This document shows, one piece after another, positions 1 to 41,474 of a stretch of DNA of 41,474 bases. Position numbers and translations under genes: made by a program. The stretch is from Rhodobacteraceae bacterium REDSEA-S34_B6 (lineage in GTDB: Bacteria > Pseudomonadota > Alphaproteobacteria > Rhodobacterales > Rhodobacteraceae). Numbering within the stretch: the stretch's first letter is position 1; each line of letters begins with the position of its first letter. The notes under the pieces are model-generated. The model was given only the letters and a program-made list of their open reading frames with translations, searched no databases and was not told the DNA's origin. The DNA lies in contig LUQC01000048.1 in the NCBI GenBank assembly GCA_001627925.1, positions 1 to 41,474 of the forward strand, in the 5' to 3' direction.

Positions 1-32
1 AGCTTAATCATTCGTGCTTTGAGGTTACGCAT

Positions 33-347
33 TCAGTGTTTAATGAATGCATCTGGATAATTGGTAAAGTAATCTTTAGATATTGGAGTCATGACGCCAG
101 TCTCAATTACAGCACCACCCTTCCTCCTTATTTCGGTCAGCTCTTCGTCCGCGCCAAATGCTTGAAGCACTTCCATACTTGGAAACATCATTATTGCGTG
201 AAGCTGGGTAGGGTCATCCTTTTCTGTTCCAGCGAATAAAAACTTTATCCCCATGCTGGCTAATCTTTAATCTTGTGATTTTACCATAGCAGACCAAGTA
301 TCAAAACCTTTACTTATTTTAATAGCACTTTTTACTATTATCGCCAT
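33..347 (-). pseudogene. Small alpha/beta-barrel-like protein gene with an in-frame TAA at codon 27
   Basis: Reading the minus strand from an ATG at 347, preceded by a purine-rich AAAGGGGATA, gives 26 codons beginning MAIIVKSAIK. A TAA follows at 269-267. The same frame then stays open for 77 codons and ends AFIKH. The only internal ATG (254) lies inside the conserved-looking part and has no good ribosome-binding site, so a 73-residue product would lack its first beta strand and helix. The joined protein (about 103 residues) looks like the small dimeric alpha/beta-barrel proteins of marine bacteria, with segments such as AGTEKDDPTQLH and ESGVMTPISK-type motifs. One G-to-T change (GAA to TAA) would explain the stop. 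I infer a recently inactivated gene; a sequencing error or readthrough cannot be excluded. Function unknown. Confidence 0.6.
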
Positions 348-473
348 TTTTATCCCCTTTTTCATATTAATTTATGGATTTGTTTTTGCACTTAGACCTA
401 TTCCGTCATTTCTTCCATCATATAGAGTATATAAACATCATACCATTGTTACTACCTCTGTAACGACTCCACG

Positions 474-791
474 TTATTTTGGTGCAACATCGCACGAAAT
501 CTGCACACCCCGATAGCTCGTAGTTTTATTCATAATCTTATCTCGCCACCGTGCCTCTAATTTGCTCCAAATGGGTAAACATGCTTCCATTGCGTCTTTA
601 TCTCGATACTCAAAAATATGTCCTAATTGGTGCTTGTCGGACTTATTCCAAATACGCGTGGTCGTGTACCTTTCTAATCCAAGTTCGTAGAGTGTTGGTA
701 GATATTCATCTTTAACATTCGTCCAGCGCTTGTCACTTAATTCCAACTCATTTTCAGACATAAATGTTTGAATAGTTATATTAATTAGCAT
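474..791 (-). CDS. Small hypothetical protein, possible dimeric alpha/beta barrel
   Basis: This 105-residue protein starts MLINITIQTF. Its ATG at 791 follows a GGGGGATTAA stretch that can act as ribosome-binding site. The pattern is a beta strand (MLINITIQTF), a long charged helix rich in Glu, Lys and Tyr (about 12-40), a strand with RIWNKSDKHQ, a second helix with two Trp (WSKLEARWRDKI), and a final strand near YRGVQISCDV. This order is like the stress-response or antibiotic-monooxygenase barrel fold, but I do not recognise a named family. It has no signal peptide or membrane segment, so it is likely cytoplasmic. It lies between an interrupted small gene of similar style and a divergent EamA permease. 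Function unknown. Confidence 0.6.
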   Translation of the reverse strand: MLINITIQTFMSENELELSDKRWTNVKDEYLPTLYELGLERYTTTRIWNKSDKHQLGHIFEYRDKDAMEACLPIWSKLEARWRDKIMNKTTSYRGVQISCDVAPK

Positions 792-934
792 TTAATCCCC
801 CAAGTTTTACTGCGATTTGCGACACCAGTGTCGGAATAATGTAAGATTGCTCTAAATTCATCTTATAGCAATCCCCGGAGCCTGTATGAACATTTACATT
901 TGTATGGCTATTGCGACCTGAGGAGTAATTTTCG

Positions 935-1840
935 TTGAATATTCGCGGTAATATATTTGGTGTGGCGGCTATTATTTTATTTGCTACGGGCTTTCCAGCA
1001 GCGGACAAATTGTTGCAGACTTGGGGAGTAATAACGCTCATTGCTCTACGGAATTTATTGGCTTTGTGCGTAATGATCTCTTTAATTTTTTTTCTAGAGA
1101 AAAGCGTTGTTCTTCGGAAGCTTCCTTGGTTCAAGGGTTTCTGGATTGGAGGAATAGGTTTCGGTTTTGGTTCCCTGCTTCTTTTGATCGCTCAGGCAAT
1201 GTCAGATGCAACTACAGCAGCTTTAGCTGCTGCTGCTATGCCAATTTTTGGCGTCGGATTAGAGGTGGCGCTTGACGGGCGTCGTTTAAGTGCCCGTTTT
1301 TTATTAGCCGTTGCTCTAGTTCTTTTAGGAGGTGCATTAGCCACTGGTGTAACCCTGGGAGAGTCCTCAGTTAGCTCAGGCTTTGCCTTGGGCCTATTGG
1401 CGTCAGGTATTTTTGCTTGGGGATCGCGGGAAACTGTAAAATCTTTCCCTAACCTGTCTCCTTTGTCGCGTACTGCAGTTACCACGTCTGGTATGTTTGG
1501 GTTTGTAGCTATTCCATGCTTGGTTGCTATGTTTCTTCAGCACTCTTGGTCAACGGTGGGAGCATTCGATATTTCAAACTTAGGTCTTTTAATTATCTAT
1601 GCCTGCCTCGCCTTGGGCATCTCACAAATTTTTTGGATAAAGGCCGTTGACGAAATTGGGATTGGAATCGCATCCTTTCATCTAAATGCAACTCCTTTTT
1701 ACGTGATGATTATTGTTTATTTATTTGGGTCAGATTGGAACTGGATGCAGGTCTTGGGCGCAGCTATTTTGACTGTCGGAACGTTACTGGCACAATTGCC
1801 TGAGAAAGACCCTATCCATGATAGCAGCGTAAAGTCATAA
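935..1840 (+). CDS. EamA/DMT-family transporter
   Basis: This is a 301-residue integral membrane protein with about ten hydrophobic helices in two similar halves, the usual size and layout of the drug/metabolite transporter superfamily (EamA). The start is a TTG at 935 with GAGGAG ending 9 bases upstream; no ATG fits better. The first helix (GNIFGVAAIILFATGFPAAD) and the repeat-end sequence MQVLGAAILTVGTLLAQLP are typical. The tail after the last helix is short and polar. Family members export or import small metabolites such as amino acids, but the substrate cannot be read from sequence. It stands alone, between a minus-strand small gene and a minus-strand pseudogene. Two more EamA proteins occur in this window, and this one is not an obvious recent copy of either. 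Confidence 0.85.
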   Translation: MNIRGNIFGVAAIILFATGFPAADKLLQTWGVITLIALRNLLALCVMISLIFFLEKSVVLRKLPWFKGFWIGGIGFGFGSLLLLIAQAMSDATTAALAAAAMPIFGVGLEVALDGRRLSARFLLAVALVLLGGALATGVTLGESSVSSGFALGLLASGIFAWGSRETVKSFPNLSPLSRTAVTTSGMFGFVAIPCLVAMFLQHSWSTVGAFDISNLGLLIIYACLALGISQIFWIKAVDEIGIGIASFHLNATPFYVMIIVYLFGSDWNWMQVLGAAILTVGTLLAQLPEKDPIHDSSVKS

Positions 1841-1899
1841 AATTTACGGCGGTAACAAATTTTAAATTAAATAATAAATAATGCGTATTTTGATTGAGT

Positions 1900-2172
1900 T
1901 CAGTCAATCGTTGGGCCATCAAAAACTATAGTCTCATACACATGATGACCGTACATTTCCCACCACTGCGCAGCGATTGCCTGAGCTTGGTTGAGCAAAT
2001 CCTCGTTTTCATAAACAGATGTCATCATGGTCGACTTGTCACCGGTTCGTACGATATGCCTGCTTAGCGAAGCTGGCATATTGTCGGGATACCACTTTTT
2101 CCATGCGATTACTGCTACTTCCAAATCTTGTTCAGATTTGAATTCTGTGCTTATAATGCGCGCTTATGGCAT
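1900..2172 (-). pseudogene. Small hypothetical gene interrupted by TAA at codon 3
   Basis: On the minus strand a good ribosome-binding site (GAGGAG) lies about 8 bases before an ATG at 2172. The reading is ATG CCA TAA, and the same frame then stays open for 88 codons to the end at 1900. The downstream part begins ARIISTEFKSEQDLEVAV and contains WKKWYPDNMP and WWEMYGHHVYE. Without the TAA the protein would be 90 residues, beginning MPxARIIST, a natural beta-strand start. A TTG at 2124 could give a 74-residue fragment, but it has no ribosome-binding site and would remove the first strand. One base change (AAA or GAA to TAA) accounts for the lesion. The protein family is not recognised; size and pattern resemble other small alpha/beta-barrel proteins nearby. 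Confidence 0.55.
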
Positions 2173-2505
2173 TGTGTAACTCCTCTTTTGAAAACATTTT
2201 TGCAAACGCTACTACTTCTGACAATTGAAAATCAAAATATGATTGAAAAGATACTCAGAACGCTTGGTTTTTGCACTAGTCATAAATCTTAAAAGAAAAT
2301 TTCAAACCAGAATGCTATAAATTTCGCAAAAGCCCTAACTCAAATAAATGATTTAATGTGGAGGGATGTGTTTAAGGTTTAAGACACATGCTTTCGCATT
2401 AGAAATAGACATTAGAGAATGTATTTATAAATTCATAACAAAAATCGTTGTCTTTGTATAAAAATATCTTAACGTTTCTGAAACGTTTTACCTTATGGAG
2501 TTAGT
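2173..2505. other. Intergenic region, 333 bp, AT-rich
   Basis: This gap lies between the interrupted small gene (leftward) and the acyltransferase gene (rightward). It is AT-rich and holds the GAGGAG site of the leftward gene and, near its right end, a perfect 7-bp inverted repeat. A 32-codon ORF starting at 2366 has its GGAGG directly against the ATG and does not look real. I see no RNA gene. Confidence 0.5.
2471..2487. promoter_or_regulatory. Perfect inverted repeat upstream of acyltransferase gene
   Basis: AACGTTT-CTG-AAACGTT is a perfect 7-bp inverted repeat with a 3-base spacer, ending 18 bases before the ATG at 2506. Position and symmetry suit an operator for a dimeric repressor or a small hairpin close to the ribosome-binding site. 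No regulator gene is adjacent. Confidence 0.4.
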
Positions 2506-3627
2506 ATGCAAAGGCATCATGATTTGGATTTTTTAAGAGCGTTCGCAATGATGATGGGCTTAGTCTTTCATGCACCTCTTTTGTTTTGGTTTCCAGATTT
2601 CGCAAAAGTCTATGGTATAGAGAATATAGCACCAGCTGAGGAATGGGTTAATATATTAGGCCGTTTCATAAGTAGCTGGCGAATGCCTTTATTTTTCTCA
2701 CTATCAGGTTTTTTTGCAATTCTAGTTATAGAAAGAAAAGGTATCTCACAATTTTTAAAGGATCGCATTATCAGAGTAGGTTTAACATGCTTAGTATTCT
2801 CCGCGTTGTATGATATCTCAGACGGAAGCTTTGACTACACTACAGTGCATTTGTGGTTCCTTTATGAGCTAATCATCTTTGTTTTTTGCTTTTCTATATT
2901 GTACAAGTTTAGGTTGCTTAAAAACTTATTATGTATGAAGATATCTACAAAATTTATGTTAATCTTTGCTCTATGGTTAATCTCGACTGTGCCTCTTGCA
3001 TATATTCTGAATAACTGGTGGCATCCATTAGCATTAAAGGCTTCATCCGGCTACTTTGATCTAAAAATAGGAAATATGCTCTATTATTTTTCATATTTTT
3101 TGGCAGGCGTAATGCTCTACTCAAATCAAAACATCCTCATCAAACTACAAAAGACTCAGACTATTTTTCTTCTAAGTTTTCTATCTATATTTGCATTTTT
3201 CGTTCGCGTTTATTCAGATCATCTGACCATAGGGCAGGCTGATGATTTAAGTAACGTAGCAAAAATGGAGTTTGATCCAATGCTAGTATTTTTTAATGCC
3301 TGTATGATAGGAATGAACTCTGTTCTGTTTTGTTTGTTGTTTATTGGATTAGCATCGAAATTTATAAAATCAGGCAGTGCAATTCTTAGTTGGTTTGTTG
3401 AGCTTTCCTACCCAATATACATTATACATATTATCCCGATTACTATGATGACTGCTGTATTCTATAATCTGGAGTTTAACCAGTTTAATATATTGCCACT
3501 AACCGTAATTGCCGGTTTCACTGTCTGTGTTATTTTATATTACGTATTTATTAAATATACCCCACTTAACTGGCTGATAAATGGTTACTCTAAATCACCG
3601 TTAAAAATAAAGTTCTTAGGCGCTTAA
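2506..3627 (+). CDS. Acyltransferase 3 family membrane protein (OpgC/MdoC-like)
   Basis: This 373-residue protein has about ten membrane helices. It begins HHDLDFLRAFAMMMGLVFHA, the signature start of acyltransferase family 3 (Asp-Phe-x-Arg-Ala on helix 1, then a His on the same helix). Later motifs WRMPLFFSLSGFFA and a C-terminal SYPIYIIHI are also family features. The proteins move acyl groups (often succinyl or acetyl) from the cytoplasm onto sugars or glucans outside; OpgC succinylates periplasmic glucans and is the closest style I can name. The ATG at 2506 is preceded by GGAG at good spacing, and a perfect inverted repeat lies just upstream. It appears to be a single-gene unit. The exact substrate is unknown. 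Confidence 0.85.
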   Translation: MQRHHDLDFLRAFAMMMGLVFHAPLLFWFPDFAKVYGIENIAPAEEWVNILGRFISSWRMPLFFSLSGFFAILVIERKGISQFLKDRIIRVGLTCLVFSALYDISDGSFDYTTVHLWFLYELIIFVFCFSILYKFRLLKNLLCMKISTKFMLIFALWLISTVPLAYILNNWWHPLALKASSGYFDLKIGNMLYYFSYFLAGVMLYSNQNILIKLQKTQTIFLLSFLSIFAFFVRVYSDHLTIGQADDLSNVAKMEFDPMLVFFNACMIGMNSVLFCLLFIGLASKFIKSGSAILSWFVELSYPIYIIHIIPITMMTAVFYNLEFNQFNILPLTVIAGFTVCVILYYVFIKYTPLNWLINGYSKSPLKIKFLGA

Positions 3628-3693
3628 ACAGTTAAGCAAATAGCAAATTATCTAAATCAAATAAACGCCTAAGTTTTCTGGCGTTAGTTTGCG

Positions 3694-3962
3694 TTAAGAA
3701 TGTCTCCTATCTTGGGCTGCACGCCAAAGCTGGAAGTCGCGCACTGTGCTTTCATAGTCATCCTCCGCCAGTAGGCTCGAGAGAGCGTGTTCTGACGCTA
3801 ACCAATTTTCATGCGCTCCAACTTTTCCCGGTCTTCACGATTGACCTCTTCTCAAAGAACAATGCGATTGGTGATAGTTTCTTCTTTTAAGTCTAACTAA
3901 TGTGCGACATGCGTCTCTCTAACATTACGGTACTCCATAGCCCGATTGTATTTGCTGCCATA
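3694..3962 (-). pseudogene. Decayed coding relic with two stops and a frameshift
   Basis: The minus strand reads, from 3962, YGSKYNRAMEYRNVRETHVA, then a TAG. It continues LDLKEETITNRIVL, then a TGA, then EEVNREDREK. A one-base shift at the GGGAAAA run (about 3818-3824) restores GAHENWLASEHALSSLL, followed by AEDDYESTVRDFQLWRAAQ and a natural-looking end DRRHS-stop at 3694. The pieces have the charge pattern of a real soluble protein, and the stretch is less AT-rich than its surroundings. Upstream of 3962 the frame is closed, so only a C-terminal part is left. I do not recognise the family. At least three lesions make a functional product unlikely. Confidence 0.5.
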
Positions 3963-4042
3963 TTAAAAGTTAGACTTAAAGTTCGAATCAATAAGCTTAA
4001 TTTATCTAGAAATTATGAAGTAATATCGGGAACTTTGTGCAC

Positions 4043-4216
4043 TTATGTGTGGATAATAATGCTTTCGTTGTGGATAACCTTGTTAGTTAATTTTTTTTGC
4101 TTGGATATAAGATAAATTTGGTCGAAAGTAGTTTCAAGCTGGTTGGGGGGAACGTAATTCATTTTACTGCCACAATCGAAACATAAGCTGGTAAGGGCTT
4201 GAAAGTTATCTTTCAT
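4043..4216 (-). CDS. 57-residue hypothetical protein with a CxxC zinc knuckle
   Basis: The minus strand from an ATG at 4216 encodes 57 residues: MKDNFQALTSLCFDCGSKM, then a part containing NYVPPNQLE, then a polar tail. C12 and C15 with the following Gly look like one half of a zinc ribbon (CxxCG). An in-frame TAG sits just upstream, so the ATG is the only start; the ribosome-binding site (GCGGAAA) is weak. The last 14 codons contain two exact DnaA-box sequences, which may bias how the tail reads. It could be a real small metal-binding protein or a chance ORF. The ordered start and CxxC favour the former slightly. It lies alone in an 800-base region between the acyltransferase gene and a small membrane protein gene. 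Confidence 0.4.
   Translation of the reverse strand: MKDNFQALTSLCFDCGSKMNYVPPNQLETTFDQIYLISKQKKLTNKVIHNESIIIHT
4048..4077. promoter_or_regulatory. Two exact DnaA boxes 21 bp apart
   Basis: TGTGGATAA occurs at 4048-4056 and again at 4069-4077; its complement TTATCCACA is the strong DnaA-box consensus. The copies are in the same orientation with a 21-bp period, about two helical turns, and T-rich DNA follows at 4083-4097. They fall inside the 3' end of the small ORF at 4043-4216. They might titrate DnaA or mark a replication-linked site, but no dnaA, parA, gidA or hemE gene is near and I do not call an origin. Confidence 0.4.
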
Positions 4217-4320
4217 TTTCCGCTAAGGCTTGGGTAAATTATATGGCGCAAGTTATTTAATTTGCAGATTTATAGGGCAACCTATTTTGAGGTTTTGATA
4301 ATCCCGATTGGTTTGCATAG

Positions 4321-4357
4321 GCGTCTCTAGATTTATCTAGAGGCGCTTATGTGTTTT
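4321..4357 (+). terminator. Strong hairpin, terminator-like on the plus strand
   Basis: GCGTCTCTAGAT-TT-ATCTAGAGGCGC forms a 12-pair stem with one G-T pair and a 2-base loop (4321-4346). On the plus strand it is followed by TTATGTGTTTTT; on the minus strand an A-rich tract precedes it. It lies about 90 bases beyond the end of the minus-strand gene at 4438-4878, so it may work in either direction. No plus-strand gene ends just before it, leaving room for an unrecognised transcript. Confidence 0.45.
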
Positions 4358-4437
4358 TGACTTTAACGATATTGGAGTTGAAAATTTGATACTTCCGACC
4401 TCTATTTTATCTGAAGTAACATGTACTTTTTATTGCT

Positions 4438-4878
4438 TTAGTTTTCCGCACCAATTTTAATCCTTGGACCCCAAGTAGTACCCAGTATCATGAGCAATAT
4501 TACAAGGGTAAGAAGTACTGAAGGAATATCTGCAAACATGGGTGGTTCCATTAAATAGTCGCCACTGGTAATGCCAGAATTATTTAACCATGCTTTGCCC
4601 TGTATCGATAGTTCCACACCTGATTCTTGTAGTTCTGCAAGCCGGGCCGCAGTATTTGTATCAAATAGAACTCTCCATCCAGCAAGCTGAAGGCTAAAAA
4701 ATGAGACGAACACGCCAAAAATAGATGTTAATATTTTTGCTGCTATATTTCCTCCAGACTCATTTGTAACTCTCGCTGCCCTAAGAGCAATGAATATTAA
4801 TATTGCCAAAGCAACCATATACATCCCGTTATTAATGTAATTCAAACTGTTGTTTTCTAAAATTTCAAATTCACTCAT
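4438..4878 (-). CDS. Hypothetical small membrane protein
   Basis: The protein has 146 residues with three likely membrane helices: about 19-34 (MYMVALAILIFIALRA), 48-67 (ILTSIFGVFVSFFSLQL) and 118-134 (VLLTLVILLMILG). Between the second and third is a polar loop of about 45 residues with WLNNSGITSGDYLMEPPMF. The N terminus is acidic and the C terminus ends in basic then acidic residues. I do not recognise the family. It starts 15 bases after the end of the GYD-domain gene on the same strand, so the two are probably co-transcribed and may act together. No catalytic motif is visible. Confidence 0.65.
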   Translation of the reverse strand: MSEFEILENNSLNYINNGMYMVALAILIFIALRAARVTNESGGNIAAKILTSIFGVFVSFFSLQLAGWRVLFDTNTAARLAELQESGVELSIQGKAWLNNSGITSGDYLMEPPMFADIPSVLLTLVILLMILGTTWGPRIKIGAEN

Positions 4879-4893
4879 ATTTATTTCCTTTCT

Positions 4894-5223
4894 TTATGAT
4901 TTTGGAACAGTGTACGAAACTTCTTGCATTTTTTTAGATGAAATTACCAACTCTGGGCCTGTCCAGCAGGTGACTGTTTTTATTTCACTAACGGCTCCGC
5001 CAAGGTATGCTGACATTACAAGCGCCATATAATCAGTTTGTGTTTCAAAGTCACTTATAACTACGACCTCAAAGTCCTGACCAATTAAACCGTAAAAGCC
5101 TAAAAACTTTCCGCCAGCGCTTTCGACAGCCGTTTTCAGGCTAGCTGTTCGGTCTTCGCCATTTTTCATCATACTCATGGCGACATCTTCTTTATAATTC
5201 ACATAAGTAAATCGAACCGTCAT
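4894..5223 (-). CDS. GYD domain-containing protein
   Basis: This 109-residue protein fits the GYD family (Pfam PF08734), small dimeric alpha/beta-barrel proteins. The sequence shows a first strand (MTVRFTYVNYKED), a helix that includes the family-typical R-x-x-x-x-x-x-A-x-x-x-x-G-G pattern (RTASLKTAVESAGGKFLGFY), the strand FEVVVISDF, and a helix with MALVMSAYLGGAV. A family Tyr-Asp pair is replaced by GQDFEVV, close to the usual GQYDVV. The role of GYD proteins is unknown; they are cytoplasmic and common in soil and marine bacteria. The gene precedes the small membrane protein gene by 15 bases, likely one operon, and follows an EamA gene by about 100 bases. The start ATG has a GGAGAAT site upstream. 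Confidence 0.75.
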   Translation of the reverse strand: MTVRFTYVNYKEDVAMSMMKNGEDRTASLKTAVESAGGKFLGFYGLIGQDFEVVVISDFETQTDYMALVMSAYLGGAVSEIKTVTCWTGPELVISSKKMQEVSYTVPKS

Positions 5224-5325
5224 TTAGATTCTCCATTAATTTAAATGTAGTAATTGGGAGCGCAACAGAGCATTTACTCAAGTACATTTACTGTACTCTG
5301 CAAAGGCGAATTTAATAAAAAAATT

Positions 5326-6198
5326 TTATTGGACTCCTTTAGAACTCTTTATAGAGAAAAAGTAAGTTAGAGCCAAAATAACAATAGTACCCCCAATAAT
5401 TGTAAGAAATTTGGGACTTTCATTCGTGAATGTCCACACCCATAACGGTCCCAATATAGTTTCTAAAAGCATAATAATACTGACATTTGAGGCCGGTGTC
5501 ATTCTTGAGGCCTTTGATAAAAGTATAAATGATAGTGGAAGAATGAATAAGCCAGTGATTGATATATAAAACATACTTTTCAGATTAATTTCTGATGCAC
5601 TTGGCCAAAAATAAAACGCCAATAATCCGCACAAAATTCCACCAGTTCCAAGTGCCAGTGGAAATGCAACTTCTTTATTTTTTCTTATAATTACAAAATT
5701 ACAAGCAAGGCTAAAGGCTACTACAAGGCCACACAGACCACCTAATACAGACGATGGGTTAAATACATCATACGAGTTGATATCACCTATGACAGATAGA
5801 GTTACACCAAAAAATACTATAAGAACTATAGCCCAAGTTCTAATATCCACCGTTTCTTTTAATACTACTGCACCTAAGATAATTGAGAAAACAGGAACAG
5901 TGGCTACTGCGATTAAAACGATCGCTACGGGAGCAAGGTAGATACCATATGCGAAACAAAAAACATTTGCCATTTGAACAACGACAAGGGCCGCAAAGCT
6001 TTTACACCATATTTTTGGTTTTACCCCACTTCTCGATAAAATAAATGGAATAAGCCCGATCAAAAAGAAAATACTACCGGCTTGGGTTGCCCTCCAAGCG
6101 ACCATTTGACCACCAGTCAGTTCTGATAACCTCATCAATAGTGTATCAGGTGTTAAAATTAAGGCACCGAAAAGTGCTAAAACGACGCCAGGGTTCAA
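5326..6198 (-). CDS. EamA/DMT-family transporter
   Basis: The protein has 290 residues, about ten hydrophobic helices and two EamA repeats, as usual for drug/metabolite transporters. The first helix reads VVLALFGALILTPDTLLMRL and the first repeat ends with a family-like VVVQMANVFCFAYGIYLAPV. The second repeat ends MLLETILGPLWVWTFTNESP, the common EamA helix-9 motif, then a short basic tail. The proposed start is a TTG at 6198; no in-frame ATG lies upstream before a stop, so the start is uncertain by a few codons. It is divergent from the methyltransferase gene at 6353, sharing a 150-base AT-rich promoter region, and is followed by the GYD gene. Substrate unknown. Confidence 0.85.
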   Translation of the reverse strand: MNPGVVLALFGALILTPDTLLMRLSELTGGQMVAWRATQAGSIFFLIGLIPFILSRSGVKPKIWCKSFAALVVVQMANVFCFAYGIYLAPVAIVLIAVATVPVFSIILGAVVLKETVDIRTWAIVLIVFFGVTLSVIGDINSYDVFNPSSVLGGLCGLVVAFSLACNFVIIRKNKEVAFPLALGTGGILCGLLAFYFWPSASEINLKSMFYISITGLFILPLSFILLSKASRMTPASNVSIIMLLETILGPLWVWTFTNESPKFLTIIGGTIVILALTYFFSIKSSKGVQ

Positions 6199-6352
6199 AT
6201 TACTATTACCACGTTAGAAATTTAAATATTTATGATAAATATTTGCACTTGGTTACACTTTATTTTCAAAACGTTCTAGCTTGTTATTGAATAAATAAAT
6301 TTCTTAAATTAACTTTATTGAGGTTTAAAGTTTCCAGAATTGGGTTCTTATT

Positions 6353-7150
6353 ATGACTGACAATATACCTGAAATTATTTTTGATGATGGTGAAAGTTAT
6401 GAACGTTTTATGGGTGTATGGTCCCGTAAAGTAGGGGCCCAATTTATTGATTGGATTAAATTTTCTAAATCACTAAATTTTTTAGATGTAGGGTGTGGAA
6501 ACGGAGCATTTTCTGTTCAAATTGATGACTTATGTAACCCATCAAGCATAACTGGTATTGATCCTTCAAGTGCTCAAATTGATTATGCTAGCAGGCGGGA
6601 AATCAATGTTCCATCCCAATTTGAGGTTGGTGATTCAATGTCCTTGCCATTTCAAGACGATAAATTTGATGCTTCAATAATGGCATTGGTTATATTTTTT
6701 GTACCAGATCCTAAAAAGGGTGTCGCGGAAATGCTGAGGGTGACTAAACCGGGAGGAACTTTGGCGGCATACGCTTGGGACGTAATGTCCGGAGGATTGC
6801 CTATGGAGCCAATGCATAAAATTCTGAGGGAAATTGGAATCGAGTATCCTTTACCTCCTAGCGTGCATGCGTCTCAAAAAAGAAACATGAAAGAAATATG
6901 GACTGATTTGGGAATGTCTGGGGTAGAAACAACAACTTTTTATGTAAAACGCTCATTCAAAAACTTTGATGACTACTGGAATATATATTCAGTAGGCCCC
7001 TCGATGTCAGGAACATTGAAAGCTTTAAGTCCTGAGACTGTCAGAGAGATTAAAGTAAAGCTAAATAATACATTAGAGCGGGATTCTGATGATAATATAA
7101 TTACTTACGCATTTGCTAATGCGGTAAAAGGTGTAAAGACTGAATCTTAA
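6353..7150 (+). CDS. Class I SAM-dependent methyltransferase
   Basis: The protein has 265 residues with the Rossmann-like methyltransferase fold. Motif I is LDVGCGNGAFSVQI (about residues 43-56), the acidic motif II is GIDPSSAQI (about 70), and the post-motif region has FDASIMALVIFFVPDPKKG and MLRVTKPGGTLAAYAW, the common Methyltransf_11 pattern. The C-terminal third (after about 160) is a substrate-recognition part with an FKNFDDYWNIY segment. Related marine proteins are annotated only as class I methyltransferases; the substrate is not evident. The start ATG lacks a strong ribosome-binding site, but the next Met is deep inside motif I. It converges with the CobW-like gene, whose end is 18 bases away, and no other gene is co-directional. 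Confidence 0.85.
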   Translation: MTDNIPEIIFDDGESYERFMGVWSRKVGAQFIDWIKFSKSLNFLDVGCGNGAFSVQIDDLCNPSSITGIDPSSAQIDYASRREINVPSQFEVGDSMSLPFQDDKFDASIMALVIFFVPDPKKGVAEMLRVTKPGGTLAAYAWDVMSGGLPMEPMHKILREIGIEYPLPPSVHASQKRNMKEIWTDLGMSGVETTTFYVKRSFKNFDDYWNIYSVGPSMSGTLKALSPETVREIKVKLNNTLERDSDDNIITYAFANAVKGVKTES

Positions 7151-7168
7151 GATCTTTGTAATAATATT

Positions 7169-8221
7169 CTAACTGTCAGGTTGTATTCGCAGCATCTCTA
7201 AACTCTTTTGCAACTGAAACTGTGTTAAATTTCTGGCAATTACAACAATGCGAGATTGGCGATCTTTCTTTGGCCAATTTTTTAATTGAATAGGGGGATC
7301 AAAAATTTGTTGCACTCCATGAAATACAAATGGTGCATCAATGTTCTCTAAGAAAACAAGACCTTTGATCCTTAGAAGATCTGAACCTTTAATTGCAACC
7401 AATGTATCAAGCCAATTATCAAAAGTTGTGTTTGATACCGGATTGTCCAAAACAATCGAGCAACTTTCTATTTTACTATCATGATTAAATGCAGGTTTTG
7501 AAATTATTTTCGCAGGAGCTAAACCACTAAGATTTTTTAATTCAGAAAGGTTAGGATTAATACCCGTAGTCCAATTTAGAACTTCGTTATAATTTGACTT
7601 TTCTTTTAGTGCATTAAGTCCCCATAACTTATCTTGGATCCCATCTCCATTAATAGAATGAATAATTTTAGAGGTTGGATTAATCGACTTTAATCTATTT
7701 TCAATGTCCTGAATTTGTTTCGGAAGGGCAATGTCTGTTTTACTTAAAATTACCAAGTCTGCCAAAGCAATTTGTGAAACCGCCTCGAATTGTGCATCTA
7801 GTGTTTGGGAACCGTTAACTGCATCGGCAACTGTTATAATACCGTCCAGCTGAGTATTGGACGCCAAGACGTTATCCAGGAGTAAAGTCTGCATGATTGG
7901 ACCTGGCTCAGCCAACCCTGTGGTTTCAATGACAATACGTTCAAAGTTAATTTCGTTACGTATATTTTTACGTATCAGCCTTTCAATAGTTTTTGGTAAG
8001 TCTCCCCTTATTGAGCAACATAAACACCCAGATTGCATTAGAACCACATCATCTGTGCTTTGTTCAATCAAGTGATGGTCTAAACCCTTTTCTCCAAATT
8101 CGTTTACTATTACTGCTACTCTACCATTTTCAGTATTCGATAGAACTTTGTTTAATAAAGTAGTTTTTCCTGCGCCAAGAAACCCTGTAAGGATAGTTAT
8201 TGGGATTTTCGTATCGTTCAA
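7169..8221 (-). CDS. CobW/COG0523 family GTPase, likely zinc chaperone (ZigA/ZagA-like)
   Basis: This is a 350-residue G3E GTPase. Walker A is GFLGAGKTTLLN (residues 13-24), the metal-binding CxCC is CLCC (66-69), the switch region is ETTGLAEPGP (99-108), and the guanine motif is SKTD (160-163). The C-terminal CobW_C domain spans about 250-340 and has no long His tail. COG0523 proteins bind Zn or other metals and deliver them to client enzymes; those controlled by Zur work in zinc starvation. The gene follows znuB on the same strand after 63 bases, and that gap holds GTTATATTAT, ten bases identical to the znuA operator. This supports a zinc role over a cobalamin role, as no cob gene is present. 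CobW, YjiA and nitrile-hydratase activators are alternatives within the superfamily. Confidence 0.85.
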   Translation of the reverse strand: MNDTKIPITILTGFLGAGKTTLLNKVLSNTENGRVAVIVNEFGEKGLDHHLIEQSTDDVVLMQSGCLCCSIRGDLPKTIERLIRKNIRNEINFERIVIETTGLAEPGPIMQTLLLDNVLASNTQLDGIITVADAVNGSQTLDAQFEAVSQIALADLVILSKTDIALPKQIQDIENRLKSINPTSKIIHSINGDGIQDKLWGLNALKEKSNYNEVLNWTTGINPNLSELKNLSGLAPAKIISKPAFNHDSKIESCSIVLDNPVSNTTFDNWLDTLVAIKGSDLLRIKGLVFLENIDAPFVFHGVQQIFDPPIQLKNWPKKDRQSRIVVIARNLTQFQLQKSLEMLRIQPDS

Positions 8222-8242
8222 AATATTTTTCTCAAGTGATTT

Positions 8243-8259
8243 TCGTTATATTATTGGTG
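8243..8259. promoter_or_regulatory. Possible Zur half-palindrome before the CobW-like gene
   Basis: TCGTTATATTATTGGTG contains GTTATATTAT, identical over ten bases to the operator upstream of znuA, but its right arm is poorly matched. It lies about 22 bases before the GTPase start, a suitable place for a repressor. I infer control by Zur. Confidence 0.4.
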
Positions 8260-8284
8260 AAAATAAGACCGCCACTATATGGTA

Positions 8285-9076
8285 TTACCGGAATTTCCAT
8301 ATATTTTTACTACTAAGTAACAAGAAGAAAGTTATGCTTACGCAGACAATAGATGGTCCTGGTGGAGTATTAAAAAAATATGAAAATTGAAGACCTGATA
8401 TAGCAGAAATTATACCTACTAAAGCGGTAATAATCACCATCGTTTCTGGCGTGCTCGATGTATTTCTAGCGGCCGCAGCTGGAATTATTAAAAGTGCAGA
8501 TATTAATAACAGGCCAACGACTTTTATTGAGACCGCAACTGTAACCGCCAAAGCGATGGTAAGTATCAACTTTTCTTTTTTCGGATTAATTCCATTAGAA
8601 TATGCAAGTTCTTCGTTCAAAGTTGAAACTAACATTGGCGACCACCGCCAATAAATCAATAAAAGAACAAAAATTACACCTATCCATATTGTATAAAGAT
8701 CGCTTATTGAAACTGCTAGAATATCTCCAAATAGATAGGCCATTAAATCAATGCGAACACCTGAGAGAAAGGAGGCAACAACTAACCCAACGGCAAGACC
8801 CGCATGCGCAGATACTCCAAGCAAGGTGTCAGAAGCTAATCCACGGCCTGAAAGTTGAGATACGGTATAAGCCATTAAAAGTGCCGCTAATAACGTTCCT
8901 CCAAATATGGGCAGTTCAAGCGCTAAAGATAGCGCAATACCCAATAAAGCCGCGTGCGCCGTTGCCTCCCCAAAGTAGGCCATTCGTCGCCATACTACAA
9001 AACATCCGAGAGGTGCTGCAATAAGAGCAACTCCGAGACCAGCAATTGTGGCGCGAATCAAAAAATCAGGCAACAT
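8285..9076 (-). CDS. znuB: Zinc ABC transporter permease ZnuB
   Basis: This 263-residue protein with about seven to eight helices is an ABC-3 type permease for divalent metals. Typical parts are the N-terminal PLGCFVVWRRMAYFGEATAHA, with the Gly-Glu-Ala-His segment that contacts the ATPase, then SDTLLGVSAHAGLAVGLV, and later KVVGLLLISALLIIPAA. The size is normal for ZnuB. Its ATG overlaps the stop of znuC by one base (TAATG), so the two are translationally coupled. With ZnuC and ZnuA it forms the high-affinity zinc uptake system in the inner membrane. The order zur-znuC-znuB with divergent znuA is the usual alphaproteobacterial arrangement. Manganese transporters share this family, but adjacent zur and the His-rich ZnuA favour zinc. 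Confidence 0.93.
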   Translation of the reverse strand: MLPDFLIRATIAGLGVALIAAPLGCFVVWRRMAYFGEATAHAALLGIALSLALELPIFGGTLLAALLMAYTVSQLSGRGLASDTLLGVSAHAGLAVGLVVASFLSGVRIDLMAYLFGDILAVSISDLYTIWIGVIFVLLLIYWRWSPMLVSTLNEELAYSNGINPKKEKLILTIALAVTVAVSIKVVGLLLISALLIIPAAAARNTSSTPETMVIITALVGIISAISGLQFSYFFNTPPGPSIVCVSITFFLLLSSKNIWKFR

Positions 9077-9816
9077 TAATCAGAAACCTCAGCTGAGCGA
9101 ACGGGATCGTCGTGCCTATGATCATGATTATGTCGATAAAGTGCTAAAGTACCGTCTGTGCCTGTACCAAACAGGTCATGATACTCGGGCATAATTGCTA
9201 CTGCTTCGGGGGCGCCAGAACAGCAAACATGACCATTTAAGCAAATGACCTTATCTGATGCGCTCATAACAACATGCAGTTCATGACTTATCATCAAAAC
9301 TGCACATCCTTTTTTATCTCTTACGCTTTCTACTTGTTTGTAAAAGTCCGCTGATCCTGCTTGATCTAAACTTTGTGTTGCTTCGTCTAAAATTAATATT
9401 TCAGGATCCCCTTGCAATGCTCTAGCAAGCAATACTCTTTGAAATTGACCGCCCGAAAGATTTGACATTTGTGCCTTTAAAAGCCCACTTGCACCAGCAG
9501 CGCTTAGAGCCTTTAAACATTCGTCTTTAGTTAATCTATGAGTTAAATTTAAAAAACGTTGAACAGTCATTGGTAAAGTATTGTCTATATTTAAACGTTG
9601 AGGGATATAACCAATACGTAAATTATTTTTAATTATTAGAGATCCACTATAATACTCTAGGGCTCCTATAATCGTTTTTACTAAGCTAGTTTTACCTGAT
9701 CCATTTGGACCTACAATAGTTACGATTTCTCCGGGAGCTACGTCGAGAGAAACCTTATCTAATACAATATTTTCACCATATTTTACCGTTATATCTTTGA
9801 TATTTATTAAGGTCAC
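9076..9816 (-). CDS. znuC: Zinc ABC transporter ATP-binding protein ZnuC
   Basis: This ABC ATPase shows Walker A GPNGSGKTSLV, signature LSGGQFQRVLLARAL, Walker B ILILDEAT and switch His in ISHELHV. A longer frame reaches a TTG at 9861, but that extension lies inside zur and reads KLRVCVVPAQ, unlike an ABC start. I choose the GTG at 9816, four bases after the zur stop, which gives VTLINIKDITVKYG, the standard first strand, and 246 residues. The C terminus is His- and Asp-rich (RHNHDHRHDD), as in many ZnuC proteins, and may sense or hold zinc. It powers ZnuB and is co-transcribed with zur and znuB. No strong ribosome-binding site precedes the GTG, suggesting coupling to zur translation. Confidence 0.92.
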   Translation of the reverse strand: MTLINIKDITVKYGENIVLDKVSLDVAPGEIVTIVGPNGSGKTSLVKTIIGALEYYSGSLIIKNNLRIGYIPQRLNIDNTLPMTVQRFLNLTHRLTKDECLKALSAAGASGLLKAQMSNLSGGQFQRVLLARALQGDPEILILDEATQSLDQAGSADFYKQVESVRDKKGCAVLMISHELHVVMSASDKVICLNGHVCCSGAPEAVAIMPEYHDLFGTGTDGTLALYRHNHDHRHDDPVRSAEVSD

Positions 9817-9820
9817 TTGA

Positions 9821-10291
9821 TTAAGTATCTGCGCAGGTACTACACACACCCTCAGCTTCAATAATTGTTTGTTCTACCTTAAACCCTGTTGCCATTAATG
9901 CTTCAGATAGATCTGATGCTGTTGCGGATGCTGGTGCCTCGGAAACGCTGTCACATTTTTTACAAATCATGAATACAGGCGAATGATGTGCTCCTGGATC
10001 AGTGCATGCCACAAAAGAATTTTGACTCTCAATTTTATGAACGAAGCCATGCTCCACTAAAAAGTCTAGGGCACGATAGGCTACTGGAGGTTGCGAGTTA
10101 AATCCTGCGTCTCTCAGCAGGTCAAGAATACGATAAGCGCCCAACCCACATTTTTCATTCTGCAGCAATTCAAGAACTTTGAGACGAACTGGCGTCAATT
10201 TTATGTTGTTGTCTTTACAATATTTATCAATATTTTTTATCATTTGTTTTCGGCATTCGAAGCAATATGCGCTATTTCTTGGCAGATACAT
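9821..10291 (-). CDS. zur: Zinc uptake regulator Zur (Fur family)
   Basis: This 156-residue Fur-family repressor has a winged-helix part (KLTPVRLKVLELLQ, then PVAYRALDFLVEHGFVHKIE), a His-rich regulatory zinc site (DPGAHHSPVF), and the two CxxC structural-zinc pairs (ICKKC and CSTC). The pattern GAYRILDLLRDAGFNSQPPV is typical of Zur rather than Fur. A start at 10291 is preferred over the internal Met at 10243, because Zur proteins carry an N-terminal helix before KLTPVR. When loaded with zinc it would bind the palindrome between zur and znuA and repress both directions. It is transcribed with znuC and znuB. The location and Zn ligands make Fur or Mur unlikely. Confidence 0.92.
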   Translation of the reverse strand: MYLPRNSAYCFECRKQMIKNIDKYCKDNNIKLTPVRLKVLELLQNEKCGLGAYRILDLLRDAGFNSQPPVAYRALDFLVEHGFVHKIESQNSFVACTDPGAHHSPVFMICKKCDSVSEAPASATASDLSEALMATGFKVEQTIIEAEGVCSTCADT

Positions 10292-10355
10292 TTTTTACAG
10301 TCAACAGGCATTTACAGGGTTGCAATAGCGTATAGAGACCGTTAGGTGTACTGTA

Positions 10356-10372
10356 ATGTTATATTATATCAT
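10356..10372. promoter_or_regulatory. Zur operator in the zur/znuA intergenic region
   Basis: ATGTTATA-T-TATATCAT is a 17-bp palindrome with seven of eight pairs matching. It closely fits the alphaproteobacterial Zur box (centre GTTATA-n-TATAAC). It ends 10 bases before the znuA ATG, overlaps the GAGG ribosome-binding area on one side, and lies 65 bases from the zur start. It is the best regulatory call in the window. Confidence 0.75.
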
Positions 10373-10382
10373 GAGGTTTTAG

Positions 10383-11477
10383 ATGTCTAGGTTATTTACT
10401 ACTGTTTCTGCAATTACACTACTTACCGGGACCGCTGCACTTGCAGATGCTCCGAAAGTCGTTGCAGATATTGCTCCGGTTCATTCTTTAGTTTTTAGGG
10501 TTATGGATGGAATTGGTAAGCCAGATCTAATTGTTCCAAACGAAACTTCACCTCATGATTATCGATTAAGGCCAGCAGATGCTGAGGCTTTGGAAAATGC
10601 CGGTTTGGTTTTCTGGATGGGAGAGGGGCTCACTCCGTGGATGGAGCGGGCGCTTGACTCGCTTAGTGGCGATGCAACTGTTATAGAGCTTCTTGCGCTA
10701 GATGAGACAAATACGCTCCCATTCAGAGAAGGTGCGCTTTTCGACGCTCATGACCACGACGATCATGACGATCATGATAAAGAACATGACGACCACGACG
10801 ATCATGACGATCATGATAAAGAACATGACGACCACGATGATCATGACGATCACGATAAAGAACATAACGATCATGATGATCATGACGATCACGATAAAGA
10901 ACATGATGACCACGATGATCACGACGACCACGGGCATGATGATCATGCAGGTCATGATCACGGAGAATTCGATCCTCACGCTTGGCTATCTACGGATAAT
11001 GCAAGAACCTGGCTGAACGTAATTGCAGCTAAACTTTCATCAATTGATCCGGCTAACGCAGGTGGTTATTTTTCCAATGCAAGTGAGGCTATTACAGAAC
11101 TTGATGCACTCGACAATGAGGTAAATGAGATGTTGGATCCAGTGCGAGGTGGAAAATTTATTGTCTTCCACGACGCATATCAATACTTTGAGACTGTGTA
11201 CGATTTTCCGGCTTCTGGAGCCATCTCTCTGGGTGACGCATCAGATCCTGGCGCTGCAAGGATAGCAGAAATAGCCAACAGAATTCAGAGCGAAAATATC
11301 CAATGCGTTTTATCTGAGCCTCAATTTAACGCAAACATGGTTGATACTGTAATGGCAGGAACTAACGCTAAAACTGAGGTGATTGATCCATTGGGGTTTG
11401 GAATTGAGCCTGGAGTGTCTTTATATACTAAGCTAATAAAAGGCATGGCTTCTTCGTTAGTAAACTGTCTAAGATAG
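10383..11477 (+). CDS. znuA: Zinc-binding periplasmic protein ZnuA with extended His/Asp loop
   Basis: This is the 364-residue solute-binding protein of the zinc ABC importer. The signal peptide is residues 1-21 (TLLTGTAALA before DAPKVV). Expected zinc ligands are H34 (IAPVHSLV), H199 (FDPHAW) and H263 (FIVFHDAYQYF). Between about residues 123 and 195 lies a very long flexible loop made almost only of His, Asp, Lys and Glu, built from a 13-residue unit repeated about four times. ZnuA proteins commonly have a His-rich loop that captures or senses zinc; this one is long. A GAGG site precedes the ATG, and a Zur palindrome ends 10 bases upstream, so expression should rise when zinc is low. It is divergent from zur-znuCB, with which it acts. 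Confidence 0.95.
   Translation: MSRLFTTVSAITLLTGTAALADAPKVVADIAPVHSLVFRVMDGIGKPDLIVPNETSPHDYRLRPADAEALENAGLVFWMGEGLTPWMERALDSLSGDATVIELLALDETNTLPFREGALFDAHDHDDHDDHDKEHDDHDDHDDHDKEHDDHDDHDDHDKEHNDHDDHDDHDKEHDDHDDHDDHGHDDHAGHDHGEFDPHAWLSTDNARTWLNVIAAKLSSIDPANAGGYFSNASEAITELDALDNEVNEMLDPVRGGKFIVFHDAYQYFETVYDFPASGAISLGDASDPGAARIAEIANRIQSENIQCVLSEPQFNANMVDTVMAGTNAKTEVIDPLGFGIEPGVSLYTKLIKGMASSLVNCLR
10752..10937 (+). repeat. 39-bp tandem repeat inside znuA
   Basis: Four full copies of a 39-bp unit start at 10752, 10791, 10830 and 10869, with a partial fifth from 10908. Each encodes DHDDHDDHDKEHD or close variants. The first two copies are nearly identical and later ones carry mostly synonymous C/T changes, so the array grew by duplication and has been kept in frame. 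Copy number is likely to vary between strains. It is coding and has no spacers, so it is not a CRISPR. Confidence 0.9.
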
Positions 11478-11523
11478 TTCGTAGTTTTTACCGTAATAAG
11501 TAATTGCGTTCGTAATTTCTGCT

Positions 11524-11802
11524 ATGGATAACTTGGGGCAAACTAAACTTAAAAAAAAGCGTACGAAAGGCGATCCTATGCATGAATTTGATTGCCTTCC
11601 ACCACTTTTGCGTCGTTGGGTACGTGATGCAGACATGCCATGGAGCCCAATCTCTGTAAAAAGGGTCTATATGAAGGCATTGAAAAAAACTGGTAGTTCT
11701 GGTATCGCTCTGGCAGAGCTTGACAAAATACAGGGCAAGCGGCTCAGTAAGGAGACGCCTCATGGAGAACGATATAGTATTAGAGAGAATTTCAAATCTT
11801 AA
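11524..11802 (+). CDS. DUF6525-like small conserved protein
   Basis: This 92-residue basic protein opens MDNLGQTKLKKKRTKGDPMH and continues EFDCLPPLLRRWVRDADMPW, then SVKRVYMKALKKTG. The sequence NLGQTxLxxxR...DPMxExDxLPPxLRxWL...LPW matches what I remember as DUF6525, a short Rhodobacterales family of unknown function. It has no membrane segment and is probably cytoplasmic, and its many Arg and Lys could suit nucleic-acid contact. It starts 46 bases after znuA on the same strand and overlaps the next small gene by 41 bases. It may sit in the znuA transcript, giving possible zinc control. The family name rests on memory. Confidence 0.7.
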   Translation: MDNLGQTKLKKKRTKGDPMHEFDCLPPLLRRWVRDADMPWSPISVKRVYMKALKKTGSSGIALAELDKIQGKRLSKETPHGERYSIRENFKS

Positions 11803-11989
11803 GGGTCGATTAGGGTATGAGGAAAAGAAGGCCAAGAAATTGGGCTTCGCATCACTTTATGATTATATGGAAGAAAAAATAAATAGTGAAAATAATGCTT
11901 TAAATCCTGTAATTGAGGTAAAAAATAGAGCTATTAAATCCTTAAAAAAGAAGAAAAAATCCGAACAGAAGACTTGCGGGTGCTGTTAA
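11762..11989 (+). CDS. Small protein with coiled-coil-like centre and C-terminal CGCC
   Basis: The gene encodes 75 residues. The open frame extends further left, but the ATG at 11762 has AAGGAGA at ideal spacing and gives the natural start MENDIVLERISNLKG. The middle (YEEKKAKKLGFASLYDYMEE) is helical and charged, the last third is Lys-rich, and the protein ends KTCGCC, a cluster of three Cys that could bind a metal ion. Overlap by 41 bases with the DUF6525-like gene indicates translational coupling. Both follow znuA, so a role in zinc or metal handling is possible but unproven. I recognise no named family. A weak hairpin with a T run follows the stop. Confidence 0.7.
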   Translation: MENDIVLERISNLKGRLGYEEKKAKKLGFASLYDYMEEKINSENNALNPVIEVKNRAIKSLKKKKKSEQKTCGCC

Positions 11990-12010
11990 GTAGTCGACTT
12001 ACAAGTTTTT
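11972..12010 (+). terminator. Weak hairpin plus T run after the znuA-linked genes
   Basis: ACTTG (11972-11976) pairs with CAAGT (12002-12006), and TAAGT (11987) pairs with ACTTA (11997) inside it, followed by TTTT. It lies between convergent genes (plus-strand gene ending 11989, minus-strand gene ending 12009) and may stop both. The stem overlaps the first gene's last codons. Confidence 0.35.
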
Positions 12011-12584
12011 AAATGTCTCTTCCCATTCTATAAAACTCGAGATTTGGCTGCATCGAGGTAAAGTTTGCCATTCGATTTGAGAGGCCAAAAAAGGCAGTTA
12101 TACCGGCAATATCCCATATATCGTCATTGCTAAAGCCATGCTTTGTTAAATTAGAAAAATCACTGGCAGATATAGATTTAGAGTCATTTGAGACTTTAAG
12201 TGCAAACTTTAACATTTCTTTTTGTCGTTCAGATATGTCTGCTTTCTTGTAATTTATGGCAATTTGATCGGCTATTAACGGATCCTTGGCGCGGATCCTA
12301 AGAATAGCACCGTGAGCTATCACGCAATATTGACAGCCATTATCATTTGATGTCGCAACCACAATCATTTCTTTTTCAGCTTTAGAAAGACCGCTTTTGC
12401 GCTCCATTAGTGCGTCGTGGTATGCAATAAAAGCTCTAAATTCGTCCGGTCTATATGCAAGCGTTAAAAATACATTTGGAACAAATCCAATCTTTTCTTG
12501 CACTGAGATGAACTGGTTTTTAATATCATCTGGCAATTCGCCTAATTTTGGAATAGGAAATCGACTAATTTTTTTATCCTGCAT
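12009..12584 (-). CDS. Peroxidase-related / AhpD-like carboxymuconolactone decarboxylase family protein
   Basis: The protein has 191 residues of the AhpD/CMD alpha-helical fold. The redox motif is CQYCVIAHG (CxxC followed by His at +3, about residues 95-103), preceded by LSKAEKEMIVVATSNDNG, the family's proton-relay Glu region. Length and the N-terminal RFPIPKLGELPDDI match the peroxidase-related subfamily (about 180-200 residues). Members reduce hydroperoxides with dihydrolipoyl partners, though many are uncharacterised. GAGGATAAA precedes the ATG. It is the last gene of the minus-strand set GcvT-like, VOC, acyl-CoA ligase, AhpD-like, with a 78-base gap before it, so it may have its own promoter. 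A detoxification role for reactive products of the pathway is a guess. Confidence 0.85.
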   Translation of the reverse strand: MQDKKISRFPIPKLGELPDDIKNQFISVQEKIGFVPNVFLTLAYRPDEFRAFIAYHDALMERKSGLSKAEKEMIVVATSNDNGCQYCVIAHGAILRIRAKDPLIADQIAINYKKADISERQKEMLKFALKVSNDSKSISASDFSNLTKHGFSNDDIWDIAGITAFFGLSNRMANFTSMQPNLEFYRMGRDI

Positions 12585-12662
12585 TTTATCCTCTTCGTTA
12601 CTGTATCAAATTTTATAAAATAAAGATGTTTTTTTTAAGATTTACTGAGCAAATTGAAACAA

Positions 12663-14291
12663 TTACAAGTCTTTCCATAAAACTTTACCAGCTGATCCAC
12701 GTGGCAAATTCGTTCGGATTTCAAGACTTTTGGGGACTTTGTAATGAGCCATATTCTTTCCACACCACTCAATAAATGAATCTTTTGATAGCTTTTTTTC
12801 CTTGTCATTGAGAACTACTACCGCTCTTACCCTTTCTCCGGTGCGCGGGTCGGAATCTCCAACGACGCAGGCTTCCAAAATGGCGGGATGTGAATGAAGG
12901 ATTGCTTCAACCTCGGCCGGCCAGACTTTGAGTCCAGATACATTTATCATTCTTTTCAAACGATCGACAAAATAAAAATAACCATCTTCATCATAGTATC
13001 CTATATCACCAGTTCGAAAAAAATCTTTCCCATCTATATTTATAAATGCGTCTGCGGTGGCGTCTTCGTTTTGCCAATATCCAGCAAAAACCTGCGGTGC
13101 GTTTGCCACAATTTCACCGATCTGATTTGGCCCTAATTCCTCTAAGTGCTGGGGCTCTATGATACGAGTGTCAACATCAAAGATTGGAATTCCTAAGCAT
13201 TGCTTTCTGGGAGAGTTAATTGGATTAATATGTATGGGGGCCATTGTTTCAGTCAGGCCATATGCTTCAATGTAATCAAGCCCAATAAGTTTCTCCATTC
13301 TCTCAGCAACACTTTCTGGCATTTGTGCTCCTCCACCTCCAATAGCCTCAAGCGATGATAGGTCGTATTTTTCAATGTTCTCCAATGATAGAAAATCAAT
13401 CATTGTGGTTGTGATTGATCTCCAATGTTGAATTCTTTCTTTTTCTATAATTTCTGCCGCTACCTGAGGATTCCACCGCGCCATTAAATGAATTGTAGAC
13501 CCAGTTAGTATGGGTAAGTTCATTGAATGCTGCATTCCAGTGACATGGCACAGCGGTAATGTTGCTAACACTTGGGAGCCATTTTTCACTCCTACCCAAA
13601 GTGGATATGCATGTATCGTAGCATTTGCACTCTTATGAGTATGTAGACAGCCCTTAGGCTGCCCAGTTGTTCCTGAACTATACGGAATAATACACCAATC
13701 TTCAGGTTTTCGATTATGATTAGGGGCTGAGAAATTCATTTCTAGAGCGTTACTCCAGGTTGGGCAGGGTGGGTTGGTTCCTTTAGCCTTCACGCTCGTA
13801 GGTATATCAATATTAGCGTTTTCTCCAATATAATCTGAGTATGTTACAGCGAGTAATTGGCGTTCTTTGATATTGAGGTTGGCACTTTCAATTTCGTTGT
13901 AGAGTTCCTGTCCAAAAACGATTGCTTTGGATTGAGAGTCTTGAAATATATGTGCCAATTCGGCACTTTTGCACATTGGGTTAACCGGTACAACTACGGC
14001 ATTCGCGGCTAAAATAGCATAATAAGCAATTATAAATTGGGGTGTATTTTGCATATACAATGCAACCCGGTCGTTTTGTCGAACATTTGCAAAAGCAGAG
14101 AGATATCCTGCGATCAACTTAACTTCTTTATACAGGTCGGAGTATGTCAGTCCTTTGCCATAAAATTTTATTGCAATTGAAGAGGGAGAATTCTTTGAAG
14201 AACTGGTAAGGTTTTCATAAACAGAACTTGCTACTGGAGGTAAACTGTATGGTAAGTTCTGAGGCCAAACTCCATAATGTCTACTTTGCAT
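12663..14291 (-). CDS. AMP-dependent acyl-CoA ligase
   Basis: This is a 542-residue member of the ANL superfamily. It shows the P-loop PYSSGTTGQPKG (203-214), the central AYGLTETM motif, FFRTGDIGYYDEDGYFYFVD with the A8 hinge RLKRMINVSGLKVWPAEVE, and the catalytic Lys near the end (PRGSAGKVLWKDL). The overall style is that of medium-chain or aryl/alkanoate-CoA ligases rather than the classical DmdB, which begins differently. It would make a CoA thioester of a carboxylic acid with ATP. It is third in a compact operon after the DmdA/GcvT-like and VOC genes (20-base gap). That order suggests the demethylated acid is activated here. The exact acid is unknown. Confidence 0.9.
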   Translation of the reverse strand: MQSRHYGVWPQNLPYSLPPVASSVYENLTSSSKNSPSSIAIKFYGKGLTYSDLYKEVKLIAGYLSAFANVRQNDRVALYMQNTPQFIIAYYAILAANAVVVPVNPMCKSAELAHIFQDSQSKAIVFGQELYNEIESANLNIKERQLLAVTYSDYIGENANIDIPTSVKAKGTNPPCPTWSNALEMNFSAPNHNRKPEDWCIIPYSSGTTGQPKGCLHTHKSANATIHAYPLWVGVKNGSQVLATLPLCHVTGMQHSMNLPILTGSTIHLMARWNPQVAAEIIEKERIQHWRSITTTMIDFLSLENIEKYDLSSLEAIGGGGAQMPESVAERMEKLIGLDYIEAYGLTETMAPIHINPINSPRKQCLGIPIFDVDTRIIEPQHLEELGPNQIGEIVANAPQVFAGYWQNEDATADAFINIDGKDFFRTGDIGYYDEDGYFYFVDRLKRMINVSGLKVWPAEVEAILHSHPAILEACVVGDSDPRTGERVRAVVVLNDKEKKLSKDSFIEWCGKNMAHYKVPKSLEIRTNLPRGSAGKVLWKDL

Positions 14292-14311
14292 TTCAAGTTA
14301 CCTAAATAATT

Positions 14312-14818
14312 TCATGGTTTTGGAAGTTGGTTGCCAGCCAAAAGATTTAATTTAGGATTTTGAGAGTACTTTTTACAAAGGCGATCGCACCCTTCATACG
14401 TAGCATCAAACGGTCCAGCTTTCCAGCCAGTTAATTGTAGGACTACCCCGTTTCCAACTTTGGGTCCAACCAAAGCTTCTTGATAATCAACATCACTCAT
14501 CTCTGACTTGTCCACTCTAACGCCTTTTTTCTCCAAATTGGCGACGTACTCCTCTATATCGTCAATTTCTAAACCGATATGCTGAATACTGTTCCCATAT
14601 CTCTCGACATGCTTGCTTATAAAGCTTTCTGGATCATCACTGGAAATGAAACTCATAATACTATCCCCAAAGCGAACGCACGCGCCTTTGTACCTATCTT
14701 CGATAGACTCAAATTCCATCATCATTTCGCCGCCCAGTACTTCAATCGCATTTTCCAATGCTGCATTGAAGTCTTTTACCGCAAATGCAATGTGATTTAT
14801 TGATTTTACTTTAGCCAT
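14312..14818 (-). CDS. VOC family protein (glyoxalase/methylmalonyl-CoA epimerase-like)
   Basis: The protein has 168 residues with two beta-alpha-beta-beta-beta units of the vicinal oxygen chelate fold. The first His ligand is in INHIAFAVKD (about residue 9), the second unit starts GNSIQHIGLEIDDIEEYVAN with another His, and VVLQLTGW lies where epimerases have a Glu ligand, here apparently Gln. The C-terminal 30 residues (ATYEGCDRLCKKYSQNPKLN) are not standard. In methylmalonyl-CoA epimerase the metal is held by two His, one Gln and one Glu, so the changed position suggests another reaction or weaker metal binding. It lies between the demethylase-like and ligase genes with 19-20 base gaps, so it is probably part of the same pathway. 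AGGGA precedes the ATG. Confidence 0.85.
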   Translation of the reverse strand: MAKVKSINHIAFAVKDFNAALENAIEVLGGEMMMEFESIEDRYKGACVRFGDSIMSFISSDDPESFISKHVERYGNSIQHIGLEIDDIEEYVANLEKKGVRVDKSEMSDVDYQEALVGPKVGNGVVLQLTGWKAGPFDATYEGCDRLCKKYSQNPKLNLLAGNQLPKP

Positions 14819-14837
14819 AATATTTCCCTAACGAAGT

Positions 14838-16016
14838 TTATATTTTAGAATTATTTAAAAGTGCCCGTGCATCTCCAGTTTGCAATTTTGGAAGAAATGG
14901 CAGATTAGAAACATAGATTGGCTTTTCACCCTCCCAAGTAAAAACACTTAATTCAGTTCCAACTGTTGAATATTCATTTCGCACGAGACCTAACGCAATA
15001 TTTTTTTCTAATCGCGGGGAGTAAGATAGGCTCGTAAGCCTGCCTATTTTCTCCCCTTTGTATAATAAATCCCAAGGTGTCTCATTCGCCTCAATCGGAG
15101 GACCTTCAAGTATAAGTCCAACCAAAGTTTTTTCTAGTGGCTGCTTCCTTATTTTTTCAAGTTCAGATCGACCAATAAATGTATTGTCATTTTCAAGCTC
15201 TACAAGTCGTCCAAGACCAACTTCATATGGGTTTTCGTCTACTCCCATATCTACCCCCCAGGAAAGGATGCCACTTTCTATTCTTCGGGTTTGATTTACA
15301 GCTCCTGGAGCTGCGCCGTAGGGTTTACCGATGTCTATTAATGCATCAAATAAAGCATCACCTTGTTCATAATTTTCCAAGTACAACTCGTAGCCGAATT
15401 CACCGCTCCAACCGGTCCGTGAGATTCTTAGATCAGTACCTTGAAAATTTACTGTGCGATGCCAATAATATCTTAAATCTAAAACTTCTTCACCAAACAT
15501 ATCACAAATTACGTTAGGCGATTTAGGCCCCTGAATTTGAACAACAGAAACATTTGCATCAGATATTTTAATATCTTTAAAAGGAGCATGAACCGCGACC
15601 CCCTTAGCCCAAAGCTCAAGATCACAATCAGATGTAGATAGCCAAAAGCGATCATTTGACAATTTTAAGATGATGGGATCGCAAACTATTCCGCCTGACT
15701 CGTCACTAATTAGCGCATACTTACATTGGTTAACTGAACAGGTAGACATATCTCTCGACGTTAATAACTGAACAAATTCAGCAGCATCGCTACCGGAAAT
15801 CTCCACTTGACGCTCACCCATTACTGGCCAAATTGCTACATTTTTTGTGACGTTCCAATATTCTTCAGTCGGATTGGAGAAAGTACTCGAAATATAAGTT
15901 CTATTGTATACTGAAAATTTTCTGCATCCATGTCTCCAGGCCGCATCAAAAAATGCACCCTTTCGGATACGAGGCTGGATCGCAATTGTAGCACCTTTAT
16001 GCGGCTTATTTACCAT
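14838..16016 (-). CDS. GcvT-family tetrahydrofolate-dependent demethylase, DmdA-like
   Basis: The protein has 392 residues with a T-protein (GcvT) N-terminal domain and a C-terminal barrel. Signals include ERQVEISGSDAAEFV (about 68-82), GGIVCDPIILKLS (108-120) where DmdA has xNDPxxxK and glycine-cleavage T-protein has DD, IQGPKSPNV, and RTGWSGEFGYELYLE, which is nearer to GcvT than to the DmdA SKQGGFE. RRIESGILSWGVDM and NPYEVGLGRL also fit. So it is DmdA-like but not a clear DMSP demethylase. Such enzymes pass a methyl group from S, N or O to tetrahydrofolate. The ATG at 16016 is preferred over a TTG 12 bases upstream. It heads a tight operon with VOC and acyl-CoA ligase genes, suggesting breakdown of a methylated carboxylic acid. 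Confidence 0.85.
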   Translation of the reverse strand: MVNKPHKGATIAIQPRIRKGAFFDAAWRHGCRKFSVYNRTYISSTFSNPTEEYWNVTKNVAIWPVMGERQVEISGSDAAEFVQLLTSRDMSTCSVNQCKYALISDESGGIVCDPIILKLSNDRFWLSTSDCDLELWAKGVAVHAPFKDIKISDANVSVVQIQGPKSPNVICDMFGEEVLDLRYYWHRTVNFQGTDLRISRTGWSGEFGYELYLENYEQGDALFDALIDIGKPYGAAPGAVNQTRRIESGILSWGVDMGVDENPYEVGLGRLVELENDNTFIGRSELEKIRKQPLEKTLVGLILEGPPIEANETPWDLLYKGEKIGRLTSLSYSPRLEKNIALGLVRNEYSTVGTELSVFTWEGEKPIYVSNLPFLPKLQTGDARALLNNSKI

Positions 16017-16226
16017 AATTCTATCCAATACAATATCCGACTTTAGTTGAAGCTACACGGTAAAACCCTAATATAAATCGCGAAAGTGAAAAGAACTTTT
16101 TATTTATGATTTTTGGCAGTATTAATTCGCGTTTATCCCTTAACATTGATGCTAAAATTTTTGTTATATGATTTGTTTATAAGAAAAAATATATTAAAAA
16201 CAGATAGAAACGATGGAATTGTTAAA

Positions 16227-16985
16227 ATGAAGATTGGATTCATAGGTACTGGGAAGATAGCATATTCTTGTATAATTGCCTTGGTTGGACGTGGCCACAA
16301 GATAACAATTACCGAACGTAATAAGAGTATTTCTACGAGGTTAGCTTCAGAATTTGATGATGTAAAAATTGCATCTCCGCAAGGTGTAATAGATGAGTCG
16401 GATGTTATATTTCTTGCAATTATGGAAAACGTAACAGAGGCAATACTGAACTCAATAACCTTTAATAAAAATCAAACTATCATTTCTTTCATTCTTGGTG
16501 TTGATTTAAAGAGGTTACAAACGCTGTGTGCACCAGCTCATGATATTGCCATTACAATCCCTTTGCCAATGATAGAGCAGGGTAACTGTCCATTGCCCAC
16601 ATATCCAAGAAACAAAGCACTTTCTCAGTTATTTGGTAAAGAAAATTTTATTATGGAGTTATCGTCTGAGGCAGAATTATTACCATTTTTTGCAGCAACT
16701 GCTATTCTTTCAACCTCACTCGCCCAATTGGAAATAGCCAAGAAGTGGCTTCAGAAACATTTGGACTCGTCGGAGGTGGCTGAAAGCTACCTGGTCAATT
16801 TGATGGCAGGTACTTACTCTGGGATTAAAAAGGATGGAGTAAATAGAATTGCTGAAGAGTTAAACTCCCTGTCTACTAAAGGAGGTCTGAACTCTCAATT
16901 ACGAAATCACATGAAAGATGAAGGCGTTGAAGATAGTTTATATAAAGGTCTATCAAGCTTAGGTAGAAGACTTAATTTAAATTAA
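16227..16985 (+). CDS. Pyrroline-5-carboxylate reductase-like NAD(P)-binding protein
   Basis: The protein has 252 residues. I place the start at the ATG at 16227 because the Rossmann fold begins there (MKIGFIGTGKIAYSCI, GxGxxA); an ORF extension to 16113 is hydrophobic and unlike the family. Features like ProC are the phosphate-binding region TERNKSIS, the segment IISFILGVDLKRL, a PLPMIEQG stretch where ProC has its MPNTP motif, and TKGGLNSQLRNHMKDEG near the C terminus, where ProC has TxPGGTT. The match is partial, so the substrate may differ from pyrroline-5-carboxylate. It is divergent from the demethylase-like operon over 210 bases and convergent with the cupin gene. An F420/NADP oxidoreductase-type role is an alternative. 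Confidence 0.75.
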   Translation: MKIGFIGTGKIAYSCIIALVGRGHKITITERNKSISTRLASEFDDVKIASPQGVIDESDVIFLAIMENVTEAILNSITFNKNQTIISFILGVDLKRLQTLCAPAHDIAITIPLPMIEQGNCPLPTYPRNKALSQLFGKENFIMELSSEAELLPFFAATAILSTSLAQLEIAKKWLQKHLDSSEVAESYLVNLMAGTYSGIKKDGVNRIAEELNSLSTKGGLNSQLRNHMKDEGVEDSLYKGLSSLGRRLNLN

Positions 16986-16997
16986 TACTGAAATAAC

Positions 16998-17393
16998 TTA
17001 TTGAAAATCATATTTTACGTCGCTCCAGTTATTGATCATGAAGATAAAAAGATATTCAAAATCAACATTTCCAGTATTTGTAATGCCATGGCGTTTTTTA
17101 CCTGGAATATAAACTGTATCCCCAGAGCCTAAATTTTGTGTTTTGTCTCCATCCATAGTTAAAATGCCAGTTCCTTTAGTAACAAAGTATATTTCTTGCG
17201 GCGTATGTGTATGGAGAGGTAGGTATTCTCCAATAGGTATTTTACCATAGCCGACACTTACACCCTCACTGCCACAAATCTTATTATCAATTAAGTGCTT
17301 CCATTCTGTTTTTGGATTAGCACCTGATGCGACACGGGCTTTCGTTGACTTTTCCCACTTTATATCTGCCAACGACCTATAAAAAATTTCCAT
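16998..17393 (-). CDS. Cupin protein resembling DMSP lyase DddK
   Basis: The protein has 131 residues forming a single cupin barrel. Metal ligands are H61, H63 and E67 in LHTHTPQEIYFV, and H102 in KKRHGI. Tyr69 follows the Glu, and Tyr128 lies in DVKYDF at the C terminus. As I recall the SAR11 enzyme DddK (about 130 residues), it has LHYHSPAEIYVV, a matching His, and catalytic Tyr64 and Tyr122 in the same places, with a similar frame (WKxLID, SVGYGKI against SLGFAEI, GDxVYI). That makes a DMSP cleavage role (DMS plus acrylate) plausible, but cupins are diverse and the match is from memory. The gene follows the ureohydrolase gene by 34 bases, and GGAGAG precedes its ATG. Confidence 0.7.
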   Translation of the reverse strand: MEIFYRSLADIKWEKSTKARVASGANPKTEWKHLIDNKICGSEGVSVGYGKIPIGEYLPLHTHTPQEIYFVTKGTGILTMDGDKTQNLGSGDTVYIPGKKRHGITNTGNVDFEYLFIFMINNWSDVKYDFQ

Positions 17394-17427
17394 TCTGTGT
17401 TAACTCTCCAAATAAAATTTTGCATTT

Positions 17428-18393
17428 TTACTCTACTAAACCTTTGGAATGACAGATAACTGATAAGATTTCCAATCCTACAGTTGCGGCCAAAAATGCG
17501 GTCATTCCGGAGATATCGTGAGGCGGAGATACAGTATTAATATCCGCACCAACTAAATTTAAGCCAGTAAGATTTTGCAGGAAATCAAGTCCTTCCCTTG
17601 AGGTCGCGCCTCCCCATGTTGGCGTACACACTCCTGGAGCACATGACGGGTCAAAAAAATCCATATCAAAACATAGATATACTGATCGCCCTTTAAGTGA
17701 CTCTACTATATTTTTTGCTGTATTTCTTAAGCCAGCATTAAATAACTCTGTGCTATCTATTAATCCATACCCAACATCCCGCGTATGATTAAATACACCA
17801 CTGTCATTAGTAGGGCCACGTGCCCCAACATGTATAGACGATTCAACATCAATAAGAGCCTCTTCTGCTGCTCGTGTAAATGTAGTGGCTACATTAAATC
17901 GCATATAGTCTTGATTTCCATCTCCTCTATAAGTGTCTGTATGAGCATCAATATGCACAACAACAAGGTCCGAATGAGCTTTGCTGGCGGCTCTCAGAAG
18001 CGGAAGGGTGATATTTCCGTCTCCACCTAAAGCAAGTGGTACTGCCTTACCGCTATAAATTTCTGATGCTGCTTCCTCAATTTCAATAAAACTTTCCTCA
18101 ATGATGCTTGGTGTTGTATCAGCATCGCCACAATCAACAACTTGCAATAGCTCCAATGGATTAAACGTTGCGTGCGGAGGTTGAAACGGCCGAACAAGTT
18201 GTGAGTGTTCCCGAATTGAAGCAGGCCCAGTTCTTGACCCTATCCTTGTGGGGTGTAGACCCCCATCAAACGGCACACCAAGAACAACTGCTTCCGCGGT
18301 GCTGAAGTCAGTAGAATATGGTACATTCATAAATGTTTGTGGACCTACAAATGGGCCATTCTTGTGAACTAAAGGTACTCCGAGCTTTGGCAT
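17428..18393 (-). CDS. Agmatinase/arginase-family ureohydrolase with altered metal site
   Basis: The protein has 321 residues of the ureohydrolase fold. Present Mn ligands are D149, H151 and D153 in HIDAHTD and D243, D245 in FDMDFFDP. The first motif, normally GGDH, is GGDGN at 123-127, so the usual His ligand is Gly. The second-shell motif, normally HGTxF with a proton-relay His, reads FNVATTF, so that His is also missing. SxRTGPxSIR and DxNTVSPPHD are normal. Agmatinases hydrolyse guanidino compounds to urea and an amine; the changes suggest another guanidine substrate or a different metal arrangement. Some database arginase-family proteins do carry GGDG. GGAGA precedes the ATG. The cupin gene follows 34 bases later, probably in one transcript. 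Confidence 0.85.
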   Translation of the reverse strand: MPKLGVPLVHKNGPFVGPQTFMNVPYSTDFSTAEAVVLGVPFDGGLHPTRIGSRTGPASIREHSQLVRPFQPPHATFNPLELLQVVDCGDADTTPSIIEESFIEIEEAASEIYSGKAVPLALGGDGNITLPLLRAASKAHSDLVVVHIDAHTDTYRGDGNQDYMRFNVATTFTRAAEEALIDVESSIHVGARGPTNDSGVFNHTRDVGYGLIDSTELFNAGLRNTAKNIVESLKGRSVYLCFDMDFFDPSCAPGVCTPTWGGATSREGLDFLQNLTGLNLVGADINTVSPPHDISGMTAFLAATVGLEILSVICHSKGLVE

Positions 18394-18528
18394 TTTTTAT
18401 CTCCAATAAATCAGTTATTCCTTAAATTAAAAAATAACCATTTGTTTAATTTCTGCTCAAAATCCGAAAGAACTAGCTATTATGAAGAATTCAGCAAAGT
18501 CTTTATTTAACTACTCTGATCTGTCATT

Positions 18529-18554
18529 AACATAGTCCTTACTGATACTATGTT
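18529..18554. promoter_or_regulatory. Inverted repeat upstream of the GST gene
   Basis: AACATAGT and ACTATGTT form a perfect 8-bp inverted repeat with a 10-base spacer, in the 215-base gap between divergent ureohydrolase and GST genes. It ends 54 bases before the GST start. It could be an operator or a stem-loop. Confidence 0.35.
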
Positions 18555-18608
18555 TAATAATAACAGAGTTAAATTGAAAATTTTAAATACTTTAGGCTGG
18601 ATTTTATA

Positions 18609-19274
18609 ATGAAACTAAAATTCATTTATGGCGATATACCATTTTGGAGAGCAGAAGTAGGCAGATTAGCACTCTACTTTGGAAATATAGACTTTGAAGA
18701 TATTCGAATAACGAGAGACGAATTTTCATACCTGAAAGAGCACGGTAAATTACTAGATGGAACGTCTATACCGTTTCATCAGATACCATGTTTGATTGTT
18801 GATGATGTTTCAATTGCTCAAACTGGTGCGATTGCCCGGTTTTGCGGTAAACTTAGTGGACTCTATCCTGACAATGACTCACTTGAAGCGGCAAAAATAG
18901 ATCAGTTCATTGATTTTGTTACAGATCTTAATGTTCTTTTTTCAGGCACAAACAATATTTCCGATCAAACTCAAAAAATTTCTGCGCGCAAGGAGTTGGT
19001 CGAAGGTGCCCTTTACAGAAAATTAAAGATGCTCGAAAACTGCCTCTCAGAAAACTTAACGTGGGCAGTCTCGCGCAAGATTAGTATTGCGGATATTGCT
19101 ATTTGGCGTCTTATAGGTTGGTTTACGGCCGGGGTAATAGATGGATTTCCAAAAGATATGATTGCATCTCTTCCAAAACTTAGGCGACTTTGTGTAGCAG
19201 TAGATAAGCATGAGAAGATACAGAGCTGGATCCAAAAAACGTATCCAGCGAATTACCCAAGAGGTAATTATTAA
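18609..19274 (+). CDS. Glutathione S-transferase family protein
   Basis: The protein has 221 residues. The thioredoxin-like N-terminal domain begins KLKFIYGDIPFWRAEVGRLA, like sigma-type GSTs, and includes IPCLIVDDVSIAQTGAIARF, where the cis-Pro and the Gln-Thr pair contact glutathione. The all-alpha C-terminal domain holds the common ISIADIAIWRLIGWF motif (S-x-A-D). Soluble and cytoplasmic, it would conjugate or reduce an electrophile with glutathione. The gene starts the plus-strand pair with the TauE/SafE permease (27 bases apart) and is divergent from the ureohydrolase gene. In Rhodobacteraceae, GSTs often accompany degradation of electrophilic or sulfur compounds; no substrate is evident here. 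Confidence 0.85.
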   Translation: MKLKFIYGDIPFWRAEVGRLALYFGNIDFEDIRITRDEFSYLKEHGKLLDGTSIPFHQIPCLIVDDVSIAQTGAIARFCGKLSGLYPDNDSLEAAKIDQFIDFVTDLNVLFSGTNNISDQTQKISARKELVEGALYRKLKMLENCLSENLTWAVSRKISIADIAIWRLIGWFTAGVIDGFPKDMIASLPKLRRLCVAVDKHEKIQSWIQKTYPANYPRGNY

Positions 19275-19301
19275 ATACTGAAAGAAAATGGTTTTCTATA
19301 A

Positions 19302-20054
19302 ATGGATTCTCTATATTTCTGGCCTTTAATGACCCTCGCTGCGATATTTGTCGGTATGGGAAAGGGAGGGCTTCCGGTAGTGGCTGGTTTAGCTGTGCCA
19401 AGCCTATCATTAATAATGTCCCCTGTGGCGGCTGCGGGCTTATTATTACCGATATATATAGTATCAGACATTTTTGCGATCAGGGCATATAGACGAGATT
19501 ATGATTGGCCGGTGCTAAAAATAAGTTTAATTGGAATGACAATTGGCGTTTTGGTTGGAGGACTTACAGCCCATCTTGTTTTAGAATGGGTAGTCACACT
19601 CATGATCGGCCTCATGGGTTTAATGTTTTCATTAAAGCAGATTTTTAAGCAGATAAATTTTGCTAAACCTGGCAAAGTTTTTAATTCAAAAGTAGGCATT
19701 ATTTGGTGCACAATTGCGGGATTTACCAGCTTTATAAGTCATAATGGCGGTCCGCCTTGGCAAATATTTACATTACCGCTTGGTTTATCAAAATCAGTTT
19801 TTGTGGGTACTTCTGTGTTAGCATTTAGCTATTGTAATTTAATTAAAGCTATCCCTTACTTTATTTTAAATCAAATGACATTAGTAACTCTCAAAGTTTC
19901 ACTGTACCTTATGCTTCCAGCAGCAATTGCAGTATTTATCGGAGTAAAAATAATTAAAATTATACCAGAAAACGTCTTTTTTAAGATTGTGACATGGGCA
20001 CTATTACTAATATCGTTAAAGTTAGTTTTTGACGGATTAAAAATTCACTTCTAA
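19302..20054 (+). CDS. TauE/SafE family sulfite or sulfonate exporter
   Basis: The protein has 250 residues with seven to eight membrane helices. It opens YFWPLMTLAAIFVGMGKGGL-type residues, followed by PVVAGLAVPSLSLIMSPVAA, the TauE/SafE loop that re-enters the membrane. The repeat in the second half reads FTSFISHNGGPPWQIFTLPL, also a family mark. Members (Pfam TauE) export sulfite, sulfoacetate or other organosulfur anions, though many are unassigned. The gene lies 27 bases downstream of the GST gene, so the two are likely co-transcribed. Placement next to a DMSP-lyase-like cupin and DmdA-like enzyme gives a sulfur theme, but this is only context. Confidence 0.85.
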   Translation: MDSLYFWPLMTLAAIFVGMGKGGLPVVAGLAVPSLSLIMSPVAAAGLLLPIYIVSDIFAIRAYRRDYDWPVLKISLIGMTIGVLVGGLTAHLVLEWVVTLMIGLMGLMFSLKQIFKQINFAKPGKVFNSKVGIIWCTIAGFTSFISHNGGPPWQIFTLPLGLSKSVFVGTSVLAFSYCNLIKAIPYFILNQMTLVTLKVSLYLMLPAAIAVFIGVKIIKIIPENVFFKIVTWALLLISLKLVFDGLKIHF

Positions 20055-20162
20055 TTTTGATTTCACAATTATTTCAATAAATATTTTTGAATTTTGAAAA
20101 AATATTTAAAATGCAGACCAAACCGTGCTACGCTATCTTTATGATACATAGGGACAGTATTC

Positions 20163-20348
20163 ATGAACAAACAACGTAATATTTTATTTAGGAAGTTATC
20201 ACTTAGAACTTTGCCAAATTTTTTATTTGGCTCAGTTCGGTTATTAAGTAAAAATCTGAAATCAGAAAAAAAAGTAAAAAATCTTTCTCTTTGGGCTTTC
20301 ATTTTACTCGCGGGACCTGCTTGTTTAATTTACATGGTCCAGGACTAG
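20163..20348 (+). CDS. Possible small membrane-anchored protein
   Basis: The 61-codon frame reads MNKQRNILFRKLSLRTLPNF, then a basic stretch, and ends with a likely membrane helix, LSLWAFILLAGPACLIYM. A basic N terminus with a C-terminal helix suits a small tail-anchored protein. The ribosome-binding site (AGGGAC, about 10 bases upstream) is moderate. No family is recognised. It lies in a 325-base gap between the TauE/SafE gene and the convergent hydrolase gene, with no other support, so it may be a chance ORF. Confidence 0.4.
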   Translation: MNKQRNILFRKLSLRTLPNFLFGSVRLLSKNLKSEKKVKNLSLWAFILLAGPACLIYMVQD

Positions 20349-20380
20349 AATTTAGTTTTACTTAAATACTTAATTGATGA

Positions 20381-21316
20381 TTAATTTCGCTTAGTTTGGT
20401 CTTGTAACCAATCTAAAAATATTCCGACGTAATGCTCTCGGCTTATTTCATTTAACGTTTCGTGCCTGCATCCTCTAATAGTTTCATGAGAAAAATTAAC
20501 ATGACCCATTCGTTTCAGCCTAGCGGCAAGTTTACGCATATCTTTACCGTAGTTAGTGCAAGGATCCTGTTCGCCGCCCACTAGACAAATTGGAAAGTTA
20601 GACGGGATCATTGAAAGGTTTCGACTCGAATAAAACACCGCCTCCGCAACTTCTAGCCAAGATTGAAGAGAGATATCAAATCCGCATAATTTATCTTGGA
20701 TGTACTTATCAACTTGAAAAGCATCGTTCGAAAGCCAGTCAAAATTTGTACGCTTATTAGATATTTTGTTGCCCCAAGTATCAAACGTTAATTTCCGAGC
20801 AAAATAGCTTTTCGCCCTGGGAGGTCGGAACTTTCGTTCGATTGAGAGAATGATTTTTCCAACTACAGCCAAGATATTTGTTTCTATTCCACTATTCCAA
20901 CATGCGATACCATTAATCCTATGGTACATGCTCGTTGCGTATCTCAGCAAAAGAATAGAACCAAGTGAGTGTCCAAAACAAAAAATTGGTATATCTGGAT
21001 GATTCTTTTTTATTAAATGGATGGAGAAATCTAAGTCATGCAGTATTTTATCTAACCCATGTTTATCAGAAAAGTGCCCCTTAAATGAATCGGATGCAAA
21101 AGTATAACCATGTCCCCGGATATCATGAGCATAGACGGCATAACCTGCTTCCATTAAGGTTTGCATGAACCATTCATACCGTCCAGCATGTTCGGCAATG
21201 CCGTGGCTAATATGAATTATTGCCTTTGGTGCAGATTTAGGCACATTTCTGTAAATACTTAATTTAGCACCAGAGTAAGAATTTTCTTCGAACCTTTCCA
21301 TACACTCTTTAAACAT
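20381..21316 (-). CDS. Alpha/beta hydrolase, monoacylglycerol lipase/PldB-like
   Basis: The protein has 311 residues. It shows the oxyanion-side motif HISHGIAEHAGRYE, the nucleophile elbow FGHSLGS, the Asp in GEQDPCTNYG and the His in GCRHETLNE, all typical of the Hydrolase_4 (serine aminopeptidase S33) group that includes monoglyceride lipases and lysophospholipase L2 (PldB). No signal peptide is seen, so it is probably cytoplasmic or loosely membrane-associated. Substrates are likely mono-acyl lipids. The gene lies just downstream of pckA on the same strand with a 54-base gap. A shared transcript is possible, but there is no metabolic reason to expect one. The start ATG is at 21316. Confidence 0.85.
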   Translation of the reverse strand: MFKECMERFEENSYSGAKLSIYRNVPKSAPKAIIHISHGIAEHAGRYEWFMQTLMEAGYAVYAHDIRGHGYTFASDSFKGHFSDKHGLDKILHDLDFSIHLIKKNHPDIPIFCFGHSLGSILLLRYATSMYHRINGIACWNSGIETNILAVVGKIILSIERKFRPPRAKSYFARKLTFDTWGNKISNKRTNFDWLSNDAFQVDKYIQDKLCGFDISLQSWLEVAEAVFYSSRNLSMIPSNFPICLVGGEQDPCTNYGKDMRKLAARLKRMGHVNFSHETIRGCRHETLNEISREHYVGIFLDWLQDQTKRN

Positions 21317-21370
21317 AAAGCAAATGGCAGCGCCATATGCATTTAAGTTGCAAAAAGGTTTTAAGAATAA

Positions 21371-22975
21371 TTAAACAGTTAATAACTCCGGATTTGTCTT
21401 TTCACTGGGTGATAGGTGCTTTTTGAAATTTTCTTCAAAAAGCTTAACAAGTTTTTCCGCTGCTTGATCATACTCAAGTGAATTTTCCCAATTCTCCCGT
21501 GGGTTCAACAAGGAGCGCTCTACACCATCAATGAATACAGGAACCAAAAATTTAAAATTGTCATCTTTGCGGAACTCGGCGTCATCAAGTTTACCGGTCA
21601 ATAATGCATCCAAAATTGCTCTTGTAGCTTTTATGGGCATTCGGGTGCCAATTCCATACGAGCCACCTGTCCATCCAGTGTTGATAAGCCAACAGCTAGT
21701 GCCATTCGCAATTATCTTTTGTTTCAGAATTGACCCATAGACCTCTGGCTTCAACGGTAGAAAGGGAGCACCAAAACAAGATGAAAATGTTGGCTCTGGA
21801 ACTTTCACCCCGCGTTCTGTGCCAACTGCTTTCGATGTAAAGCCCGATAAGAAGTGATATATTGTCTGCTCCGGCGAAAGACGGGCTACCGGAGGTAGCA
21901 CACCAAAGGCATCGCAAGTAAGCATGATTAAATGCTTAGGATGCATTCCTAAACCATCCTCAGCGGATTTTGAGATATATCGCATAGGATAAGCTGCACG
22001 CATATTAACAGTAAGTTTACTGTCGAAAAAATCTAATTCTTTAGTTTGCTCATCGTAAACCATGTTCTCAATCACTGTTGAAAACTTGGTAGTGGTAGCA
22101 AGAATTTCCGGCTCGGTTTGCTCGGTCAATCCTAATGTTTTTGCGTAGCAACCGCCTTCGAAATTAAAAATTCCACTTTCAGACCATCCGTGCTCATCGT
22201 CACCTATGAGCACTCGTTTACCATCGGTTGATAATGTCGTTTTTCCTGTACCTGAAAGGCCAAAAAATATCGCTGAATCGGAGAATTGATCGGATACTCT
22301 ATTGGCTGCACAATGCATTGGCAAAATGCCTTTTTTGGGTAAGAGATAATTTAATATAGTAAAGACTGCTTTTTTGTTTTCCCCAGCGTATTCCGTGCCC
22401 CCAATAAGCACTAGTTTTTCCTCTATGTTTATTGCAATTACGGTTTCGGTCCTACAACCGTGTTTTTTGGGAATTGCCTGGAAACTTGGAATATTTATAA
22501 TTGTGAAATCACTCACAAAGTTTTCTAGCTTTGGCACCTCTGGCTTAATCAATAGGTGTCTTATAAATAAATTATGCCAAACTAGTTCCGAAATTACTCG
22601 AACGTTTATTCTATTTTTAGGATCTGCACCTGCATATAAATCCTGTATAAATAAGTCTTTATCGGCAATAAACGCCAACATATCTCTATACAGGTTTACA
22701 AAAAACTCTGCTTCCATTTTAGAATTATTTTCCCACCAAATCTCGCTTTCATTGGACTTTGAAAGAACTATGTACTTATCCCTGGGGGATCTTCCTGTGA
22801 ACTTGCCAGTTGTTACGAGTAGTGTTCCTCCTAAGCCTTCTGAACCCTCTGAGCGTTCCAGTGACGCGTCGAGAAGCTCCCTCTCGTTCAAATTGTAAAA
22901 TGCCCGTCGGTATTCTTTTATGCCTTGATGGTCTAGGCTAAAATTGGGGTTATACAAACCAATCGCTTTATTCAT
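21371..22975 (-). CDS. pckA: Phosphoenolpyruvate carboxykinase (ATP)
   Basis: This is an ATP-type PEPCK. The P-loop is [13 protein letters not shown], preceded by the substrate loop [15 protein letters not shown] and the metal/oxaloacetate region GDDEHGW, with [15 protein letters not shown] near the C terminus. I start at the ATG at 22975 ([10 protein letters not shown]; 534 residues), six codons inside the longest frame, because GGGGC lies 7 bases before it and the family starts at about this length. The enzyme makes PEP from oxaloacetate with ATP in the cytoplasm, the first step of gluconeogenesis, fitting growth on organic acids. An inverted repeat (GCGCAAAC/GTTTGCGC) about 80 bases upstream may be its operator. 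Rhodobacterales often have chvI/chvG next to pckA; these are absent here. Confidence 0.95.
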
Positions 22976-23053
22976 TTTTTGCCCCATACGCATCGCTATA
23001 TTTGGTCTTTAACGCAAGAAATTTAATATGAAAACAGCTAGATTTAATTGTTA

Positions 23054-23077
23054 GCGCAAACTTTAAAATGTTTGCGC
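23054..23077. promoter_or_regulatory. Inverted repeat between pckA and the next gene
   Basis: GCGCAAAC and GTTTGCGC are perfect 8-bp arms with an AT-rich 8-base spacer. The site lies about 80 bases upstream of pckA and 110 bases before a small plus-strand ORF. It could bind a dimeric regulator of gluconeogenesis; the regulator's identity is not evident. Confidence 0.45.
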
Positions 23078-23185
23078 AACCATTTAAAAATTAGATAAAT
23101 TTTATGCTAAGGGATGAACTCAAATAAACTTTTTATGCAAATTATCTCTTACTAAAGATAATTTTCATGTGCCGTTTATATAATT

Positions 23186-23413
23186 ATGTTGGTGGACTCT
23201 GAACTTTTTTTTCAAGCAATTATTAAGCCTGTCCTATTGAGGTTTTCAAACGATCCTTACAGTCTCTCGTGTAAAGAGCTTGAATTACTAAAATGGTATT
23301 CAAAAACTTTTGTGCAACGTATAGAATTAGAGCTATCAAGATTAGATGAAATTATTTATTGTAATATTGAGAGCAAAATCTCGAGTTTGATTGATTTATC
23401 AGATGAAAAGTAG
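23186..23413 (+). CDS. Hypothetical 75-residue protein
   Basis: The frame begins MLVDSELFFQAIIKPVLLRF and continues with charged helical sequence (CKELELLKWYSKTFVQRIEL), ending SLIDLSDEK. Predicted structure is mainly helix, and no membrane segment or metal motif is seen. There is no good ribosome-binding site before the ATG at 23186, which lowers confidence, but the frame is open over 75 codons in AT-rich DNA and amino-acid use is protein-like. It lies alone between divergent pckA and the convergent dehydratase gene. No family recognised. Confidence 0.4.
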   Translation: MLVDSELFFQAIIKPVLLRFSNDPYSLSCKELELLKWYSKTFVQRIELELSRLDEIIYCNIESKISSLIDLSDEK

Positions 23414-23487
23414 AAAAGTTAGATTACTGATTGCCTTTGGGCATAGGTCAACAATATTTTTATATTTGGGTTAGCGACTTAATGGCT

Positions 23488-24411
23488 TTAATTCGTTAAT
23501 GCCGTTATGCCATTTCTAATATCATCAATAGAGGTGGTTGAGCCGCCACAAACAATTACCAAAATTTTATTGAAGTTCCGTAGATCCTGCATCTTGTTGT
23601 AAACTGGTGATAAAGCTGCCCCACATGCCGGTTCAACTAAAATTTTATGGTCCGAAAGAAATCTTTCACACGCCGTCAAAGTATCTAAGTCAGAGACCAA
23701 AGTACTGGTAATTTTATGATCTTTAGCGAGTTGGAATGCACCTTCGCTTACTTTTTTCGCACCTAACGATGTCGCTAAACTGGTAATCTTTTTTAATTCT
23801 ACGATTTTTCCATTTTTTAATGACCGGTTCAGCGATGCTGCTCCTGCAGTTTCTACTGTCATAATAGGAATATCTTCCCAATTATTTTTCATTAAACCCT
23901 GAATAACGCCAGCTAACAGACCACCACCACCTACAGACAAAATTATCAGATCCGGTTTAAATTCTGTGGTATGGATTTCATCAATCATACTCGAATGCCC
24001 TAGCCACAATAGCTCATCGTCAAAAGGGTGAATAAATGCAGTTTCATCTGTCATAATAGACTGAGCTAATATGTTAGCCTCCAACCAAGAGGTACCATGT
24101 ATAATGACTTCAGCATTATCTTCTTCAAGTAATCCAATAGATCTAGGAGTTGTTGTTTCGGGGACGACAACCTTAACCGGAATGCCAAGTTTTTTTCCTG
24201 CATAGGCCACCGCCATTCCGGCATTTCCTCCCGAAGAAGATAAAAATGCTTTAGCTCCTCTTCCAGCATGGTGTTCGCAAGCGTAACCAATACCTCTGAT
24301 CTTGAAAGATCCTGATGGCTGGAGTGCATCTAACTTAAGCCTGATATCTTTGTTCACTAAATCGCTTAAAATATCAGATCTCACGAGCGGTGTTTCAATA
24401 TGTAATGTCAT
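23488..24411 (-). CDS. L-serine/L-threonine dehydratase, PLP-dependent
   Basis: The protein has 307 residues of PLP fold type II. The PLP Lys is K37 in PSGSFKIRG, the substrate loop is SSSGGNAG (58-65), the phosphate cup is GGGGLLAG (about 167-174), and the PLP-ring contact is in IVCGGSTTS near the C terminus. Size and motifs resemble eukaryotic-type serine dehydratases and short threonine dehydratases without the regulatory ACT domain, so it probably degrades L-serine or L-threonine to pyruvate or 2-oxobutyrate plus ammonia. It is divergent from the M20 amidohydrolase gene across 110 bases. Other type II enzymes, such as hydroxyaspartate dehydratase or serine racemase, are possible. Confidence 0.88.
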   Translation of the reverse strand: MTLHIETPLVRSDILSDLVNKDIRLKLDALQPSGSFKIRGIGYACEHHAGRGAKAFLSSSGGNAGMAVAYAGKKLGIPVKVVVPETTTPRSIGLLEEDNAEVIIHGTSWLEANILAQSIMTDETAFIHPFDDELLWLGHSSMIDEIHTTEFKPDLIILSVGGGGLLAGVIQGLMKNNWEDIPIMTVETAGAASLNRSLKNGKIVELKKITSLATSLGAKKVSEGAFQLAKDHKITSTLVSDLDTLTACERFLSDHKILVEPACGAALSPVYNKMQDLRNFNKILVIVCGGSTTSIDDIRNGITALTN

Positions 24412-24521
24412 TAAATTATGTCTTTACTGTACAAATTCAAAATTAGGTATAACTTGACTTAAGTTATATTATTTATCTCTGTGTAACATAAACAATGAAA
24501 TAATCTATTGCGGATCATTTA

Positions 24522-25694
24522 ATGCCTATTAAGAACCGATTTGCCGATCTACAAAATGAGATGGTCAGCTGGAGACACGATTTTCATGAATATCCAGAGT
24601 TACAGTTTGATCTACCGCGGACTACAAAAAAAATTACTGAACTTTTGAAAGGATTTGGAGTCGATTCAATTAAAAGTGAAGTGGGTAAAAGCGGTATTGT
24701 AGCAGAGATACATGGACAGAAAATTGACTCTGGTAAAGCCATTGGATTTCGGGCAGATATGGACGCTTTACCTGTCTCAGAAATGAATAATTTCTCTCAT
24801 AAATCGAAAATTGAGAACAAGATGCATGCTTGTGGGCATGATGGTCATACAACTATTCTTTTGGGAGCTGCAAAGTATCTTTGTGAGACCCGTAATTTCA
24901 ACGGAAAAGTAGTTTTAGTATTTCAACCGGCAGAGGAGGGCGGTGGTGGAGCCAAAGCAATGGTTGATGATAATCTCATTTCGAATTGGGATATTAGCGA
25001 AATTTACGGCCTTCATAATCTACCTAACTTACCTGTGGGAGAATTTGCTATTAAGCCGGGTCCCCTAATGGCCGCTTCAGATTTTTTTGAAATTGTAGTA
25101 GCGGGTAAGGGCGGGCATGCGGCGCTTCCCCACTTTTCAAACGATACTACCTTGGCTAGTTCTGCAATTGTTTTAGCTTTGCAACAAATAGTCTCCAGGC
25201 GAGTATCGGCACTTCAATCAGTAGTTTTGTCGGTTACTGGTTTAAGTACTGACACGATGGCGCACAATGTTACTCCAGACACCGTAAGAATTACTGGAAC
25301 TACAAGGTTTCTAAATGAAAACGAAAGGCAAAAAATGCCTGAACGAATTAAAAAAACGGCGGAATCTACTGCAGAAGCATACGGGTGCTCTGCACATATA
25401 CAGTATGGGTTTGGTGTCGGTGTAACTGATAACTATGTTAAAAATACTCAGTTTGCCATTGCTGCAGCTGAAGAAGTTGTAGGGACTAGTAATATTAAAA
25501 CTGACATTGAGCCAATAATGGCTGGTGAGGATTTTTCTGAAATGCTAACTAAATGTCCTGGCGCTTTTATCTTTTTAGGTAATGGGCAGTCGGCGAGTTG
25601 GCATAACCCCTCATATGATTTTAACAATGAGGCATTGCCGTTTGGTTGCAGTTGGTTTGCTAACTTAGCTGAACAACGTCTTCCTTTAAATTAA
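24522..25694 (+). CDS. M20 family amidohydrolase (hippurate hydrolase-like)
   Basis: The protein has 390 residues of the M20D metallopeptidase type. Metal-binding motifs are HACGHDGHT (102-110, with Cys104 and His106 as typical ligands), QPAEEGGGGAKAM, YGLHNLPNLPVG and the final MAGEDFSEM. GHAALPH belongs to the dimerisation domain. The N-terminal WRHDFHEYPELQF is standard for amidohydrolases acting on N-acyl amino acids, hippurate or indole-acetyl amino acids. It is cytoplasmic with no signal peptide. The ATG has a GGA a few bases upstream. It converges with the NYN-nuclease gene and is divergent from the dehydratase gene, so it forms a single-gene unit. The acyl-amino-acid substrate is unknown. 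Confidence 0.9.
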   Translation: MPIKNRFADLQNEMVSWRHDFHEYPELQFDLPRTTKKITELLKGFGVDSIKSEVGKSGIVAEIHGQKIDSGKAIGFRADMDALPVSEMNNFSHKSKIENKMHACGHDGHTTILLGAAKYLCETRNFNGKVVLVFQPAEEGGGGAKAMVDDNLISNWDISEIYGLHNLPNLPVGEFAIKPGPLMAASDFFEIVVAGKGGHAALPHFSNDTTLASSAIVLALQQIVSRRVSALQSVVLSVTGLSTDTMAHNVTPDTVRITGTTRFLNENERQKMPERIKKTAESTAEAYGCSAHIQYGFGVGVTDNYVKNTQFAIAAAEEVVGTSNIKTDIEPIMAGEDFSEMLTKCPGAFIFLGNGQSASWHNPSYDFNNEALPFGCSWFANLAEQRLPLN

Positions 25695-25709
25695 TTTAAT
25701 TTCGTTTAC

Positions 25710-26381
25710 TCACATTATTGTAAGAGCCCCATCTATAAGAGAGACTCTTTTTATTAACCCATTGTTGTTTAATCTAGTAGCCGACTGAATATAAAAACGA
25801 TCCTCAAGCTTATTGAATTTATCGTTGCTTAAAACCGTTATTTTATTTCTATCTGCATACTTAATTAATAACCCATCCGCCTTGTGGCCTTTTTTTGAAA
25901 CGGTAACATTGTGGCGACTTCTGTTTAATACTCTACAAATCGTCATGGGAACAGTTTCTCCATCGAGTATTAAGTTTTGCTCCCGCAACAACCGAATAAT
26001 GCTGTGATCAAAAAATAGGTGAGTTTTAAATCCATCTTGCTCTAATTCATTGATAAAATTTACAAAAATATCTAAGTCCCAATTAGCAGTGCCAATTAAA
26101 TTATTTGCGTCTAAAACCAGATCAAATTCATCTTTATTTACGCGGGATTCAGTAAGCTTTAGACCTTTTTTTATTCTCAGGTACCCAGCAATTAGCAAAC
26201 TCGCAGTAAATCCATAAATCACGAGCGTTACTATACTTTCTCTATCAAAGATATATAGATATAGCAAAGCCAATGCTAACGAAATCCAAAGAATAAGACC
26301 GCGAAAGTATAGCCCTATAAAAAGAATGATTAGTGCTACCAGCATTGGTATATCGCTCGTCGAGCTAGGATCAACACCCAT
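25710..26381 (-). CDS. Membrane-anchored NYN/Zc3h12a-type ribonuclease
   Basis: The protein has 223 residues in two parts. Residues about 12-70 hold two to three membrane helices (MLVALIILFIGLYFRGLILW, then VTLVIYGFTASLLIAGYL). From about 85 follows a soluble PIN-like domain: DLVLDANNLIG with the catalytic Asp, FFDHSIIRLL, KADGLLIKYADRN and VLSNDKF with further acidic residues. This matches the Zc3h12a-like NYN RNase group (Pfam RNase_Zc3h12a). Such domains cleave RNA with metal ions in a four-acid site. The membrane tether would place the nuclease on the cytoplasmic face. It is convergent with the M20 gene (15 bases) and has no operon partner. The domain call is by motif only; RNA targets are unknown. 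Confidence 0.75.
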   Translation of the reverse strand: MGVDPSSTSDIPMLVALIILFIGLYFRGLILWISLALALLYLYIFDRESIVTLVIYGFTASLLIAGYLRIKKGLKLTESRVNKDEFDLVLDANNLIGTANWDLDIFVNFINELEQDGFKTHLFFDHSIIRLLREQNLILDGETVPMTICRVLNRSRHNVTVSKKGHKADGLLIKYADRNKITVLSNDKFNKLEDRFYIQSATRLNNNGLIKRVSLIDGALTIM

Positions 26382-26495
26382 AAATGAACCTAGTTATTTT
26401 TTTTAATGCAACGGTGCCGTCATAAGATCTATCTAATGATTTAGATAATAAACCATTTACCAAAAAAAACCCGCTTATTTTAAATTTTGTACTCA

Positions 26496-27725
26496 TTAAT
26501 TTTTATTGTAAGTCGGACTTGCAACAACGCCCTTATCAAACAAATTTGATATCTCAATATCAGATAGATGCAATATATCTCCCAATATTTCTTCAGTATG
26601 TTCACCAAGGGCAGGAGCTCCTTTTGCTTCAGTATTATCTACTTTCGAAAAATTAGCTGGATGCCTCGGAACTAAAAACTCACCAGCTTCGGGCTGCTTT
26701 ATTTTTTTAAAGAGGGGATTGTCCTCACTCAAATCTGGATCAAATTCCAGAGCTTCTTTTACCGAGCGAAAAACCGACCAAGTGAGGCCCGTATTATCAA
26801 AATCGCGAGCAAAGTCTTCCACCGCTCTGGTTTTAAACCATGGTTCTAATATTGCTGTAATTTCATGACGCCACTTCCACCTAATAGCTTCATGATTTAG
26901 ATTGATATTTTTTTCGTTTTCCAAATTCTTAAATTGCTCTGTGGTATCAGTCGCTTTTAAAATTCCTGACCATTGTCTGCTTGTTAAACCAATTATCATC
27001 ACTCTATTACCATCTGCGCATAAAAAATCCTTACCATAAGCTCCATAAAGAGCATTACCAGCTTTTGACCTGTCATCAGAATTTAAAGTTGAATCAGCGA
27101 TCATTCCGAGGTGGCCAATAGCCGCTGCCGCGACATCTTTCAAAGCTATCTCAACATCTTGACCAACCCCATGTCTTAACCGATAGCGTTCAGCAGCTAG
27201 TAAAGATGAAACACACATATTACCTGCAATCATATCCCAGGCTGGGATTGCATTCGCCACTGGTTCAGTGCTTCCCTCATGACCCGTAATCTCAGGGATC
27301 CCTAATGCTGGATTAACTGTGTAATCAACTTGTGGTCTTCCTTGCCTATCGCCCTTTAAAGTGACAATTATTATGTCGCTTCTCAATTCAGATAAAGTTT
27401 CATAATCCAACCAGCCTTTAACCTTTAAATTAGTTAAAAATAGGCCAGCGTCTTTCCCAGGAGCGGTAATTAAGTTAGTGATTAAATCCTTTCCCTCCGG
27501 GTTTTTCATGTCGACTGCAATAGATTTCTTACCCTTATTCATACCAGACCAAAATAAACTACTACCACTTGGCGAGTACGGCATGCGTCGAGCATCGAGA
27601 CCTCCTTCGAGCCTGTCAAACCGTATAACCTCCGCACCCATTTGCGAAAGTGTCATACCGGCCATCGGTACTGCGACAAAAGCAGAGCTTTCGATCACCC
27701 GCAAACCAGATAGGATATTATTCAC
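26496..27725 (-). CDS. mct: Mesaconyl-CoA C1-C4 CoA transferase (2-methylfumaryl-CoA isomerase)
   Basis: This is a family III (CaiB/BaiF) CoA transferase of 409 residues from a GTG at 27725. That start has GGGAGGA at good spacing and overlaps the meh stop, so I prefer it to a longer frame reaching 27815. Matches to remembered Chloroflexus Mct include LRVIESSAFVAVPMAGMTLS, LFWSGMNKGKKSIAVD, DYTVNPALGIPEITG and the likely catalytic Asp164 in PAWDMIAG. The length and the last 60 residues also agree. Mct moves CoA within mesaconyl-CoA from C1 to C4 without releasing acid, a step of the 3-hydroxypropionate bicycle. The hydratase gene meh directly precedes it. Another CaiB-type transferase is possible, but the similarity is strong across the length. 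Confidence 0.85.
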   Translation of the reverse strand: MNNILSGLRVIESSAFVAVPMAGMTLSQMGAEVIRFDRLEGGLDARRMPYSPSGSSLFWSGMNKGKKSIAVDMKNPEGKDLITNLITAPGKDAGLFLTNLKVKGWLDYETLSELRSDIIIVTLKGDRQGRPQVDYTVNPALGIPEITGHEGSTEPVANAIPAWDMIAGNMCVSSLLAAERYRLRHGVGQDVEIALKDVAAAAIGHLGMIADSTLNSDDRSKAGNALYGAYGKDFLCADGNRVMIIGLTSRQWSGILKATDTTEQFKNLENEKNINLNHEAIRWKWRHEITAILEPWFKTRAVEDFARDFDNTGLTWSVFRSVKEALEFDPDLSEDNPLFKKIKQPEAGEFLVPRHPANFSKVDNTEAKGAPALGEHTEEILGDILHLSDIEISNLFDKGVVASPTYNKN

Positions 27726-28566
27726 TGTCTTCCTCCCATAAGGCTGTTGCCTCCATACACTGGTGGTCATCAGCCGCTGTATACAAACTAAGACCACTTT
27801 TATTTGCCTTCGCAACTAGTTCCATTGAATTATTCGCAAATGCTGGGTGTACCCCTCGAAATGAAAACTTACTTGGGGCAGAATTCTTTAAACTAGTTGC
27901 GTATTGCATTAGAAATAGTGCCTGTAGAGGCCCATGCACAATTAAATGAGGATATTTTTCAACTTCTTGAGCATATTTTAAATCATAGTGAATTCTATGA
28001 GCATTATATGTTAATGCTGAAAATCTGAAGAGAAGTGGGTTTGATATGGAAATATTTTCTTTTGGGTAATCAGGTTGGGGAAGTTCTCTTTTTTTGGGGG
28101 GATTGAATGAATCAGAAGCTTCCAAATAAACAATATTTTGTGTTTCTGTTATTGCTAAATTATTGAAAGTTTTCAACTTGTGTTCATAAGAAATAAACAC
28201 CATTTCGCCTGATTGAGATTTCTTTTCTTTAATATCAACGAGTGTTGTTTCTTTTATTATCTCTTCTCCAATTTTTAAATCAGAGTGAAAATTTAATGAG
28301 CCACTTGCCCACATTCGGCGTGTCAAATTTTTTGGTGGAATATATCCAACGTGCTTTGGGTGGCCATCTTCTCCCAGTTGACTTAAGTGTGTGGGAGAGG
28401 GAAATGCAAACCAATGCCATAAAGCCGGTAGTGCACCATGTTCTTTCAGCTGCCCATCAGATTCCTTTCCAACAGTTGAATTTATAAGCTCAGCAGTTAT
28501 TAAATCAATTTTGCCTGACGTAGTGTTTGTAGTTCCTATCCAAGCCGCGATGTCCGAATTCCCCAA
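27718..28566 (-). CDS. meh: Mesaconyl-C4-CoA hydratase (HTD2-like double hotdog)
   Basis: The protein has 282 residues of the HTD2-like MaoC hydratase type. The signature is FSALTYNAHRIHYDLKYA (about 185-202), followed by HLIVHGPLQALFLMQYA; the N-terminal half has the FPSPTHLSQLGEDGH and GYIPPKNLTRRMWASGSL motifs of this family. The start is a TTG at 28566: an in-frame TAA lies just upstream, and GGAG sits 7 bases before. Meh hydrates mesaconyl-C4-CoA to (S)-citramalyl-CoA in the 3-hydroxypropionate bicycle. The overlapping mct gene downstream supports this over a generic enoyl-CoA hydratase. The final lyase to pyruvate and acetyl-CoA is not in this window. Confidence 0.83.
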   Translation of the reverse strand: MGNSDIAAWIGTTNTTSGKIDLITAELINSTVGKESDGQLKEHGALPALWHWFAFPSPTHLSQLGEDGHPKHVGYIPPKNLTRRMWASGSLNFHSDLKIGEEIIKETTLVDIKEKKSQSGEMVFISYEHKLKTFNNLAITETQNIVYLEASDSFNPPKKRELPQPDYPKENISISNPLLFRFSALTYNAHRIHYDLKYAQEVEKYPHLIVHGPLQALFLMQYATSLKNSAPSKFSFRGVHPAFANNSMELVAKANKSGLSLYTAADDHQCMEATALWEEDSE

Positions 28567-28689
28567 TTATTTGCTCCATTATTTTAAGCATACAAAAACC
28601 CAATTAAATTATACTGCGAGTTTATCAAGCCAGAATTAAGATGAATTGCTTTAAATAAAAAAATAACGTTGATTTAATTTAAGCGATTA

Positions 28690-29565
28690 CTACCTATCAA
28701 GCTCTGAACTTCTGGCTTCCGAAATTATATTCGTATAATTTGAAATAAAAATTAATAAAGCTCCAATTATTAAAGTTAGCTCTATCGGTTCGTTATAGAG
28801 TAGAAAACCCAATAATGCGATTATAGGTAACCGGACAAATTCAAGTGGTGAAACGACGGCCGCAGGTATTAATGTTAAAGCAGTAGTTAAACAGTAATGA
28901 GCTAGGAGGCCTGAAATACCAATTACAGCAACTAAAGGAATTTCCGATAGTGAAAATACAGTAATTTTTCCGTCATAAACGCTACAAATAAAGCCAAAAA
29001 CTGTTTGAATTACAGTCATAAATAAAAGAATGTGAATCGTAGACTCCGATTTGGTTAAGTGCTTTGTAAATAAAACTGAACCAGCAAATCCAATTGCAGA
29101 GAGCCCTGCAGCAACAATTCCAAAACTTAAATCTTTTGACCAAGGTGCAGTAATTATAAGAACCCCGGAGAAACCAACAATTCCCGTAATTAAACGCAAT
29201 TTGGAAAGAGTTTCCCCAAGAAATATGGGAGATAGAAGTATTACCCACAGAGGAAATGTAAATTCTAAAGCAATAACTTGAGCTAAGGGAGCCACAGTAA
29301 TGGCGAAAAACCATAAGTTCTGTCCCGTAAAATGGGCAATATTTCTTCCCAAATGAAATGAAAGATTTGTGAATTTTATGCCATTTAAGCTTTTATAGTA
29401 TAGTCCTATTACAACTATTATTAACAATCCAATAATACTTCGGTACATCATAATTTCGAAGGTTGGTATGGTTTTACCTAATTCTCTGCCGGCGATAGCC
29501 ATCGCAGAAAATGAAGCAATTGCACCTATCATATATAATGCCGCTTTTACTGCAGGACCAGGCAA
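28690..29565 (-). CDS. EamA/DMT-family transporter
   Basis: The protein has 291 residues with ten predicted helices in two EamA halves. Signals are FEIMMYRSIIGLLIIVV (helix 2 with Arg), FTGQNLWFFAITVAPLAQVI and ALEFTFPLWVILLSPIFLGE in the first half, and FVRLPIIALLGFLLYNEPIE in the second, close to the RarD/DMT drug-type subfamily. The tail is short and polar. A TTG at 29565 opens the frame, but no ribosome-binding site supports it; the first Met (residue 12) is a possible true start. It lies 123 bases upstream of meh on the same strand, so a link to C4/C5 dicarboxylate traffic is conceivable. Substrate unknown. Confidence 0.83.
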   Translation of the reverse strand: MPGPAVKAALYMIGAIASFSAMAIAGRELGKTIPTFEIMMYRSIIGLLIIVVIGLYYKSLNGIKFTNLSFHLGRNIAHFTGQNLWFFAITVAPLAQVIALEFTFPLWVILLSPIFLGETLSKLRLITGIVGFSGVLIITAPWSKDLSFGIVAAGLSAIGFAGSVLFTKHLTKSESTIHILLFMTVIQTVFGFICSVYDGKITVFSLSEIPLVAVIGISGLLAHYCLTTALTLIPAAVVSPLEFVRLPIIALLGFLLYNEPIELTLIIGALLIFISNYTNIISEARSSELDR

Positions 29566-29772
29566 GAATTAATACTCTATATTACGCTACTGATAATCAA
29601 ATAATTTTAATTATTTATTGTCCATATATAAATTGATTTTATTTAGTTTTTGCTTAAAAGTGATGACTTAGATGCAGTAATCTTTTCAACTTTTTAAAAA
29701 TAGAAGATTTTGTAAACGAGTGTAAAATTCATACGAAGGATTTAATTTATAATTAATGGATAGGTAAAAATT

Positions 29773-30636
29773 ATGCAGTATCACACGCCATCAAGCTTTA
29801 GTGAGGCGGTAACTATTTCGAATTCAGCTGATGGACTAGTTAAATACCTAGCAGGCGGTACAGATGTCCTTGTGCAGCTGAAAATTGGTAATAATTCTCC
29901 AGACCATTTAATTGATATCAAAAAAATACCTGGTGTAAAAGAAATTGCATTGCGTGAAGACGGAGGATGGACAATAGGCGCAGCAGTTTCTGGCGTACAA
30001 CTTACTAATCATAAAAAGTTATCAAGGGAGTGGCCTGGTTTAGTAGAAGGAATGGAGCTTGTAGGTTCTGCCCAGATCCAAAGCAGAGCTACGTTGGTAG
30101 GTAACTTGTGCAATGGTTCTCCTGCGGCCGATAGCGTTCCGGGTATGATAGCTGCTGGAGCAACTGTCTCAGTCGTAAGTTCTTCTGGCACAACGGAAGT
30201 TCTAGTTGAGGATATACCGGTTGGCCCGGGCTTAACAAATCTTGGAACTGGAGAAATAATAACGGCTGTTAATCTCCCTAAGCGAAACAAGCATGAAGGA
30301 GATGCGTATCTAAGATTCATACCAAGAACTGAGATGGATATAGCTGTAGTGGGTTGCGCAGTTAACCTATCTTTAGAAAATGAAGTAATTAGGTCTGCAA
30401 AGGTTGTTTTGGGCGCCGTAGGCCCGAAAGTTGAAGTAGCCACTCCTGCTGCAGAATGCCTGCTTGGTGAAAATTTAGACGAAAATATATTATCCATATT
30501 TTCTGATAAATGCAGTGAACTTGCAAAGCCAATATCGGATAAAAGGGGCTCGGAGGAGTTTCGAAAAGAGGTAATCGGAGTTATCGCAAAACGCGCTGCA
30601 AAAAAAGCTTACGACAGAGCGCTAGGAAATAAATAA
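29773..30636 (+). CDS. Molybdenum hydroxylase FAD subunit (CoxM-like)
   Basis: The protein has 287 residues of the FAD-binding domain of xanthine-oxidase family enzymes. FAD-contact motifs are AGGTDVLVQLKIG (about 29-41) and TLVGNLCNGSPAADSVPG (about 110-127), and the C-terminal CO_deh_flav_C part covers about 175-285. It is the first of three subunit genes in the order M-S-L, with a one-base gap before the Fe-S subunit gene. It carries electrons from the 2Fe-2S clusters to an acceptor, probably quinone or ferredoxin. The ATG follows GGATAGG. The substrate cannot be read here: the large subunit lacks the CO dehydrogenase signature. Confidence 0.9.
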   Translation: MQYHTPSSFSEAVTISNSADGLVKYLAGGTDVLVQLKIGNNSPDHLIDIKKIPGVKEIALREDGGWTIGAAVSGVQLTNHKKLSREWPGLVEGMELVGSAQIQSRATLVGNLCNGSPAADSVPGMIAAGATVSVVSSSGTTEVLVEDIPVGPGLTNLGTGEIITAVNLPKRNKHEGDAYLRFIPRTEMDIAVVGCAVNLSLENEVIRSAKVVLGAVGPKVEVATPAAECLLGENLDENILSIFSDKCSELAKPISDKRGSEEFRKEVIGVIAKRAAKKAYDRALGNK

Positions 30637-30637
30637 T

Positions 30638-31117
30638 ATGAATAAAATTCACGTGAAGACAAATATAAATGGTGATCAAGTGGAATTTCTGGCTGATTCC
30701 AGAGAAACTTTACTGGACTGCCTGCGGGATCATGTTGGATTAACCGGTTCAAAAGAAGGATGTGGAACTGGTGATTGTGGAGCCTGTTCCTGTATTTTTG
30801 ACGGTGAGCTCGTTAGCTCTTGTTTGGTCCTTGGTGTGGAAGCTGAGGGTAAATCGATAGAGACTATAGAGGGTATGGCTGGACAGGAAGACCTTCACCC
30901 GCTTCAGAAAAAATTTATTGAGATGGCCGCACTACAATGTGGCTTTTGCACGCCTGGCATATTAGTAGCTGCAAAAGCTCTACTTGAGAAAAATAACAAT
31001 CCAACGGAAACCGAAGTTAGATATTGGCTGGCCGGTAATTTATGCCGTTGTACTGGATACGATAAAATAATTAAGGCTGTTATGGAAACGGCGAAAGACA
31101 TTCGGGAGACAGCTTAA
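30638..31117 (+). CDS. Molybdenum hydroxylase 2Fe-2S subunit (CoxS-like)
   Basis: The protein has 159 residues with two 2Fe-2S domains. The plant-type cluster is in CGTGDCGACSCIFDG with a later Cys in VSSC (about 44-68). The second, all-helical cluster is in ALQCGFCTPGI and NLCRCTGYDKI (about 104-147). These are the eight expected Cys positions of small subunits in the CO dehydrogenase, aldehyde oxidase and 4-hydroxybenzoyl-CoA reductase group. Its stop overlaps the ATG of the large subunit by one base, so the subunits are made together. It passes electrons from the molybdenum centre to FAD. The start ATG is well placed, one base after the preceding stop. Confidence 0.93.
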   Translation: MNKIHVKTNINGDQVEFLADSRETLLDCLRDHVGLTGSKEGCGTGDCGACSCIFDGELVSSCLVLGVEAEGKSIETIEGMAGQEDLHPLQKKFIEMAALQCGFCTPGILVAAKALLEKNNNPTETEVRYWLAGNLCRCTGYDKIIKAVMETAKDIRETA

Positions 31118-33369
31118 TGGCTAAAGACGATATCACGAAAAGTTTTAAATTTATTGGAACCCGACCTAATCGTCCCGACGGGTTTGAAAAGGTCACCGGT
31201 AGAGCAAAATACGGTGCAGACATTTCAGCAGTCGGTATGCTTCACGGAGCAGTACTTCGATCACCATATGCCCATGCCAGAATAAAGAGCATTAATTTTG
31301 AAAAAGCTGCAAAACTTGATGGCGTAAAAGCTATTATTACACGAGATGACTTTCCAAAAGACAGGGAGGGAGAACCTCTAAAACTTTTAGAAAATACAAT
31401 CGCAGGAGAGATTGCTTATTATGATGGGCACGCAATAGCAGCAGTCGCTGCGACATCAGTATTTACAGCAAAGGAAGCCCTAAAAGAGATAGAGGTAGAA
31501 TACGAAGTTTTACCGCATGTAATAGATGTGGATGAAGCTATGAAACCCGATGCTCCAATAGTTCGCAAAAATGCTGGAGATTTTTCCGTACCAGAGGGAA
31601 GCTCTCCGAATGTAGCAAGCTACATTGAGTTTGGCCGAGGAGATATAACTAACGGGTTTGATAAGGCAGATATCGTCAAGTCAGGTCTGTTCAAAACAGA
31701 AGCAGCCCACCAGGGTTATATTGAGCCACATGCTTGTATGGCTCAGTTAGACCACAACGGGCAGGGGGAGATGTGGGTTTGTACTCAGGGTCACTGGTAT
31801 ATTCGCCAGATGTGCTCAGAAGTACTGGATCTCGAGGCTAGTAAATTATGCGTAACTCCGTCTGAAATAGGTGGTGGATTTGGCGGGAAAACAACGATCT
31901 TTATTGAGCCATTAGCTTTAGCATTGAGTAAGAAATCTGGTGGGCGTCCTGTAAAAATAGTTATGAGCCGTTCTGAGGTTTTGCGTGCGACTGGACCAAC
32001 TGCGTCGGCATCAATGGATGTGAAAATAGGTATGACAAAAGATGGATATTTAACTGCAGGTTGTGTTGAGTTCAGAATGCAGGGCGGTGCTTTCGGCGGT
32101 TCGCCAGTAAGTGAGGCGCTTCAATGTGCATTTGCATCTTACAACATGGAAGCAGTACATCATATTGGTTTTGATGTCTTAGCCAATCGGCCAAGGGCCG
32201 CTGCCTACCGTGCCCCAGGATCACCGATGGCGGCGTTTGCAGTTGAAAGTTTAATAGATGAAATGTGTACGGACTTAGACCTCGACCCAATTGATGTCAG
32301 ATTAATGAATGCTGTAGCTGAAGGTAGCAAGTCAAGTTATGGGCCAAAGTTTAAAAAGATTGGTTTGATTGAAACACTAGAGGCTACTAAAGAGCACCCG
32401 AATTATTCTATCGAACTGGGGGCTAATCAAGGTAGGGGTGTCGCTGCTGGATATTGGATGAACCATGGAGGAGAGACCTCTGTTTCCGTTTCTTTAGCTG
32501 AGGATGGTAGCGTCAATGTCTCTGTGGGTACTCCAGATATAGGTGGGAGCAGGGCATCAATAGCTCTAATGACGGCAGAAACTTATGGAATTCCGTATGA
32601 TAGTGTTCGGGTAAATATATTAGAGACTGGTGCTCTTGGGTTTAATGAGCCAACTCATGGAAGTAGGGCTACGCTTGCTTCTGGTAAGGCTGTTTACGAA
32701 GCAGCTAATCAAACAATTGCTGAAATGTGCAGGCGTGTAGCAAAAAAGTGGCAAATTGATCCAGACGCTGTTTATTGGGAAAACGGATATGCGAAACCAG
32801 CAGGACCGAATGCGGGAGATTTTACACCTATTTCAATAAAACAAATCGCTTCCGAAATGGATCAAACCGGGGGACCAATAGCAGGGCATCATGAATCATC
32901 AATTCGCGGGGTTGGTCACAGCTTTGGTGTTCATATTGCTGACGTTGAAGTTGATCCTGAAACCGGAAGAGTTACTGTGCTAAGATATCTTGTGGCGCAG
33001 GATGCTGGACGGGCAGTGCACCCGTCGTATGTAGAAGGTCAATTTCAAGGTGGCGCTGTTCAGGGAATAGGGTGGGCACTGAATGAAGAGTATGTATACG
33101 GGGAGGATGGGTGCCTACAGAATGCAGCCTTTCTTGATTACAGAATACCTGTTGCTAGTGATTTACCTAATATTGATACAATTATCGTTGAAGTCCCCAA
33201 TCCGGATCATCCATTTGGAGTGCGTGGTGTTGGTGAGACCGGCATCGCTCCACCATTGCCAGCACTTGCGAATGCTGTAGCAGCAGCAACTAAAGTAAGG
33301 TTACGATCATTACCGATGTCTCCAACAAAAGTATTGAAAGCCTTAAAGACTGGTAATGATGGCTGTTAA
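31117..33369 (+). CDS. Molybdopterin-binding large subunit of a xanthine-oxidase-family hydroxylase
   Basis: The protein has 750 residues. The N-terminal Ald_Xan_dh_C domain starts RPDGFEKVTGRAKYGADIS. The Mo-binding parts include EIGGGFGGKTTIFIEPLALA and AAYRAPGSPMAAFAVESLI. The catalytic Glu is in GVRGVGETGIAPPLPALANA near the C terminus. The CO dehydrogenase signature AYxCSFR is absent, so CO oxidation by a form I enzyme is unlikely; aldehydes, purines, N-heterocycles or a CoA-thioester substrate are possible. With the FAD and Fe-S subunits it forms a cytoplasmic three-part enzyme. Its 3' end overlaps a MoaD-like gene by 14 bases, suggesting a dedicated sulfur carrier for cofactor supply. 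No maturation (CoxF/XdhC-like) gene is present here. Confidence 0.9.
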   Translation: MAKDDITKSFKFIGTRPNRPDGFEKVTGRAKYGADISAVGMLHGAVLRSPYAHARIKSINFEKAAKLDGVKAIITRDDFPKDREGEPLKLLENTIAGEIAYYDGHAIAAVAATSVFTAKEALKEIEVEYEVLPHVIDVDEAMKPDAPIVRKNAGDFSVPEGSSPNVASYIEFGRGDITNGFDKADIVKSGLFKTEAAHQGYIEPHACMAQLDHNGQGEMWVCTQGHWYIRQMCSEVLDLEASKLCVTPSEIGGGFGGKTTIFIEPLALALSKKSGGRPVKIVMSRSEVLRATGPTASASMDVKIGMTKDGYLTAGCVEFRMQGGAFGGSPVSEALQCAFASYNMEAVHHIGFDVLANRPRAAAYRAPGSPMAAFAVESLIDEMCTDLDLDPIDVRLMNAVAEGSKSSYGPKFKKIGLIETLEATKEHPNYSIELGANQGRGVAAGYWMNHGGETSVSVSLAEDGSVNVSVGTPDIGGSRASIALMTAETYGIPYDSVRVNILETGALGFNEPTHGSRATLASGKAVYEAANQTIAEMCRRVAKKWQIDPDAVYWENGYAKPAGPNAGDFTPISIKQIASEMDQTGGPIAGHHESSIRGVGHSFGVHIADVEVDPETGRVTVLRYLVAQDAGRAVHPSYVEGQFQGGAVQGIGWALNEEYVYGEDGCLQNAAFLDYRIPVASDLPNIDTIIVEVPNPDHPFGVRGVGETGIAPPLPALANAVAAATKVRLRSLPMSPTKVLKALKTGNDGC

Positions 33370-33607
33370 TGTTTACCTCTGGGCAAGCCTCAAAAAATTT
33401 ACAAATGATAAAGATATATTGACGATTGAGGCAACAACCATCGGTGAACTAGTTAGTGTTTTGAGGAGAGACTTTCCAGGTTTAAAGCCATTCTTGGATA
33501 GTGGTATTTCCTTTGCTATAAATGGAGAGCTATCAAATCCCAATTCAAATGAATCTATACCAGATGAATCAGAAATTTATATTATGCAAAAACTCAAGGG
33601 CGGTTAA
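33356..33607 (+). CDS. MoaD/ThiS-like sulfur carrier protein
   Basis: The protein has 83 residues with a ubiquitin-like fold pattern: a strand (VNVYLWASLKKFT), a helix (IGELVSVLRRDFPGLKPFL), and the ending EIYIMQKLKGG. The C-terminal Gly-Gly is the thiocarboxylate site used by MoaD and ThiS. The gene overlaps the large subunit by 14 bases, so it is probably translated with it. A MoaD-like carrier here could load sulfur for molybdopterin made for this enzyme. A general MoaD for the whole cell, or a related carrier for another sulfur transfer, is also possible. No moaE or moeB lies in the window. Confidence 0.82.
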   Translation: MMAVNVYLWASLKKFTNDKDILTIEATTIGELVSVLRRDFPGLKPFLDSGISFAINGELSNPNSNESIPDESEIYIMQKLKGG

Positions 33608-33665
33608 ACCACTTTTGTTAGCCTAGACCGTTTTATTTATTATTTAAGATTTTTATTACTATAAA

Positions 33666-34649
33666 ATGAGTAACTTTTCCAAAATACGTAACTCCGCTAA
33701 GCTAAGCATTGCTCCTATGATGGATTGGACGGATCGGCACTGTCGTTATTTTCATCGCACATTTTCTAAAAATATCCTGCTATATACTGAAATGGTTACT
33801 TCTCCTGCTTTGGTAAAGGGCAATGCAACATATCTATTAGAGTTTGACAAATCAGAACATCCTCTGGCTTTACAACTTGGTGGTTCAGATCCAGCTGAAC
33901 TAGCAAGAGCTGCAGTTATGGGAGCTTCATTTGGTTACGATGAAATTAATCTAAACGTTGGCTGTCCGTCAGATAGAGTGCAGTCGGGTATTTTTGGTGC
34001 GATTTTAATGAAAACTCCAGAAATTGTTGCTCAATGTTGCAAGGAAATGATTGATGCTGTTGACATAGAAGTTACTGTCAAATGTAGGATTGGGGTTGAC
34101 CACCAGGATCCCAATAAAACATTACCAAAATTCCTTGAGTGCATCTCCAAAGTTGGTGTTAAGAGGGTTATAATTCATGCAAGAAAAGCTATCCTATCGG
34201 GATTAAGTCCAAAACAAAATCGCAATGTTCCACCTTTAAATTATGAACTGGTTTATAAGATGAAGGAACAATTCCCAAATTTGCATATTTCTTTAAACGG
34301 CGGCATTCAATCATTACACCAAGCGCAGTTACACCTCGAAAATGGGATTGATGGTATAATGATGGGTAGAGCGGCGTATCAAAAACCTGGTGAGGTTTTA
34401 CTAGACGTAAATAGGCTCATTTATAACCTACCTAATCGAGAAGTTAGTGAAAAAGAAATAGTTAGACAGATGATCCCCTATATAGAAAATCAATATAAAA
34501 ATGGGAATAAAGTTAGTAAAATAACAAGGCATATGCTTGGTTTGTTTTCAGGTCGACCAGGTGCAAAAGGTTGGCGCAAGGTATTATCAGAAAATGCACA
34601 CAGTTCTGGTCCAGAAATAGTATTACAGGCATTGAGTGAAGTTGAATAA
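33666..34649 (+). CDS. dusA: tRNA-dihydrouridine(20/20a) synthase DusA
   Basis: This is a 327-residue flavoprotein of the Dus family. The start SIAPMMDWTDRHCRYFHR and YTEMVTSPAL are DusA features, as are EINLNVGCPSDRVQSGIFGA (catalytic Cys in NVGCPS), VTVKCRIGVDHQD, and the FMN-phosphate region ISLNGGI with DGIMMGRAAYQKP. The C-terminal RHMLGLFSGRPGAKGWR segment is the tRNA-binding DusA part, so DusB or DusC is unlikely. It reduces U20/U20a of tRNA in the cytoplasm with FMN and NADPH. It lies 58 bases after the MoaD-like gene with no clear ribosome-binding site, so linkage to the operon is uncertain. Confidence 0.93.
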   Translation: MSNFSKIRNSAKLSIAPMMDWTDRHCRYFHRTFSKNILLYTEMVTSPALVKGNATYLLEFDKSEHPLALQLGGSDPAELARAAVMGASFGYDEINLNVGCPSDRVQSGIFGAILMKTPEIVAQCCKEMIDAVDIEVTVKCRIGVDHQDPNKTLPKFLECISKVGVKRVIIHARKAILSGLSPKQNRNVPPLNYELVYKMKEQFPNLHISLNGGIQSLHQAQLHLENGIDGIMMGRAAYQKPGEVLLDVNRLIYNLPNREVSEKEIVRQMIPYIENQYKNGNKVSKITRHMLGLFSGRPGAKGWRKVLSENAHSSGPEIVLQALSEVE

Positions 34650-34680
34650 ATTTTAAAAATATTTTTAAGGATATGAGAGG

Positions 34681-35553
34681 ATGAATTTTATCACATTTTT
34701 AGGAATTGGTAAAATGGGTCTCCCGATGGCCAATAATCTAGCTAACGCCGGTTACAAGGTCACTTGTTGGAACAGAACGCCGGCAAAACTTAAGAATCTG
34801 CCTCCTGTACTAGCGGGAAATAGCGATCTAAACACGGCGATTTCTGGCGCAGATATTGTTATTTCTATGCTTAGCGATGGGTCAGCTACCAAAGAAGTCA
34901 TTAGTAAGCTTAGCGATACGTCATTGTCTTCGGTTAAAACATGGATCGAAATGGCTTCAGTGTTGCCGCAAGAAGCAATTGATCAGGCCTCTTATTTAAA
35001 AAAAAATAGTATTGAATACCTCGACTCTCCTGTTTCAGGTGGAACGGTTGCTGCTAAAAACGGAAATTTAGCAATTATGGTGGGAGGCGAGTTAAACATA
35101 TTTCATAAGACCAAGGAGATTTTTTATCCATTGGGTAGACCAGTTCTAGTTGGCCCAATCGGAACAGGCCAGTTAGCAAAATTAGCTAATCAAGCTATTG
35201 TGGGCATCACCATCGGTGCCGTTGCGGAGGCAGTGCTTTTGTTAGAAAGAGGGGGAGCAGACGTAGACGCAGTTAGAGATGCGCTCTCTGGAGGGTTTGC
35301 TGATAGCACGATCCTACAACAACATGGCGCGAGAATGTCAAAACGTAATTTTGAGCCTGGCGGCAGTGTAAAGACGCAATTAAAGGATCTCAAGAATATT
35401 CAAAAAGTAGCAAAAATGTTAGATCTAGATTTACCCATGCTAAATGATGTTACAAAGCGCTATTTGACACTAGCTGATAATTCGCAAAATTTAGAGAAAG
35501 ATCACTCTGCACTTTTTATAGAATTATTGAAGCGCAATAAAATTAAAGATTGA
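34681..35553 (+). CDS. 3-hydroxyisobutyrate dehydrogenase-family NAD(P) oxidoreductase
   Basis: The protein has 290 residues of the beta-hydroxyacid dehydrogenase family. The Rossmann motif is FLGIGKMGLPMANNLANAGY, the substrate motif is YLDSPVSGGTVAAKNG, and the catalytic Lys is in GQLAKLANQAIVG (about residues 162-174). Length and motifs fit 3-hydroxyisobutyrate dehydrogenase and tartronate semialdehyde reductase (GlxR/GarR); sequence alone does not choose between them. The ATG is preceded by GAGAGG. It follows dusA by 31 bases and converges with fpr with only two bases between stops. No valine-degradation neighbour is present, so the role is open. Confidence 0.87.
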   Translation: MNFITFLGIGKMGLPMANNLANAGYKVTCWNRTPAKLKNLPPVLAGNSDLNTAISGADIVISMLSDGSATKEVISKLSDTSLSSVKTWIEMASVLPQEAIDQASYLKKNSIEYLDSPVSGGTVAAKNGNLAIMVGGELNIFHKTKEIFYPLGRPVLVGPIGTGQLAKLANQAIVGITIGAVAEAVLLLERGGADVDAVRDALSGGFADSTILQQHGARMSKRNFEPGGSVKTQLKDLKNIQKVAKMLDLDLPMLNDVTKRYLTLADNSQNLEKDHSALFIELLKRNKIKD

Positions 35554-35555
35554 AT

Positions 35556-36368
35556 CTAGCCTACAAAAGCCTTTTCAACGACATATTGCGCTGGTTCAGA
35601 ATTGGCGCCCTCTTTAAATCCAAGGTCGTCTAAGATACTTTTTATTTCTAAATTTAGTCCAATTGAACCGCAAACCATTGCTCTGTCACTCAGTGGAGAA
35701 AAATCATTTATATTCAGATCGTTGAACAATTTATTATTTTTTAATTTTTCGGTGATACGTCCCATACAAGAAGAGTTTTCCCGCGTAGTAGTGGGATAGT
35801 AATTTAATTTCTTTATGTTATTTTTTCCTAATAATTCTATCATCAATTCATCTTTGCTAAGACCTTCTACCAACAGACGGCCGTACTCTAACTCTGCTAA
35901 TTCTCTACATGTATGCGTTAAAATAACCTGATCATAGTCTTCAAAGGTCTGAGGATCACGAATTAAAGAAGCGAAAGGAGCAATGCCTGTACCTGTCGCA
36001 AATAACCATAGTCTGCGACCAGGTAACAGTGCGTCATGCACTAAAGTACCAACCGGTTTGGGTCTCAAAATAATTTGGTCATTAACTTTTAAATGCTGAA
36101 GGCGTGAGGTCAGAGGGCCATCCTGAACTTTTATTGAGTAAAACTCCAATTCATCATCCCATGACGGTGATGCTATAGAATACGCTCTAAGCAGAGGCTT
36201 ACCATCATCTTTAAGAAGCCCGATCATTACAAATTCTCCGGATCGAAATCTTAAAGATTTTGGCCTAGTAACTCGAAAAGAAAACAACCTATCTGTCCAG
36301 TGCTTCACTGAGGTTACCGTCTGAGCATCCGGCATGACAGGAATTTGAGATTTAGACTGAGTATTCAA
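35556..36368 (-). CDS. fpr: Ferredoxin-NADP reductase
   Basis: The protein has 270 residues of the bacterial Fpr type. The FAD motif is RAYSIASPSW, the NADP region is ATGTGIAPFASLIRDP (about 123-138), and the conserved end VEKAFVG is common in alphaproteobacterial Fpr. Trp-rich and Thr-rich parts such as LTHTCRELAELEY follow the expected order. It moves electrons between NADPH and ferredoxin or flavodoxin in the cytoplasm. The frame opens at a TTG (36368) with a weak AGGCG site; the first in-frame ATG (36335) would drop 11 residues. It precedes the DUF502 gene only by chance orientation: that gene is upstream on the same strand, with 25 bases between, so both may be in one transcript. Confidence 0.88.
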   Translation of the reverse strand: MNTQSKSQIPVMPDAQTVTSVKHWTDRLFSFRVTRPKSLRFRSGEFVMIGLLKDDGKPLLRAYSIASPSWDDELEFYSIKVQDGPLTSRLQHLKVNDQIILRPKPVGTLVHDALLPGRRLWLFATGTGIAPFASLIRDPQTFEDYDQVILTHTCRELAELEYGRLLVEGLSKDELMIELLGKNNIKKLNYYPTTTRENSSCMGRITEKLKNNKLFNDLNINDFSPLSDRAMVCGSIGLNLEIKSILDDLGFKEGANSEPAQYVVEKAFVG

Positions 36369-36393
36369 AATATTTCACGCCTTACTAACTAAA

Positions 36394-37098
36394 TTATTTA
36401 GAATTCTTATAAGGTGGGTATACCAAACCTGCAGATATTACTAGTTTTGCCGCATCTTCTATGGACATATCTAGTTCAATAACATCGCTCCTAGGAAAAA
36501 ATAACATAAATCCGGAAGTGGGGTTTGGTGTCGTTGGCACAAAAACTGATAATAAATCGTCACTTTTAGTTTTGACTTTATGTTTAACTTCACCTTTTGC
36601 ATCAGTGGAAATAAATCCAATAGCCCAAATGCCTTTTCTTGGATACTCAATCAAACAAGCCTTTTCAAACGAGCGGTCCGATTGTGCAAAAACAGTTTCG
36701 GCAATCTGTTTAACACCAGAATATATTGATCTTACCACAGGCATCCTGCGAACGAGGTTTTCACCAATGCGAATTAAAGATCTGCCAAGAAATCCCTTAG
36801 CAATCCAGCCAACAAAGGTGGTGAAGAGTAGGAAAACAACTACGCCTAAACCTCTTATATTGATGGCTACATCTTGACCAAATATCGTATTTAAAATGTT
36901 ATCTGGATGGTATGGGCTTGGGATAAATGGCAATACGAAGCCATCTATCCACCCTATAACGCTCCAAATAAGCCAAATTGTTAATGCAACCGGAGCAATG
37001 ACTACCAGACCAGTAAGAAAAGAATTCCGAAGCCCAGCCAGAAGACCTGATTGAGGTTTAATTAAATTTTCTGGATCTTCAAATTGCTTATCTGACAT
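36394..37098 (-). CDS. DUF502 family membrane protein
   Basis: The protein has 234 residues. DUF502 signs are the first helix after FLTGLVVIAPVALTIWLIW, a loop with IDGFVLPFIP, a second helix (GLGVVVFLLFTTFVGWIAKG), then RRMPVVRSIYSGVKQIAETV and the soluble part with TTPNPTSGFMLFFPR. Two helices and a C-terminal domain of about 110 residues are normal for the family. Plant and bacterial members are called COV-like; the function in bacteria is not known. It precedes fpr by 25 bases on the same strand and follows psuG after about 45 bases, so a shared transcript is possible. Confidence 0.9.
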   Translation of the reverse strand: MSDKQFEDPENLIKPQSGLLAGLRNSFLTGLVVIAPVALTIWLIWSVIGWIDGFVLPFIPSPYHPDNILNTIFGQDVAINIRGLGVVVFLLFTTFVGWIAKGFLGRSLIRIGENLVRRMPVVRSIYSGVKQIAETVFAQSDRSFEKACLIEYPRKGIWAIGFISTDAKGEVKHKVKTKSDDLLSVFVPTTPNPTSGFMLFFPRSDVIELDMSIEDAAKLVISAGLVYPPYKNSK

Positions 37099-37141
37099 GC
37101 AAGAACACTAATAAAATGAATAAGTTACGTAAAGGGAAATT

Positions 37142-38062
37142 TCAAATCTTTTTGGCCTCTTCAATTAAACACGAAGCAATTTTACAGGCAAGATCTGCAT
37201 TATTTTTAACTAACTCTATGTTAGCTTTTAGTGACTCGCCTTTGGTTAAGTTATAAATTTTATCAAGTAGGAATGGTGTCAAATTTTTATCAGAAACCAT
37301 TTCTTTTTTTGCTTCTAAATTAGCTTTTTTGATAATGGGCAATATTTCCTGAAATGAAATTTCGGCATTACGCGGTATTGGGTTTGCTACAAGCTGCCCA
37401 CCAGGGATTTCTAATGCTTCTCTAATTAAGTGTGATCTTGCAATTTCTTGAGCACTATTCATTCTGATTGGTGATTTTAGTCCACTAGATCGCGACCAAA
37501 AAGCAGGCAACTCGTCTTGATCGTAAGTAATCACTGGAACCCCGAGAGTTTCAAGCACCTCTAATGTCTTCGACAAATCCAGAATTGCTTTAGGGCCTGC
37601 TGATATAACAGTAACTGGAGTTTGAGCCAGTTCTTGCAAATCTGCGGAAATATCAAAAGTCTTTTCTGCATCAAGATGAACACCACCTACACCGCCTGTA
37701 GCAAATACTTTTAAATTTGCATTTGCCGCCAAAATCATTGTTGCAGATACGGTTGTTGCTCCAGTTTTGCCACATGTAAGGGCAGCAGCTAAATCACTGC
37801 GAGATATTTTAAGTACATCTTTCGTTTCAGACAGGCTTTTTACCTCGTTTTTAGTTAGACCAATTTTTATCACACCGTTAAGGATTGCTATAGTAGCTGG
37901 AACAGCGTTATTTGCTCTAATAATTTTTTCTACATCATTCACCATATTCAGATTTTCAGGGTAGGGCATGCCATGGGTGATTATCGTACTTTCGAGCGCC
38001 ACGACTGGAATGTTGTTACGCAACGCATTTTCAACCTCAGGATTTATTTGTCTTTTTATCAT
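37142..38062 (-). CDS. psuG: Pseudouridine-5'-phosphate glycosidase
   Basis: The protein has about 306 residues. Its motifs are VVALESTIITHGMPYPENL (N terminus), TVSATMILAANANLKVFATG, GGVGGVHLDAEKTFDISADL and ANPIPRNAEI. These match the PsuG fold, with an active-site Lys and Asp in the conserved blocks. The enzyme splits pseudouridine 5'-phosphate into uracil and ribose 5-phosphate in the cytoplasm. The start ATG at 38062 is chosen over a GTG two codons earlier that overlaps the psuK stop, because GAGTGAAA lies just before the ATG. psuK lies directly upstream with only two bases between, so kinase and glycosidase are made together for pseudouridine salvage. Confidence 0.92.
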   Translation of the reverse strand: MIKRQINPEVENALRNNIPVVALESTIITHGMPYPENLNMVNDVEKIIRANNAVPATIAILNGVIKIGLTKNEVKSLSETKDVLKISRSDLAAALTCGKTGATTVSATMILAANANLKVFATGGVGGVHLDAEKTFDISADLQELAQTPVTVISAGPKAILDLSKTLEVLETLGVPVITYDQDELPAFWSRSSGLKSPIRMNSAQEIARSHLIREALEIPGGQLVANPIPRNAEISFQEILPIIKKANLEAKKEMVSDKNLTPFLLDKIYNLTKGESLKANIELVKNNADLACKIASCLIEEAKKI

Positions 38063-38064
38063 TT

Positions 38065-38949
38065 TCACTCAGAAATATATTTTGCTGACTTCTCAACTGC
38101 AAATTCCAAACATTGCTCCGGATCATAGTTAAGCATCTCAGCCTTTATATGAGCAGCCAAAAACGCGTCACCGGCACCAGTTAACCTTTTAACCTTAATT
38201 CTTGGAGGTTTCACGGACAACACACCAGTAGAGCTGCTCGCCATAGATACTTTGTCTTGACCGTTTGTTATTATTACTTTTCCTACTCCGTGGCTGATTA
38301 ATTCATTTGCGGCGATAGCTGTATCGGAAAACTGAATTCCACATAAATTTTGAGCCTCAACTAAATTTAAGTAAAGAGTAAATTTTTCTTTATTTAAGAA
38401 TGGAGCCAGACGACTGGCCTTGCCAGGTGATGCTGGAACAACCTTAACATCAAATTTTTCATAAAAATGATCTGAGGAAAGATGTTTTAGTAAAGCTGGC
38501 TTTAAATTACCATCAACTATCAGCGGTACTTTGCTAGATTTTATTTGACCGTTGAAGTGTTCGTTTTTCAACGGTTTTAAAATCTCATATCCAACTGCTT
38601 CCAAAGAGTGAGCATCAGCTATTGCTGCAACTACGCCACCATGATCCTCTATTGCTACATAATTGTCTGTTCTAAAATTGTCAGACCGATAAATATAATC
38701 AGCATTTATTCCTTCATTTTGACAATAGGAAAAAAGCTCGTCACCCTCACTGTCATTTCCTAGAAACCCTAATAGGCAGGGATTTAGTTCAAGATTAATG
38801 AGATTTTGTGCAATATTGAAAGCAACACCACCCGGTATTCGTTTAATGTAACCTCCAACATCATCACCTCTACTTATCGGCTTTTCAGTACGTCCGATTA
38901 CATCCCAGAGAACGCTCCCTACACATATGGCATCGATTTCATAAACCAC
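38065..38949 (-). CDS. psuK: PfkB-family kinase, likely pseudouridine kinase
   Basis: The protein has 294 residues of the PfkB sugar-kinase type. The start region has ICVGSVLWDVIGRTE, then GGVAFNIAQNLINLE, and the C terminus has the PfkB signature LTGAGDAFLAAHI, which holds the catalytic Asp and the anion hole. I take the GTG at 38949 (VYEIDAICVG), 6 codons inside the longest frame, because the first six residues overlap the upstream gene and have no site. Its place immediately before psuG strongly supports phosphorylation of pseudouridine, giving the substrate for PsuG. A ribokinase or fructokinase is less likely. It overlaps the DUF4198 gene by 11 bases. Confidence 0.87.
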   Translation of the reverse strand: MVYEIDAICVGSVLWDVIGRTEKPISRGDDVGGYIKRIPGGVAFNIAQNLINLELNPCLLGFLGNDSEGDELFSYCQNEGINADYIYRSDNFRTDNYVAIEDHGGVVAAIADAHSLEAVGYEILKPLKNEHFNGQIKSSKVPLIVDGNLKPALLKHLSSDHFYEKFDVKVVPASPGKASRLAPFLNKEKFTLYLNLVEAQNLCGIQFSDTAIAANELISHGVGKVIITNGQDKVSMASSSTGVLSVKPPRIKVKRLTGAGDAFLAAHIKAEMLNYDPEQCLEFAVEKSAKYISE

Positions 38950-39775
38950 TAGCTTCTTTAACGCCAAATGTAAGAGCCGCCCACAAACTTTCCCAAATAA
39001 CGCCCTTATCTTTAGATAATTTCATACTAGCTGGCCTCAGTATTACATTATCAATTAAATATGTTCTGTCATTTTTCACTTTTACCGTTGCCATTCCTTT
39101 TTCATTAGTTTGAACGGCGAAAGTATTGACTCCGAAATCAATGGTCGAACGCTCAAAGACGTTCAGGGTCGCAAATGCATGAGGTTGTCCATTATACAGT
39201 AGAAGTATTTCTATACCATCAGACATATCATCTGTATAAGGATTCTCTTTGGCAATTAATTCAAGTTCAAGATTATTCGCTTGATCTGAACCTATTGAGC
39301 TACCTACACCCACAAGCGCTTTACTGTATCGCGTATAAATTTCAGAAAAATTTTCCATAGGAAAACTCTGACTTAAATGAAGATCAACTGCATCTTTCGC
39401 ATTTTTTTCTATAGCAAAACTGTGAAACTTTTTAAAATCTTTATATTTGATCACACTTGGTTTGGAGACATAAATAGCTGAAATCAAACCATTTTTATCA
39501 GGCTCTATTTGGAGAGCAGGAATGTCACCTTGACGAGAGGCATTATCGAACCGTTCTCCATTCTGTCTCCAATAAAACTTTTCGACAGATCTATCGAAAT
39601 AGCCTAGAGAAAAACCGTCAAAATTTTCTCCATTTCGTAAATCAAAATCTACTTTAGTGCCTTTTTCTACTTTAAATTCTGATGTATCAATCCAGAGCTC
39701 GTGACCCACTAATGTACATGGAAAAAAAAGAAATATGATTTTTAAAAATAATTGCCGGTACATATTCAACTTCAT
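38939..39775 (-). CDS. DUF4198 domain protein, secreted
   Basis: The protein has about 278 residues from the ATG at 39775 (MKLNMYRQLFLKIIFLFFPC), chosen because it gives a signal peptide that ends near VGHELWID. The mature part is beta-rich: an N-terminal DGFSLGYFDR region, TYLIDNVILRPAS near the end, and many polar residues. DUF4198 proteins, often beside nickel or cobalt transporters, resemble NikM/NikK-type periplasmic parts. The histidine of HELWID is conserved in the family and may bind metal. The gene runs divergently from the HupE/UreJ gene and overlaps psuK by 11 bases. A longer frame reaching 39847 lacks a signal peptide. Function is not known. Confidence 0.75.
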   Translation of the reverse strand: MKLNMYRQLFLKIIFLFFPCTLVGHELWIDTSEFKVEKGTKVDFDLRNGENFDGFSLGYFDRSVEKFYWRQNGERFDNASRQGDIPALQIEPDKNGLISAIYVSKPSVIKYKDFKKFHSFAIEKNAKDAVDLHLSQSFPMENFSEIYTRYSKALVGVGSSIGSDQANNLELELIAKENPYTDDMSDGIEILLLYNGQPHAFATLNVFERSTIDFGVNTFAVQTNEKGMATVKVKNDRTYLIDNVILRPASMKLSKDKGVIWESLWAALTFGVKEASGL

Positions 39776-39785
39776 ATTTAATGTC

Positions 39786-40883
39786 GTGCTATTAATAAAG
39801 ATATTATTTTTAAGCCTCGCGACTACTGTGCATTCACATGAGGTCACGCCAGCAATAGGAGATATATTTCAAAAACAAGACGGCATTCAATTAGAAATTA
39901 GGCTTAACCTGGAGGCGTTACTTTCTGGCATCGATTTGTCAGATATTTCCAATACAGATGAGGCAACACAATCTGCCGAATACGATTTCTATAGAGGTAT
40001 GTCTGCAGTCGATCTAAAATCAAATTTTTCAGAACTTTGGCCAAATTTTAAAAATGAAATTCAAATAAAACAAGATATGGAATTAGTGGATCTAAAACTA
40101 CAAAATATTCTGGTCGAAGATCAGAAAAATTTTGAGTATCCAAGATTCACAACAGTGATTTGCTCCGTAAAATTAGATCCTCGTAGACCGTTTAGCTTTC
40201 AATGGGCAAAGTCGTTTGGAGAAATAGTGCTGAGAGAGCAGGGCGGTGATAATAGCTTTACACAATATCTTCAACCAGGGGAAAAAAGCTCTGAGATAAA
40301 TATTAGTGAAAAAGAATCATCCAATTTTTCAGAAGTATTTCTCGAATATATTCCCGTGGGATTCACGCACATAATTCCAAAAGGTTTAGACCATATACTT
40401 TTTATAGTAGGCATATTTTTCTTATCGATTAAATTGAGTTCTTTGTTTTTACAAATTACAATTTTTACGTTGGCTCACAGCGTTACGTTAGCAATGGCAT
40501 CTCTTGGTCTAGTTAATATCAGTCCTTCGCTCGTTGAGCCACTGATTGCTGCTTCAATTGTTTACGTTGCAATCGAAAATTTCTATTCAAAAGCCATAAA
40601 TTTAAGGAGATCATTAGTAGTTTTCATATTCGGCTTGCTTCATGGACTAGGCTTCGCATCCGTTTTGGCAGAATTTGGTTTACCAATCCAACAATTCATT
40701 CCAGCCTTAATAGGTTTCAACGTAGGAGTGGAGCTGGGTCAGCTTAGTGTTGTTTTTATTCTATTCATTGCGATTGGTTATTGGTTTAACAAAAAAAATT
40801 GGTACCGAAAATTTATAACCTTACCAATATCAGGTGCAGTAGGCTTGATCGGATCCTATTGGTTTTTTGAACGCATTATTTAA
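39786..40883 (+). CDS. HupE/UreJ-type membrane protein, possible nickel permease
   Basis: The protein has about 365 residues. The GTG at 39786 gives VLLIKILFLSLATTVHSHE, a signal peptide ending at SHE; a longer frame from ATG 39735 would not. The first 190 residues lie outside the membrane and contain EYDFYRGMSAVDL. Then six helices follow, beginning with HIIPKGLDHILFIVGIFFLS, the HupE/UreJ motif (H-x6-D-H). ITIFTLAHSVTLAMASLGLV and FGLLHGLGFASVLAEFGL are also typical. HupE and UreJ proteins import nickel for hydrogenase or urease, but neither is present in this window. It is divergent from a DUF4198 gene with a 10-base gap, so both promoters must lie in coding DNA. Confidence 0.82.
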   Translation: MLLIKILFLSLATTVHSHEVTPAIGDIFQKQDGIQLEIRLNLEALLSGIDLSDISNTDEATQSAEYDFYRGMSAVDLKSNFSELWPNFKNEIQIKQDMELVDLKLQNILVEDQKNFEYPRFTTVICSVKLDPRRPFSFQWAKSFGEIVLREQGGDNSFTQYLQPGEKSSEINISEKESSNFSEVFLEYIPVGFTHIIPKGLDHILFIVGIFFLSIKLSSLFLQITIFTLAHSVTLAMASLGLVNISPSLVEPLIAASIVYVAIENFYSKAINLRRSLVVFIFGLLHGLGFASVLAEFGLPIQQFIPALIGFNVGVELGQLSVVFILFIAIGYWFNKKNWYRKFITLPISGAVGLIGSYWFFERII

Positions 40884-40998
40884 TCAGAAAAAATTAGAAA
40901 ATGGGGTTGTTACCTCAGAGAATATAGTCTAGATGACCTCCAGTTAAAATTCGTAGGCAGCTTTCGGTTAGATAGAAGAGAAATTTTTATTTAACCAG

Positions 40999-41042
40999 CC
41001 GGTTGGAGCCTTGCTCTGATTTGCTGCTGAGATTCAAACCGG
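40999..41042 (+). promoter_or_regulatory. Hairpin in the rpsB leader
   Basis: CCGGTT (40999-41004) pairs with AACCGG (41037-41042), enclosing a 32-base loop that can form an inner stem (CTC/GAG). The hairpin ends just before the rpsB ribosome-binding site (AAAGGAA). It could be an S2 autoregulatory leader, though I recognise no known motif. Confidence 0.35.
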
Positions 41043-41055
41043 GAAAGGAAATTAA

Positions 41056-41474
41056 ATGGCTCTACCAGAGTTTACATTGCGCCAATTGCTTGAAGCTGGC
41101 GTACACTTCGGTCACCAAACACAAAGATGGAATCCAAGAATGGAAGAGTTCATTTATGGTGAACGAAACGGCATTCACATTATGGATTTAACTCAAACTG
41201 TTCCGATGCTTGATGCCGCATTGAATGTTGCAAGAGAAACCGTCGCTAAAGGTGGAAGAATTCTGTTCGTTGGAACAAAGCGACAAGCCTCTACAGCTAT
41301 TGCGGAAGCAGCAGAAAAGTGTGCTCAGTACTACATGAACCATAGATGGTTAGGTGGTACTCTTACAAATTGGCAAACCGTTTCTCAGTCTATTAATAGA
41401 TTGAAAGCATTAGATGAAAAAATGGCAACAGGGTCTGAGGGTTTAACAAAAAAAGAGAGGCTAGGTATGGAACG
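41056..41474 (+). CDS. rpsB: 30S ribosomal protein S2, 5' part
   Basis: The first 139 codons of rpsB are present; the gene runs off the right edge. The sequence [20 protein letters not shown] is standard for alphaproteobacterial S2. [31 protein letters not shown] and [17 protein letters not shown] are the next conserved blocks. S2 sits on the head-body neck of the small subunit and is needed with S1 on initiation. AAAGGAA precedes the ATG at 8 bases. A leader of about 170 bases separates it from the HupE gene and holds a hairpin. tsf (EF-Ts) is expected to follow beyond the window. The identity is certain; the strain-level taxon is not. Confidence 0.98.

Follow-up and report, generated by a model that had tools for sequence, protein, structure and literature searches.

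Related pathways

The ethylmalonyl-CoA pathway assimilates acetate, for example in R. sphaeroides, and ends in glyoxylate and propionyl-CoA, with Mch as the enzyme that hydrates mesaconyl-C1-CoA. Its dehydrogenase Mcd is described as yielding the C1 ester of mesaconyl-CoA (PMC12290011). The draft genome examined here resembles this system in having Ccr, an Ecm-like mutase and Mcd, but differs from it in the absence of Mch and in its predicted products, acetyl-CoA and pyruvate. The second cycle of the 3-hydroxypropionate bicycle of Chloroflexus and the partial bicycles of Kentron and Accumulibacter have in common with it homologues of Mct and Meh and an exit through citramalyl-CoA. Mch is again the difference, and here mesaconyl-C1-CoA would come from Ccr, Ecm and Mcd. 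Lacking Mch, the genome fits neither label, that of a standard ethylmalonyl-CoA pathway or that of a 3-hydroxypropionate bicycle.

Two further comparisons are useful. Pyruvate synthase (pyruvate:ferredoxin oxidoreductase in the reductive direction) carries out the same net conversion as the route proposed below, from acetyl-CoA and CO2 to pyruvate; its enzymes are unrelated and the proposed route has no low-potential ferredoxin step, so the likeness is one of analogy only. The itaconate/methylsuccinate cluster of Pseudomonas and Cupriavidus is closer in chemistry, with hydration of mesaconyl-C4-CoA and cleavage of citramalyl-CoA, and Meh is homologous to itaconyl-CoA hydratase. In that cluster, however, the dehydrogenase is described as acting on the C4 ester, so that no Mct would be needed (PMC12290011), whereas the Mcd of the present genome is of the C1 type and a C1-to-C4 step is required.

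The mct-meh locus

The DNA analysed, referred to here as the window, is one entire contig (C55) of 41,474 bases from a 2.41 Mb draft genome of 111 contigs, 95.5% complete with 3.1% contamination. The initial annotation had described mct and meh as an overlapping pair, and direct reading of the sequence agrees in both the open reading frames and the overlap (Table 1). The start codon of mct is a GTG at 27725 and the stop codon of meh a TAA at 27718-27720, both likewise read directly; the start of meh is listed as TTG, and its position is uncertain. The initial annotation had also set the pair apart from propionyl-CoA synthase, mcl and mch, which holds throughout the window: there is no PF03328 lyase, no match to PF19315 or to an alignment of Mch proteins, and no listed open reading frame above 750 aa, so that propionyl-CoA synthase (about 1800 aa) was judged absent by length. 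Both genes are under purifying selection: in comparisons with three relatives, dN/dS is 0.04-0.12 (mct) and 0.08-0.11 (meh), with dS exceeding 1 for two of the three.

Table 1. Features of the mct-meh locus, with positions in the window
Feature	Position	Strand	Basis
mct, Mct-like CoA-transferase	26496..27725	-	TIGR04253, PDB matches, residues, tree
meh, mesaconyl-C4-CoA hydratase-like, 282 aa	27718..28566	-	PF13452, 8khg/8huc, position upstream of mct
mct/meh overlap, 8 bases, GTGAATAA	27718..27725	-	sequence read directly
GGGAGGA, likely ribosome-binding site of mct (putative function)	27731..27737	-	read directly; within meh 3' end

An EamA permease is encoded upstream of meh and a 223-aa protein downstream of the pair, and both hold the same places in related assemblies. 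They were considered as pathway partners and set aside; their place is conserved, but no function suggests itself.

Mct matches TIGR04253 (2-methylfumaryl-CoA isomerase) over its full length at 473 bits, below the cut-off of 725, a score reached by none of the 244 genomes of the order and none of 14 control genomes; 36 of the 244 match the model at E ≤ 1e-60. The structures 7xkg and 8apq were matched at E values of 9e-137 and 1e-134, and in alignment the protein is 50.7% identical to Mct of Chloroflexus and 51.6% identical to that of Roseiflexus, both of solved structure. The active site of the Chloroflexus enzyme, comparison with which had been suggested in the initial annotation, is described as containing the nucleophile Asp165 together with Arg47, Tyr136 and Leu43 (PMC9813914), and all four residues are kept in the alignment with the window protein. 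They do not prove the substrate, because homologues on plasmids of Paraburkholderia and Variovorax keep the same four. These plasmid proteins, found among six records read of 24 with an Mct-like match, are 58-60% identical to Chloroflexus Mct, against 51% for the window protein, and are adjoined by acyl-CoA dehydrogenases, with no Meh. In a tree of 53 rows, the window protein falls inside a set of 41 Rhodobacteraceae-type sequences (support 100/100), which joins the two solved Mct proteins and two plasmid homologues in one set (98/96), the support applying to the set as a whole. Of eight loci of Mct relatives, two distant ones (L130 and L131, 23-25%) were not used and a partial one (L129) was kept outside the tree. 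The transferase thus clusters with Mct enzymes that have been characterised, at a large distance from the genome's two other CaiB proteins, so the placement among unrelated CaiB proteins that the initial annotation had raised does not apply. It looks like an Mct on these grounds, with a predicted mesaconyl-CoA isomerase activity.

Meh carries PF13452 (FAS1-type dehydratase region) and was matched by none of the NCBIfam models. Among structures it resembles itaconyl-CoA hydratase (8khg/8huc, E about 1e-47), and the stretches HRIHYD and HGPL are common to both in alignment. This type of enzyme is described as also hydrating mesaconyl-C4-CoA (PMC12290011), and Meh looks like a mesaconyl-C4-CoA hydratase, as predicted from this resemblance.

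Conservation of the pair among relatives

Among the 244 genomes of the order, all 36 that bear Mct have Meh directly upstream on the same strand, and the pairing is therefore not due to chance. The distance from the meh stop to the point where the mct alignment starts, estimated automatically, is at most 8 bases at 34 of these loci; at the remaining two it is 25 and 40 bases. Two remotely related Mct paralogues, at about 38%, are found in G151 and G021 with no Meh alongside. The nearest Mct proteins in named assemblies, all Rhodobacteraceae, are those of MED-G08 (96%) and of AG-457-F15, AG-390-B07 and AH-326-E22 (88%), which we take to be marine and in some cases single-cell genomes; the host is probably a marine bacterium with a small genome. 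The gene order of the window is kept around the pair in five assemblies (L124, L125, L126, L128 and L129), which argues that the pair is resident in the lineage and not a binning artefact, while in a more distant one (L127, 64%) the pair alone matches. Ccr is encoded in 36/36 of the Mct-bearing genomes, but also in 195 of the 208 others (p 0.23), so its co-occurrence with Mct is by itself uninformative.

Eleven of the 36 genomes have genes for both subunits of malate-CoA ligase in one cluster with the pair, and these clusters include malyl-CoA lyase, a class-V aminotransferase and a divergent ScfR-family regulator in 10 cases each. The gene names rest on one locus (L072) scanned with family libraries, at which the aminotransferase is BhcA-like and the regulator RamB-like, both below their cut-offs; RamB of Paracoccus is described as binding intermediates of the ethylmalonyl-CoA pathway (PMC10370305). 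All 11 genomes keep Mch, and the pair may therefore serve there in a route from glyoxylate and propionyl-CoA. In these relatives the ligase-meh-mct cluster seems to correspond to the second half of the 3-hydroxypropionate bicycle, a partial bicycle of the kind proposed for Kentron (PMC6593406). Malyl-CoA lyase would condense glyoxylate with propionyl-CoA to beta-methylmalyl-CoA, Mch would dehydrate it to mesaconyl-C1-CoA, and Mct, Meh and a lyase would then give pyruvate and acetyl-CoA. While this explanation suits the relatives that have Mch, it is unlikely to hold for the window genome, in which the absence of Mch leaves mesaconyl-C1-CoA unreachable from glyoxylate and propionyl-CoA by the known route.

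A gene of the malyl-CoA lyase family lies near the pair in 12 of the 36 genomes. In two genomes outside the group of 11, G045 and G049, both of which keep Mch, a CitE-type lyase gene lies directly 3' of mct; the G045 lyase is below the citramalyl-CoA lyase cut-off.

Ethylmalonyl-CoA pathway genes and the missing Mch

The genome appears to encode a source of mesaconyl-C1-CoA, as the initial annotation had thought possible. Ccr was found at 615 bits, above the cut-off of 378.55. Adjoining ccr, and divergent from it, is a B12 mutase of 655 aa that is 74-81% identical to the protein in the same place in 11 relatives, its name as Ecm resting on position and length; a second mutase on the same contig comes after the propionyl-CoA carboxylase genes. 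Mcd, on contig 18, matches 6ES9 at 802 bits, the next structure being at 281 bits, and 6ES9 is described as the Mcd that works in the ethylmalonyl-CoA pathway of Paracoccus (PMC5798300). Two other genes were considered as Mcd and rejected: the open reading frame after ccr (L016:12021-13523) encodes a helicase-like protein, and the product of a gene that separates ecm from ccr in relatives resembles, on inspection, an acyltransferase. Isocitrate lyase had no match in the assembly. The wider search proposed in the initial annotation thus recovered ccr, an ecm-like gene and a malyl-CoA lyase homologue, with candidates only for the citramalyl-CoA lyase, and no mch.

The search for Mch used an alignment of relatives' proteins (16 of 17 extracted, L107 being left out for a wrong reading frame), one of which hits the structures 8hgn (beta-methylmalyl-CoA dehydratase, 5e-125) and 4e3e (a MaoC dehydratase, 3e-130). 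With this alignment, Mch was found at E ≤ 1e-140 in 229 of the 244 genomes, and no candidate was found in the assembly of the window genome. Among the 15 genomes without Mch, eleven gave no match and four gave weak ones (8.0e-4 to 7.6e-8); 13 of the 15 also lack Ccr. Mch is thus present in 229 of the 231 genomes with Ccr, the exceptions being the window genome (G000) and G156, a genome 99% complete with Mcd at 895 bits. Both exceptions carry Meh-Mct, a statistically weak association with a Fisher p of 0.024 if the starting genome is included and 0.15 if it is not, from two genomes only. PF19315 alone proved a misleading marker of Mch. It matched none of the 244 genomes or 14 controls at E ≤ 1e-40 and 196 of the 244 at E ≤ 1e-3, yet it was silent in G045, G049, G053 and G065 despite strong Mch; several further Meh-Mct genomes that appeared to be without Mch by this family were rejected as such, the alignment search leaving only G000 and G156. 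In the tree, the Mct proteins of these two are not sisters but widely separated, and the one from G156 has its nearest relatives in genomes with Mch (G155 and G171), which points to separate losses of Mch in the two lineages.

The place from which mch is missing is itself conserved. In 11 of 11 relatives the shared order is NnrU-type, DUF1737, mch, sdhC, sdhD, sdhA, sdhB, nucleoside phosphorylase, ecm, ccr; additional genes are interspersed at certain points. These relatives were picked because mch was listed near ccr, a choice that favours conserved order, and three others were examined to check the result. The DUF1737-mch-sdh arrangement is kept in G053 and G065; in G192, DUF1737 and mch are still neighbours, but at another chromosomal site, remote from sdh, ecm and ccr, so the mch block can move. 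Overall, mch lies directly 3' of DUF1737 in all 14 relatives examined, and sdhC is the next of the shared genes in 13. The window genome has the same genes in the same order, the sequence of sdh, ecm and ccr included, with mch missing: DUF1737 ends at C17:3561 and sdhC starts at 3643, a gap of 81 bases on one 64 kb contig with no contig break. The usual next enzyme, Mch, appears to have been lost from this genome, and the intact junction makes incompleteness an unlikely cause.

It could still be that Mch was never truly lost, with its gene in the missing 4.5% of the genome or dropped at a misassembled junction, or its function taken by an unrelated dehydratase; Mct-Meh would then be a side branch, as it would be in the relatives with Mch. 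The assembly is a draft in 111 contigs, 34 of the 36 Meh-Mct genomes keep Mch, and the G192 block lies far from sdh and ccr, so that a misassembly, or a relocation of mch to a region missing from the assembly, is conceivable. We nevertheless regard this explanation as improbable, given the intact flanks of the 81-base junction, the joining of mch to DUF1737 in every relative examined, G192 included, and the second genome with Ccr and Mcd and no Mch, G156.

A proposed rerouting of the pathway to pyruvate

The explanation we favour, with a probability of roughly 0.6, is that Meh-Mct serves as the last section of an ethylmalonyl-CoA pathway rerouted to end in pyruvate. Its basis in the genome is the presence of mct, meh, Ccr, the Ecm-like mutase and Mcd, and the absence of Mch and isocitrate lyase from the assembly; the enzyme activities, the direction of flux and the identity of the lyase are predictions from sequence. 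Two acetyl-CoA would be built up to crotonyl-CoA, which Ccr would carboxylate, and Ecm and Mcd would then give mesaconyl-C1-CoA. Mesaconyl-C4-CoA would arise by intramolecular CoA transfer through Mct and be hydrated by Meh to (S)-citramalyl-CoA, which a CitE-type lyase would split into acetyl-CoA and pyruvate. The net reaction would be the formation of pyruvate from acetyl-CoA, CO2 and reductant, and the pathway would probably end there instead of in glyoxylate and propionyl-CoA. In the window genome, beta-methylmalyl-CoA would not be formed by the known enzyme, as Mch is lacking, and Mct-Meh is the only predicted outlet for mesaconyl-C1-CoA that was identified. The initial annotation had proposed that the pair diverts mesaconyl-C1-CoA of the ethylmalonyl-CoA pathway to pyruvate and acetyl-CoA. 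The proposed source and products are supported, but "diversion" seems the wrong word: the competing Mch is absent, also from its conserved place, and Mct-Meh therefore looks like the main exit.

The least certain step is the last one, for which there are two candidates only, neither reaching the citramalyl-CoA lyase cut-off. On contig 15, a gene for a homologue of malyl-CoA lyase (5ugr, 477 bits) accompanies one for the beta subunit of malate-CoA ligase, the latter above its cut-off. Malyl-CoA lyase of R. sphaeroides is described as forming citramalyl-CoA reversibly (PMC3832036), and the contig-15 homologue may therefore serve as the lyase. The other candidate is a RipC-like protein on contig 72 (259 bits against a cut-off of 375). 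Its gene is surrounded by S/N-oxide reductase-like, SelD and SelB-type genes, and the GC content of this stretch is 0.432, slightly above that of the window (0.385) and of C17 (0.41-0.42), so the RipC-like gene may be contamination.

It is also conceivable, at a distinctly lower probability than either alternative above, that the pair degrades external C5 dicarboxylates (mesaconate, methylsuccinate or itaconate) after their activation with CoA. The resemblance of Meh to an itaconyl-CoA hydratase of a type described as also acting on mesaconyl-C4-CoA (PMC12290011), the two other CaiB transferases and the RipC-like lyase of the genome, and the EamA permease upstream of meh would all be in keeping with such a role, but no gene for activating a C5 acid is found among the neighbour families shared by at least three loci, and the Mcd present is the C1 type of the ethylmalonyl-CoA pathway. 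That the Mct-like protein moves CoA within another dicarboxylic acyl-CoA, the hydratase acting on the product, is very improbable: an intramolecular CoA-transferase of naphthalene breakdown is described (PMC11659651), Mct falls below the TIGR04253 cut-off, and the homologues nearer to Chloroflexus Mct adjoin acyl-CoA dehydrogenases without Meh, but the constant pairing with Meh (36/36) and the nearby malyl-CoA-lyase-family genes (12/36) fit mesaconyl-CoA chemistry.

The rerouted pathway suggests a broader scenario, which we hold tentatively and at slightly less than even odds. Small-genome pelagic Rhodobacteraceae may have deleted Mch, at least twice among carriers of Meh-Mct, and may depend on Mct-Meh and a citramalyl-CoA lyase; carboxylation by Ccr would then provide an oxygen-tolerant conversion of acetyl-CoA and CO2 to pyruvate and an anaplerotic entry from C2 compounds. 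If so, this would be a natural exchange of the end group of a central carbon pathway with the same carboxylation chemistry, by which aerobic cells would achieve what pyruvate synthase does overall, but without ferredoxin, and it would be found in genomes that would otherwise score as having an incomplete ethylmalonyl-CoA pathway. No ethylmalonyl-CoA pathway in which Mch is replaced by Mct-Meh was found in the portions of the open-access literature consulted, and one may still have been published. The rerouted ending, if real, would also be a module already available for synthetic carbon fixation, for which coupling an artificial CO2-fixation cycle to citramalyl-CoA and pyruvate has been described as a design option (PMC12290011).

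A PEP carboxykinase is encoded in the same window, and it may help to connect pyruvate and PEP with C4 pools.

Start of meh and the gene downstream of mct

In the related assemblies L124-L126 an in-frame GTG/ATG lies upstream of the listed start of meh, and the window and MED-G08 differ from them by one base at this position; because of this difference, TTG is left as the listed start in the window. The 223-aa protein was without a match in the Pfam or NCBIfam scan, and its place downstream of mct is conserved in five related assemblies.

Features discussed in this section, with locations and strands
Feature	Location	Strand	Remark
Acyl-CoA ligase	window 12663-14291	-	near the GCV_T-type gene
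GCV_T-type protein	window 14838-16028	-	DMSP demethylase likeness, 324 bits, below the cut-off of 410
223-aa protein	window 25710-26381	-	directly downstream of mct
meh start region	window 28560-28600	-	TTG, uncertain
Three-gene set	window 29773-33369	+	large subunit of xanthine dehydrogenase/CO dehydrogenase superfamily
RipC-like lyase stretch (L018)	G000:C72:14000-27096		S/N-oxide reductase-like, SelD and SelB-type genes around the lyase
Sphingomonas paeninsulae plasmid (L150)	4001-7661		Mct-like gene, then acyl-CoA dehydrogenase and Meh-like protein (39%)
Paraburkholderia plasmid (L147)	2293-6538		acyl-CoA dehydrogenase gene overlaps Mct-like gene

Mct-like genes on plasmids

The Sphingomonas locus is possibly an mct-dehydrogenase-meh module outside Rhodobacteraceae. 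A search for Meh in the Paraburkholderia stretch found none, and the Mct-like protein there perhaps has a different intramolecular CoA-transferase function.

Other gene sets

Part of the lyase stretch on contig 72 matches glycine/sarcosine/betaine reductase selenoprotein B, and a selenoprotein is possibly encoded here; the contig itself is possibly a contaminant. When the large-subunit ORF of the three-gene set was scanned, no NCBIfam cut-off was reached among the models shown. The GCV_T-type and acyl-CoA ligase genes may form a DMSP demethylation cluster.
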